Shown piece by piece: positions 1 through 64,000 of a DNA stretch of 64,000 bases. Within the stretch, counting starts at the first letter, position 1; the number at the start of each line of letters is the position of its first letter. The notes beneath the pieces are model-generated. The model worked only from the letters and a program-made list of their open reading frames with translations, searched no databases and was not told where the DNA came from. The stretch is from Ligula intestinalis. Its lineage: Eukaryota; Platyhelminthes; Cestoda; Diphyllobothriidea; Diphyllobothriidae. A program made the translations under genes and the position numbers. The stretch is taken from contig JAYGXS010000007.1 in assembly GCA_036362985.1 (NCBI GenBank), positions 8,477,912 through 8,541,911 on the forward strand. Direction: 5' to 3'.

Positions 1-1494
1 TGCAAAACCATGGAAAAAATCATTAAGAAGGCGTTGATGCAGTTCCTCGAGCAAAATCACCTCCTTTCCGATGCCCAACACGGTTTTCGCAGTGGTAGGT
101 CCTGTCTTACCAATCTGCTATTTTCACTTGATAGCTGGACCAAAGCACGTGACGAGGGCAAAACGGTGCATGCGATCTACATTGACGTCAAAAAGGCGTT
201 TGATACCGTCCCTAATCATCGCCTGCTGCTTAAGCTGCGCAGCGCAGGCGTTTGGGCACCTACTCCGATGGATCCAACACTTTTTGACAGGATGGTCACA
301 AAGAGTCCAAGTCGGTTGCCAGCAGTCCTCGGGTTTATCTGTGGTGAGTGGCGTCCCACAGGGCTCTGTTTATGGTCCCGTATTGTTCCTCGTTTTCATC
401 AACGACTGTGTCAGGGATCTAGACTGTGAAGTCACCTTGTTCTCCGATGACATCAACTTTTGGAAAGTTGTCCAAAGTACGGGAGACGAAAACCATCTAC
501 AAGCCAATTTGAACAGATTGGAGGACTGGTCAAAGCTTTGGCTAATGCCTTTCAATGTAAGTAAATGCACTTTTCTTCAAATCGGCAGTTGTAGAGCATC
601 CTGCACGAAAGTCTATTCTTTAAATGGTACTCCGCTGCAACAAGTTTAGAGTCAGAAGGACTTGGGTGTGTGGATAACTTCTTCACTCAAACCAACACTG
701 AACTGTACAAAGGCGACGAAGTCGGTCAGATCTATGTTACAGCTGATTAGACGAGCCTTTATGGGGTTTGAAAAAGACAGCTTTTCCAAAATCTTTGGAA
801 GCTTCATTCGGCCGCACCTGGAGTTTGCTATACAGGCATGGAGACCATGGACTGTCAAACATTTTACTGTCTTAAGGAAGGTCCAGAGGCGAGCAACAAA
901 GATAGTCAAAGGTCTAGGAACATTGCCCTATGAAAGCAGACTGTCCATTCTCGACCTATTTCTCCTTTCCTACAGACAAATCCGAAGGGGACCTCATTTT
1001 AACCTTCCGTATCATGAATAACCTGCATTGTTGTTTCGTTCCTAGTGATTTTTTTGCCCAGGCTAATACGCCAACTTTGCGCGGGCATCCCTTAAACAAC
1101 GCCCGGGCAAAGCAAGGATCGACGGACGAAAATTTTCCTTTACCAACAGAGCAGTGTTAGCGTGGAACGCTCTTCCAGAAGAGGTAGTCCTCTCCACTTG
1201 CGCCAATGCATTCAAGAGTAGACTGGAAATGTATCAAGCGCAAACGCAATGGAGGTAAAAACTCCTTCATCAGGTAACAATGAATCACATTGCTTATGAC
1301 ATACACTGCATCAAATTATACTACTCGCGATTTGCAAATAGCCATATTTTGTGAAGATTGTTTTCGCGGACCATGTAACTGTCGTACATTTAAATTTTTC
1401 TTTGTACCAACTTATTTCCTATCATCCTGTTACCAACAGGGAGTTCAAAGGCATTCGCCTATCTTTCCCTCAATAAACTGATACTGATACTTGT
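1..1494 (+). mobile_element. CR1-like non-LTR retrotransposon, 3' half, decayed
   Basis: A reverse transcriptase (RT) reads through several frames. Fragment 10-429 contains 'LSDAQHGFRSGRSC' and 'IDVKKAFDTVP'; the frame at 71-649 continues with 'SGVPQGSVYGPVL' and the catalytic box as 'FSDD' where 'YADD' or 'FADD' is usual; 662-1021 carries the CR1-type C-terminal region ('FIRPHLEFAIQAW', 'RRATKIVKG'). The frame shifts at about 280, 650 and 1000 show it is dead. The 3' end is AATAAACTGATACTGATAC, a short direct repeat of the kind that ends CR1-group LINEs. The 5' end lies beyond the window. If the eEFSec exon at 2008-2284 belongs to a live gene, this copy sits in its first intron, antisense to it. 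Confidence 0.9.
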
Positions 1495-1534
1495 AACAAA
1501 TGAGAAAGCGTGTGTGTTTATTATTTAAGGGGTA

Positions 1535-1676
1535 ACCGACGACTACTCGCTTTTCGTCTGCGATTATGCAAACGACACTTTTTCAATATATCTACCATCC
1601 ACTTTTTTTGCAAAAAGGGAAAAAAAAGGCATTCGCTTACTTCCTCCTCAATAAAACTGAACTTAAACTTAAGAAT
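1535..1676 (+). repeat. Second, shorter CR1 3'-tail remnant
   Basis: The stretch repeats the end of the preceding element: a purine-rich block, 'GGCATTCGCTTAC', then AATAAAACTGAACTTAAACTT, matching the tail just before 1494 with substitutions. The terminal short repeat here is AACTTA-like and not TGATAC, so it is either a diverged subfamily or a decayed tail. No coding part is present. Confidence 0.45.
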
Positions 1677-2007
1677 TTCAGTGAAAATTTCATGAGATTG
1701 GTCAGTAAATGCAGTTACCTTTCTTGTCATAATTGACGGCACGCAGACCATATCACAAGGAATATTTTCAACAGCTCATGTTAAAAGGTCATAAAATAAT
1801 GCAACGCGGAAACACCAGGCACCGCAGACATTGAAAAATGCCAAAAGGCGAAGTTCAGGCACTCTAGCCACTCTAGCACATAGAACTGATGGCGTAAGCA
1901 ACTATGACTGCGATGGGGTAATCAACTCGGTAGTTGCAGAATATAAGCCGATCCACGACGAATGAGAAGATTTAAAACACCAAAAGGGATAGAGGGCTCA
2001 AACCTAC

Positions 2008-2284
2008 CGCATATTATAGTTCGAATGAGAGAAGCGTGTCCCGGGCAATCTACAAGGGTGATTTGCAGAGCATCTACAGGAGACTCTGGACTGGACAGCT
2101 GAGGCGGAATGTTTGTTTTTACGGTGAAAGAGGAGAAGCCTAAATCCAGGGTGATGCCTCGCTTCTGACTCTGTGGATTTTTATCAAAGGCTGCTGTGCT
2201 GGCCACAGTGCTGAGAGCCTTGCACAGGCTGGTCTTTCCAGAGTCCACATGACCAAGCACGCCAACATTGACGTTGAGGATCAT
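2008..2284 (-). CDS. EEFSEC: Selenocysteine-specific elongation factor eEFSec, first coding exon
   Basis: eEFSec is the GTPase that delivers Sec-tRNA to the ribosome at recoded UGA codons. The exon encodes the start of the G domain: 'NVNVGVLGHVDSGKT' (P-loop GHxxxxGKT) within the first 20 residues, the switch I motif 'RGITLDLGFSSF', and G3 'DCPGHASLIRTII'. These are close to animal eEFSec, and the RGITLDLG form separates it from EF-1alpha and EF-Tu. The start at 2284 is chosen because the family begins a few residues before 'NVGVLGH'; the open frame extends upstream to 2356 but a good splice acceptor lies between. The exon ends in phase 1 at a donor GTAGGT (intron from 2007 leftward). Later exons are not in the window and should lie to the left. 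No stop or frameshift is seen, so I take it as a live gene, although an isolated exon fragment cannot be excluded. Confidence 0.85.
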
Positions 2285-2297
2285 GTTCACAGCCGAC

Positions 2298-2320
2298 TCT
2301 AAAGGGTGGAGAAAAGATAG
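2298..2320 (-). promoter_or_regulatory. Splice acceptor just upstream of the eEFSec start codon
   Basis: On the minus strand a pyrimidine-rich tract TCTTTTCTCCACCCTTTAG ends 14 nt before the ATG. Flatworms use spliced-leader trans-splicing, so this is either a trans-splice acceptor, giving a very short leader, or the end of a 5'UTR intron. The sequence alone cannot separate the two. Confidence 0.55.
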
Positions 2321-2450
2321 CTCAGCAGCTATTCGTAGGCCCATTCGTAATATCAACCGTAGGTAAGTAAGATCGAGGAAGTGTAATAGGAGTGTCCTTT
2401 TTGTTAATTACCCTGCAAATGTTGTGGCATGATGATGATTAACTGAAAAC

Positions 2451-2935
2451 TGATTTCTTTGCCCAGGCTAACACGCCAACTTTGCGCGGGCATTCCCTTA
2501 AACTACGCCCGGGCAAAGCAAGGATCGACGGAAGAAAATTTTTCTTTACCAACAGAGTAGTTTCAGCGTGGAACGCTCTTCCAGAAGAGGTAGTCCTCTC
2601 CACTAGTGTCCATGCATTTAAGAGTAGACTGGACATGTATCAAGTGCAAACACAATGAAGGTGAAAACTCCTTCATCAGATTCTAATGAATCACTTACAA
2701 ATGATTCACACCGCTTATGACATCCACTGCATCAAATCATACTACTCGCGATTTGCGAGTAGTCATATATTTTTCTGTATTTTCTGTCATATTTTTGTGA
2801 AGGCTGTCTTCCCGGAACATGTAACCGTCGTAAATTTTAATTTTTTCTTTGTATCAACGTATTTCATATCATCCTGTTACCAACAGGGAGTTCAGAGGCA
2901 TTGGCCTATCTTTCCCTCAATAAACTGATACTGAT
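2451..2935 (+). mobile_element. CR1 3'-end copy inserted inside the PLE terminal repeat
   Basis: The segment matches 1050-1494 of the first CR1 ('TTTGCCCAGGCTAA', 'CGCCCGGGCAAAGC', 'CCAGAAGAGGTAGTCCTCTCC', then AATAAACTGATACTGAT). It is a 5'-truncated insertion. The PLE sequence is continuous on either side when this block is removed, so the CR1 inserted after the PLE. Confidence 0.85.
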
Positions 2936-3077
2936 ATGTTTGCCAAAGTGACGCGGCTTTCGAATTTGAGCCACCCATTTTTTTGCTCTCTATTCACGTG
3001 AATGGAGCCATTTTTTGCACATTGTTTGATATTACCATCAAAATAAAGTTTCCATCATCATCAACATTAACTTAAGA

Positions 3078-4746
3078 ATGGGAATATTTGCAGAACTTAG
3101 ACAGTCCAAAGATCCCTCTGTGTTAAAGGGACTGAACGGATTCCTCCAGTTTGACACCAGGCTTGCTGAGACAAACGTGACAGCCAAATTCCTCTCAGGG
3201 TGTATGGACCAGGGTGAATATCCGAGGCAGTACTGGAAAACTTTACGAAGAAATCATATCGCTGTTTCGTCGGCATCGCTAAGAAGGCATACGGAGAGTT
3301 ACCTTGAGACGATTAACGCGGGAATACTGGAACTCCAGCGGAACCTGGCTCAGAGGGCAGCGGTCCTCAACCATCTTGAAACTCACGAAAGAGTAACGTT
3401 TGAAGAATATGTACAAACAATAAGGAGCAAAAGAATCGAAGCCAGGTGGACCAAACTCCTTCGAAGTGTCCAACCATTAAAAGCGCCGACAACGCTCCCA
3501 AGCAATCCGGAGCGGTACATGCACAACTATTCTTCAATGCGTCTTGATAAAACTCTCTTAGAGGTACTATCTCTAGGCCCTAAGTTCTGCATTGCGGGAA
3601 AAAGACCGAGGCAACTAGAGTTAGAAACCCAATTTTAGAGCCTCCCTAGCCAGACTGCTGATCTAAAATCTACCAAGCCTAGAGACGTTGACTATCTCAA
3701 GTCGACGCTGGTGAACTGCTGCCAGCAGTATTTGAGAAAGGTCCCAACGAACAAATGCTCCTTAGCAAAGGCTCATCTGGATAGCCTAAGAGAACTCCGA
3801 AGAAACGAAAACATCGTACTGACTAGACCAGACAAAGGGTCCGGAATATTACTGATGAATAAGAATGATTAAGTTATGAAACTAGAATTGATCCTAGCGG
3901 ATCGCACGAAGTTCTCAAAATCCAAGAAGGGCAAGAATCGGACGGAGGCCGCCGAGGGTCAGTTAACTACAATTTTCAAAGATTTTCACAAAGAAGGTCA
4001 GTGGTCTGACAAAGACCTCGAAAGACTGAGACCTGTAGGTACAACGATACCCAGAATGTTATGGTCGTCAGAAAATCCGCAAACAGGGGTTACCATTGCG
4101 TCCCATCTTGGATATGAGAAACTCCCCTTATCATACTATTGCCAAATGGCTGGTAGAAACTATGAAGCCACTCGCAAGTGATCTATATCCCCAAAGCTTT
4201 AAAGACATGTTTGAGTTCGTTGAAGCTATAAAAAACATGAACGTTGGTGAAAGTAAGATGCTCTCCTTGGATGTATCATCCCTATTTACCAACGTACCCG
4301 TGGTAGAAACGATAGGCTATCTGTGTGACGTCATTAGGGACACGAACTACCAGGTAGGTATGCCCGTGGAAACCCTGAAAGAGCTACTCACACGATGCAC
4401 ACGAAATGTGTAATTTCTGTGCAATGCCCAGCTTTACAGACAGATAGATGGTGTGGCGATGGGCTCACCACTTGGCCTGTTTCTCGCAAATGTCTTTATG
4501 GGCAAGATCGAGAAAACGAGTCTAAAGGACACCATAGATGACCTTGCGTTCTACGGTCGATATGTGGACGATATTTTCTGTTCAGCATACCATAACGTTG
4601 ATACTGATGCTCTGGTCATGAAGTTTAACAACGCGCATCCATCTCTCAAATTTACTGCAGAGACGGAGAAAGACGATGAAATAGCGTTTCTTGATGTCCT
4701 TCTGCGAAGGCAAGATGATGGATCCATCCTGCGTAGGGTCTTCTGA
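3078..4746 (+). pseudogene. PLE reverse transcriptase, broken
   Basis: Frames join across three or more stops. The N-terminal part (3078-3638) is rich in charged helices. From 3700 the frame reads 'LARRP DKGSG'-type sequence ('VLTRPDKGSGILLM' near 3820-3860). The palm follows: 'RPILDMRNSPYHTIAKWL' (4096-), 'LSLDVSSLFTNVPV' (about 4265), 'GVAMGSPLGLFLANVFM' (about 4453) and the catalytic 'YVDDIF' (about 4560). 'LFTNVP', 'GSPLG' and 'VDDIF' are PLE signatures, unlike the YADD of the LINEs around it. A stop at 4412 separates two palm motifs. No function is expected from this copy. Confidence 0.85.
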
Positions 4747-5160
4747 AAGAAAACCTGGACGGGACAATACACCAACTTTAATCGTTTTTTCCTCTTAAAT
4801 ATAAAACGAAATCTAGTTCAGGGGTTAGCGGCTAGAGTACGACAGATTTGCTCTCCCGAAACTGTCGAAGCAGAACTCCAACAGCTGCAGTAGACACTTA
4901 TTGAAAATGGATACCCGGAGAGGTTCATCCTCAGGAATATTGGCGAGCGAGCCAAAAAGCCTGATACCATAACCGCAGAAAAGAAAGACGTATTCATTAG
5001 ACTGCCTTTCTTAGGCACTGCAACAAGAGAGCTAGTCAGACGGCGTCTAAGGACCGAAATCGCAGGCGCCTTCCCCGCGGCAAACTTACGAGTCTTCTTC
5101 ACGAACTCTCTCCTCCTACGATTAGGAGGTAAAGACCGACTCCCGTTCAAGGCCACATCT

Positions 5161-5613
5161 ATGTGTATTTACTCTTTCACTTGCCCCTGTGGAGCAGGAT
5201 ACATAGGCCGAACAACGAGGCACCTGGAAAAGAGGGTACGTGAGCACATACCGGCCTGGTTAATTAATGGTGAAACTAGATCGATCTCGAGTTCTATTCT
5301 AGCACATCTAATCGATACGAATCATCAAGTCGATACTAACAAAGCCTTTCAGGTTGTCTACCGGACACCAGCCAACTTTTCCAAGGGCCTACGCCAACGG
5401 GTGCTTGCAACAGCCGAAGCAGTGGCTATATGGCAAGCGAATCCGGTGCTGTGTTGTCAGAAGAAGCTGACAGAAGCCCTTTCACTTCCGTGGCCGACCC
5501 CGACGCCAGTGGGCGATCGCATTTTGCCACCACGCCCCAGTGACATTCGTTCGCTGCGCGCAAATAACAGCAATTATTCCCCCATGCATCTGCCCTCTGA
5601 TCAACCCCAATAA
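5161..5613 (+). pseudogene. PLE GIY-YIG endonuclease domain
   Basis: The open frame starts 'CIYSFTCPCGAGYIGRTTRHLEKRVREHI', holding the conserved tyrosine and 'GYIGRT' of GIY-YIG nucleases, the RxxEH arginine and glutamate region and the CxC pair found in PLEs. It is uninterrupted for 150 residues but is cut off from the RT by stops (about 4744-5160), so the protein would not be made as one chain. It lies about 150 bp before the right terminal repeat. Confidence 0.85.
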
Positions 5614-5774
5614 CCTAACTCAATTACCTCCCCTACCCCTCCTCCGCTCTCCCGTAACGTACAAACCTCTACACGCCGACCCCGCCATGCAGGTGACGCG
5701 TAAACAATGAGTTGTAATTAGACTAGACTATTTAACCCTGTCCATCTGTACAGTTTAAATAACCCTGCAAATGT

Positions 5775-5816
5775 TGTGGCCTGATGATGATTTGCTGAAA
5801 ACATATGTTTGCCAAG
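5775..5816 (+). ncRNA. Hammerhead-like motif in the PLE terminal repeat
   Basis: Core pieces occur in hammerhead order: TGGC, CTGATGA, then GAAA, AC-ATAT-GT as a short stem III, TT, and GCCA pairing back with TGGC as stem I. Stem II (TGATTTGCT) pairs poorly, so this is probably decayed. The left terminal repeat has the same block with the first core C changed to A (2429-2450) and is cut in stem III by the CR1 insertion. Confidence 0.35.
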
Positions 5817-5830
5817 TTGACTTCTCAGTT

Positions 5831-8800
5831 AAAAAAATAGTTGGGCGAGAGAAAAGCCCGAAAATGCGCCCTGCAGGTGTGCCACGCCTAACGACGACCA
5901 AAACAACCCTTGCTTATGAAGTCAAAGAGATTTGGGGCTGACTTTCATCGGTCGGACAGACGTTGTGGGGTTCTGATGTGAGAGCTCTTGAAGACGGTCG
6001 TAGAGTGGGTACGAAGTAGATGAAGACCGGTGTATGGCACGTCCATGGCACGTCGACGAAATGTGAGTTCACGGGTGAACTGGGTCAGTTATAGTCTCAA
6101 TAACTAGCAAGACAGGGGGGCTATGAAAACGTCACAGCCTTAGGCAAAGAAACGGTACGCAGAAATAGACCGGTTTAAAGGCAGAAAAAAATGCTCCAGT
6201 TGTACCACTCTAAAGCTAGCTTTGCAATGCTGCCCTTGACGGAGCACCGCAGCGCACCTGGAGGTTTCGAAGAGGACAACTGAATACTAGGCTCGACACC
6301 GTCCGTCAAGTCATAGAAACAGTAACTGAACCTTCTATCTTCGGTCTCCGTCTCTAGAGAAGAGACTGGGTAATAAGTAAGTAAGTGGAACTTGTCAGAT
6401 CTGCCGCCGCAAATCGTCCACCGGGGGGGGGGGGGGGGGTACCATCCGTGACATAATTGAAGCCGACTAGATCACAACTGTAACAAGTAAAAGTAGCGCT
6501 CTAAAGAATCCACGCGGTGTCTGAGGATATGTGATAGCAAGACGCCGGGGTAGCGAACGTCCAAATCAATTTCCGTAGCTAGACGACGGGATTCGGACCA
6601 ATAAGATGAGGTAAGTGGAACAATATCGTTGGATCGGCGAGCATTGTTTGAGAAAGAAAGCCTAAAAGTACCTACGCAGTCCCCACAGCGGCGACAGTCG
6701 ACATTAAAGTCACGCCTTCTCGGCAGCTAACTGCTCTACTCGAGTGAGTGGCAGAAAAAAAACCAGCCAGGTTTCTGACTAAACCGATATCGGTGACCTC
6801 CTTGAGCCCATTAATGGACTAGTGACTAGGTGCTTAGCAGTGGTGCATGCGAGATGAGTTCTTGTCCGTTGTGTTACACGTATGCACAAAAATAATCAGG
6901 GACTCGTATCGACTCAGAGCAATTGGGTTAACAGTTCATGAATTAGTGTGGCCCCTATTGTGTGATATTGGCGTTACCCATTTAAGGGTTAGCTTGCGTA
7001 TATTACACTTGAATACTCCGAAAACATATTCAAACAACCCGCAAACACGAAGAATTTTTACGACTATATATTGCGTTCTGTCGTATAGCCAATACTACGG
7101 AAGCGTAGTTACACGTATAATTAATACGTGAAGTTAAATTCGCATCCGCTGACCATTAAACAGACACTTGAAATGTAAGACGGTAGTGGTTTTTTCAAAA
7201 GAACTTCATTTCTGGTTGCGACGGTGCCAAGAAACTAAAACACAGCAGTAGAAGCATTAACTAAGGATACGGTTTCATGCATATCCTGAAACGCATATTT
7301 TTAAAAATATTCTGACTCGTCCAATCAAAACTACGGCGAACAGAATACGCAATATTTCATTGAAGAGAACAAAAGATGCCCAGAACCAAATGTAACCTGC
7401 TGCTTATGGGTAACTTCGGCAAATTCCGGAATGAACACCGACAGATAGTGATCGTTAGCTACTGCAACTGCGGTCGGTGTTTTCAAAATAACACATCCAA
7501 GACGTACGAGATTCCTTCAGCGTACCACAACCAAGAACCGGCGATTGCAACAGTACACTTAGTGAGCACGCTATCTTTCCTCGACCTAAGTAGAGGCCGC
7601 AGTTTTCTTTTGTATTGAGTAACCCTGAAACTGTGAAAACCAGTCCTACTGTCGTGCCAAAGTGAAGATCGAAATGTTTGCACCTAACTAACCTCCGATT
7701 TGCTTCATAAGAACAGTGTTCAAACAATTAAATATCGTGAGCATATTTTGAGAAGGCTCTTGACACTCTAAATTGTTCATCGATCGAGCAAAACCTTCGC
7801 GCATATAGCATCATAGGACGCTGAACTTTTAGACAAGATTCCGTCTTGCGACCAGTGCCAGTACCCGTAGGCACCAAGTGTATATATAATATCAAAGGAG
7901 ACTCAATATTAGGTAAGACTGTGAGCTACATTTCCGTAGAAAATATACAGAGCACACAGTTTTCAGAAATCTTAGAATTTCAGCTACCCATGCCCCCCGA
8001 ACAGGATGGCAGTCCGTGGATAGTTTCTGCTACAGGCAGAAATGACACCTTCTTGAATTGGATTGCTTCCTAACAGTGGGTGACCTAAGCCACAACAGCA
8101 AACAATTCTGTATTATTTTAAGGTCCTTTAAAAACCTCATTCACTTGTAGGCTAGGACCGTCAAAATTTTGACTGGGAAAGTAAGCGGACGTGGGGATCT
8201 ACCAGTTCACTATTCGAATAGTGATCATACGCGTTTCGGATAAGCGACTAAACAAAAATGACCGTTAGTGCCTGAAAAACCAGGAATATATTCCTTCAAA
8301 GGAATAATATTCCTTCATATATATACGTATATACGCTCGCATACGAAGGCTTCTAACTTTAAGAATTTTTTAAGGTATTATCACGGAAGCCAAGCCCAAT
8401 TTTGAAGTCGGAAACAATTGGTCTACATTAAATAATCAAAAGAAGACAACTGGTAATAAGAACTAATAGTTCTACATCACGTGAACTTGCTCACGTATAC
8501 CGATTATCAGGAGCCAATCAAATTAGCCGAAAATCATGTGCAGAATACTCATTTTAAGCGCCTTCATATCACTTAAAGATAACGCTTGTTTAGAAAAAAG
8601 AGCGTCTTCAAAAATTTATTTTCAGAAAAGAAGCTGCGTGTGCATGAAATTTCAAATGCGAACTTAATGTGACCAACACCAATGTACAAGATTTAACAAA
8701 AAATGATCAGATGAGGAACTGTCAAAGTGCAGTTTTCCTTTTAAATCTAGCAAAGTGCAGGATGAAAAAAAAATGTTAAGTGGGTTATATTGGTGAATTC

Positions 8801-10690
8801 AGTTAATGGTGGATAGTGTGCCTCAACCCTTGAGTGTTATAGTGGAAACGTAAAAATTTTTTGCTGTATAAAGGGAAATCTTACTTGCTGGAATATCTAA
8901 AGTGGTTACACTTGTAGACCCTGGTACCTTTGCCTGGATCATCCCTTTTAGGTGTTTAGTTTGTTTAAATTCGTGGCCAGAGGTGGTGTGTTCTGAGCAC
9001 TACTCAATAATCTCCTGCGTTTTCTGCAGTACATTTACTCACCTGTCTCTGTTCTCCGCGCGCGTTAACGACGCCTCCTCTGGTGATCAACTCAGGGCTC
9101 AGGATCAACTGACAGTGATTGAGGCAAAAGCTTTCTGCAACACTTCTGGCACCTGGCAGTCGAACTGGGCTTCCTAATTTAATCAATCAATCTTCCCTGC
9201 AAGTCAATCTCTAGGCTACTGCTACGGTGGATCAGTTGGACCCAGTAAGTCGTATGGTTATCCCTAACATTAGCATGTTTCAACTTTCTAGAATGTCCCC
9301 TGACGATATTATTCACATTTACTGGTCAAAGTCTCAGTTTTCCAGTTTTCCAGTTTTCTCTCATTCGGAATAAGCGGCTTCTTATTATGTTGCTTTTTCT
9401 AACTTAGGCTTAAAGTATACTTAAAAGTGTACTTAACTACGTATACTTACTACATATCGTCTAAGTTTTAGTGGTAATAGACAATGCCTTTGAAGACCTT
9501 ATTGAAATCTGCATACAAATATGGCCAACATAAATGCATAAAATAAAATTGTTACTATTACATTTTAAGTAGTCTATTCACATGTACACATTTGTTGTGA
9601 AATGTACGCATAGTCGCCGTGAGGACCGTACATAAAAACGTTCGAATAGCAGATAGGTATTTCATTTGTATGTGTAAGCGACGTGTTCGTATGTTGTAGC
9701 AGTGCTTCCTGTGCATATGAATGGTTTAAAGGTATTATTATCAATCTTTTGCTACTGTCGGGATTTTGCATGAGTTTGGGCTCATACTTTCAACGCCTTT
9801 ATTAATGAGATCGTCGCAGGACATATGCAGTTAAAAAGATGACACCGTGAAGATCATCATTTGAGTATGCTATTTCATTGTTGACTGCAGAAACGTTCTT
9901 TATGTTTGCTAAACAATTTAACTCATATAGGTCGTCAATTTTGTATTGGTTGCCGAAATGAGGAGGGAATAAAACGAGCAGTGAAGCTCGTCTCTCTAAG
10001 GTAACAATATCAATTGATTTTGAAACCAAGTAACATTAAGGGAGCATTCTCAAATTCGAGGAGGACCCCTCTGAAAGTCAAAAATTTTGGTATCTGTGAA
10101 GAGAACGGGCAGTAATGGCTTTATATCATCCGACGTAAAATGTTTACGCAATTTTGATCTTACTACCACTGGTGTGGACCACGATCTTATTTATATTGAT
10201 AGGTTATTCTAAAGGAAATCCTATTGGAAGGGTGGGGGCAAAACGAAAAGGGTAAGATGCAGAGCTAGGTGGTGAAATGATCATCCACGCACTGAATCAT
10301 GTGAACCTCGAATTTTGTATCCACAACCTTACGAAACATACTCTGTATGTTCACCACTGTCACCTCGCCCGTGCCACTAGTCTGCTGCTAGGAACTTGTT
10401 TGCCAAAAAAACTTCATAAGAATAAACGGAAAATATCGCATTTTATGTGTATACTACCTTGGTCACTATAAACGTACCAGGATCACAACATCTTAAAGTT
10501 TTGACAGTACGGCGAAATGATCCTGAGACTAATGCTCCTCTGGTAGGGAAACTATACATATTGACAACTCGGTCTGACGTCTCCATCAATAATATGGGGG
10601 AGGGCAAATTGAACAAAAGCTAAAGCAACGTATCAATAGTAAGTAAGGAGAGAGGTGTTCAGGGACCATGGGATCAGATTCTGATCGTAA
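5831..10690. other. Long stretch with no recognisable gene
   Basis: Short open frames here (for example 6847-7131, 7376-7618, 8902-9177) show no familiar motif and look random. Visible structure is limited to a G run at about 6423-6440, an 18-bp perfect palindrome TCACTATTCGAATAGTGA at 8207-8224, small ATATAC and GGAATAT palindromes near 8280-8330, and a triple CAGTTTTC repeat near 9337-9360. No RT, tRNA or splice-framed exon was recognised. Confidence 0.6.
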
Positions 10691-10760
10691 CAAGGGGCCA
10701 CGCAGAGCGTAGGGGGCGTGGGCGGCGATCCGACACTCATTTCATGTCGGGGTAGAGACG

Positions 10761-11000
10761 TTGTTCACGATTGATTGCGAAACATGTCTTTTCTATTGCG
10801 AGGCACGTGAAATTGCCGAGAACTTTAGGAGAGTGTATCCCTCCGACTCAACGGACTCAACGTTGCCATCTTGCAGTTTATCGACCGACACCGAATTCGA
10901 TTCATCCGATGAAGAGATTAGTTTCTTGTGTGGGCCTTCGAACATGGAGTCCGATGTGTCCATCCAGTTTGAAGAGGAGCTTGCACGCACTTCGTCCTAA
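10761..11000 (+). pseudogene. Transposon protein N-terminal fragment, left copy
   Basis: The frame reads 'REIAENFRRVYPSDSTDS', an acidic serine-rich stretch 'SSDEEISFLC', then 'ESDVSIQFEEELARTSS' and stops. It matches the right copy nearly residue for residue up to 'IQFEEEL', after which the two diverge. The conserved central domain found in the right copy is missing, so this is a truncated copy. A second open frame over the same bases is a shadow. Confidence 0.65.
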
Positions 11001-11559
11001 TTGAAATTAACGGACGATGGGACTACGATGACTGGTAGCATTGAATGTTTGTGTGGTTTTTCGTTGCCCCGCAAGGCAATTAGTTCATTTTGGTGACTGA
11101 GTCGGAGGAGAACCATGTACCAACACATGCGAACCGTAAGTGAGATGGATGAGTTCACAACCTCCCTCCTGGACTCGTCGTTTAGACAGCAGGTGTTAAG
11201 TCTCCAGTTACATTATATTTTGTCCACAAGATAACACACTTGACCGCACGTTTGCTGATCGGATTTTTGGTGACCTATTAGCTGATGAAATTACTTATCA
11301 ATTGACATTTGACCGCCACCTTCAAGGCAAAAAAGGGATTTATCGAATCCAGCCTGTTCAAGGTTGACCTCAGTAAGCCAAGCATAATATTTTCTTATAC
11401 AGTATTCAACGCAAAGGCCTTTAACAGATGGAACGCGAGTCAAAGGTTAAACTGCAAAATGTTTTACGTTGCCCTGATGTTTACCTTCCAAAGGGCATAC
11501 GATCGCTTGAAAAGGCTAGAGAGAAATGCGTTGTCTTCCGCTGCTGTACCAGGTAAAAA

Positions 11560-12069
11560 GCTTTCACTGGCATTAATTGTCGTTAACTTTAGCTTTAGAC
11601 GAAGATCCCCAACCAGGCCCATCAACGCAACCATGACACGGTTCATTACTATACGCCTTTATTTTAACGAAACACTTCCTTATACGTACTTCATCAAGAT
11701 TTCTTATCACTATTTTTTGTACATTTCTGCAGGTTACTATTTTTATTGAATTAAAAAATCGCATGCGTAAAAAGCTTCCTTGAGTTAGTTTTCTTCCGTG
11801 ATTATAGTTGTAGGTGGACAAAAAAAGTGTTAATCGAGCCAACCCCATGCAGCAGGGGTTGGCTCGATGGACAAACGGGATTCGAATTTCTCGGCACCAA
11901 TTAAAGCTCAATCCTAAGCCCGACTCTATGCCGATCGTCGGCACCGACTCTATGCCGACCATCGGCACCGATTCTATGTTGATATGCGTGACAAACTCGT
12001 CATAGATTCGTATTAGATTTATCGTCACCTCTAATTAGATTTGGCGGAGATTCGGCACCGAATTGTTAT
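11560..12069. repeat. Left arm of the long inverted repeat
   Basis: Pairs with 12187-12720. Matching stretches include CATCAACGCAACCATGACACGG (here) with its complement near 12627-12648, the 24-bp repeats, and the innermost GATTCGGCACCGAATTGTT block. Open frames on the two arms translate to similar peptides ('RIPFVxRANPC', 'KIVTCRNVQ') only because the DNA is repeated. Confidence 0.85.
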
Positions 12070-12186
12070 GAAGGAAGTGGTCTTTGTCGAAAGATAATAA
12101 CTTCCTGCTGATACTGTGACATTAATGTCATGGGCTCATTGCAATGAGAGTTTCGGATTGCCCTCTGTCCAAACAGTGATGCCCTA

Positions 12187-12720
12187 ATAACAATTCGGTG
12201 CCGAATCTACGCTGAATCTAATTAGCTGTGACGATTAACCTAAGACGAATCTATGTCGAGTTTATCGCGCATATCTACATAGAATCGGTGCCGATGGTCG
12301 GCATAGAATCGGTGCCGATGGTTGGCATAGAATCGGTGCTGACGGTTGGCATAGAGTCGGTGCCGATGATCGGCATAAAGTCGAGCTTGGATCGGTGCCG
12401 AGAAATTCGAATCCCGTTTGTCAATCGAGCTAACCCCTGCAGCACCTCCACCTACTACAATATCACGGAAGTAAAGTAACTCAATGAAGCTTTGTACGTA
12501 TGCGAATTTTTACTGCAACAAAAATAGTAACCTGCAGAAATGTACAAATAATAGCGATAATAAATCTTTGTTATGTACGTATAAGGAAGTGTCTCTTTAA
12601 AATAAAGGCTATAGTAATGGACCGTTTCATGGTTGCGTTGATGGGCCTGGTTGGAGATCTTCGTCTAAAGTTAAAGATAACGATAATCAATGCTGGGGTA
12701 ACAGAAGAAGATGATGTTAC
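12187..12720. repeat. Right arm of the long inverted repeat
   Basis: Reverse complement of 11560-12069 with substitutions and a different number of internal 24-bp repeats (about four here, about two on the left). Unequal repeat number between arms points to separate evolution or unequal exchange after the arms formed. Confidence 0.85.
12281..12384 (+). repeat. 24-bp tandem repeats, about four copies
   Basis: The unit is ATAGAATCGGTGCCGATGG followed by TCGGC, with variants ending TTGGC or ATCGGC. Each unit contains its own small inverted repeat (GCCGA/TCGGC). The left arm has two to three copies in reverse orientation at about 11928-11985. Repeats just inside the ends recall subterminal transposase-binding repeats of some DNA transposons. 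Confidence 0.8.
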
Positions 12721-13001
12721 ACAATGCGCCTTACGTAAGGAACATTGTGTTCGTTAACAAAAACGAACGACTTGGGCAGCCCCGTCCACTTAAACTAACT
12801 TGGTTTGTAATAGAGGGTAAATAATATCGTGTCATAGCTATGTAACCCCAACAACCACTCTACACTAAAACCAAATTGTTAACTAAATCTGTAATTACAG
12901 ATTAAGTTAGCAATTTAGTTTTATTGTACGTACGTGAAGGTCATGCTCGACCCTAGGTTAAGGATGTTAACATCCTTTATTTATTTAGCTTTTGATGGTG
13001 T

Positions 13002-13577
13002 TCATACAATTGTATGGCCACCATGAATAGCTAAATAAATAACAATTTCATCGCCTATAAAATGCTTGGAAGCTACTTGTATGTGCTCCGGCAATTGCTT
13101 CACAAGTCCTACGTGGACGTATTCACCAGTGCCCATGGCCATAATTGTTGGCACATTGCTCGACCCACGCAGCAGCGTTCGAGCATCTAATGGCAACTCT
13201 GGTGCTAGTTGTCTAAGGATCTTGAGAAGATTGCTCAAATAAATGTGACGCGTGTACGAGCCTACTGCCCACGAATGCAGGGCGTCCCTTAGGCTCGGCT
13301 GCTCTCTTACGCTCGGCCCCTCGTCTGAATAGGAGCTTACACGTGTAAGCTCCTCTTCAAACTGAATAGACACATCGGACTCCGGGTTTGAAGGCAGACA
13401 CAAGAAACTGATCTCTTCATCGGATGAATAGAAATCGGTGTCGGTCGAAAAACTACAAGATGGCGACGTTAAGTCCGTTGAGTCGGAGGGTTATATTCTC
13501 CTCACATTTTCGGCAATTTCACGTAAATCTTGTTGAACCGAAAGAGCAGCACATCTCTGGAATGTCCTCTTTGACAT
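13002..13577 (-). pseudogene. Transposon protein ('SKRT...LAIDG' family), right copy, one nonsense codon
   Basis: Starting at 'MSKRTFQR' the frame runs through 'REIAENVRRI', a TAA at 13491-13493, and on in the same frame through 'PSDSTDLTSPSCS', 'SSDEEISFLC', 'LRDALHSWAVG', 'LLKILRQLAPELPLDARTLL', 'MGTGEYVHVGLVKQLPEHI' and 'IYLAIHGG', then ends. The left copy has tyrosine where this one has the stop. The same family recurs at 31404-32211 with 'YLAIDGLPLY'. I know this arrangement from transposon-associated proteins of cnidarians and arthropods, where DGLPL(F/Y) probably holds the first catalytic aspartate; here the aspartate is histidine. The superfamily is not certain. Confidence 0.65.
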
Positions 13578-14164
13578 GTAATGCCACGTGCTAAAATTCA
13601 AGCACAAATTATCAAGTGTACATAGTAAAGAGGAAACAGGGTTAACAAGACAGTTATGCGTGCGTTCAACGGCTCTCCACAAGACGGAATGGCGTCAGCT
13701 TACAGCGCGCACACGAGCTGAGCGGCACGCACGGCAGCACTCTGCATCCAAGTGATCAGCCAATAAGGACAGTTACACCTTACTTGACGCACTTAGTAGG
13801 CCCAGTGACAACCAATCAAATTTCAGAAACGATTTAATGACGATGATCTAAATTAGACTCGGCGTTCTTTGTTATTAGGGTGTTTTAGTGGAGATTTGAT
13901 GGAAACCTTAGTTTCGTTAAGGGAATATGCCCTCATGCTGTCGGTGGAACGGTAGTTGGTCGTGAGTGTAGGACGTCACAAGTTTGTGCCACTTTTCCTG
14001 TCATAACTTAAATAAAATGTATCACACGCTGTTAGTTCAAAAGATTAACGCTGGATGCTGTTTCCTAAAATGTTAAATAAATAATTTAAAAGTATTAGAA
14101 GAGGTATCTCTGCCCGTCGTTCTGCTTTTTTGGAAACCATAAGTGCATCACACTTCAAAACCTA

Positions 14165-14690
14165 AAGCAGGAAAGTAGCTGCGTGTGCCGGGTGTCGAAC
14201 CCGGATCGACTGCTTGGAAGGCAGCCATGCTAACCGCTACACCACACACGCCCGATTTTTTTGTGACTCAGCAAAACTTAAATACTGTAGTAGGATTTCG
14301 CTTAATCAGGAAATGTGTCCGCAGGGCGTGCAGCGCCTAGCCATAGCTGCAAGGTATGCACGCCTATTCAGTACGCTAGGTGCAAGCCGTGGCAGCATGT
14401 GTAGTGTGTACCGTCAATTAGGCCAAACGTTTTTCTAATCACCGAGGCGCTATAGAGTACATGAAAAAACGTTTACGATACCCTGAAGCACGGTAGGCTT
14501 TAAAGGGGAGCGAAATAATGGTGTACCAGTCAAGGAGGTATACAAATCTGGAGGCGTCTCCAAAAAGTTCAGCAGGTTTTGAGTGACTTGTCTCGCCTAC
14601 TATGACTTTCACTTGCAGCACGCTGTAGGGTGGATAATGCGACTTTACAGATTAGCTATCGTCTTTTAACACATCGCTTTGATTACACCT
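14165..14690. repeat. Duplicated block carrying tRNA-Gly, copy 1
   Basis: Besides the tRNA, the plus-strand downstream side shares with 19800-20528 the phrases GGGCGTGCAGCGCCT, GCTGCAAGGTA, ACGATACCCTGA, TCGCCTACTA(T/C)GACTTT and CTTTTAACACAT in the same order, with diverged spacers. The gene was therefore copied with at least 0.45 kb of flank. Confidence 0.7.
14181..14251 (-). tRNA. tRNA-Gly (anticodon UCC)
   Basis: The minus strand folds as a full cloverleaf: acceptor stem GCGTGTG with CACACGC (7 of 7 pairs), anticodon stem GCTGC with GCAGT and loop CTTCCAA (anticodon TCC), T stem CCGGG with CCCGG around TTCGACA. The internal pol III boxes are intact (GGTGTAGCGG, GGTTCGACAC). It reads GGA codons. 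Downstream T runs are short (TTT about 5 nt, TTTT about 25 nt after the end). It differs from the copy at 19804-19874 by one base in the T loop. Confidence 0.95.
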
Positions 14691-15689
14691 GGATTTACCT
14701 GAAATTACATTCTTTGCCGTAGATAGCGTTGGCGGGGGTACAAAACCATACCTTCACGAAGTTAATATTCTTTAGATTTACCTTGTTTAATGATTGGGTG
14801 TTGAAGCGTGGGAAAGACTGTGTGAAGGAGAAGCGGTCTGTGGTGTGACCTTTTTACAATAAATGTGAATATTGTCGGATGCCACGCAAATCACCAGATG
14901 TGTAACATGTAGAGTGTATTTTGAAAGACTGATAAAGGCTCTTTCGGTAACACAGTCTTGTAGGGGCCACCAAAATATATATTCCCTCCGCCCAGCTGTC
15001 TTACTTACATAGTGATTAAACATCTAATTCCTGGTTAGTGAGTGTAAATTAATAGTTACTTGTGTTGGAAATGGTCAAAAATATTAAATTACAGAAATTT
15101 TTATTTGTTTTAATGTACTAAATAGAATACATCCATAAATTTAAACTCCTGTTGCTCAGATGACTGATGCCTATTGAGGGAAATTCAACCTGATATTGGC
15201 GAAATTTAACGAAAAAAGAGAAATTCGACTTTGCATTAGTGCGATTTAACGAAAAAGGGAAAATCGGGTCACTGAAAATGTAAAAGTCGGTAACTGTCAT
15301 AAGTCAAAGTCAAAAGGGACCTATAAATACAGTTTTACCGCTCCTACCTTACTTGACTGCTGCAAATATCACTCATGTGATATGTTAGCCACGCAACAGA
15401 CTGTGTGTGGTCCGGTACTGAGAATAGAGAGTAATGTCGACGGTTCAGCGCAATTTCCTCAATATAAATAATCTGACGCTCTCGGTGTGCTAGACACTGT
15501 GACTTGGAAAGTTGTCACTGTGCGGTCAGCCCATTGTGTGATTATGTGGATTGACTATCTGGCGGGCTGAAAGTCACGCCGTAATGGCTTCTTCTTAGGG
15601 TGGCCATTACGGTACGCCCATTCCGTGTGATCCGAGGCAGGTAGTTGTTGTCGTAGTGCAAATTCAGGCCAAATGTTGGTCATGACCAG
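14691..15689. other. No gene recognised
   Basis: Short open frames (14787-15023, 15118-15300) show no motif. A near-duplicate phrase ATTTAACGAAAAA occurs twice about 40 bp apart near 15205-15255. Nothing else is supportable. Confidence 0.5.
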
Positions 15690-15960
15690 ATGCTGTTTGA
15701 TGGGTTTTATGCCGCCGCCGCTTCGTTTGGGCATGGGTGGCACGTTTAGGTGCAGATTCAGGCACCAACCACCCCTGGTACCCCCAATTCCCATTCGTTG
15801 GATCTGAGCCAGGCATGGCGAATGCCACCACTTACATTGTGGATCACCCACGCCCAGTCCCATCTCTGGTATCCCTGACTTGTTCATGCCACTGGGTCCA
15901 GGTGAGGGGCGTGGAAGTGAGCGAGTGCGTTAGATGCGTCGAAAGTCCACTTTGGTGACA
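15690..15960 (+). repeat. Dispersed GC-rich repeat, copy 1
   Basis: The block shares GGGTGGCA, AGGTGCAG/AAGTGCAGGCTC, CAACCACCC and TGAGCCAGGCATGGCG in the same order with 49455-49570. It has no convincing coding potential; the two overlapping open frames on opposite strands look fortuitous. The family is unknown to me. Confidence 0.5.
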
Positions 15961-16239
15961 ATCCAGCGCAAGTCACCGTCCCGGCATCACTACCAGCACA
16001 TGGTGGACATCGTCGAAACTGACCATTACATGGTCATATCGGTAAAATGCTGTTTATTTTGGTAATGGTGCATAGATGGATGGTTTTGGAATTTAATTTG
16101 GGCTTGGTATACAGGAGCTTCACCGGCTGCGAAAGCCTCTGTCTAATAGTAAATGTTTAGCAGGTGGCAGTCTCACAGCTACTTATCTCGTCGTGTCTCT
16201 GTTTGAGAGGATATATGCTCTTCAGTTAATAAGACATCT

Positions 16240-17040
16240 GAAAGTAGGGTTGTAGAATTGTCGTGAAATCTTATCTCAAGATGCTTCAGTTATGGCAGGA
16301 TTCCGACTTTTTTTAATAAACTTCTTTATACACGTCTGCAAAAAGTAACCTGCGCAAAAAATACTACTTAGTTAGCATTCATTTTTCTCATCAATTTTCA
16401 ATGCTCCTTTAACTTTGAATATATTTTATAGAAAACGTACATCAAAATATTATTTCTTGTGCTCATTTAGTAGCAAAACACTTATTCTTAACATTTGTCA
16501 CTCAAAGAAAGGGTACCTTTCAGGCCTAAAATCTTTCTTAGGACCCGAATAATTTTAAATCCTGACGAAAATTATAGTGCCATTGAAGTTTCCTAAAGTA
16601 ATTGCTCTAAGGCAAATCACACAGTTCTCTACGCCTTGGGGAAGAAGCCATATAGTGCTCATAAAACCGTGCAATGCATGTGGATTTTGTTGTATACTTT
16701 ATAGGTGATCTGAATAGGTTGACAGATATCATGTGTCAGGAATGACCATTTGATCGTCTTCAAAAAGCTTATGATTAGCAAATGACACCCCTTCGGCAAG
16801 TTAAGAATCTTATGAAGGCGTACTTTGCTACAAAATTATTACTTTGACGAATATTCTGGTGCACGCTTTTTATAATACATATTTGCATGTATAAGAACAT
16901 GGAAAGTCAATGAAGAAATTACATGCTGCTTTCTGCAGGGTATGACCTTCACGGGCAAGTCTATGAAACTCCTTCAAAAGACGGAATCCTGCCACACTAG
17001 AACCATCGTGAGATAAGGCTGCGATATAATCAATATTATC
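16240..17040 (+). repeat. AT-rich direct repeat, copy 1
   Basis: About 0.8 kb aligns by eye with 17830-18640: 'CTTCAG' start, ATAGAAAACRT, TATTCTTTCTTG-like tract, AGGCAAATCACAC/AGGAGAAATCACGC, AGT.CTCATAAAA..TGCAA, GGAT(T/C), then GGAAAGTCAATGA/TGAAAATCAATGA. A third weaker match (ACAGTGCTCATAAAATGCTGCAATATA) is near 51734. No coding region was recognised. Confidence 0.5.
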
Positions 17041-17559
17041 GTCCTACTTAAATAATTTGTTTGAAGCGAAAGCACATCTCAGGATTTTGGTTGACATTTA
17101 ATTACATATTTGAGCCTGCTGCTAATCAAACTGTTAAGTATACTGTCACGCCTACTAAATAGAATTCTCCAGTTGACCCTACAAGGTTGGATCAGTGAAC
17201 TATGCAAGTCTAGATGAAAGTTCCCGCATCGGGTTCTCCATCGGATTAAGCAGGGAGTGCAGACATTTCGATAACCTCGAGGCCACTTCTGATAAAAGCT
17301 AGAACCTGGCTCAGCTACGTCAGCAGCAGACCTCTGATTGGTGGCATGTGTTCGTCGGTGGTGTCCATCGCGTTGTCTGAGTGGATCAGCTGAAGGTGCT
17401 TTACCGTCCAGTCCATCCCTGCCGCATGTTTCTCTCACCAACCCCCCCCCGCCCTCCGAGCTGACGCAGGTATGTAAATCACTCAGAGGCTTCGGACACT
17501 ACCGCCAATTCTAGACCATGGTAACACGTCTAGTTTTTTGGCAGATAAAGGGGGGGTCA

Positions 17560-17631
17560 CTTGTGCCGGTGATCGAACCTGGATTGAGCGTTTGAAGGAC
17601 AATAATGCTCACCTTCCCATACACCACAAAT
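17560..17631 (-). pseudogene. tRNA-Gly-like pseudogene
   Basis: The minus strand keeps TTGTGGTGTA, GGTGAGCAT, CCTTCAA and CCAGGTTCGATCACCGGCAC in the order of the intact tRNA-Gly genes. The acceptor stem, the anticodon stem and the D loop are damaged, so it cannot fold well. The T-arm region resembles the pol III B box. Confidence 0.65.
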
Positions 17632-17829
17632 ACCACCACCAACACCACCGCATAACAGCCACCTAACAAGACGTTTTCCAATCATTCAACTGAAATACGA
17701 CCACCGGTTGCATAGCATATAGCCTTCACAGCTGCAATAGAGTCGGTATTTCATGCAAAATATCGAAGTTTGCGAAAGGTGGCCAATCACTCGCAAGCCG
17801 ACATTATGAGGGTTTGTGATATGTGATTA

Positions 17830-18640
17830 TCGTGTAACCCAATCTCAAGTCATTTCAGTCACTTCAGGATACCGGCTTTTAACGGGCTTCTTTCTGACCG
17901 CTTACAAAACGTACAGTTAAGAAAAAAATTATACGAAAGTAATATGCATATAAATCTATGATTTTCACTGCCATTATAAATTGATATATATTGCATAGAA
18001 AACATTCGCGAAAATATTCTTTCTTGCACTGTGTTTTGTGACAACTAACGCCTTCTTTAAATTTTATACTTAAAAAATGCTATCTTTCGATCTTAAAAAG
18101 GTTCTAAATTGCCCAAATAATTTTTAAAATTTCCGACTGTCACACTTGAATTCAAGGTTTCGAAACTGCAAGTTGTGTACATCCTGTCTAGGAGAAATCA
18201 CGCATGTCTCTACACTATGAGGGAAAAATCGCATAGTTCTCATAAAAATTATGCAACTGATGTGGATCATACCGCATACATTATAGGGAACATTAAAAAT
18301 TGAATGAACGTTTCACAGTTGTAAAAAGTTTCCTGATTAGAAATTTTTGTGAAACCGAAATATAGCCTTCCTTTCAGCTCAGAAAATCGTAATTTGCCAC
18401 CAAACGAGTGCAAGAAAAAATGGCTATGTGTATGCTATTTATAAAATAGGTGTGCATTTATATGGGCAGTGAAAATCAATGAGTCAGATGCATACTACCT
18501 TAATAGCCATTTTTTACAGAATATACTTTATGTAAGCAAGCAGAGGGAAGTTCTTTAAAAAGCTGGGATCCCAGCTTGACTGAATTGACTTGAGATAATC
18601 AGTATTGCAACCCCATTTAAAGCCGGTTTGCGAGCCATTA
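17830..18640 (+). repeat. AT-rich direct repeat, copy 2
   Basis: Partner of 16240-17040, offset about 1.6 kb, same orientation. Divergence is substantial, so this is an old duplication or two insertions of one unknown element. It contains one 61-codon open frame on the minus strand with no motif. Confidence 0.5.
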
Positions 18641-19799
18641 TCAAGCTTTTGAAAATTTCCGAATTTTGCATGAAATACCGACCGTATTGTACGTACGTAC
18701 TTTAAGTCAATGTAATGTTTGGTAGCTTATGCTGTAGGTCGAACTAAACTTACTAGAGTTAACCTTCTTCATAAACTGTCAAATATATGGGCTTCTCTGA
18801 ATAGCGCTCCGGCTTCAACCGAAAGTTACAAGTACCGCTGATAATCAGGAAGAACTTTAGAGTCCTTATCTGTAACTCCAAAAAATCGTCGTCTAACGTC
18901 AATGGAAGGGTAAAAGGTCTGCCCTAATGAACGGGGCTTTGGCACCAAGACTTATAGAGCAGATCTAGGTCACTTGGACTGTCGGTATAAATGTTGGTAG
19001 GAATTTAGTTGACGAAGATTTCTCACAATCAGCTATCAAGCAAGCTACCACTTTCCTGATTCAACTCTTTTTAACTTCCTGAGATAGTCATTTCCATTCG
19101 CGGTATACATCAGTATATTTAAGGTTTAGAGGTGTAGACCGACATTTTAAGTGTATATTTGGGTTAAAACCCGTCAACCACCGCAAAATATGCACTTGCT
19201 GCCAACGGACAGGCAGAATACTGGCGAAACACGTGTCTGGGCTCCTTAGATAGTACCTAGGTTGTTAGTATGGTAAGTTACAACTTTTCTGATTGTTGCC
19301 AGCCCCTTAATGGATGCATCACCAATTCTCTCATCAAGTGCATAATATACGGTCAGGTAATAAAATATATTTAGCCAATTACTGTCTTACAACTACCAGG
19401 CTAATTGTACTGCTGTGTACCTCCTCACGTCATAATTTAAACACAAAGTCCTACAGTTTATGCCATTTGCTAATGTATTTAAGAGACAAATTTAACCTCT
19501 TTCAATACAAAGTAGAAGCGATAAAAACAACAATTATAATGTTATAACGTTCTAAATGTATATATTATGAATGATAGTTTGTAAAAACTATTTCAGGAAT
19601 GATTATTATTTATCAATTAGATGGGAAACTTCTCCTAAACTGCAACAGTTTAAAACTTTTTTTGAGCACGTAATTCACTCATACTTTACAAAAGTTGAAG
19701 CAGGAATGTTAGGCAATGAGATATGACGTCACCCACCCATCACCACATAAAATAACTGAGAAAAGGGGCTTGATCTGGAAAAAAAGGGAAAAGGGAGGT
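18641..19799. other. No gene recognised
   Basis: AT-rich sequence with one open frame (19314-19547) without recognisable features. Nothing further is supportable. Confidence 0.5.
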
Positions 19800-20528
19800 T
19801 TCTGCGTGTGCCGGGAGTCGAACCCGGATCGACTGCTTGGAAGGCAGCCATGCTAACCGCTACACCACACACGCTCGCTGCGCTAGCCTCTGCAGAACTA
19901 AGATGCAACAGGATTTTGCCCAATCAGTTAAAGGGAAATGTGTTGCAGGGCGTGCAGCGCCTTGCGTTCGCTGCAAGGTACGCTAGGTGAAAGCCCCTGC
20001 AGCATATGTAGTGTGTGGCGTTTACGGAATTCGACTTCTTCATAAACACCGAGATGTTCAAAATAACATGAACAAACGTCTATGATACCCTGAGGCAGGA
20101 GAGGCTTAAAGGGAACGCGATATGATCGTGTACACGCCAAACACGCATAAAAAGTTCTTTCCATACGCAGGCTTCTCAAATATCTTCAGCATTTTTAGAT
20201 TTTCGAACATGCCCGTTGAAAACACCAGAAGATGCTTTGGTGAACATACGTTTGTTTTCGATGAATTCTCGTCAGGCCTGTACACTTATGCCATAAATAA
20301 CTAAATAAATTACGCGGGTCGGTAGATAAAAATGTGCGGTTTTGAGGGGAAGTGGAGGGAGGCATAATGGGGTTCAAAAATCTGATCAGCCGAGAAAGGC
20401 GATAGGCTACATGATTATTGATCGTCGGCCAGCAGTTGTTTACTGATTTGTATCGCCTACTACGACTTTGAGTTGTTGTATGCTGTAGGGTTGTTTGTGG
20501 GATATCACCTTTTAACACATTTCTATCA
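19800..20528. repeat. Duplicated block carrying tRNA-Gly, copy 2
   Basis: Partner of 14165-14690 (see the shared phrases there). It is longer because of inserted sequence between the phrase near 20090 and TCGCCTACTACGACTTT near 20452. Confidence 0.7.
19804..19874 (-). tRNA. tRNA-Gly (anticodon UCC), second copy
   Basis: Identical to the tRNA at 14181-14251 except one T-loop base (TTCGACT), with the same full-length acceptor, anticodon and T stems and both internal promoter boxes. About 11 nt past the 3' end the minus strand has TTTTCCCTTTTTTT, a proper pol III terminator, so this copy is the better candidate for expression. Confidence 0.95.
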
Positions 20529-20534
20529 CGTTTT

Positions 20535-21205
20535 CAATGTAGGCTGTATCACTTATTCTCAAGAACTAAGTCAAAATTCAACATTTTTATTACAATATGT
20601 GAACGTTTACATTATATCCACCGCTTACGTTCATATCACACACTACAAGCCCTAATTTGGCGATGTATATATGCCTGCATTCTCCGCCTCATTCTTTACT
20701 GCTCTCCAGCTATTTTTCCAGCACTAATTAAAAAGACCTTGGCATTTTTAAACGTATTTTCCGAATGCTCTCTTCAGCTGCCTCTGTTTTTTATGTTTTC
20801 AGCTGGCATTATAGAACAACGCCACTTTAGAACGGTCAAGCAATTTTCCGATCGCATCCTTAGTGAGGTTGCTCATCCTCTCCACTCTGAACTAATGACT
20901 ACAAAGTCTATCCGTACCATGCGCCGAGGCTTCCGTCATATGTCTTGCTGTGCATCGGTATATCAGCACTCTGTTTTCCCATTCCTAGCACGCTACCTCA
21001 CGTGTAAAGAAGCGGAAATTGAGAAGTGGTAAGCTGACCTGTCTCCATAGTATATGTGGATATCGTGTAAACTTTTATTTTGAGTAAAATATGACCTTTT
21101 ACCATGTCCCCTTATCTACCTTATCATTTGCTTTCCGTGAATGGAGCCATTTTTGCTGAAAGATTAGGATTCTAAAATAAAGCACTCCTCTCTTTCTCAT
21201 TCTCA
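20535..21205 (+). mobile_element. CR1-like LINE family B, 3' fragment
   Basis: The block shares long stretches with 23845-24240 (AACGGTCAAGCAAT, GTGAGGTTGCTCATCCTC, GCGCCGAGGCTTCCGTCATATG, CAGCACTCTG, CACGTGTAAAGAA) and with the reverse complement of 55740-56400 (CAAGCCCTAATTTGGC, TGCTCTCTTCAGCTGCC). The shared end is GGAGCCATTTTTGC followed by AAAATAAAG, a polyadenylation-like 3' terminus. The coding part is only the last, broken portion of ORF2. Confidence 0.75.
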
Positions 21206-21437
21206 AAAACTTAGTCAACATTCAACCCCAATGTCCTGCAAAGCAGCCTATCGCGCATTTAAGCATTGGCAGCAAAAGACAGCTCGATATAGTGGGAAGC
21301 TCTCCTTTTGCAAAATCAGGCTAAGCACGTAGATCCTTAATATGCGAAGATATTCGAGGTCCAGATCTAATATTGCCTTTATCATGCCCGAAAGAGGAAG
21401 AAGAAGGGGTAGATCCTGAGTTCATCAAGTTGTATGT

Positions 21438-21482
21438 AAGCTGATGTTTCAAAAACATGGTCGCTTTCATCGTCAGAGCCTA
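21438..21482 (-). ncRNA. Hammerhead-like motif downstream of the PLE remnant
   Basis: Minus strand: AGGCT, CTGACGA (core CUGANGA), a 19-nt stem II region, GAAA, C-ATC, then AGCTT. AGGCT pairs with AGCTT as stem I (one G-U pair) directly next to the core and the cleavage dinucleotide UC. Stem II is weak and stem III has almost no loop, a form seen again at 57112-57153; such motifs work, if at all, as dimers. Confidence 0.45.
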
Positions 21483-22500
21483 GTATCTGTTCTCCCACTG
21501 GTGTCATATGAATGTGTCTGACTGCTAGATGCGTGTTATAAGTGTGCCTGATACTGGCACATCAATCGATTGTACCGCTCGATTGCTGGTGGCTGTTTGA
21601 ATTGTGCTCGCACTCGCGGGCGCCTCCATGAGATGTGTCACGTCCTTCGTGTGCCTTACGAGCGTTCCCACCTTCTTCCCTCGTGGCTGCCGGCCATCGG
21701 CCCTGCGACTCTTCGTGCACCCGAAATTTTGCTTCGTTATGAGCAGATGTTAGCCTTATGCGGAGCGCTTGGTAGTCGAGATGAAGGATTATGGCTCCAT
21801 TAAGTGTGCAAGTCGAAGACCAACTTTCTAGCAGCAACCTGACCATCTTGTCATTGGCTCGGTCTCGCTTTCTCAAAGGCGGACATGTGATTCTTCTGCT
21901 GTACGTGGTCATAGACAATAGACAGCTTATCCTTGTGGTTGATTGCCTATCGATGCTCATGCAACCTTGTGCCAAAGCATTTCTCCCTTTCGCCAACATA
22001 ACTTGCATTGCAGTCTTGGCATGGTATACTTTAGACCATAAATGTTTGTTCTGTCAACTATAGCGGGTCTTTGGGCCTCATGCTCTGCTGTCTGATGCTT
22101 TTCTCCGGCCTGTGAGCCACACTGATCCCGAGGGGCTTCAGGATTCTTGCAGCCACCTCTGATACATTCCTCACCTAAGGCAGTCCTGCTACCTTTCCTT
22201 TTCATGTGGTTACCTGCATTCGGTTTATATAAATTACTTGTGCACACTTTGTTTGAATACAACTACACGTTTCTGCAACCTGGTCTCTGTTTTTCGTTAC
22301 TACACGTGACTGAGAGCCTTCAATCTTTGGCGGGACTGAAGAGTTATCTAACTTGTATGCTTGAAAACCGTCCGAAAAACGACCTTCCTCTTTAAAGCAC
22401 ACTGTCAGTTGTGGTGCAACCTTCGCTGGACCGGAGGACGGAACTTGGTCAACAACTATGGTCAATCCTTCTTCGTTACAATCCAACTTTCCGGCCATTG
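21438..22500 (-). mobile_element. PLE remnant with GIY-YIG domain
   Basis: On the minus strand around 21880-22040 the frame reads 'IPCQDCNASYVGE', a few residues, 'FGTRLHEHR', a stop, then 'AINHKDKLSLVYDHVQQKNH'. 'YVG' with the paired cysteines and RLxEHR are the PLE GIY-YIG endonuclease signature. Upstream minus-strand frames (22202-22498) show no clear RT motif. About 0.4 kb downstream lies a hammerhead-like motif (21438-21482), the position where PLEs carry it. No intact frame remains. Confidence 0.7.
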
Positions 22501-22960
22501 CTTAGGAAAAGCGTTCGGACTCAGTAAGTCGTTTCGTTAATTTGTTACTTTGTCCTTGTTTCACAAATTATATCCGTTATCTTGTCGCCTTAGTTTGTAG
22601 TAACTTAGTTACAATGAGCTAGTTGCTACTTTCTAGAATTTACCGTTTCACATTCCCAACACGTTTTGTACATTTTGTAGGCCGCTACAAACGCCAGGCG
22701 TAAGGACTTCTGAATAGAGCCTTTTTCGCTGTTGTACCGAAGCGAAACGCGCTCGATGTGAACGCACATTCGACTGGAGCCTTCGCCTGGAATTTTAATC
22801 AAGCTACTCACACATGCGTGTTGGCTGAACTGCGCAGTTGTCGAGGCGGTGGAGATCGGATCATTTGAGTGGATGTGCACCCTGTCAAATGTAACAGAAC
22901 ACTTCAAAACCCCGGCTTTTAAAGGCGTCCACATGTGATCTGAGTCCAGAGAGCGGAAAT
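22501..22960. other. 5' flank of the Kunitz gene
   Basis: No coding match. It holds the presumed promoter and leader of the gene that starts at 22961. Confidence 0.5.
22916..22925 (+). promoter_or_regulatory. TATA-like box of the Kunitz gene
   Basis: CTTTTAAAGG lies about 40 bp before the start codon. If used, transcription would begin roughly 15-20 bp before the ATG, leaving a very short leader. This is a weak call made on position and composition only. Confidence 0.3.
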
Positions 22961-23027
22961 ATGCCTCATCTCGTCGCCACCGTTGGTCTGCTGCTTCTCC
23001 TCCATCTCCTCACCTGTCCCTCCGAAG
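22961..23027 (+). CDS. Kunitz inhibitor gene, exon 1 (signal peptide)
   Basis: The 22 codons encode 'MPHLVATVGLLLLLHLLTC' and 'PSE', a classic signal peptide with a leucine core. The exon ends with one base of the next codon (GAA G) at a donor GTTAGA, phase 1. The Kunitz exon at 32937 begins in the complementary phase, and joining gives 'PSE-G-RPDIC'. A phase-1 intron between signal peptide and domain is the layout of tapeworm EgKU-type Kunitz genes. The intron is about 9.9 kb and full of repeats. The donor is not ideal (GTTAGA instead of GTRAGT). Confidence 0.8.
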
Positions 23028-23259
23028 GTTAGATGCAAATTTTGCAGTGAAATTCCTCATTTTTTTACAATAAAGAAGGAAACATGATTTTTTTCAGTCA
23101 ACGTTTTGTTTTTTTCTGGCTTTATTTGACAAAAATCTGCGTTTTCAGCAGTTACTCACCGGGCATTGATAATGACAATAATAGCGTTGGCCAGGGTTAC
23201 CCTTCGAATACTTTTTTGAGGCATCAGTGTGTCCTATGTTCTTTTTGGCTGATATTATG

Positions 23260-23830
23260 GCAAAATAAGCTTATGTTATCCCGCTCATTAATCCCTACTT
23301 GCAGCATGTTGTCCTAAATAAACGGTGTTTATAGGGTTTTGTGGGTGGGGAAATAGCATACGCAGTAAAAGATACTCATATAACTGCTATATGAATTTCT
23401 ATTTTATTGTATTTGGAAGTGTTTTTGATTTATAAATGCAGATTTTTCTAGTCTGTATTATCGTTTAGCGTATTGCAGAAAACCCGATTATCACATTGCA
23501 GGTTTCTTTAAATTCCCGAAAAATAGAAATGGTGGTTAGGAAGTCACCTACTTCAGCTTATCTGAGGTCAAACTTACCGTTTTGGAGTTACATTAGTATA
23601 GCCCGTGGCGCGATGCACCCCGCACACCTTGAATTTGCATATGAAAAGACTTACTGCCAGCGGCCGTGGCAAAAAACTTCGACTATTTTCTCACTTCATA
23701 CTTCTTTCTACAAATTTCCTTCTCCGCCTATCCTATTTCCCCACCCCCCAAAATCCTACAGCCACCGTTTTCGTAAGATAAAATGCTCAGACTAGGGGTA
23801 TAGGACGGGGACTACATAAGCTACTTTTGC
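23260..23830 (+). repeat. Left arm of a long inverted repeat in the Kunitz intron
   Basis: About 0.55 kb pairs with 26010-26580 in reverse: CATTAATCCCTACT, CAGCATGTTGTCCTA, GTGGGTGGGG, GCGTATTGC(A/G)GAAAA, TGGTTAGGA, CTACTTCA, GCATAG/GTATAG, CAGCGGCC, GCCTATCCTATT, then GGGACTACATAAGCTACTTTTG at the inner end. The two arms enclose about 2.2 kb including CR1 family B pieces. Either two inverted copies of an unknown element or the ends of one large element. Confidence 0.75.
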
Positions 23831-23844
23831 CGATCTTATGATGC

Positions 23845-24240
23845 AGTGACACTTCAAAACGGTCAAGCAATCTGCTGATCACATTCTTTGTGAGGTTGCT
23901 CATCCTCTTCACTTTGAACTAATGGTGGTGACGTCTCCTCATACTATGCGCCGAAGCTTTCGCCATATGTCTTGCCGTAGATTGGCATATCAGCACTGCA
24001 TACTCCCATGCCTAGCACGTCACCTCACGTGTAAAGAAACAGAAATCCTTAAAAAAAGTCAGAAGTTGAAATCAAACCTATATCAATAATAAATAAAGAT
24101 ATCATGTAAGCCTTCAGACTCTGAGTATTCCTTGACCTTTTTACCTCACCCTATCACTTGCTTTCAGTAAACGGAGCCATATTTTGCTGAACTTTTTTGG
24201 TATTAACCTTCAAAATAAAGCATATTTCTCTCTCATCAAC
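23845..24240 (+). mobile_element. CR1-like family B 3' end
   Basis: It begins ACTTCAAAACGGTCAAGCAAT and ends GGAGCCATATTTTGC, then CTTCAAAATAAAGCATATTTC, matching 20830-21205 throughout. It is 5'-truncated and non-coding. Confidence 0.8.
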
Positions 24241-24244
24241 AATA

Positions 24245-24780
24245 ATTCGATCAGTGCATTGCTTGACCGTCGTAAAATGTCGCTGTTACATCGCCTAAAG
24301 TAGCATGACGAAACACCAGCGGCTGAAGAGAGCATTCGGAGGAGGCGTTTTAAAATTAGCATATCTTTTTAAAGCAAGGATACCAGCAATAATTGAAGAA
24401 CGATAGAAAATACAGACATCTATAAATGACCAAATTATGACTTGAGACGTTTGATAGGAGCGTAAGCGACGAATATACCGAAGAGGTTTATGCTTTGCTG
24501 TGAAAGCTTTATCAATTTGAAGGATGTCAGAGTAACACCAAGATACTCCAGAAGGAGGATACGTCATTGGCTATAATATTTAGGGATTCAGGACTGGCAG
24601 AGTGTCGCAATCCTCAAATGGACTAGACTGATTACTCATCATTCAGTAGAAAACCGTTTGCCAAAGATCGTGCTGAGACGTGGTTCAGGCCATTCTGCAT
24701 AGAGAAGCCTATATGTCCCCAGGTGCGAATACTTACTTTGCGATGATTGGCTACTGTGTGTACTATTCTTTGTATTATAA
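24245..24780 (-). mobile_element. CR1-like family B, internal fragment in reverse
   Basis: The minus strand encodes 'LQIDKAFTAKHKPLRYIRRLRSYQTSQVIIWSFIDVCI', a CR1 ORF2 C-terminal stretch, in one frame, and shares CACGTCTCAGCACGATC-type sequence with 56490-56510. Its 3'-most point (GACGGTCAAGCAATGC) is almost exactly where the plus-strand neighbour begins, so the two pieces look like complementary parts of one element now in opposite orientation. Confidence 0.65.
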
Positions 24781-25011
24781 AATCATTGTAAAATGAGATA
24801 TATTGTTGTATTCGGCATATTTGGAAATATTATAATTAAAAAAATAATATCTTTCCCTTTGTTTGATATGAAGTAAGTGGTTGAGGGAAATAGGCAAGCA
24901 TCAATGTGCACCAAATACAAGCGATAAACCAATTTCGAAACCCAGAGTCGACTCGCAATTTTTTCAACGTAAACATCTTTTTTTATTAGTAAGATGGTCA
25001 CACTCTCTTTT

Positions 25012-25120
25012 TCTGTGGACTGACTTTTCGTGATTTCTTTTGTTTTTGCGCGCCTGACAAAAAGGAGAAAATTGGGCTATCAGCAAAAAAAGAGGAAATC
25101 GTGAAAAGTCAGTCCACGGA
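25012..25120. repeat. Hairpin element with 26-bp inverted arms
   Basis: Arms TCTGTGGACTGACTTTTCGT... (25012-25037) and its complement (25095-25120) match at 24 of 26 bases around a 57-bp centre rich in A and T runs. The shape is that of a small foldback or MITE-like element. No coding capacity. Confidence 0.7.
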
Positions 25121-25791
25121 AAATGGAAGTGAATCTTTTTTATTTATAAGTAGTTTAATAAAAGCATCCTTAATAAAACCAGTGACTGCTAAATAATGAA
25201 ATCGTTGATGTTTTTTTATAAGTTTTTAGGTTGAATTTCGTGTACCCCGAATTTCCCTTATTCAGTTAAGTTACAGTGAAGGAAATGAAACCCTACAGAA
25301 TATCAATCGACAACATTTCTAAATACAATAAATCGAATGAAGAATAACCATTCCACAACGGCGGAATAATCAAAAAGAAACTTTAATGAAGAATCCTATT
25401 AGCGCAAAGCGCAGTTGTGCAAGTCTACGCAACGGAATATAGTTAGTCTATCGCTTTTGCATAACCTCCAGATATGTCTGATTTTTAAGGGGCTGCCCAA
25501 CAACCCTATCATCGGCATGTTTAACATACAAACAGCACATGAGATGCAAGGCGGGGTTCGCCTTCAGCTCTGCGACACCCAGCTGGAGTCTTCGCAGGTA
25601 GTGGTATTATGTGAGCAGTACCCAACGATCGATACCGCGACAAACAAATACAACTGTAACTATTACCCTGTTTAACTTGAAATGCCCATTTGGCAATTCA
25701 CCATCGGGCCTGTAAAATTTATTTGATAATTAAAAGGGGAGAGTCGGATAGCGTTAAGTTATGTCTTATAAATCATCATTTTAACACGGAT

Positions 25792-25973
25792 CGCATGGCG
25801 AGATCGGCGTGTAGATATCATTGCACTGGGGAGGGGAGGGGGCAACTGGGATAGACCGTGTGCATTGTTCGTAGGTTGATTACGCGGCAGGAAAATCACC
25901 ATCACGTGCACGGAGTGAGCCACTGTCACCAGGGGGTGGGGATGACATGCTACGTGCCGATCTCACCATGCGG
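25792..25973. repeat. Small inverted-repeat element, 23-bp arms
   Basis: CGCATGGCGAGATCGGC at 25792 is repeated in reverse as GCCGATCTCACCATGCG ending at 25973, with two or three mismatches over 23 bp. The centre is G-rich (GGGGAGGGGAGGGGGC). Origin unknown. Confidence 0.55.
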
Positions 25974-26624
25974 GCGACATGACGAGTTTTAATCATCAGA
26001 CCTTTATTTGGACAAAAGTAGCTTATGTAGTCCCTCTCATATACTTCTAGTCCCAAGATTTTGTCCTACAAAAACGATAGTTCAAGGGTTTTGGGGAGTG
26101 GGTTAATAGGATAGGCAGAAAGGGAAATTTTTTGGAGTAAATGTAACGAGGAAAATTTATTTGAAGTTCTTTGCTGTGGCCGCTGGGAGTTAGTAGGTCA
26201 GCACGTAAATTAAGATTGCGCGCGGCGCCAAGCGCAGCGGACTATGCTAATCTAACTCCAGAGCGGTAAGTTGGACCTCAGGTAGGTTGAAGTAGGCTAC
26301 CTCCTAACCATCATTTATATTTTTCGGGATCTTCAGGAAACTTGCAATTTGATGATTGAGTTTTTTCCGCAATACGTTAAAAGGTAATACATATTAAGAA
26401 AATCTACAGATATAAATCAACAACATTTCTAAGTACAGTAAAATTAAAGTGCATTTAGCAGTAATTAAAGTATATTCCACTGTGTGTCCTAATGCCCCAC
26501 CCATATAACTCTATGACCACTGTTTTCATAGGACAACATGCTGGGAGTAGGGATTAATGAGGAAGATTAAATAAGCTACAGTTTCCTTTATTTGCCCTGT
26601 TTAAATATACTGTTTTTATTATCA

Positions 26625-26690
26625 GTGTAGTTGTACAAGCCCGATTATGAGTTACCAAAAACATACGCTTGCTAAATCAACTTTTCAAGT
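26625..26690 (+). repeat. Degenerate PLE terminal-repeat remnant
   Basis: AAAAACATACGCTTGCTAAATCAAC followed by TTTTCAAGTTA aligns with AAAACATATGTTTGCCAAGTTGAC and TTCTCAGTTA at the right end of the PLE at 2405-5830. The core hammerhead bases are mostly lost. Confidence 0.4.
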
Positions 26691-26969
26691 TACATTTGGG
26701 GAAGTTGCAGAACTTTTCCGGTTTAGTGCGCGCGCATTTTGAACTTCACCGAACGCCTATTAGGTGGTTGGACAACAGAACCAGCATAAAAATTTGTCTC
26801 ATGCAATGTTCCAGTCACTTCCTACCACTCCAGGCGCCATAAGCTTTAGCAAACTTCTTGCCGAGAAGCGATAAGGACTTTATTCGTCGGACCTTTTGGA
26901 GACCCTCTTGATACCGTCACCAGACAGAACAGTGTCATTCATACACAGGAAATTTCTGTATTTACAGGA

Positions 26970-27152
26970 AACACATGTGAAGGGCATTAGCGACAAAGAC
27001 AAGCGAGACTAAGATGGCCATTTCTGGCTTATTAGTCATCGTCAGCTAGCCATGCACAGCCAAAGTGGTTTCATACCCGAGCCTTGAACTTCAGACCTCT
27101 CTGATCAGAGTCAAATGCCCTTGCCATTGAGCTACGAGCTCGTTGTCTTGCC
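26970..27152 (-). repeat. tRNA-headed hammerhead unit A (3'-truncated)
   Basis: Read on the minus strand from 27152: GCAAGACAACGAG, then a tRNA-like head with A box TAGCTCAATGG and B box AAGTTCAAGGC, a linker, a hammerhead (27007-27051) and a tail that follows unit B to TAATGCCCTTC and then diverges. It directly follows the tail of unit B, so A and B are tandem. Confidence 0.75.
27007..27051 (-). ncRNA. Type I hammerhead ribozyme candidate A
   Basis: Minus strand: GGCTAG / CTGACGA / TGACT-AATA-AGCCA / GAAA / T-GGCC-A / TC / TTAGTC. Stem I is GGCTAG with TTAGTC (all six pair, two G-U), the core CUGANGA and GAAA are intact, stem II has four pairs and one mismatch, stem III is two pairs, and cleavage would follow UC. 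This is the most complete core of the three. Confidence 0.7.
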
Positions 27153-27461
27153 AGGGATGTGAAATGGCAGATGCGCGTACACCGATGTGTTAGAGGGCAC
27201 ACTCGTCCATCCATGCTGCCGTTGGAGCTCAGGCTCGAGGCCACACCGCAAGGCGCCTAAGGATATAGGCAGAAGGACATTATTGACAAAAACGAGGTAA
27301 AGTTGAATGACTATTTGTGGCTTATTAGCCGTCCTCAGCAAGTCATAACCAAACCCATCTGTTGATCCGGAGACTGGTGCCCCACTCGAGCTTCGACCGG
27401 CGGTCTATTTAGTTAGAAGTCCAACGCCCTAACCACTGCGCCACGGGCTCGGTGTCTTGTC
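27153..27461 (-). repeat. tRNA-headed hammerhead unit B (full length, about 309 bp)
   Basis: Minus strand: CGACAAGACACCGAG, tRNA-like head with A box TGGCGCAGTGG and B box GGTCGAAGCTC, linker, hammerhead (27300-27344), tail with AATGTCCTTCTGCC, TTGCGGTGTGGC, GGACGAGTGTGCCCTCTAACA and CATCTGCCATTTC, then unit A begins. An internal pol III promoter ahead of a self-cleaving motif in tandem copies of about 0.3 kb is the arrangement of schistosome Sm-alpha repeats. Confidence 0.75.
27300..27344 (-). ncRNA. Type I hammerhead ribozyme candidate B
   Basis: Minus strand: GACTTG / CTGAGGA / CGGCT-AATA-AGCCA / CAAA / T-AGTC-A / TT / CAACTT. Stem I has five of six pairs, stem II four strong pairs. The first G of GAAA is C here, which should disable cleavage. 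The stem I bases differ from candidates A and C yet still pair. Confidence 0.55.
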
Positions 27462-27562
27462 GATTTTTAATCCGGAATATACAATGGCAGATAGGCGTGC
27501 ACCCATCAGGTACAGGACACACTCGTCCCGCTCTGGTGCCATCGGAGCTCACACTCACGCCC
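27462..27562 (-). repeat. Unit D, tail only
   Basis: Minus-strand tail sequence (GTGAGCTCCGATGGCACC, GGACGAGTGTGTCCTG, CATCTGCCATTG) running straight into unit B, so a third unit preceded B in the same orientation. Its head and hammerhead are replaced by an inverted piece. Confidence 0.65.
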
Positions 27563-27720
27563 GCAATAGTCATCGTAGCCTCCCTTGTCTTTTTCCGTAA
27601 TGTCCTTCTGCCTTTATCATTAGCTGCCTTGCGGTGTGGCTCGAGTGTGAACTCCAGTGGCACCATGGACGGACGAGTGTGTCCTCTAACAGGTCGCTGT
27701 TCGTTCATCTGCCACAGGAT
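27563..27720 (+). repeat. Unit E, opposite orientation, from mid-hammerhead to tail
   Basis: Plus-strand AATAGTCATCG (the end of the hammerhead) continues to GTAATGTCCTTCTGCC, TTGCGGTGTGGCTCGAG, GGACGAGTGTGTCCTCTAACA and CATCTGCCA. Together D and E make an inverted pair, which is why open frames on both strands here translate alike; neither is a gene. Confidence 0.65.
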
Positions 27721-28389
27721 ACAGTTTATATGCTATTGCATACCTACTGATACTGCTACGACAATTAATGGTACCCCCCTATGAAGGAAAGTTAACTGCT
27801 TGTGCATTGACTCCTTGATGGCCGACATGCTGATCGTAACTTGCTAAACTTTCATCACCCGTGCTGAACTTAGACGTGATGATTTCTCTATTTCCCTGGG
27901 GCTGGCATTAGACGGTGCGTTCGTCTGTGCGCTCTCCAAGTGGCGAAGTGTTATGGCCAAACGGAGTTTCAGTGCGGTATATGGATTGAGAAGGTTAGCG
28001 CACCTATAAATAGACCCGTAAACCATGACTCAAACAGCTCCCGGCCCACGCTTTTATCCCCTCCCGTGAGAATTTCGGTCTCATCGAAGTTTTTTATGTG
28101 TATGCGACGGGTAAATCGAGCTATACTCAATTACTTCCCACAACCATAGAAATTTACTTTAGGTTCCAGTATAACACGCGAAAACCCCATTTATTAAAAT
28201 ACGGGATAAGTGGTAATAAGACTTTAATAAGTGGGGCATATCAGGGCAAAGAAAAAAATTATTAAAAAATTTGAGCGTATAAAAGTAGAAAAATAGGAAA
28301 GATTATATAAATAATTAAAGGCCCGGCAGCAAAAAGCGCACCATAAATCGAATGTGCAACTACGGCACTATAGGTGACTGCTCAACCAT
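27721..28389. other. Intron sequence with no recognised element
   Basis: Short open frames without motifs; lies inside the Kunitz intron. Confidence 0.4.
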
Positions 28390-28985
28390 TCGGCAGAACT
28401 CAAAATACTGTGAATGGCCGAGATTAAAGTAAAGTGCAGTAAAAATAAAAATAAAAACGCAGCTCAGTAATAAATGTGAACCAAAGTACAAACTCAACTG
28501 AAACTCAAGTAAACTTACCGAAGAAAGCTCAACTAAAATAAGCTAACTAAACTAAGAACTAACTGACTAAAATTAAGGTAAATCAACGAGGGAAATGTAA
28601 ACTTACATAAGTTACACTAACTAAAATAAAAGGCTAATCTATAACAAAAATAAAAATAATAAAGCATACTAGAGGAGTAAGGACTAAACTTAAAACTGAA
28701 CTAAAATATAAATAATTTAACTAAGCCAAAATAACCAAAATAAGGTCAACTAAAGTAGTAAAGATTTTGATTCCAAAAGCAACTGCATGCATCTAAAAAA
28801 TCTAAAACTAAACTAAAACATAATTTAACTCACCAAACAAAGGTAAACTTAACTAAACTAAACTAACTAACTGACCTTAAAGGAAATCTAAAATTAAAAT
28901 ATAACTAAATAAAATAAAATAAAAACCAAAACTAAACAGACACTAAAAAATCTATAACCATAAATAAACTATTTATGGCGCTTCT
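28390..28985 (+). repeat. A-rich degenerate AACTAA tract
   Basis: About 0.6 kb dominated by AACTAA, AAATAA and ACTAAA variants on the plus strand, with few T or G runs: strong strand asymmetry and no exact period. It could be an old decayed satellite or poly(A)-derived sequence. No coding capacity. Confidence 0.7.
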
Positions 28986-29399
28986 TTTTGTTGCCAAATA
29001 TAAGATTATTCAGACTATTATGGAAGTTAAATTAAACTTCCACCCCTAGGACTAACAGTTTCGATTTCATCAGAGCTTGGTATCTTCGACATGCCAAGTA
29101 GACTTATCTGGACTTGAAAATTGGTCGACTGGTTAGGAACTTCCAAGTTGCCAACCATGCATCATGGATATAGTTACCTTCAGAGTACCGAGGTATGGCA
29201 AAAGGCAGTAGAATTGCATGCTAATTTGGAACTTACAATACCTGGAGTTTGTATGGCCGACTACTGGTGCCTACTAAGTCAGAAACTGTCATTACATTCT
29301 TCCTGCGATTGTCATTAAAGCTCTTCCGTTTGTAGTACTAGCCATTGTGCGGCTGCTGGCGGAACTCGAGAGTTGTTTTTTACGAAAGAATGGCACAAG

Positions 29400-29597
29400 T
29401 GAGTCCTAAGCAGATAGCAAAGACAGGGGAGACTGGAATGACTACTTCGGGCTCATTAGTCATCATCAGCCAGCCATACCCAACCCTAAATGACATCCCA
29501 CCCGAGCCTCGAACTCTAAGTAGTGCATCAACTGAGGATAGAACCCTTCAGAAGTCTAACGCTCTAACCTTTGGGCCACGGACTCGTTGTCTTGTCG
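29400..29597 (-). repeat. tRNA-headed hammerhead unit C
   Basis: Minus strand: CGACAAGACAACGAG, A box TGGCCCAAAGG, B box GAGTTCGAGGC, linker, hammerhead (29431-29475), and a short tail with GTCTTTGCTATCTGC. The flanks 29338-29375 and 29683-29722 are inverted copies of each other (about 36 bp, GTGCGGCTGCTGGC, ACTCGAGA) and resemble the family tail. Confidence 0.75.
29431..29475 (-). ncRNA. Type I hammerhead ribozyme candidate C
   Basis: Minus strand: GGCTGG / CTGATGA / TGACT-AATG-AGCCC / GAAG / T-AGTC-A / TT / CCAGTC. Stem I pairs in all six positions with one G-U. The GAAA box has its last A changed to G and stem II has mismatches, so activity is doubtful, but the fold matches candidates A and B position by position. 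Confidence 0.6.
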
Positions 29598-29722
29598 GTT
29601 TAGGTCGGGAGATATTGACACTTGTTGATGAAAGTTTACTGAACTCGCTAACGGAACTCAGTCATCGTGCCCTGCTTTGTGGTTCAGTCTCGAGTCCTGC
29701 CAGCAGCCGCACGGTGGCTAGT

Positions 29723-30520
29723 AGTCTAGGCAGATGAACATTGCTGCCGTCAGAAATTGGCGAAATTGCATCAACGAACAAGCCCCGTTTTCGATAGACG
29801 GACGTACATTCACTAATACTGACGGAATGGGGACAAAGAGACAACCACTCCCCGTGGACGCATGTTTAAGACTACTCCAATGCAACTTTACATGCTACTT
29901 GCAATCTGCTGCATTGCCAATTTTTAAATTCGATGTTGTGGGGCGGACCAAACGACTTTCACTTTTAAGGGGTTTATGTCTAAGACATATGGAAATGGAA
30001 AGGTTGTATGGTCAATTGGGTATACCATACCACCCCTAGTTCACCATACGTCAAGGCTAAGTGCGGAAGATCACATATGCGAACGGGGGCTCATTAGGTT
30101 CTTTCAACCACTGAATTGTGCATCCACATTCAAATTGCGTTCATCGAGAGCACTTCTAGCTTTATTACTGCTCTGCACTGGAATCCAGGAAAGTCGTCCT
30201 ATAAAGTGAATCTTTTAGCGAATAAATAGAGGAGTTTAGGCTCCAATAGAGCCTTCACACTGAGACTATCGAGTTTTCCATAGCGGGGTAAAATGAATTA
30301 TTTCAGCGGACTGGTATTTCTTACTTATTTGCCTTCGACAGTCGATCTTTATTTAAGCCTTGTCAGCCAAGATGTGTGAGATGCAGGGCAACATGTAAGG
30401 CTCATACTTCAAGCCGTACTCAGCCCATGTTGGTGTCCATTTCTCATGCGTGAATCAATCGGTAGCGCAGCACTTATAAGCTGTAGCAAGGCTTCAAATG
30501 GCTAATCTCTCTCTCTAATA
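29723..30520. other. Intron sequence with no recognised element
   Basis: Open frames (29734-30039, 29976-30209) carry no motif. Confidence 0.4.
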
Positions 30521-30524
30521 GCAA

Positions 30525-30665
30525 ACCGAGCTCGTCTTGAGCTCGCTAACTTGAAAAATCGAGCCAGATTCGAGATCGATTTGGCCGCCTGTTCGAGCTC
30601 GAAACGAGCTTGAAAAAACGAGCCCCAAGCTGGCTCGCGTTTGAAGCTCGAAACATCGAGTTTCA
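30525..30665. repeat. Cluster of GAGCTCG palindromic motifs
   Basis: GAGCTCG and CGAGC/GCTCG recur about ten times in 140 bp on both strands, separated by AAACGAGC and TTGAAAAA spacers. A minus-strand open frame over it is probably incidental. Confidence 0.55.
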
Positions 30666-31403
30666 CTTTTTTAATCCGGACACGGCTTACCTCCTTTCCT
30701 GCGAAAACCCCCATTTTTTCGATACGCAGTGAAATATTACTTTTTGAAGGTTGTTTGTTTAGGAATATGTTTATTAATATGAAAAGCGGGCTAAAAATAT
30801 AATGGTACAACAAATTAAAAAATCGGTTCCTTTGGGCACTTTTTCAGAATTCTTGGCTACCCGAACGCAGCACTGTGTATTTCATGGTAGCTGGTAGCCC
30901 CTAAGGCCCTGGCGCATCATCGTCGTCATTGTTGCGTCGTACGTCTCAAAGGAGTCAATAAGTAAATTAAGACGCAGGGAAACGTAACATAACAGAGAGG
31001 GACAAGGTTAAGTGTACAAGTTGACTCACCAATTTGGCTTGTAGATTGTTAACACTGCCCACTGTGCCGCTGATGCCGATCGTGGGCACGTTTTAAGGTA
31101 AGTTTTAAGGCCTTTGGTATCTCAATCCTCGCGACATTGAGAATTCGGCATCTCTGTTAAAGTACCTCTGCGTTGAAGATTGTCATAGCAGAAATGGTAT
31201 GTTCTTACCCGTGACAATTGCGTATAGTTCAGAGTTCTCAAAAGACGTTTGATGGACCAAGCGCCCGTGAAAACTTAGCCAATCTGTCACTTCATCAGCA
31301 AATAGGGATTTGAAAACCCTATCGGCGGACAGAGACAGACTGCCGCCACATACGCCGAAGAGGTGTGCAACCTGGGATTTGTAGTATGTAAAATGGTACC
31401 TAC

Positions 31404-32211
31404 CAGTTGACACCTCGGTGTCACGTCCTGAGCGGAGTTAAGTAGATGATCCAAGTCTTCCCTGGAGTGAATCCTTCGGAAGACTGGTGGCGGTACATCA
31501 TTGGCTGTAGTTGTGGAGCTATTTGCCGCTAACTGCGCCTCACGAATGAGATTCAGTTCGCTGAAAACTCTCACTTCCAAGCTGCTTAGCCTCCGTACCA
31601 CCCGTCTGAGGTAACTCAACACTTCCATCTGGCCACAAGTCACACTTATTTTTACGATATAAGGGCAAACCATCTATAGCTAAATATATCACTCTCTCGT
31701 TTCCTACAATAGGCACATCATATTGACTTATCTGCTTGGCTATTTTTTTAACAAGTCTCATGTGGACATACTCACCGCTGCCCATTGCCGTAACCTTTGT
31801 TCGAGTGCTTTTTCTCCCCTGAAGCGTACGTCCATCACCTGGTAGGTCGGGGGCCACACGTTTCGAAATTTTTAGAAGCTTCGTCAGGTGTTTAATTGGC
31901 GTGTTGCAGTCTATTGCCCAAGACCGCAAAGCACTTTTCAGCGTCTCCTCCTGCTTCATCGCCGGGTGTCCAGTAACGTTGCTTGTTGATGGTTCTGTTA
32001 CTTCTTCAGCTGACGAATAGTTCAAGACACTACCTTCCTCCCACGATGATGTGCTACAGTCGGATTCTTCAGATGAGTAACTGCAAGAAGAGTCAAGAGA
32101 GTCTGACAATCTAGCCATGCCCCTTGCTTTTTGCTCAATTTTACGCATATCTTTAAGGTATCCGCGCAAAGCACGTCTTCTTACAGTTCTCTTTGATGGC
32201 GGCTTCCACAT
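31404..32211 (-). pseudogene. Transposon protein of the 'SKRT...LAIDGLPLY' family, internally deleted
   Basis: The first frame (32211 to 31540) reads 'SKRTVRRRALRGYLKDMRKIE', an acidic serine stretch, 'LKSALRSWAIDC', 'LTKLLKISKRVAPDLPGDGRTL', 'MGSGEYVHMRLVKKIAKQI', and 'VIYLAIDGLPLYRKNKCDLWP'. Right after 'CDLWP' sense continues one frame over: 'MEVLSYLRRVVRRLSSLEVRVFSELNLIREAQ', a coiled coil, then 'VFRRIHSREDLDHLLNSA', which resembles the start of a DUF4806-type domain, and ends at a donor CTG-GTAGGT (intron from 31403). In relatives several hundred residues separate the two parts, so I infer an internal deletion with frameshift. It matches 13002-13577. Catalytic-type D in 'IDGLPLY' is kept here. 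It lies antisense in the Kunitz intron. Confidence 0.65.
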
Positions 32212-32936
32212 GCTGAAGAAAACGGTAAAAACAACAGATTTACCGGATTTGCAGTCGCAGTAACGAGAGCTCGATTGCAGGTGTTATCAGTAGATTGCGC
32301 CTCGTCACAATGGCGCCACTGTCACACCTGCATGCATTCACGAGCGGCGGACGTGCGTCGGACGACGGCGAGAGCATGCAAAAAATCGATAAGCCAATCA
32401 CCTGTCGATTGCGTCATTATCCTAGCCAATGCCAACCAAGCACGCGTGAAACGCGCGTTTGCGTATTACGCTAACGCGCGCAATGCTATTAGGGTCTTAC
32501 CTATACCACTATTTCCCCCCCCCCCCCAGCATTGTCAAACTTATACTATGTGGCTGAATGGCCCCCATAGCATGCACCTTGGTCGACAAATTAAATCAGT
32601 TGACAAGGTACAAAAGCTTCGGGAAGAGAAGAAAACCGATTGATAATGCCTTGCACAAACTTTAGCCGCTAATTGGCACGCGCACGCCCTCTAAATGACT
32701 ATCGATTTTTTAAGTCAGTTCTCAAAATGTCAATTGCTTTTTGTACATTTACTCAAGTCTGACGACGACCAGTGTCGAAAACTTTCTCACAACAAATTCT
32801 ACGTCTTTTCCCAAACAACTGAGGTGCCTTTATCTTCACTTCTTGGGTTGACGCCTGCCTTCCGATACATACGAACGAAAGTCTCTATAGTAAAATTATT
32901 CATGTCACCCTTTGTATTTGTGTTCCATTAATTTAG
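32212..32936. other. Kunitz intron end
   Basis: No coding match; holds a C run at 32515-32527 and the acceptor of Kunitz exon 2. Confidence 0.5.
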
Positions 32937-33112
32937 GCCGCCCTGATATCTGTACGTTGCCATTAGTGACAGGACACTGCCGGGCTGCCTTCCGGAGATT
33001 TGGCTTTGATACCGGTACCGGAAAGTGCGAGGAGTTTATCTACGGAGGCTGCGGTGGCAACGACAATAACTTTGAAACACTGGAAGAATGTCAGCGTATG
33101 TGTGAAAAGTGA
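32937..33112 (+). CDS. Kunitz inhibitor gene, exon 2 (inhibitor domain)
   Basis: Secreted single-domain Kunitz/BPTI-type serine protease inhibitor; with exon 1 the precursor is 80 residues and the mature chain about 58. All six cysteines are present with spacing 8, 15, 7, 12 and 3, the standard pattern for three disulfides, along with 'FIYGGCGGN' and 'NNFET'. The P1 residue after the second cysteine is arginine followed by alanine ('GHC-RAAF'), which predicts trypsin-like targets; some flatworm relatives with other residues here act on channels. The acceptor is TTAATTTAG just before 32937; the open frame upstream of it is intronic. In tapeworms such proteins act at the host interface. No defect is seen. 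Confidence 0.93.
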
Positions 33113-33487
33113 TAATTCCACATGCGGAACTGAGTCGGTGGAAGGGGACACATGTTTGTTTTTTGATTCCTGTTCTTTGATTCAAATGCAGTCTGATTAA
33201 TCGCTGTGTTGCATTTTTCTTAACCAGAAACAGCCCACTTGGTGGTTCAGTCAGTATCAGTCGGTATATTTGGAGTGAATGACCGAAGCCCTTATAAACT
33301 CCATTGAAATGGTACAGGAATGCTTAAGTTTTTGTGAAATATGTAAACAATGTTACAGATCGCTTTTGTTGTGCAAAAGTGCACAGAAATAATTTTAAAA
33401 AATGAATTGTTGAAGAGGTGAGGCGTTTGCGGAATGGCAGCGTACAAATGTTCACTGAATACCCAGTCTCTGTGATCTTCTAGTGTA

Positions 33488-33493
33488 AATAAA
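33488..33493 (+). promoter_or_regulatory. Candidate polyadenylation signal of the Kunitz gene
   Basis: AATAAA about 375 bp after the stop codon. An antisense CR1 element begins within about 50 bp, so the 3'UTR border and the end of the CR1 are hard to separate. Confidence 0.4.
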
Positions 33494-33529
33494 TACGCTA
33501 TTGAAATCAAACGAGTAGTGTGATTGTTT

Positions 33530-35880
33530 GTAATGTTATGTCAAATTGTTGTAAGGTGTTAACATATGGTTATCCAAACGTCTCTTGAAGACGTCAACCG
33601 TGGGTGCATTCACAAGAGACTCGGGCAAGGGGTTCCACTGTCGAATGACCCTTTGAGAGAAGAAGGATGAACGTTGGTTTGTTCAGCTTAGTTCCTTCTT
33701 CAACTGGCAGTCATGTCTTCGGAGGTTCCTTCTTGGGGCCATTTGAAAGAGATCCTCCCATTTGACATCCAGACCAGTTCCCCTTCGTAACTGAAAAGTT
33801 GCTATAAGGTCCCCTCTGCGTTGTCAATAATGGAGGGGAAAGAGGTTAAAAGCAGTCAGCCGCTGTTCATAGGTGGACTGCTTAAGTTCAGGGACCGCCT
33901 TGGTAGAACTTCTTTGAACACCTTCTAGAATCCGCATGTCTTTCTGAAGCCAGAGCCGCCAAGCCAGATGCGGCCGCAAGAACGTTCCATATACTTTTCC
34001 GAATACATCGGTATTCAGGTTAACGAACGCCCTTCGTATGGCGCCCATGACCGACATTGCTCTCGCTGTGGCTTTGGAACTCTGTGCGATGACACTTAGA
34101 TCGTCTTTAATAAGAACACCTAGGTCTCTTTGCACACTTACGGTTTCGAGTGGTTGGCCTCCCAAGATATAATGTCGCGAGAGAGCAGTTTTGCGTCGTC
34201 TTACTGACAGTATGTGCATTACTACACATTTTTTGGGGTTAAAGTTCATACACCAACGGTCGCTCCAACAGTGCAGTCGGTCTATATCCTCTTGGAATAT
34301 TTGGAAGTCCCTTTCGTCTGTTACCTCCCTCCACAGTTTGAGATCATCAGCAAAGAGTACTATATCAGATTTAATTTATCGCACAATGTCATTTATGACG
34401 ATGATGAAAAGGAGCAGCCCAAGAACTGACCCTTGTGGAACTCCACTTTTGACATGGGCCCACTCTGAACAGTAGCCACCTGCAGTAACTTTTTGACTAC
34501 TGTCTCCAAGGGAGTCTTGAATCCAGTTCAGGAGATTCCCTGTTTTCCCAAAGTCGGTCAGTTTTTGGATGAGTCGCTGATGTGGAACTCGATCAAACGC
34601 CTTGGTGAATTCAAACTGAATAACATCTACCGGGTGTCCTTCATCCATGGATTTTTTCCAGTGTTCTAGCGTTGTGATAAGATTTGTAAGACAAGACCTT
34701 TTCTCATAGAAACCATGCTGGACTGAGCTGATTTGGCGGCAAAATGAATCGAGTGATTAAATCGATTTTTTGATTATCCTTTCCATCAGCGTACAGCAGA
34801 TGCACGTCAAACCGACCGGTCGGTAGTTGGTGGGATCGAGTCATGATCCTCCCTTATGGATGAGTACGATATTTGCCAACTTCAATGTTTCAGGTAGTTT
34901 ACCAGCTTCGAGCGATTTTCGAAAAATTATACTGAGTGGTTCCGCTAATTCCTCAGATAGTTCGCGTAGAAGTACCCCAGGGATCTCATCTGGTCCAGGT
35001 GACTTGGCCGGATACAACTTCTTTAACTCTGCCAAAACTGTCTGTGGTGTAAATAATACAGTGTTAATAATCGAGTTGTTGACGGCTTGTGACAAAGGGC
35101 GTGGCTGGAGAGGTTGCTCCGTGTTATAGACACCTTGGAAGAATTCTGAAAAAAGTTCGGCTTTTTGAGGGCCACTACTCACAGTTTCGTTGTTTTCGTC
35201 ACGGTTCTTTGTAGAACTTCAGATGTAGGAGTAGAAGGCTTTGGGTTTTTGCGGCGCCTCTTCCAGGAGTCGTAGTTCATACGAGGTTCGTGTTGCTCTG
35301 ATGATTTTATTGCAGAAATTGCGTTGTTGTCTATACTCCTGGAGCTTGTTTTGATCCTTCGTCTGTTGAAATATCTTCCACAGCTTGTGTTTCGTACGGA
35401 TCTCCTTTTTTATCGCTTTTGTCAGCCATCTTTGTCTGTTGCCCGTCGAACATTTCTTGATAGGACAGTACAATTCGATCAAGGTTTTCATTCTTGATTC
35501 AAAGATATTCCAACATTTAATAATACTCCCTCGCAATAATTCCGTCCATCTTGTAGGCCCAATCGTCAACTTCATTGCCTCAAAGTTTCCCCGCCAGACA
35601 TTTCTAAATAGCTTGGAGCTTCTTTCGGGGACAGCTACCAGCGTTGATTCCCAAACAAATGTCATATGATCAGAGGAACCTAGGGATGGACCTACATTTA
35701 TTTCATCAACACTTTCCTCGCTTTTGGTAAAAAGTACATCCGGACAACTAGATCTCTGACCCTCACGCATTCGAGTTGTGGTTCGTACATGTTGAAACAG
35801 GAATTCGTCAAGTGTCAAGTAGCATTTGATCGAATCCTTGTCTAGGGCCCTTACTGTTCATCAGATCCCAGTTAATCGAG
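33530..35880 (-). mobile_element. CR1-like LINE, 5'-truncated, ORF2 in pieces
   Basis: Minus strand, 5' to 3': end of the APE-type endonuclease ('INWDLMNSKGP' near 35860, 'SCPDVLFTKSE', 'GSSDHMTFVWE'), connector with 'RWLTKAIKKEIRTKHKLW', RT from 35182 ('LYPAKSPGPDEIPGVLL', 'LANIVLIHKGGS'), 'FEFTKAFDRVPHQRL' and 'SGVPQGSVLGLLLF' (34648-34376), the catalytic 'LFADDLKLW' near 34335, and the C-terminal region ending about 33546 ('FFSQRVIRQWNPLPESLVNA'). Frameshifts at about 35200, 34680-34840, 34376 and 33824. It lies antisense and immediately 3' of the Kunitz gene. Confidence 0.9.
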
Positions 35881-38800
35881 TGGTTAAGTAATGAGTAATA
35901 GTTGAGTGGTTGAGTAATGAGAGAGTAGTGACGAACCATTTAACACACCAGTAGCAGTTGATTGAGGGGAAGATAGGTCAGTACCTTTGAGCTTCAGATT
36001 GGTGACAAGGTAGCTAAAAACACATTAATACAAAAGAAAAATGGGGAAAAACTTCAACTCCATGCTTGCAAGCGAGGTTGCTGTTGTTATAGTAATAAAA
36101 TATGGCTACTCGATTAGGGTGAGTAGTATGACAAGTTTGTGTAATACTCTTCCTCGAGGGTTTTCAATACTCCCTTCACACTTATGTACTGCCAATTGCG
36201 CACTTCGTGAAATGTCGTGAATTAAGCAATAAAATTTCTGTTATGCAAAACTAGCCCACGTTGCGTCCCAAAAAGTCTTAAAGCAGTAAAGAACGGACTA
36301 CTTTTAAAAGAAGGCTAATTGAAGCTTAGAAATTAATATTGCGTTTAGAAAGGGTGGAAGTTCAAAAAACGAAAAGGGTAGATGTAAATGAGTAAACTCA
36401 AGTTCTAAATGAACAGGGAGCTTGTTCATGCAAAACAAAATTTCGAGTTTTCTGAAGAGGTATGATTGAAACTTTTCTGCCTTATATGAAGGTTCGTCTA
36501 TAGTATTAATTGCGCACAAACAAGAGCTTTTATGCGTAACGTTTAGTAGCGCTGAGCATTCCTTAGATATCAAGAGCTGTTGGCTTTTTCCCAATTCTGG
36601 TCTCTTTTCGACCACAAAAATGGATCTTAACAAACTGCCTTTTGCCCCTCAAATCAGGTTAATAAACAAAAATAGCAAGCAAAAACGTTTGTAAAATGTC
36701 GATCTTCACATTTCATGAATAAGACGACACACTGTAGATGATGAAAATATGAGGGATTCCCAGGATTTATAAATGTCTTGTGATTCGCACTCACCACCCC
36801 CACACCGCCTGTCTGGCTAGGTCACCGTGTTATGATCAGTGACACTAAAGGAATGTATGAGCGAGGTTCGTAGGTCGAGTTCGTGGAGGGAACCGCTGTC
36901 GTCAGTGTGTGGAGAGGACGTGTGATCACTACCTGATTTCCGAGTCGTTCACGAAAGACAGAGTGCATGTACTAGATTTTTCTGACAACACAGCTGTCAG
37001 TCCTGTTTATTGGTATACTTCTGCCTTGAATAAAAAAGAATTGCGTCAAGCGAAACTTCCCTCGAGCGTTGTTAGTTGTCGGTTGTGCCTAACGATTTTG
37101 TTTTCGTTACCATTACATAGAAGTACCGTAGGTGCACTATCTCACGAAATCCAACGATTTTTCCAATAAATCCCTCTTACTCAAACGCAGCCGAAGCTGT
37201 GGCCCCCCAAAGTCTTACAGCAACAAAGAAGTGGCCATTTTTCACAATAGGGCATATTGTGATTTATGAAGGAATATAACGTCTTATAGAAACACCAGCT
37301 TTTTAGCAAAGTGGAAAATTCCGAAAAAAGTGGAAATCAGGCGTGCTAGGTAAACTTAAGTTTTACATGTAGAGGAAGCCCGTTCATGCAAAACTACCGA
37401 GTAAAATATAGCAGGATAAGTAAAATGACGTTGGAACGTAATCATTTTGTCAAGTTTCCGAATACAAATGCTTCCATATTACATGAAATATGATGTATGG
37501 CTGTTACCGAAGAGCCTAAATTTCGAGTATGAATTCTTACGCGTTTTCAAGAGAACTGTTAGTTATTTCTTTCATTCATGCATTGCTTGACTTATTTTGG
37601 ACTAAGTCAACCACTTTTTCGCTTGATATGCCACATTAAGAGATCACAGGAGTAATATATAAGCTCACGTGCGGACATGCCGGTCAGTGACTGACAAATT
37701 TAAACAGAATTGTCGGGCACAATTGTAAACGAACCATTTTTTGTACGGTAAGGATAATTGCCTTTTGCCATATTTTTTTGCAATTTTCTTGATATTTATA
37801 TTACGAAGAGGTTCAGATCTTCCTTGAAATTCCAATTGAGACTTCACGATTTTCACTGGCTTCATTCAATTGACAATTTATAATGATTTTATTGTACGTT
37901 CTCATCAAAACCTTCGAAATAATATATATCTTTAAAGCATTAACCTAAATAACGAGCTTTTGAATATGTTTTTCTTATGCAGCTCCCTTTGTGTATCGTG
38001 GTTTCTGAACCACCCAAACATGTCATATCATCGCCGAGGAAAATGAAGGTCAACAACCAAATTCATGAATGAAATGCCTAAGACTGATTTTAAAAAAATC
38101 TGAAACACGTTATCTCTTGAAAAACAGCTTTAGTTATATATTTTGGCGTCGGATGTCTGCGTACTGTAATTTTTTTGAAGATTGTTTCGACATTAGAATG
38201 GGACATTTTGGCCAGTTTATTGATACGCCTACAAATTATGACAAATCTTCCATTGTTAGTGAAAGAACTAACCTGTATATATAAATCGGAACAGTTTTCA
38301 GTATAGTTGGTTACTTCTAGGCTCGGTTCTACAATAATGAATGCGGAACAGAGGGGCAATAAAATCAACGGTAATTATTGAGAAAACTGTATCGCAATGT
38401 CTCGTGACAACTCACTCAAATGTGTGTTATGTTAACTGTCTTCAACTTTTTACTGACTGTACCATCGAATTTGAAATTTTTTGCGAATTTCAAGTCTCTC
38501 GAGCTTACGTGTTTTTAGTCTCTATCTCAGTATAGAAGACACGCTTCTTGGAAATTATTCAAGAATTGACTATATATTTACAACGTTTGGAATTTTCTAC
38601 GTGGAAATCTGAATCCGGTCGCTCTGAAAAATTCCTCCGCTTTGAATTATTTCCAAAGTTTGGAAATTGCTTCTTGGATTTGTCGATTTTGTGAAAAACT
38701 CCTCTGTGCCACAAAAATCTGCACATCTCCGAATTTCACGCCGAGGCTGAGTCCTTATATCACTGTTTTGTTATAAACCTTTATCCTAATATTGTCATAA

Positions 38801-38929
38801 TATTCAGGATAAAATTGACTCTCTCGTAAGGATAAAAGTGACTCTCACGTTATTCCTAAGGAAATTTTATAACCAAACACATTTCATTGTATCTGTCAGG
38901 AACTCAATATTTTACTCTGACTTGCTGTA
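35881..38929. other. No gene recognised; a diverged direct repeat
   Basis: Short GAGTGGTT/GAGTAATGAG repeats at 35878-35930. 36245-36640 and 37200-37560 share AAAGTCTTA.AGCA, GAAGCTTAG/AACTTAAGTTTTA and GTTCATGCAAAAC in order, an old duplication of about 0.4 kb. No reading frame has a recognisable motif. Confidence 0.45.
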
Positions 38930-39021
38930 ACCTGCTTGTCTCAGTAAACTTGCACTATCTGGCCAATCGGTCTTCTCTCCGCCTCACTCCTACGGGCTCT
39001 TTGATTTGGCTTCCGACTTAA

Positions 39022-40755
39022 TTGGCAGTATCACACGCAGGTCGCAACACAAAACAAATCTTACATAACATGGAGACTTTAGATGCTACAAGTCCGTTAG
39101 CACGAAACGTTTCGCCTCCGCCAGATCTCGAACCCGGGTCGCCAAATCTGGTTATTAGCGGTGTTAGCACCTCAGGCAGCCCGGCCACTTCGACACGGGC
39201 CCTTGACAACCATGTTAAGATACGACCAGAAAGTAACTGCCGATATGGCCACTTAGATAATTTTATAAATTCGCCACCTTTTGCCAAACGGCCAAGATGT
39301 CTACTACGTTTACCGAAGTTAGACTGTGAGGACTTCGTCCTCCGCCAGGAGTTTTCGGAGATGAAGCAGGAACTTTACCACGAGGTAAATATACTGAAAC
39401 AAGAGATAGCCTATCTAAAAACGCATATTTCTTATACAGCGGTTAAAACAGCCCTTGTCGGCAAAAAACCGGGGGTAAATAAAAGTACATATGCTCAGAT
39501 AGCCTCGGCCGGTAAACCTGAAACTCGCATATCATCTGCCAAACCAAGCAAACCAGCGGGCGTCTCACTCGATCGCAAAGAAACTTAAATAAATCCGCAG
39601 TCTACGCCATCGTTATTCTGCTCAGGCAGCATTAACAATGATCTGCATTTGCGTCCTAGCGTCACATCGTTGCTTGATGCTGCACTAGAAAGCGATGATA
39701 CAGAGGTCGATAAGATCATGAAGCCAAAAAGCATAAGGCTAGAAAGGCTCGAAAGTCTAAATGGGCCAGGAATGCGCAGTCAGCTAACCCAAAAACCGGC
39801 ACATCAGGACCCATCAAACCTTTAGTACCGGATACAGATGGCCGCTTGGTCGGAACTCGTGAGCTCGCAACAGATGCACCAGTGAGTCACAAGCAGAATA
39901 TAGTTGTAAAAGGGGTTCCAGAGATAGCGTCAACAATTGCACAAGAACAAGTTGACGCTGATATTGACTTGGATTTGGAGATGTCTGTCGACACGCCTGA
40001 AACCTGCATATCGGATCATGTGTCAAGCCCACGGGCTATACCATCGTCACTCGGCTTAAGCGACACTATCAATTATCGGGATTTGCATCCTAGCACCAAA
40101 TCGTTGCTCGACTCTGCACAAGAAAGCGATGACCAAGAGTTTGACAAGATCATAACTCAAAAGAGGCATAAGCCTAAGAAAGCCAAAAGGTTCACGGGTT
40201 TGCATTCAGCTTACCCAATAGTCAGTACATCAGAACCGCGTCTACCGGATACAATTGCTCCCTCGGCTGATACACGTGAGCTTGCAACATATGCTCCATG
40301 GAGTCGCAAGCAGAAAATAGTTGTAAAGGGGGCCCCAGAGTCAGAGTCGTCGATTGCACAAGAACGAATTGACCATGAATTGGGTCTTATGCGAGTGTAC
40401 GCCAAACCGTTGCTAAAACCAGGCGAGTCTTTCCGCATTCTTAAGGCATTTCGAATAGGGAAGGCTCCAACAGCTCCAGAATCAATTTCTCGGCCATGAA
40501 CTCTAAAAGTTATTTTAGAAACTGAAGCACAGGCGAAACTCCTGCTAGAGCGCAAACCATCCTTACGGAGTCTGCATTCGCAAGTTTTTTTCAGCCGGAT
40601 TACGATTTGAAAGAGCGGAGAAAGATGAGACAGCTAATAATAGAGCTGGAAAAACGGAGAACCAATGGCGAGACAAATCTCAAAATAAGAGAGGGAAAAA
40701 TAGTTCAGGTCAAAAGGACATCGCTCTGGTCGAAGCCGGAAACAGTGACGGCCTA
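39022..40755 (+). pseudogene. Element 1 ORF1 (RNA-binding-type protein), with internal duplication
   Basis: The N-terminal part (39022-39588) holds a coiled coil ('MKQELYHEVNILKQEIAYLK'). After stops the frame resumes at 39846 with 'RKQKIVVKGAPESESSIAQE' near 40310, 'GESFRILKAFRIG', then in another frame 'TLKVILETEAQAKLLLERKPSLR', 'VFFQPDYDLKERRKMRQLIIEL' and 'GETNLKIREGKIV' to about 40755, which is the RRM and C-terminal layout of LINE ORF1 proteins. The block 39607-40040 is repeated at 40041-40380. It would bind the element's RNA if intact. Confidence 0.7.
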
Positions 40756-40785
40756 GCTGTCCCGCCTTCGAAACCTCAGACATGC

Positions 40786-41640
40786 CCTCTTAAATTGGTC
40801 GTTTTAAATGCCAGATCACCGATTAATAAAATGCCTCTGCTCCAGACTATGGTTTTCGTCACCCGCCCAGACATTGTTATGGTAACTGAGACATGGGCAT
40901 CGGCCTCTGTAGCTGACTCAGAACTCTCTGTTCTTGGCTATGAATGCGTTCGGAACGATCGAAACAATGGCCATGGCGGAGGAAGCTGCATCTATATTAA
41001 GCAGCCACTTGCATTTCTCCCGTTGGACTTTCCACAATTCACAGCGGTGGAGGAGAGTTGCTGGCTACGAGTTGTTCTAAAAAACAAATTCCCCTTACTT
41101 GTTGGCTGTGTTTATCGCCCACCTAATGCCAATGCAGACTAAGATCTTTGTCTCTCGCAGGCATTTCATGCCGCAGCTGACTTGAATCTTAAGTATTGCT
41201 TGATTGCAGGCGATTTTAACCTTTCTGACGTGCAATGGTTTCCACCATCCGGTCCTTCAAAGTTCGAGAACATACTTGAGGCAATAGATATCGGCATGTG
41301 GGATCAGGTAGTCGATTTTCCCATCGAGGAGCAAACATACGCGACCTAATTTTTTGTAGGGGATGCGAACCACTTTCAGTGTCATCCTTAGACGCACTTG
41401 GGAGTTCAGACCATCTTACAGTTGTTAGTGAACTAGAACTGGAGGCGAATAAAACATTTTCCCAAAAGTATAGTCTTTATCATGACTTCCGATCAGCAAA
41501 CACGGCTGACCTACTGGCACATCTAAACGCTCTCGACTGGTCTGAATTTTTCCAATGTTTAGATGAAAATGTTTGTACCGATGCACTGTACAAAGTTTTG
41601 GATCCACTCATCCTCCACTTTGTCCCCCTGTAAGAAAGTA
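40786..41640 (+). pseudogene. Element 1 APE-type endonuclease
   Basis: The frame begins 'LKLVVLNARSPINKM' and runs through 'PDIVMVTETWAS', 'RNDRNNGHGGGSCIYIK', 'VGCVYRPPN', then past a stop 'CLIAGDFNLSDVQW' and, one frame over, 'NIRDLIFCRG' and 'LGSSDHLTVV'. These are the E, Y, DFN and SDH motifs of APE endonucleases that nick the target for reverse transcription. At least one stop (41142) and one frameshift (about 41300) break it. Confidence 0.85.
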
Positions 41641-43621
41641 ATACATGTCAAGGATGAAGTGTACCTTCCTCTGTCTTTCCGTCGTAGGCTGCGTAAACTC
41701 TCTCGTCGTTTGCATCGGCAGAACGACACTTCCGTTCTGCCCTTGATCACACTGATCTTTGAGCAGGCTAAGAAGCTCTCCGAAGAAAAGCAGGTAGCCG
41801 ATGAGGCTCACTTCGCTGAAAATCCTTCCCTAAATGTTGCGAAACTCTTTTCGCGTACAGTAAAAGCGCAGAGGAAAACGCAACACCCCATACTTCAAGA
41901 TGCTTTAGGAAACCCCATAGCTGACGCTAAGTTGACCGCCGATAGCTTCAATGCGTTCCTATCCAAAACGTTTAGTGAAAGCTCGTTTGCTGCACCTCCG
42001 GTTATCCAGGCTTGGACGGGTGCCATACTCGAAACCATAAGTTTTACCGTCTGGGATGTGACTGTAGCCATTCGTCGTTATCGTCAATCCTATAGTCCAG
42101 GACCAGATAGCGTCCCAGTTAGCCTTCTAAAAGATGAAGCGAATGATATCTTTCCGTCTATTCTTTGTAAGGTATTTAATCTTGCTCTTGAGAGCGAAAC
42201 CTTTCCTTCGTTGTGGAAGGAATCGCACATAATGCCTATTCGAAAGCATGGCCGATCGACGTCATTCGACAACTTTAGGCCAATAAATACACTTCCCGCA
42301 GCCTCGAAGATCTTGGAGACCTTAATCAAAGAAAAGATGATGCGTCACTTGACAGAAAACAACCTGCTCAGTACAGCTCAACATGGCTCTCTCGAGAAAC
42401 GATCTTGTGACACCTGTCAGCTCTCTTTCTTTGAGTATGTGCTGCAATCTAGAGACAGCGGTTTTGCCACTTATAGCATCTATTTTGATTTTACTAAGGC
42501 CTTTGATCGGGTCGATCATAACCTCCTCTTTCTGAAACTAGCCTCCTTCGGCATAGGTAGCAAGCCTCTGAACTTCATATCTTCCTATTTGGATGCTCGC
42601 ACACAACGAGTAAAAATTTCCAATGTTATCTTCAACCCCACACATGTGCGGAGTGGAGTTATATAGGGTAATGTACTGGGTCCGCTCCTATTTTGCCTGT
42701 TTGTCAACGACGTTTCAGATTGTTTTTAGCATGGCAGACCCTTCATGTACGCTGATGATTTAAAAGTCGCTTATCGATACAAACCGGCAGATCGCAACAT
42801 CGTGCTCGAGCTGATGAAAAAGGATCTTCAGGCTTTCGCCCAGTGGTGTTGCACATGGCGCCTCACCCTTTCATGGCTCAAATGTTCCGTTATGGTTGTT
42901 GGCGACGATCATTAACCAGAATTAAGCCTTGACGGCCACGAACTAAATGTCCCAGGAGTTATCAAGGATTTGGGCATTTCTACTCTAATAGTCTCAATTT
43001 GTCAGAGCACTGTGCCCTCATAGTCTCGAAAGCACGCCGAACCACCAGATTTATCCTTAGAAATTTTAAGCCTATCAAGGTTAGAACTAGCCTTTATAAT
43101 ATGTACGTGAGACCTAGTCTTGAATACTGCTCGCCCCTATTCAGTCTTCTGCGCGCTAGTCAACGGAAGAAAATAGAATCGGTGCAGCACTTCTTCACTA
43201 GAAGAGTTTTCACTACAGAACACCGTAACTTAACCTACCAAAAAAGGTGCGAACTTATAAAGCTGGATCCCCTATGGCTTCGTCGATTGCAGAAGGGTCT
43301 TTTTTACTGTTTAAAATTTTGAATGGTCAAACATTTAATCCCCTTAGTACAATAAGGCAGCTTGAGCACTCTCGACACGCCAGTCATCGAGACGTATATT
43401 TATTTCTTCCTATGGCACGTACAGTTAAGTACCGGCAATTCTTTTCAGTAAATGCCATATCAATCTGGAATAAGCTGCCCAAAAGTATTAAAACCCAGCA
43501 AAACTACCCCATGTTTAAGAGAGCTGTAACTAGTTTTCTACATTCAGGAAAACTTTCACGAATTTTGGGTGCTGACTCGGTGGAATCTCTCTTTCACTCT
43601 GATGGCGTTCGTGGACTTTGA
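41641..43621 (+). pseudogene. Element 1 reverse transcriptase
   Basis: A 367-codon open run ends at 42666 and holds 'YSPGPDSVPVSLLK', 'NFRPINTLPAASKILE', 'STAQHGSLEKRSC' and 'FDFTKAFDRVDHNLL'. A stop (TAG, 42664) interrupts the GVxQG motif; sense continues 'GNVLGPLLFCLFVND' and the intact catalytic 'MYADDLKV' near 42735. The C-terminal part lies at 42999-43621 ('YVRPSLEYCSPLF', 'FSVNAISIWNKLPKSI'). At least three inactivating changes are visible. Confidence 0.9.
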
Positions 43622-44511
43622 ACCCCGCCAGGCTTCATGCTGAAGATAATGCTGCTGAAGCAGCAGCCCGCAGTCTGCTAACCATTCAGCCGAGAGCGCG
43701 CAACTTTTTCCGACAACCATTGAAGGAAGACTGAGAACACTGTGTTCTTGTGCCAACCCTCTCCGTCTGGAACTAATGTTTTTAAACGATATGAAACAGT
43801 TCTCCTGCTGATGAGTCAACTCAGCTTACAACTGTACATTTATTCCGTTTGTATCATACCTTTGAAGGCAGGTTTTTTTCACTTGAAACAAACTCCCTAT
43901 CTTGCCCAGTATTGACAAAACAAAAAACCTGAAACAAAACCAATACTGGCTACAACATAAGGAGTTGGTTTTAGGTTTTTTCCGGTCTTCAATGTGTTGG
44001 AAGGCGCCCAAGAGGTGCATTACCAACTCTTTACAATTGCCTGTAAACTGGCATAATAAACATATTATTATTACTATATACTGATAAAGTACTCATTCAC
44101 ATTCCTTGCCTCCAACCCTTCAAAATATGCAATATATATTTTTAATAAGGTTATAGCAAAAAACAGTCTTAAACATTTATTACTCCGTTTTATGGCACAA
44201 AACTGGGCAAATTAACAAAATTGAAATTTTTAAACTGATTGCGCTCTTCTTTTTTTTCAAAAATAATGCGATATCCCATAATATAACTAACCTCAATATC
44301 AAGGACGCACAACAAAATTTTCCATTTTGAAAATATATACAACTAAAAAGTTCCTGCTCTTCATGAGTGTTTTTTATAGTGCAACATGCACTTACAGGAA
44401 GTTCTTTTACGCATCGTCTAATAGCATAGGAAATTTCTCGGATGTCAACAAACGCTGGATTTCATCCATTTTCGCCTCTATTTTCTCCCACTATACTGAC
44501 CTGAACGGAAC

Positions 44512-44580
44512 TGTTCATTATATCTGCCACAGTTTCTCAGATTCTCATTTGCTGAGAAACTGTGGCAGATATAATGAACA
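44512..44580. repeat. Perfect 29-bp inverted repeat with 11-nt loop
   Basis: TGTTCATTATATCTGCCACA and the next nine bases (44512-44540) are repeated exactly in reverse at 44552-44580, around ATTCTCATTTG. Outer bases (ACTGAC near 44496, GTCAGT near 44584) pair as well with bulges. An RNA from either strand would fold as a long hairpin of pre-miRNA size. It lies between two retrotransposons and overlaps an open frame without motif. Confidence 0.9.
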
Positions 44581-45210
44581 AAGTGTCAGTAGCAGCACCT
44601 TGCAACTGGCTCACACTTATCGCTGATGTTAAGCCTACATTTGTACATTTGTATTATGTACTATTGTTACGGTGGACCTATTATGCGATTTTGGTTATGA
44701 ATAGGGAGCTCAAGGGCGAAAGCCTTCTTCCCTTAATAAAGTGACTTAAAGTGACTTATTAAACATTATTTTGCGCTTCAAGTCAACCCAATGAACTGAA
44801 TAACAAACCTTAAATATGTGTTTAGCCCCCAATCTTAAACCTTTCATCAGGCATCTAACCTACTGTAGTACTTATCGGTACTATTATATAGTGATTCGTA
44901 CCCTAATAGGTACTAGTCAGAACTTGGAATCAGATTCGTATCTACAATGCGCAGATTAAATGCGAAAGGAACAGCAGTTAATCAACAAATATCGCGTAGG
45001 ATTGCTACGAAGTAGTCTTCACGGAATGTTATCTTTACGGAATACCAAATGAGAGAGCGCTGGTTTCGAAATTTCAGCTAAGTCAGCAGTCTTATATAAA
45101 TCGATTTATCTAAGAGAAAAACGACTATTAGTCTTTCGTTTTCTTATATAAATCATCCGTAAGTACCAGTACTTGCGCTTGAAAAATCTGCTTCCATTCC
45201 TTTTGTTGGT

Positions 45211-46629
45211 TTGGTCTCTGCTTGCTTACCTAGCATTCTGTTAACCATCTGTCTTGCTTTCAGCAACTTATATAAGCTTGAACAGTTAGTTTATTCTGAA
45301 TTACCGACTGCTTTCGTGATTAATCTACTTGTTGCTTCAAAAATTATGAAGGCGACACTTTCATTCAGTAAGAAGCCTCAGAATTCCAGACCCAAGCGGT
45401 GTCTGCGAAAGGCAAACATCATTACTCATACCAGGCTTCAGCCTGACATCAGTATTCAGCCTGATCTGATTGCCGAGAAAATAGATTTGTCTGCAATGAA
45501 AAATTGCAGCGAGTTAATGTTGAAATTTGGGTCAGTTCTCTCAATCCTTGGGACCCTTTTTGATGGGAATGTCTCTGCAGTTTCCTCTCAGGAATGCAAA
45601 CGTTTAGATACTCTCGTTAATTTGGTCACAAGTGAGTCACAGGACGGACAAAAAAGGGCGTACAATTTTATCCTGAAAAACGTTCCAAAATCAATTCGGC
45701 CAGTGGACGTTGCAATGCATTTCCTCTTCTCCTGCGGATTTAATTATAAATAGCAGAGGCTGTCATCTTGCAGTAAAAACCCACCCATTTTAGTCAAGCT
45801 ATTTTCACCCATCGAAATAGACGCCATTTTTAAACAGCAAGAGCTTGTTTCCAAATATCTGAGAAATACAAAGTATTTCCACTGTCATGATCTCACTCCA
45901 ATGGAGCGAAGAATAGCGTCAAGTTCCTATAATAAAATTGTACATTTACCGCAACCGGCTCAAGTTCCTGGTCGTGGCCCTAGAAAGCCTATCGAGCCAT
46001 GTACTCTTATTCCTGGCAAACATAGATTACTGCTCCCCAGTACAGCAACTGTCTCATCCCCCTCAAGTCACCAGACATACCCGTCTACTTCCAACATAGA
46101 AGCTTCCATAGTTGCCATGGCTAGTAATTCTGGTAGCCCTCCTATAAATTCCGAAAAGCCCTCTACGTCAGGTGGACCAACTGCTTCGATACTCGATCAG
46201 AGTCCTCCCAAACCATTTATTAAATTACCCAATTCAGGTCGTCAAAAGTGTGGGATCCGGAACTCAACCGCGATCATGCAGCCTTCCCAAACACGAATTA
46301 AGCCTATACAACAGGAAGATAACAAACATATAGTTTAGTCTACCTATCACAAATATCATACTGGGCCAGGCTTTCCACCGCTTAATCCTCATAGTTACCT
46401 TACCTCGCCCACCAGCCTCTATTTTTTGTCTTGGTTTTCCCGATTTCCCGGTAACTATCAGCAAGCTTACCGCGGCACTAATCCCTATGGCCCATCGGTC
46501 TCACAGAGCTATCCCCCTGCAGCTTTTAGCTATCCCTCTCAACTTTCTAGTGTTAATTTTCCAGCTCCAGTTGATGGCTGTTTTCCAAAGTTCCAACCAA
46601 ATTACCCACCTCCAAATTTTTATTACTAA
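45211..46629 (+). pseudogene. Element 2 ORF1
   Basis: The first frame (45211-45753) has a hydrophobic start that is probably upstream sequence, then 'RAYNFILKNVPKSIRPVDVAMHFLF'; after a frameshift sense goes on with 'PPILVKLFSPIEIDAIFKQQELVSKYLRNTKYF' and 'DLTPMERRIASSSYNKI', the RRM-to-C-terminal pattern of LINE ORF1 proteins. The rest (45960-46629) is proline- and serine-rich low-complexity sequence. It would be the element's RNA chaperone. Confidence 0.65.
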
Positions 46630-46669
46630 ATAAAGATAACCCTAGTTCGATAACTCACGCTACACTTGA

Positions 46670-47510
46670 TATCAAGATCTGTTTTAAATAAGATGGCTCA
46701 ACTTAGAGCTATTGCGTTCAACCTGAAGCCAGATGCTATATGCATTACAGAGTCGTGGACCCATCCACTAATTTCTGATGCTTTACTCATAATAGACGAG
46801 TATGATTTCTACCGTCAAGACCGCCCTAGTAAGCGTGGTGGCGGTTGTCTTCTCTATATTAAAGCTATTTTTAAGCATTTCCCGTTCGACCTAAATGCTG
46901 AGTCATTCTCGGGCAATTACTGCTTTGCATCCATTATCCTGTCTCTCCGTCAAAAGGTGAGTATCCGATGCATTTATAGTCCCCCTAACTCATCGTCAGA
47001 AGAGGATGAAAAGCTTTGCGAAATATTTAGGCGGATTTCGGAGTCCGCCTATGATGCTAAAGTTATCACAGGGGATTTCAACTTTCCCGAAATTGATTAG
47101 TCATTGAACTTTACTCCATCCAGAATTCAGCCCTTCCTAGATACCATCAATTTTTCAAACTGGTCTCAGTTGGTCTGTTCCCCAACAAGGGAACAGCATA
47201 TTTTAGATGTAATTTTCACGAATGACATCCCCCCCCCGTTTCGTTGACTACAATCAGAACCTCTTCCCAAGTGACCATGCTTTAATCCATTGTTGTCTTC
47301 GTGCGTTTGACCTAGCTGATATTAATTTAATTAACAACTTTATGGACTCACTAGACGGGCAGGTGCTTTCCTCCACGAACAGTGTAACAATTCTCTGTGA
47401 CTTAATGATGGCAATTTCAAATAGCATTTTGGAATTTGTGCCGATCAAAAATGTTAAGCCTTATACTTCGGACCCCACCGTTCCTCAATTTTCTTTTGGC
47501 TAGACTAAAA
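46670..47510 (+). pseudogene. Element 2 APE-type endonuclease
   Basis: Frame with 'KPDAICITESWTHP', 'YRQDRPSKRGGGCLLYIK', 'IRCIYSPPN' and 'KVITGDFNFPEID', then a TAG at 47098 where tryptophan is expected, and 'LDVIFTNDIPPP'; a run of eight or nine C at 47229 shifts the frame before 'FPSDHALIHC'. The catalytic E, D, N and H positions are all present. Confidence 0.85.
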
Positions 47511-47689
47511 AATTTTTAAAGACAGTTGAAAGACCAGTCTACTAGTTCATTATCTGTGCACCTTAGAATCGCAGAGATTTTTGAATTAGCGTCTAAGATT
47601 CGTCTTGCAAGTAAAAAATAGAGGGAATATAGGGCACTCAGCGAGTTAAACTCTGCAAAATCTATTGCCCAACTGTTCCGTCGTTAGTC

Positions 47690-48765
47690 CCCCGCTAAAC
47701 GAGGTCACGAAATCTCCCCTTTACTGAATGAAAATAAAACCTTTGTACAAGATGAGCCTGAGAAGGCTGGACTGCTCAATGCATTCTTTGCAGAGCACCT
47801 TACGACGGAATCTGAACCGGTCCCGTCGTATCAGCCATGCTCAGTCAATACTATCAGTACCATAGATTTCTCCATAGAAGTAATTCGTAAGCACATTATC
47901 CGTCTAAAAAGCTCACACTCCTCAGGGACTGACGGCCTTCCGAATGCACTTATCAAGAGAGTATTCAGCTTTCCCCGATTGCTTAGTCATCTATTCTCAG
48001 CTTATCTTCTAAACGGTTTCTTTCCTGACTCTTGGAAGATATATATTATTCTTCCAGTCTTCGAGTCAGGATTTCGTTCGGACGTAAATAACTACCGAGG
48101 TGTTCATAAAACCCCGGCCCTAGCCAAACTTCTGGAAAAGTGCATTTTTAATCAAATTCTCGATGTTTGTGTAGAAAATAAACTATTAAACGCCTCACAG
48201 AATGGATTTCTACCTGGAAGATCATGCGAAACCTGCCACTTGTCACTCCTTTACCTGGTTACTTCACTTCGTAATGAACAGCAGTAAGTCATCATGATTT
48301 ACTTTGACCTAAGTAAAGCTTTTGACAAAGTGTCACATAGGCGCCTTTCAGTGAAATTGGACTCCCTTGGCATCAGGCCTCCTCTCCTCGATTTCATTGT
48401 CTCCTACCTGTCTAACCGCAGCCAGAAGGTCTTAGTAGGCAATAGTCACTCAATGCCTCAGCCGATCACGAGTGGCGTTTTACAAGGCACGGTTTTAGGT
48501 CCCCTCCTTTTCATTCTTTACATAAATGAAATTTCAACAGTGCTAAATAATTCGGAAAATTGCATTAATGCTGATGACCTTAAGTGTATTGACTCATTTT
48601 CTAAGTACACGGTCAGTAGTTGTGTTAATAAAGTTAACGCAGACGTGCTTACCCTCTCAAGTTGGAGCACTATATGGCAGATAGAGTTTTCTCCATCCAA
48701 ATTTAGTTTCATGTGTTTTGGTCCCGCCTTGACTTCTACTGCCTTCTCCTGTTGTCCCGGATGAC
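47690..48765 (+). pseudogene. Element 2 reverse transcriptase
   Basis: Pieces: 'LKSSHSSGTDGLPNALIKR' near 47910, 'NYRGVHKTPALAKLLEKCIF' and 'NASQNGFLPGRSCETCHLSLL' (47979-48287), 'IYFDLSKAFDKVSHRRL' and 'SGVLQGTVLGPLLF' (48294-48764), catalytic box 'NADDLKC' where Y is N. The terminal third is missing or unrecognisable after 48765. Confidence 0.88.
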
Positions 48766-49078
48766 CCCTTCTTAACTCAACGATATATTATTTTTTCCCA
48801 TGACCATAAACGTCCCGAACCCTCAACATCAGGTCCCAATCTAACCACATCAAAACCTGTTACCTATAAAGGCAGTTTTTTTCTCCTATAGTTTTTCTGG
48901 AAATCGGTGGCCCGCTGAACTCATCGACCGATTTAGGAGTTTTTTTTTACTGCCGATGACAATTATTTTACAAGAGTTCACTGTTTATCATAATTATTTT
49001 TATTTTCACGATAGCACTAAGTTTGTAACGACAGGGCTCTTTGGGCCTTAAATATACAAATTATTATTATCATCGGAG

Positions 49079-51894
49079 TGTTTATGAAGTAAATGTTGTA
49101 CAAAAACTTCAATTTTCCTTCACAATTTAAATATCCTAGTCTAACCAAGTCCTCTGGATGTGTTAGATGTGCACACCTGTGTTCGGAACAACGTTGCTGG
49201 TTTTACGGTCGTACCCAGCCTGATGAAGTCACCGATAAGCTTGCCATTCGTTAGAATGTATTGTTCAGCCTGAATCTCCTTCGTACTCTATTGTAGTCGT
49301 CAACGTCTCTGCATTTCGCTTGTGCATGTAGAAGTATCTGCCATCTGCGGGCCCCTAAACGGATCGCGTGGTAAGTGCGTTCGACTAACGCAGGGCTAGG
49401 AGTAGGGCACGCCAGGCGTTATTCGGGTTGCGCTCTGCTAACGAATGTCAAACATGGTGGTGGGTGGGGGCGTTGGTGGCATGCGCAAGTGCAGGCTCGG
49501 ACAGCAGCCACCCGTGGACTTCATGACACTCCCACTCTTTAGTAACTGAGCCAGGCATGGCGGCTCCGGCCATTTGCGTCCGGTCCAGTGTCCGGTACAT
49601 TTTAGCTCAGCTTTGACATTGGACTAGCGCAGGTTGGGGAATAGAGTGAGAGAGTGTGTGGTGGATGGCCACAATGCCTGCTCCCCCTTCCTTCTCAAAG
49701 GCCCACTGCCCCAAAATCATGCGTAGTCACAAACGACTGTTCAAATGCTTTCTTTTACTGGCGCCACCGCCCCCTGTCGAGGCTTGACCTCGCAGCTGCT
49801 TCTGGCTAACTAATAACAGCTGCACAGCGTCCTCTGTACTTCGGCTTTCCGGCAGCCCCCACAGTTGACCTCAGCTTATTCATGTTAAAACGGTGCCAAA
49901 AGGCTGCGATATTCCCGTCTGACTAACGCCTCGTGCGAGCCCCGAAGGAAGAACACAATAAGAAGTGTGTAGAAAGCAGAAGTCCTGAAAAAATCTAGCG
50001 AATACGTATGTTCAAGGTTATCAATTAGATGATGGTCACAAAAAAGTCACGACTTCACGACAACCTGGGATTCGATTTGATGATTGCAGTGATCCAAAGA
50101 ACACCCCCTCCGCAGACCGCTACAATAGAGAGAGAGAGAAAGAGACAGCGGTAGATGCAACACTAGCCTACTATCACTTAAAACTAATCCACGCATATTT
50201 CACCGTCCCAGCACCACCACACTGAAGAGTACGCGGTGGAGCTTGTGAAAATCGACGGCCGAACTTTCGCCTAACTTCGGCACAATGACTCAAATCATCA
50301 ATGCCTTAGTTGTGGTAGCCCTAATCATTCCGAACTTGTTCGCAATCATCTTCGACAGGCGCATCTTCACCTAAAAGGCGGCTAATTGTAGCGCCTTGCA
50401 AATCTGGTCTCGTTGATTTGTATCGGGTTTTCTAATTTTGCATTCAGCTTTCCTCTTCTAGCGACCGACCCCATTTCAGTTTAGTTCATTTTTATTAAGA
50501 CGAGAATGGGCAAACGGCTTTGAGCTTCCTATTGGTGACACAGTGACCGGAAATTGCATAGAAACAGTAGAAAAATTAGCGACATTCTCTAATGCCTAGG
50601 TACTTAGATATGGCTAACCCCATCATTATGTCTTACGGGAGCGGTGTCGCTAGTGGTCTTATGATTGGTTCACATCATAGAAAAGAAAAATAAATTTGAA
50701 TGTTTAGCGCATAAAAGAAGTAAATAATACGAAGTAATTATTTAAGTGACCAAACATTTGTGCGCGCTCATTAAAATAACAACTACAACCAATCGGGAAC
50801 AATATCTACGCAAAACACACCTGCAAATAGGCTAAAAACCAATATCCACTCTACATCGTAATTTAGAGAAGAGAATAAAACCATGACCTTTCCCCGATTT
50901 TTTCAAAACTCGCAATAGCTTCTCATGCATTTGCACATATACGGTAGTGCGATAAGTCAATAAGCAACCGTATATTTTTTAAGCTAAGTTAAACTGTAAT
51001 CACAATTAAATAACAAACAGAACAATAAACTAATACTTTTGAAACCTAAAGTAAGCGCGGGAGGCTAAACATCAGATTTCGACAGCATTAAAAAGCATAC
51101 CTATGCATACTGAATTGCATATAGTGAGTATATAAGTATATATATCCAAGTATCTAAGCACATGATAGTGTCAACGAAAAATTCAAACGGTAGTCGTTTG
51201 AATGATTGCCGGTGAAAACTTAGCAGTTTCTAGTTGGTGTGAAATATTAAACAAACATGCCTACTCTCGGATCACGAGTAATATAAGTACATGTGTATAG
51301 CCTAGTGGCAGAATTTCTGACCTGCTCATCGTACTTGCGGCAAGATGCTTCCTCTACTGAGGGACCATGGCGGAGATATCATGACAGAACAAATGATTTT
51401 GTTTGTCATTACGGTTTTTGACGTTTTACCTTTTCCAGTTGATGCTGATAAACAGATAGGGAATGCTTGTATGCCTTTCCGCAACAGGACCGAGGACAGG
51501 GAAGCGTTCGCATTAAAAATTATTTTGTACAACTCCCAAGAAAAGTACGGTTAAGGTTAAGGTAAAGCACCCAATTGGCAGAAAATCAAAGTTTATACGC
51601 AAAATAACGGTACATTAGGGTTTTTTAAAGTTTTTTTTCTCGAGTCATCTTGAACCTGATCTCCAGTTTCATTTGCGTTTGGGGCCTACATAGAATATCA
51701 TAGATTATTCGATAACATTAAAAAGGTACGATACAGTGCTCATAAAATGCTGCAATATAATTAAGTTATTATTTTAATAAAAAGATAGTTGCGACGCTAT
51801 TCTAGGGAGCGTTTCGTGGTCCTTAACAGTCGCATAATCAGCCAAATTTTCAAAACTAAAAGATACCCATTTTTGAGGTAATGAAACACCCTTA
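49079..51894. other. Mostly gene-free; repeat and one micro-ORF
   Basis: 49455-49640 is the second copy of the GC-rich repeat at 15690-15960. A GA run lies at 50128-50145. 51620-51780 weakly matches the AT-rich repeats at 16240 and 17830. Other open frames, including the overlapping opposite-strand pair at 51326-51554, show no motif. Confidence 0.45.
50285..50374 (+). CDS. 29-residue membrane micro-ORF (hypothetical)
   Basis: ATG to TAA encodes 'MTQIINALVVVALIIPNLFA' plus 'IIFDRRIFT', a hydrophobic helix of about 20 residues followed by a short charged tail. Context CACAATGA is acceptable for initiation. It matches no micropeptide I know. Chance is a real alternative for so short a frame; an AATAAA-like site lies about 310 bp downstream (50688). 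Confidence 0.25.
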   Translation: MTQIINALVVVALIIPNLFAIIFDRRIFT

Positions 51895-54440
51895 TTGATA
51901 AATGAAAATAAAACATTTGTACTCCATGAATCTGGCAAGGCTGAAATGTTTTATGCAGTTTTTGCACAGTATCTTACGACAGAATCCGAACCGGTCCTAT
52001 CGTTTCAACCATACTCAGACAATACTCTCGGGAACATTGATTTCTCCATATAATTAATTCGTAAGCATATAATTCGTCTAAAAAATTCGCTTTCTTCAGG
52101 AACTGATGGTATTCCAAACTCAGTTATCAAAAGAGTGTCGACCTTTCCCAAATTACTCACCCATATATTTTCAGTCTATCTCTTAAACGGTTTCTTTCCT
52201 GATTCTTGTGAGACATCATTATTCTTCCAGTCTTTAAGTCAGGATCTCGTTCGGATGTAAGTTACTACCGAGGTATTCATAAAACCCCGGCCCTAGCCAA
52301 ACTGCTGGAAACGATCATTTTTTAATCAAATTCTCAATTTTTGCTTGGAAAGCAAGCTTTTAAGCGAATCGAGGCATGGTTTTCTATCGGGGCGATCATG
52401 CGAATCGTGTCACTTAGCTTTTCTTAACCACGTCACTTCCCTCCGTAACGAGCGGCAATCCGTAGTTTTTATCTACTTTGACCTGACCAAAGCCTTCAAC
52501 AAGGTACCGCACAGATGGTTACTGGTAAAACTGGAAGCCATTGCCATCCGTCCCCCTCTCCTCAACTTTATCTGTTCCTACTTGTCTAACCGCAGCCAAA
52601 AGGTCTTAGTATGTAACAGTTACTCAACTGCTCAGCTGATCACCAGTGGCGTTTTTCAAGGCACTGTCTTGAGTCCTTTTCTCTTCATTCTACACATAAA
52701 TGAAATTTCGACTGTTCTGAAAAATTCACACAATCTCATTTATGCAGACGATCTTAAATGCATAAAGTCATTTTCTAGGGACACAGCCAATATATGCATT
52801 GATATAATGAACGCAGACCTGCTTACACTCTCACGTTGGAGTGCTACCTGGCATATGGAATTTTCTCCATCCAAGTGTAGTTTCACGTGTTTCAGTCTCA
52901 CCAAGCTTCCTCGTCCCCTAGTCTTTCAAATTGATCCAATTTTAGAACGACCCACCATAAAAGACTTAGGTCTAAGCAACACAAATAAACTAGCATTGTG
53001 GCCTCATGCGGATCGAATACCTGCGAAGGCAACACAGATATGTGGTTTTATATAACATAATTTCTCCCTGCTAGAAATAAAGTTAAAACTTTATCGCATT
53101 TATGTTCTACCTATCCTAGAATACTGCTGTCCCCTCTTTGGTCTGATGAATACTTCTGACCGCGGTGAGGTTGAAAATGTACAGAGGGCGTTTACTCGAA
53201 AAATATTCGCTCTTTCTCGATCCACTATCTCTTATATGGAGAGATGTCAGTTAGCGAACATGACATTTATTTGGGTCAGAAGACTCGAAGTGGGCCTCTG
53301 CTTCCTTTCTCGTGCTAACCCTACCCCTTACCTCCCACGAATCGACTCTCTTTTTCCCGCAGATAGACCTTATGCCACTCGTTATTCCTCCAGGATAATT
53401 GCATCCCCCCCCTCTTTAGCTCCACATCGAACCATTCTCGCTTTTTCGCATCCAAACATGCCTTCCTCTGGAATAATATTCCCCTCGAAATTAGGCTGTA
53501 GTCCAACTTAGCTTCTTTTAAAGCCAAATTACGTTCACACTTAACTTCGGAAGATATGAATTCCTTGTTATCCGTCTCCTTCCCAAACACAACATTTGGA
53601 CTTTGAAAAAGGTCCCCCTGTTATATGAAGTGGTTATATTTATCGAACATTGTTTTCCACATATGTCTATTTCTTCCTCTATATAGTGATATTTGCAAGA
53701 TTGTGTCCTCCCCTTCTCTCTCCAGTCAATAATGCCGTTCTCCGTTCCCACTTTTACAGCCCTGCCGATGGGCTTCATGGTCTCTATTCATGTTCTTGGC
53801 GGTTCTGCTATTTTCGCCAGTTCTTTGCTGGACTCCGCAGTCCACAAGGTCGCATCTCCGGTGTTTCGGTGATGACCACGTGACCTATACCATTCCCTCA
53901 TCTTTTCGAACCTGTTGTCCGCGATTTCCTCCTCCGGTCTCACCTCCTTGATGGTTGATAATGAAGCCAGTCAGGCGGTGTTACAGTGGTGAACGGCAGC
54001 CTCTGCTGCTATATGATATCTCTAACGACAGGAAGCGTTTCCAACCCTTGGACGTTCTCATCAACAGTCCTGTCTCATTGCACTACAATCAATCCTATCA
54101 ATTAACCTCCTTTATTCTGTGGAAGCAGTTTTTTCTCCTATATTTTGTTTTTTACACTGGGGGTTGGCTGAACTCTGTCCCCGCTTTAATGGTAGGAGTT
54201 TTTTCACTGCTTCCTCCTTAGTTTGCCATGCGTTTCAGAGAGTGTTGACTATTATTTTAAAATGACGATATGTTGGCGAATATGAATTGGTCTGCCTTCA
54301 TTACTAAACGGTCCTGCTGCCTATGTGGTTGCTCATGGAGAGCAGCGCTTATCAACTTTGTATTTATTTTTCCACAACACTAAGTTTGCAATGGCGAGGC
54401 CCTCCGGACCTAAAATATAAAATTTATTTATTTATCAAGT
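51895..54440 (+). mobile_element. Non-LTR retrotransposon, RT half (element 3)
   Basis: It starts within the connector (TGAATGAAAATAAAACATTTGT, as in element 2 at 47730) and ends CCTAAAATATAAAATTTATTTATTTATC. The RT run 52345-53055 has 'SRHGFLSGRSCESCHLAFL', 'IYFDLTKAFNKVPHRW', 'SGVFQGTVLSPFLF' and intact 'IYADDLKC'. The C-terminal part lies at 53070-53600 ('YVLPILEYCCPLFGL', 'ENVQRAFTRKIF'). A frameshift near 53056 and stops upstream of 52345 inactivate it. Confidence 0.88.
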
Positions 54441-55734
54441 ATGAAATGGGAAAAACACTTGGTCGCCTATCAGCTTAGTACGAAATGAAATATGTTTTCA
54501 CAGTGTCTCTATGATATCTTTGGTCTTACCAAGGTATCAGAAACCGATATATAGACTCCTGACGATTGTGAAAGGTGGCAAACAAAGATGAGGTCAACCG
54601 GGACGATCAGTTTCCGGCTATTTTTACTTCCCCTTCCCCATTCAGCAGGGTACATCGGTGACTAATATTCAGACGTGGAAAGCAATTTCTGAAAAAAACC
54701 CATGCTCTTCATACGGGTGGTCAAATATTGAGATGGCGGAAGCAAGGGCATAATAATATCGTAACATACTGAACACTTGTATTGGTGTTTTGGGCCAGAA
54801 ATGTGAGAAAAATTGTATTTACGCTGTCGTTCGAAACACAGGGTAAGCCACATCGTCTAGAAGATTTGTTGTTGCGTGAAATGAAATGAATAAAAACTCA
54901 CAATTTAATACTTCTTCAGAAAATAGATGAGGTTAAGAAAAATAAATCACTGGAAACACTTGTATTAGATTGTCTAGTGATTAAAAAGTTTGGCATTAGC
55001 AAAAAAATTGCTGCTGCAACAGTAAGGAATCGATGGTTCTTAAAATGAAGGCAAAGGTTGGTTCATAAATTACTACTGACTAGCAGAAAATTAATTAATG
55101 TTAGCTAATAAGTATAATTTCAGGTAATGGCTATATGATAAACTACTTGTCTTAGGTTCAATATAAAGGTGCTTGATTAAGGGAGTGCGTGAATACGGAA
55201 GAATATGGCAGGATAATAACAAATACAAAAATTTCAGTACTTTGTAGGTTGTCCGTATACTTCTAGGACAGAATAAACTCTACTATGCACGGAAATAGCC
55301 ATGCTGTCTATAGTGTTTTGCTTAATGTGAGAACTCAGCACATAATCAAGTTTTCCTATACGATGAGACTCTTCTTTGCCTCAAGTGTGTATTAACCCAA
55401 TCGTTCAAATTTCGATCTTGAAATTTCACGAGTTAGACAACCGACTGCAACATCATTAGTTCATCAGAAAACAGAAATCTTTCCAACTGTAAAGCCCCAC
55501 TGAGGCGAATGCATACCAGTTACCTGTCAGTATTTTGAAGGTGATTGAAATTTTTAGAATAGTACCCTCCCCTGAAACACCAGCCTCTCCAGGCCCCGCC
55601 ACATTGAGTAAATTTCCCCTTCAAGGACCTTATGTGGATTCCTACTGCACGGCAATCGGACTGACGAATCCAAGTTGCGATCCTAGCTGAGTCCGCCCTA
55701 AATCCGAAAATTCTCACAGTTAGGTGAGTTTTGA
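54441..55734. other. No gene recognised
   Basis: AT-rich, short open frames without motifs. Confidence 0.5.
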
Positions 55735-57049
55735 GACGGGACGTCGAATGTAATAAAGAGGGATAATGCTTTATTTTGAAGGTAATATCCAAAATGTTCA
55801 GCAAACAAAATTGGCTCCATTCATGAAAAGCAAGGGGCGAGGTAAGGGGTCATGGTAAAAGGTAATAGAATACTCAAAATTAAAGGTTTACCCGATATCC
55901 ACATCTGTTATAGAGACAGGTCAGCTTTCAAATTCTCAATTTACCTTACTTCATACGTGAGGCAGTGTGCTAGGAATGGGAATGGAATGCTGATATGCCG
56001 ATGTACCGCAAGACATCTGACAAAAAATTTCGGCGCATATTACGGGAAGACTTCGCAGCCATTAGTTCAGAGTGGAGAGGGTGAATAACCTCGCTAAGAA
56101 TACGACCAGCATGTTGCTTGGCCGTTTTAAAGTGTCGCTGAATTATAATGTCAGCTAAAAAAGAGAACCGCGGCAGCTGAAGAGAGCATCTGGAGGATAC
56201 GTTTAATAATGATCAGGACTTTTCAAGTAAAGCTAGAAATATAACTGGACAGCAGAAAAGAATGAGTGGGAGAATGCAGGCATTGCCAAATTAGGGCTTG
56301 CGGTGTGCGATATGAAAGCAAGCCGTGGATATAATATACAAGTTTACGGATTTTAATAAAAACAGTCTTCAATATGAAGAGTCGCTAAGGTACCGGAATA
56401 TCAATGGTTTCAGGACTGGGAAAGGGCCGCAATCGAAAAACACACTGGACTGACTTCCGCTCGTTAAGTAGAAAGCCATTTGTTGACGACCACCCTAAGA
56501 CGTGGTCCAGGCCATTCTTCAGTACTTGGAGATGTATCTGACTTTGGAGAGGATGACTAACCCCCATAGCATCAACATCTTTAACAAACAAGCATTCGTT
56601 TGGCGATCTTAGATCGTCAGTGTGGAGAGAGAAGAGGTGAGGGGATAATATAGACCCTTGGAGAACTCCACAGTTGTGATGTTGCCTTTGGCCGTCCTCT
56701 TAGATAAGTCCATCAATACAACGAAGAAATCTCTGCTCATATAACCATTTCTAAATGAAGGTCCTATAACCGAGACTGAACGGGGTCACGAGACATGCCT
56801 CAGTATTCTCCTTAGGCCTTCGCGTATGTAGGGCGAACCAAAAATAGATTCTGAAGCCACCCATAAATTTTATTTTCTCCTGGGAGTGGTATGCATGTGG
56901 CAGGGAAACAGTGTTTAGCTGTTTGACCAAGTACCACTCAGAAGATAGTCCACTGAATTTTTGAGTGGTAGGAGTGCCAAAAAACCCTTGATGGGAACGC
57001 AGTCTGTGAAGTTATTATCACCAACGTCGTACATCGTCTTTTTGGGAAT
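55735..57049 (-). mobile_element. CR1-like family B, 3' part
   Basis: Minus strand: RT palm remnants 'GVLQGSILSPHLFSLHTDDL' (about 56680-56610) and 'LFVKDVDAMG' in place of the YADD box (56591), 'QIHLQVLKNGLDHVLGWSS', then the shared 3' region (TGCTCTCTTCAGCTGCC near 56180, GGAGCCAATTTTG and CTTCAAAATAAAG at about 55770-55825). Decayed copy of the family also at 20535, 23845 and 24245. Confidence 0.75.
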
Positions 57050-57400
57050 ATTAGGCAGAAAGTGATTAAGAAGTAGAAGACAACTCGATCGCTGGGACGC
57101 TATTGTTATTTGCCTGACGTTTCGATATCCGTTGCGGATTCATCTTCAAAGGCATACTTACAGAACGGTAGCAGAAACAGTTTGTGTGTGCATTGTGGGG
57201 AAGAATTTGACTACCGTCGGTGGACCGGGTAAGTGTAATGGCTAAGAGTAAAAATGTTGTAGGTGTTTGCGGTCACTGGGAAGAATCGTGGTGGTTAGAC
57301 ATGAGGGCGAAAAGTACGCCGGTAAAATCTGAATAAGTTCAATAACGTAATGAAATAATACGCACCTATCAAAAATTTTAGACCAATGTGTACACACATT
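57050..57400 (-). repeat. PLE terminal-repeat fragment wedged between CR1 pieces
   Basis: Contains the hammerhead-like signature GAAACGTCAGGC (minus) typical of PLE terminal repeats, and no RT. It separates two minus-strand RT fragments. Confidence 0.4.
57112..57153 (-). ncRNA. Hammerhead-like motif, PLE type
   Basis: Minus strand: GCCT / TTGAAGA / stem II with ATCCG-CAA-CGGAT / GAAA / CGTC / AGGC. GCCT pairs with AGGC right beside the core and cleavage site; the first core base is T instead of C; stem III has no real loop. Same layout as 21438-21482. Confidence 0.45.
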
Positions 57401-58380
57401 AGGGCCTCAGTGACTATGATGCCTAAAAGCCCGGATTAAAATGCTTTGATTATTACTATTTTGATTGGTTGTCACATCGCTATATCATCTGCAAACAGGA
57501 CTCTGCTGCTGTCCAGCTCATGCATACAGTCTTTGATGTTGAGTAAGAACAGTAATGGCTCAAGAAATTTACCCTGAGTTTCAACACGGACAACCGGCAC
57601 TGAGGTGGAATTCGCAGTTCCGGTACACACGGCCTGTGGTAGGCCTGTTAGGACATATCCTACTCAGTTTTTTTAAATTCCTGCTTATCCCGGAAGCTCA
57701 GATGCTGTTAACTAGCCGTTGGTGTGAGACACTATCAAAGGCTTTTTTGAAGTCGACATAGACTGCATCGCCAAGAGTGGAGAAGATGCGAGTTCAAGGA
57801 AGCAGTTAAGATCGCATCTTCTTCTTCTTCTGAATAGACTGCATCGACATCGGAATTCTCACTTATGCCACTGCTCGCTTGAGTAAAGCATATTGGTCAG
57901 AGAGACGTAGTTGCCTCAAAATCCGTGGTGGACACTGTCAAAGAAGTATTTTTGCGAGAAAATTAATGGTAGACTTTGAAATATTTCCCTCTTAAACTTT
58001 GCTACGAATGCAATTTAGGCTCATCTGTCGATAGAAGTTATTGCTAGTTCTAGATCAACCCTTGTGCATAGTGTCTGTGTTCGCTAACTTCCAATCAGAT
58101 AGGAGTATGCCACGGTTAAACGAAAAGTGAAAACCATGCGAAAGGGGTCTGGAAAGTTCTGAAGCGACCTCTTGCAGCATTGTTGCCGGCATTTGATCTG
58201 GACTCGGAAACTCAGTTTCGTTGAGCACAGGAAGCTCTTGCATGATTTGTCGTTGATTATTGAATGGATGTCTGCCTGATTAAAACCTGGTTCACCAGTG
58301 AAAACAGATGCGAGAAACTGACTCATGTGCCTTATCTTGATTTCCAGGAATGTCTTCATTGTTTTCACCGTTGAACACTC
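57401..58380 (-). mobile_element. LINE reverse transcriptase fragment
   Basis: Minus strand: 'FPSPDQMPATMLQEVASELSRPL' and 'WKLANTDTMHKG' (58243-58055), 'YVDFKKAFDSVSHQRLV' (about 57760) and 'LFADDIAM' (about 57500). The RT is collapsed by deletions and frameshifts. It may be the same CR1 group as the neighbour at 55735-57049, but both hold a palm, so they are two insertions. Confidence 0.8.
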
Positions 58381-58924
58381 CTGCTGTTTCTATATTTATT
58401 TGTCAGTGATTTCTCACTGCTGATTGGACCAAGATTAGTGTGCGCAGGCTTAACCTCCATCTAAGTGGACTTTGCCCTTTTTGTCGCCTACCGGCTCCCC
58501 TATATTATGTCAGCTTCACCCCTCCCTAGGATTACTAACATGGCTACACTCACCGATAGTTATGTTGCATATCTGAAAAATCACTAACAATAGGGAGCTC
58601 AACTTAACGCGAACCATTCTCCCATATTTTTCTTGTCGTCCTAACATTATATTTTCTTTACCAGCCATGACCTGAAACTTAATATTCGCGTCGCCGTTCT
58701 AAGGTCGTCTTTGTATGAATTTGTTTGAGTGTGTCACATTCAAAATCCTTGATTACCTCGTACGACCTGTCGAGATATTCCCAAGTGCTGCAGGTCTTTG
58801 GTAGGTTTGTATAAGAGCCCTAAGGATTATAACAGCGCCGAGTCCTATTAATTTTTATTGGATAGTGTGTTAGTTAGATTTCCGCCACTCTCTCGCTTTT
58901 TCTTTTCCTGTTTATAATATATTG
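58381..58924. other. No gene recognised
   Basis: No motif seen. Confidence 0.4.
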
Positions 58925-59730
58925 TGGTCATTCCTAATAGCAATGTTCCAGTACCAAAGGTTCAACTGGTCCTAGGTCGGACCACAGGATCTAGGCGAAT
59001 AGGGCCCTAGAGCCATTGGTATTTGTGTGGCGTGATTGCGTATGTGGGCGGTATTCCGTGCGTTGACTGGGGGGGGGGGGGGGGGGGGGTGACAGGCCGT
59101 AATCGAAATCGATGGTCGAACACCCACGCACAAGCCCCCCCCCCACCCCCAAGAAAAACCCTACGCGCACGCACGCCTCGTACGTTTGCCCCCAGCCCCC
59201 TCTCCAAATACGGCGCCTGAATCAATGTTTTGCTTTGGAAACTTGCCGGCGTATACATCAGCGGATGAACAAGTTCTCTTCGAACCTTTCGGTATATATG
59301 TAGAACCGTTTGAGAAGGTAGTCAGAAAGCAAGTAAAAATATACGCCTACACCTTCGGCTTAACCGAGCCTGCTCATAGGGCACTTGGTACACGTAGTCG
59401 CCCCTTACCCCCACCCCCCCCTCACCCTCTACTAGAACGCATTTAGTCTTATCTGAACACGGGTTTTTCGCCCTAGACATACGCTGGCAAAATTTGCCGA
59501 AACGACACCGATCTAGGCGCCGTATTTGGGGTGTGGGTTAATTCTGCGTGTTCGACCATCGATTTCGATGACGGCTTGTAACCTCTCCTGTCAACGCACG
59601 GAATACCGCCCATCTACGCAATCACGCCGCAATAGTACTTAAGGCTCTAGGGGCCCATTCGCCTAGATCCTTTGGTCCAACCTAGGACCAGTAGAACCTT
59701 TGGTACTATAACATTGCTATCAGGGATATT
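58925..59730. mobile_element. Foldback element with arms of about 0.25-0.3 kb
   Basis: 58930-59220 reappears in reverse at 59495-59727: TAGCAATGTT, GTACCAAAGGTTC, CTGGTCCTAGGT, GGATCTAGGCGAAT, GGCGTGATTGCGTA, GGGCGGTATTCCGTGCGTTGAC, ATCGAAATCGATGGTCGAACAC, CAAATACGGCGCCT. The left arm has gained a G run at 59070-59089 and a C run at 59136. No transposase in between; a non-autonomous foldback or MITE-like DNA element. Confidence 0.85.
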
Positions 59731-59759
59731 GATCCATATATATGGTAATTAATTGTGTT

Positions 59760-60260
59760 TTATGAATAGATAGTAGGGAACGAATCCGTGGAAACCCCTT
59801 CTTTGCAGCCACCGGACATATGGGAGTTTTCAGGCCAGACCAACCCCTGCCAACGGTATAGATAACGGTTCAAATAAAGCATCGTATTTCTTCTTGAACC
59901 CGGCAACTGTGTCGGCAGCAACAATATCGGGAGGGCATTGTTCCATGCATTCACGGCGCGCCTTGAGAGTCGATAGATGTGCGGAAGGCCATCTGTCTGT
60001 TGTATCACCGGCTTGAAGCAATGCCCGCGCGTGAGCATATCAACCGCCAGTTGGAAGTACCGTGTGACCTCCGGGATGTCATCGCAAACGACCACTTTGT
60101 ACATCATGATTTGGTCGCCTCTAGAGCGTCAAAGTTCGAAGGTAAACAGGTTCAGTGCTTTGCAGCGCTCTGGATTTGTCAGCCTCCTCACTTCGGGCAC
60201 CATTCTTAACCCCAGTCGTTGTACCTATTCGATATCGTTCATCTCGCCCTTCGTGCACGG
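59760..60260 (-). mobile_element. CR1-like LINE, C-terminal tail of ORF2
   Basis: Minus strand: 'VQRLGLRMVPEVRRLTNPERCKALNLFTFE', a stop, 'GDQIMMYKVV', 'GHCFKPVIQQTDGLPHIYRLSRRAVNAWNNA' and, in the next frame, 'IVAADTVAGFKKKYDALFE'. This is the end region of CR1/L2-type ORF2, 5'-truncated. Confidence 0.75.
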
Positions 60261-60992
60261 GAACCAAGTGGGCGATCCATTTTTAATGATCGGGCGGATG
60301 AACGTGACCATAAGCTTGCAGAATATCTGCACGGACGAGGACGTTAATGCTCTTTACAACATCTAAAGTAGTGCTAGACCCTTGCGTCTCGCCAAAGTTT
60401 ATTGTTGTCGTGTTTTGAGGTCGTCCTGTATGATAACGCTTGATGTAAAAATATGGAATTCCCTTCGGTAGTAGCGCGCACTTAAGACAATTTCCTGTTG
60501 TTTTCGACACCTTCCTAATTCGCGGTTCTACCTACAAATATATTTCAATGGCTTTAAATGTTCCTTTTTTCGCCGCGGACAGTGCGTTCATCGTGCGATG
60601 ATGCATCGATTGTTTCAGAGCATAGTCATTCACTCACACAAGTGATCGTGACTGTCAGGTTCACTTTCTTCTGTTTTTGGGCGGACTATGATAGTCTTTG
60701 TTAAATGCTTGAACGGCCGTCTTCAACCCTCTCTCTACTTGGTAATGAGTTACCTTTTTAATGAGGAAAATGTCTCCATTACACAAACGTTAGATCTGCT
60801 CGACAGCTGCTCCAGATTCCTATTTTTGGGAAAACTGGACAGTCGTGGCGTTTGTTTGCTTAGGTGAAAGCGGTGCTGATGTCGATTTCCGACGGCATTC
60901 GCTATCTTACCTACTGCAGGCCAATGTGTGATGTCGACGCTGGTACTTGTACTTGTTACGGCTGCGATCATGACTGCTCTAGCTGGCCTCAA
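60261..60992. other. No separate gene; probably 3' region of the RTE element
   Basis: Minus-strand frame 60750-60992 follows the RTE ORF without motif and may be its 3' tail. Confidence 0.35.
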
Positions 60993-62460
60993 TTATGTCC
61001 CGAATGGCGCTTCTCCAAGCGCGACGATCCATGGCCGCAGACCTGGACAGTTCAACCCATTATCTTCGCCAGCGCCGGAGACCAAATACCGAAGGTCAAG
61101 AACCACTTCCATGTCTTGACGGACCGAATCGAGCCAGGTTTTGAGTTGACCCCCTCTTCGACGTTTCCAATTAGGCAACGGTTTCGTGTCGAGGGCACTA
61201 TCACTGAGCTCTTGAGGTTGGCGACGAAAAACGTGTCTAAACCACCTCAGCCGTCTTTCCTGAATGGCCTGGGATATCCTTGTGATTTTGTCACAGCGAG
61301 TGCGGACTGTCTCATTGAAGACGAAGTAGGTGTACTTCACTCGAAGGATGCTCCGCAGACAGTAGTGGTCGAAGACTTCCAGTTTCTGTTCATCTTCCAC
61401 GAGCATAGCCCAACATTCGCATCCGTATAGGAGAACGGACCGCACAGATGCACGGTACACGCGGATCTTTGTTGAGATAGAGATATCGCGTCGGGTCCAT
61501 AAGCACTTCCGAAGGCTGGAGAACACTCGTCGCGCTGCATCAATTCGGGAGAAAATTTCATCCTTATTCTGTCCATTCGGCAGCAATCTCGCTCTGAGGT
61601 ATTCGTAACTGTGGACTTCTTCTAGTTGACAGCCACTAATCTCGAGAGATGCCTTCTCTTCGGTAGGGATGTAGCATGAAAACACTTTGATCTTCCCAGT
61701 GTTCATGGACAAGCCGACCTTTTGGCGACATTGTTCACCCGTGACACCATAGACTGGAGATCGCCAAAGCTTGACGCTAGTAAGGCGATATCATCGGCAT
61801 AGTTAAGGTCAGTCAACCTGCGCCCGGGTGCAAGCTCAATACCGTCACCTTGTAGGGCCTTCCCGAGAACCCAGTCAATGGTGTAGTTAAAGAGGATGGG
61901 CGACAGAACACAGCCTTGCCGAACGCCTGACCGAATAGCGAAGGGTTCTGAGAGGTTGTTGTGGACTAAAACCCGCGCAGTTGTGGAGTGGTAGTATGCT
62001 ATGATCATGGCGATTAGTTTTGGTGGTTCACCATCAAATGCCATTATCCGCTATAGAGTCACGATGGACGGAGTCGAACGCGGCGTGGCGATGTCAACAA
62101 AGCAAATGGCCGTTGATTGCTGGTAGCTATGGCGGAATTCAAAGATCCGTCTCAGAGTGAATATCTGATCCACACATCCATGACCAGCACGAAATCCGGC
62201 CTGGTTTGGTCGCGTCCTGGAGTCGCGCACAGACTGGAACCGCCTGAGGAAAACGATAGCGAAAATCTTCACAGCAATGTCGATGAGACTTATGTCATGG
62301 TAGTTCTCACCTCTTGTCTTGTCTCCCTCCTTGTGGACAGGCACGAGGATGCCTAAGCCCCAGTCATCGGGAGCGGTCTCGTCTCTCCATGCTTGTCCAA
62401 TCACCTCATGAAGTCAAGGCGCCAGAGTGTCGGCACAAGACTTGTAGATTTCAGCGGGGA
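60993..62460 (-). pseudogene. RTE reverse transcriptase and C-terminal domain
   Basis: 'EIYKSCADTLAP' (about 62450), 'DDWGLGILVPVHKEGDKTRGENYHDISLID' , 'RTRPNQAGFRAGHGCVDQIFTLRRI', 'AICFVDIA' then a frame change, 'SGVRQGCVLSPILFNYTIDWVL' and the intact catalytic 'NYADDIALLA' (about 61800). The final open frame 61712-60993 (239 codons) holds 'YEYLRARLLPNGQNKDEI', 'VLLYGCECWAM' and 'RRLRWFRHVFRR', typical of RTE and related RT C-termini. Only one or two frame changes separate it from a full ORF, so this copy is younger than the CR1s nearby. Confidence 0.9.
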
Positions 62461-64000
62461 TGCCATCCTCTCCAGGTGCCTTATTGTTGCGCAGCCTTTT
62501 TATGGCATCAGCGATTTCTGCTTCAGAAGGCGGGCCGCATGACACCGGATAAGTGAAAAATGGAGGAGGCTCTACTGTTCATGAAAGCAGGGCGGCGGTG
62601 GGCTCCATATCAAAGTTGAGGAGGTGCTCGAAATGCTCACGCCAGCGTTCGATCTTATTCGCGTTGTCAGCAATGAAGCTGCCATTCACATCACGAACTG
62701 AGTCACTAAATTAAAACAGCTTACCACTAGCCCGGCGAATAAGTTAGTAGACCTTTCGAATATCACCAACGTTTGAGGCCTGCTCCATGGAAGTTGCAAT
62801 TTCAGCCCAGTATTTCTTTCAATCCTCTCTGGCCGATTTTGCCGTCATCTTTCTTAAATGGCGGAAGGAATCGTCATTACGGGACCTAGCTCGGGCTGTC
62901 TCCACAGACAACTGCAGGGTTCGTCCGCTAATCCAATCGCTGTGGCGCCGCTTGGTGCATCCAAGAATCTTCTCGGCTGCTCCATAGACTGACGTTTTCA
63001 GTAAAGACCATGGGTTACCCCCTTCGTTGTCGGCGCGGGTCGTGAAACAGGATTGGATTTCGCTGCTTAGGGCCTCAGTGGTGTTGGGTTGCCGGATTTT
63101 GGTGACATCGGGGCGTCTAGCGTGGGGCACTTTGGGTGCAGATGAGAGGTGAGCTTTCAAGCGTGTGTGAACAAGAACGTAGTCAGAGCCATGGGAATTA
63201 CCAGTCTCAGCACCACAAGCGACCGACTATCATGAACCCAGCTGCGGAATCTTGAGCTGACTAAAATATAGTCAATCTGACTGGCTGTATGGCCGCCGTT
63301 GGAGTACCAGGTCAGCAAGTGTTTGTTGCGGTGTTGGAAGCACGCTTTTGTTACAAACAGTCGGCTACGCTCAGTAATCTGTCACCATTCTCACATCGAG
63401 AACCAAGCCCAAAGCGGCCGATAAGATGGCTGTTTGTGGAGTCACCCAGCCCAGTTCGGCCATTCCAATCCCCGGCAACAATCGACATATCGCGACGAGG
63501 AAGCCTTTCGACCAATGTCTGTAGTTGTGACTAAAACATATCTTTTTCACGCAGATCAGCAGCGGACGTTGGTGAATATACAGTAACCACACATATGTTT
63601 GTGAAGTGGCCCTTCAAGCGCATATAAGCCATGCGTTCATTGACTGGTTCCCAGGCAAGTAGTGCACGGCTTGTCTGTTGCAAGAGGGCAATTGCCACAC
63701 CATGTCTGCCGGAGGAGTCATGGAGGCCATTGTGGTATAGGGTGAAGTAGGGGTCAGCTCCAGGAACTTTTATTTACTGAGCGGAGTTAAGTAGTCGGAC
63801 TTCGGACAGGCAGCAGATATCGACGTTGTACTCATTTAGACTGCGCACCTTCAGGCTTTGTGTAGCAGGTGCCAGGAACGTTCGCACATTCCAGCATCCA
63901 ATACCAAGAGTTCGATTGAGTAGTCCAGCTTGCATACTATTCGCCCGCGCCACCGGACAAGGGTTGTGGAGCGGGTCGGTTCCCGCAGACGCCGTAACAT
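60993..64000 (-). mobile_element. RTE-like non-LTR retrotransposon, runs off the right edge
   Basis: Minus strand, in order: APE endonuclease from about 63905 ('GCWNVRTFLAPATQSL', 'YNVDICCLSEVRL', 'GVAIALLQQ', 'VVTVYSPTSAADLREKD', 'IVAGDWNGRTG'), connector (63160-62819, 'ILGCTKRRHSDWI'), RT (62460-61703) and C-terminal region (61712-60993). There is no ORF1, as expected for RTE. Stops at about 63776 and 63535 in the endonuclease and a frameshift at about 62055 show it is dead. Related to the SR2-type elements of schistosomes by sequence style. Confidence 0.9.

Follow-up and report, generated by a model that had tools for sequence, protein, structure and literature searches.

Introduction

The schistosome repeats Sm-alpha and Sj-alpha are SINE-like and combine tRNA-derived sequence with a type I hammerhead ribozyme (HHR), the Sm-alpha representative W36.2_W001 being 335 bp long and the copy number having been put above 10,000 (PMC8490949, PMC2770079, PMC4918200; these papers, like the others below, are cited for the passages concerned). 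Sm-alpha has been linked to tRNA-Gln (PMC2770079, PMC4918200), with Glu named in one figure legend of PMC4918200. Schistosoma mansoni also harbours W-elements, which are satellite-like and carry HHRs with an extremely short stem III, for which functional evidence has been reported (PMC8490949). The metazoan non-LTR retrozymes described by Cervera and de la Pena (2020) are units of 170-400 nt with type I HHRs, occurring as tandem dimers and in many genomic copies, and platyhelminths are named among the invertebrates with retrozyme-like repeats (PMC7229834). The same source states that Penelope-like elements (PLEs) carry atypical type I HHRs, and mentions dimeric action of amphibian HHRs, or vertebrate retrozyme HHRs (PMC7229834).

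We describe here a repeat of this kind in a tapeworm, Ligula intestinalis, starting from a stretch of 64,000 nucleotides of contig JAYGXS010000007.1 (assembly GCA_036362985.1), which is called the window in what follows. The kind is already known, from schistosome Sm-alpha with its tRNA sequence and HHR, and the tapeworm family is a new relative. Like Sm-alpha and Sj-alpha, as these are portrayed in the passages cited, it is a flatworm SINE-like repeat joining tRNA-derived sequence to a type I HHR; unlike Sm-alpha, with its tRNA-Gln, it has a tapeworm host and a head that reads like tRNA-Arg(UCU) by its anticodon loop. It is plausibly a family separate from Sm-alpha. The minimal hammerheads of PLEs are said, in the title of a 2017 report by Lunse, to cleave as dimers; going by that title, the present HHR resembles them in its very short, palindromic stem III, and differs from them in its stem II of 4-5 bp and in being housed in a short tRNA-headed repeat without coding sequence. 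Unit size, HHR type and tandem units are shared with the metazoan retrozymes, whereas copies of less than two units, the frequency of inverted pairs and a tRNA-like A box set the present repeat apart from them. The W-elements are likewise flatworm repeats whose HHR has a very short stem III; unlike the tRNA-headed repeat they are satellite-like, and the main text of PMC8490949 is without the word tRNA. No description of a tapeworm hammerhead SINE was found among the matches listed in the open-licence PMC literature, where PMC10886601, in the passages concerned, treats cestodes only with regard to TRIMs and has hammerheads only in the title of a reference. The initial annotation of the locus had recognized in it the logic of Sm-alpha or of metazoan retrozymes, a view which the tRNA-like head, the type I HHR and the further copies now support.

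The repeat units of the locus

The units had first been delineated as stretches of about 309 bp standing head-to-tail, and their coordinates and anatomy proved correct, the strand being the minus one; the tRNA-like head and the HHR do lie at equivalent internal positions in units A and B (Table 1). The heads of B and A are 309 bases apart, within the 150-450 bp of the tandem, type I HHR-bearing units of metazoan retrozymes, and the two units show 65% identity across 189 aligned columns. A third copy with both head and HHR, unit E, lies 2 kb from A and B, and profile searches added the tail pieces D and E0 as well as the inverted pieces C and F of the plus strand. The description of the locus as a tandem is therefore right for the passage from B to A, but the arrangement is not a simple tandem, the series made of the tail piece D, B and A on the minus strand facing the inverted C on the plus strand. 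The region between the two unit clusters (28200-28960) is an A-rich, degenerate, AACTAAA-like stretch of low complexity. Elsewhere in the window, an exon-like frame at 1922-2407 (minus strand) has a Pfam match, to the elongation factor Tu GTP-binding domain, and presumably belongs to the selenocysteine-specific factor eEFSec; two sets of 24-base tandem repeats, at 11920-11978 and 12278-12377, are separated by about 360 bases and have related units, complementary in part.

Table 1. Positions in the window of the repeat units, of their hammerheads and of the A box.
Feature	Position	Strand	Description
Unit A	26979..27152	-	tRNA-like head and linker, then the hammerhead plus some 30 bases past the cut site; 3'-truncated
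Unit B	27153..27461	-	complete, from the tRNA-like head through hammerhead and tail to the joint with the next head
Unit D	27477..27571	-	tail piece running head-to-tail into unit B
Unit C	27559..27721	+	inverted piece, 5'-truncated within the hammerhead (3' half and tail); broken end common to D
Unit E	29408..29596	-	head and hammerhead (CUGAUGA...GAAG...AUU, segment 29476-29425)
Unit E0	29614..29768	-	tail piece running head-to-tail into unit E
Unit F	29235..29407	+	decayed copy, inverted and opposite E; what remains of its hammerhead lies at 29254-29304
A box of unit A, TAGCTCAATGG	27124..27134	-	equivalent site in B 27443-27433, in E 29578-29568
Hammerhead A	27007..27051	-	core intact (CUGACGA...GAAA...AUC); cleavage predicted between 27013 and 27012; stem III AUGGCCAU, a palindrome
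Hammerhead B	27300..27344	-	CUGAGGA, with CAAA replacing GAAA: core broken; stem I 5/6 kept

Hammerhead A reads, from 27051 to 27007, GGCUAG-CUGACGA-UGACU-AAUA-AGCCA-GAAA-UGGCCA-UC/UUAGUC, where the slash marks the predicted cut, placed at the same bond by the initial annotation. Its core boxes (CUGACGA/GAAA/AUC) are the only intact set among the window copies A, B and E, the corresponding boxes being CUGAGGA/CAAA/AUU in B and CUGAUGA/GAAG/AUU in E. Intact cores had been implied for both A and B: this holds for A, and CUGANGA is present in both, but the core of B is broken because CAAA stands for GAAA (G12 to C). Similarly, what was seen as a five-position hairpin in stem II is paired at four of its five positions, both in A (with an A-C mismatch) and in B (with a C-A mismatch). 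The T variant of the core, CUGAUGA, had been attributed to a unit C; the neighbouring piece at 27559-27721 is devoid of the CUGANGA half, and the T variant found here is that of unit E, outside the interval then considered. Stem I is GGCUAG/UUAGUC in A, GACUUG/CAACUU in B and GGCUGG/CCAGUC in E, one of its pairs being A-U, U-A and G-C in turn, with pairing kept throughout. A relaxed hammerhead descriptor ranked A at the top of the window, and one of 20 Markov shuffles equalled its score; a single copy alone therefore proves little, and it is the family that carries the evidence.

Copies across the assembly

The family was sampled in 29 stretches of 10 kb (L-numbers below), taken at round-number positions of contigs C1-C7 of the same assembly and totalling 240,954 non-N bases. 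A covariance model, R1, built from 26 copies, gave 28 matches at E <0.001, of which four belong to the window and 24 to the sample, where they are spread over 14 of the 29 stretches, a result to be read as a count and not as a test, as 26 of the 28 matches (22 of the 24 for the sample) belong to the training set. The repeat family is thereby directly observed, as is the density of its HHR copies, about one per 10 kb of sample; the copies are dispersed, with differing flanks, and are devoid of coding capacity. Should this density hold across the seven contigs, which total 519 Mb, some 50,000 copies would be present, a figure that is rough because copies cluster. A lack of other genomic copies with a conserved core, which would have refuted the initial annotation, is excluded by 24 more HHR copies in 241 kb, conservation reaching 0.881 in the HHR core and 0.813 in the A box, against 0.735 over the whole unit. 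The only search that leaves the hammerhead out relied on a profile for which just the heads of the three window copies served as training set. It retrieved 13 heads in the sample, six of which are followed by CUGANGA-14 nt-GAAA with at most one mismatch, something equalled by 0-7 of 200 letter shuffles; downstream of the remaining seven there is no good core (2-4 mismatches, equalled by 24-198 of 200 shuffles).

Judged by the divergence of its copies, the family is old. Among the 27 copies 100 bases or more in length, mean identity to the majority sequence is 73.6%, hence about 26% divergence, the best reaching 84.4%, and the 305 kb yielded no young copy. Such divergence makes current activity doubtful and, combined with the fact that all 11 scored core positions are intact in only five of 26 copies, suggests that most copies are fossils. 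Comparison of the translated repeat with protein databases, for mis-annotated relatives in other tapeworms, returned nothing, and the exact consensus pattern had no match (0) among contigs of viruses and prokaryotes, which an animal repeat would lead one to expect.

A probable type I hammerhead common to the family

The consensus derived from profiles of all matches is a complete type I hammerhead, ATGACTGG-CTGATGA-TGGCT-AATA-AGCCA-GAAA-TGGCCA-TT-CCAGTC, comprising a 6-bp stem I, CUGAUGA, a stem II with an AAUA loop, GAAA, stem III AUGGCCAU and AUU; in a second profile stem II starts with C. The core is more conserved than the other columns of the hammerhead segment (0.82 vs 0.73), A13 and A14 being the most conserved columns of all, and both CUGANGA and GAAA can be read in the letters of eight of the 26 copies. 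N7 is T in 13 copies, C in 10, A in two and G in one, while H17 is T in 17, C in eight and G in one, hence other than G in 25 of 26.

The fold can be followed in the 22 copies that come from outside the window, in a test that was not blind, its pair layout having been drawn with copy A and the all-copy consensus in view. Paired cells amount to 72.2%, against 64.1+/-1.4 after shuffling (0/500 shuffles as high); changes on both sides of a pair are found in 25 cells (10.5+/-2.7 shuffled, 0/500), further pair types number 29 (21.6+/-2.2, 0/500) and pairs with a both-side change 11 (7.6+/-1.6, 15/500), the last two counts, of pair types and of pairs, being in trials of the method the more robust measures. 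Letter shuffles ignore the kinship of copies. When the 3' partners are made to slide, pairing in these 22 copies falls to 24-45%. All 26 copies together, gathered by profiles that include the hammerhead, behave similarly, with 73.2% of cells paired vs 65.8+/-1.2, none of 500 shuffles matching them in paired cells, in both-side cells or in covariation score, two in pair types and 31 in pairs with a both-side change. The conserved core is thus accompanied by three stems, with an open-ended stem I and compensatory changes, a covarying fold that we observe directly. Pairing is weakest at the outermost position of stem II, which is open in 14 of 26 copies. At least two rows of the alignment (L026 and L011:9128) are shifted over the core, although their letters hold both boxes.

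These features have to be weighed against the view that the repeat is an ordinary tRNA-derived SINE, in which the hammerhead-like block is due to chance or is a relic, its hairpins serving elsewhere, for example in recognition by a reverse transcriptase. The silence of Rfam goes in that direction. At gathering score the hammerhead models matched neither the window nor a single one of the 14 copy-bearing stretches; they gave nothing at E up to 10 for A, B and six copy-bearing stretches, and nothing at E up to 1 for the HHR of A alone or for the L005 copy; the match that a structure search was supposed to yield is therefore missing with Rfam, while the family-built model finds the copies by construction. 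The very short stem III may be the cause of this miss. (A sub-threshold match to the HDV ribozyme at L006:8788-8863, plus strand, with 26.9 bits for a gathering score of 50 and an E value of 8.4, is most likely a chance one.) RNAalifold, likewise, predicted 0 consensus pairs on the alignment, most cores carry a change, and a competing hairpin, GCCA-GAAA-UGGC, can be drawn in many copies, with 67.3% of its cells paired. This hairpin is, however, no better paired than shuffled columns (66.7%, 216/500) and does not covary, whereas the hammerhead fold does; the variation at N7 and H17 is of the sort that a hammerhead tolerates, with a single G at H17 in 26 copies, and the consensus is a full hammerhead. 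We consequently give little credence to chance or relic, and take the type I hammerhead reading as supported, consensus, fold, column behaviour and head-only search being in agreement.

Stem III and proposed action as a dimer

In the commonest stem III three pairs would leave two middle bases, which is no normal hairpin loop, but the eight bases are self-complementary. A perfect palindrome is present in seven of the 26 copies, under three sequences, ATGGCCAT (in five copies), AAGGCCTT and ATACGTAT, and a copy in L012, which is not among the 26, has AUACGCGUAU after GAA. Compared with 5000 shuffles, the palindrome column pair 38-43 stands out clearly (four shuffles as high) and 40-41 weakly (185), pairs 39-42 (1085) and 37-44 (2720) being not above shuffles. 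A strict palindrome descriptor, devised after copy A was known, matched twice in the window and the 29 stretches, and never in 10 shuffles.

By computed energy, the double hammerhead of the consensus on two strands is at -39.3 kcal/mol, the best dimer fold being at -41.1, while for a single strand the best fold is at -16.7 and the lone hammerhead at -9.3 kcal/mol. Copy A fares differently, with +2.3 for the HHR vs -14.2 for the best fold, and -16.1 vs -41.2 for the dimer, so that A alone prefers another fold. We suggest that the ribozyme would work best as a dimer, through its palindromic stem III, dimeric action having been reported for the HHRs of vertebrate retrozymes (PMC7229834).

The tRNA-like head

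The A box, a direct observation too, has its eight fixed positions (8/8) in 10 of 17 heads; the B box is weaker, with 8/9 at best. The consensus separates the two by 45 bases, which is the spacing of internal boxes in a tRNA, and has a complete D stem, GCUC/GAGC. Its anticodon loop, CUUCUGA, would presumably read UCU, like that of tRNA-Arg(UCU). The Rfam tRNA model came up, below threshold, at two heads only (L013, 26.4 bits; L023, 21.2 bits) and not at unit B, and ARAGORN found no tRNA in the heads or in their consensus. We infer that the head is a decayed tRNA-derived sequence. A scan of the window alone for A and B boxes was discarded as evidence, being not discriminating (35 pairs vs an average of 20.3 in 50 shuffles). 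The window has, separately, two nearly identical tRNA-Gly(TCC) genes, at 14180-14251 and 19803-19874 (minus strand), 5.6 kb apart.

Neighbouring Penelope-like elements

A coding remnant at 3030-5613 of the window, with a GIY-YIG region, appears to be Penelope-like on a reading of its translation; Pfam gave no match on this remnant. About 170 bases further on, at 5777-5814 (plus strand), lies a second hammerhead-like motif (5781), in which CUGAUGA and GAAA are 9 nt apart, stem III is a 10-base palindrome and stem I has 4 bp, and homologous, more decayed 3' ends follow the PLE remnants of L014 and L023. Descent of the SINE hammerhead from that of the PLE was considered and rejected, as no likeness beyond the core could be seen by eye. 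The core boxes are separated by 9 bases in the PLE motif and by 14 in the SINE. A reverse-transcriptase frame is also present at 41563-42663; Dibothriocephalus latus provides its best match (65% identity, covering 78% of the query), Sparganum and Schistocephalus being among the next ones, which fits a host at or near the Diphyllobothriidea. In Sparganum proliferum and Spirometra erinaceieuropaei, Penelope elements account for about 10% of the genome, and 36,816 and 35,223 SINEs, respectively, have been annotated (PMC8166898, in the passage cited).

One rival view would make the units terminal repeats (pLTRs) belonging to a Penelope-like element, and not independent SINEs. Besides the HHRs known from PLEs and the palindromic stem III of the window motif, PLE coding remnants have four HHR units 231-442 bases from their 3' ends, two of these units in L014 (as one inverted pair) and two in L023, where two head-to-head PLE remnants (244-2633) are flanked on their outer sides by hammerhead units of the same direction. 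Yet with three PLE pieces used as queries in the sample stretches, all other units proved to be more than 1 kb away from any match, though remnants lacking these pieces would be missed; the distance between core boxes differs, as just noted, with no other shared sequence seen by eye, and the head of the units is tRNA-like, its A box being conserved. A pLTR origin is, on balance, improbable. As the source of a partner reverse transcriptase, PLEs are a fair candidate, and no more.

Insertion ends, tandems and inverted pairs

The ends of the copies were placed on a model running from tail, joint and head to hammerhead and tail, which ends at position 432 and in which the cut falls, by our count, after position 290. 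The 3' ends of 31 matches comprise 16 at 296-346 (6-56 past the cut), 11 at 386-431, in the next tail, and four elsewhere; those at 427-431 may be clipped by the end of the model, and one, that of unit B, continues into A. Insertions starting or ending exactly at the hammerhead cut site are unsupported, with 0 of 31 3' ends at the cut, so that there is no sign of insertions made from an RNA cleaved at its two ends. The 5' ends are spread, which suggests truncation.

Pairs of copies facing head-to-head in inverted orientation occur at six loci, the window (27570/27559), L011, L014, L024, L025 and L029, with truncated 5' ends within about 25 bases of each other, the plus arm of L011 being a weak match (E 0.004). 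The two arms are clear sisters only in L024 (84% vs means of 59%). In L029 (74%) and for B/C of the window (76%) they exceed the means and remain within the best other copy, B/C just below the best of B; they are near the means in L014 (65%) and below them in L011 (50%), the overlap in L025 being too short. These arm identities speak against inverted pairs being always sister copies issued from one hairpin. Our guess is that such pairs might arise by joint insertion of two RNAs primed from both strands.

That the family would be a satellite, built of tandem arrays, rather than a mobile interspersed repeat is very unlikely: the head-to-tail units of 27571-26979 and partial tandems in L006, L022 and L024 would fit, but no long array was seen in 305 kb, the longest run being about two units in 10-kb stretches, the copies are scattered, with differing flanks and truncations, and the neighbours A and B, 67.8% alike, are hardly closer than copies at other loci (means of 63 and 65%, maxima of 77%).

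Discussion

We can understand this repeat, with a high degree of confidence, as an old, dispersed, non-autonomous tRNA-derived SINE of the Sm-alpha and metazoan-retrozyme kind, with about 310 bases per unit and a predicted hammerhead that would work best as a dimer. Its life cycle might be sketched as follows. RNA polymerase III would transcribe from the head, where A and B boxes would form the internal promoter, and would often proceed across more than one unit, the tail joining the next head where units stand in tandem. Two hammerheads, of neighbouring units or of two transcripts, would then pair via their self-complementary stem III (the common sequence of Table 1 and its compensated versions), and the paired double hammerhead would cut after AUU or AUC. 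RNAs of unit length produced in this way may be closed into circles by ligation, as the literature has it for other metazoan retrozymes, and a reverse transcriptase of the host, probably Penelope-like or of a LINE, would copy the RNA to new sites. One may go further and propose an obligate double-hammerhead SINE, in which a stem III of changing palindromes would make two units or two transcripts necessary, copied in trans by PLEs with palindromic hammerheads and leaving head-to-head pairs as the trace of joint insertions; this extended scenario is speculative, and we see it as possible though rather doubtful.

The association of tRNA-derived SINEs with predicted self-cleaving ribozymes is, with this family, extended from schistosomes to tapeworms. 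The family may number tens of thousands of copies, none of those examined being reported by the Rfam models. If the dimer reading is true, the copies would offer a natural series of stem III palindromes for testing double-hammerhead cleavage, and the repeat would become a candidate SINE partner for Penelope-like elements.
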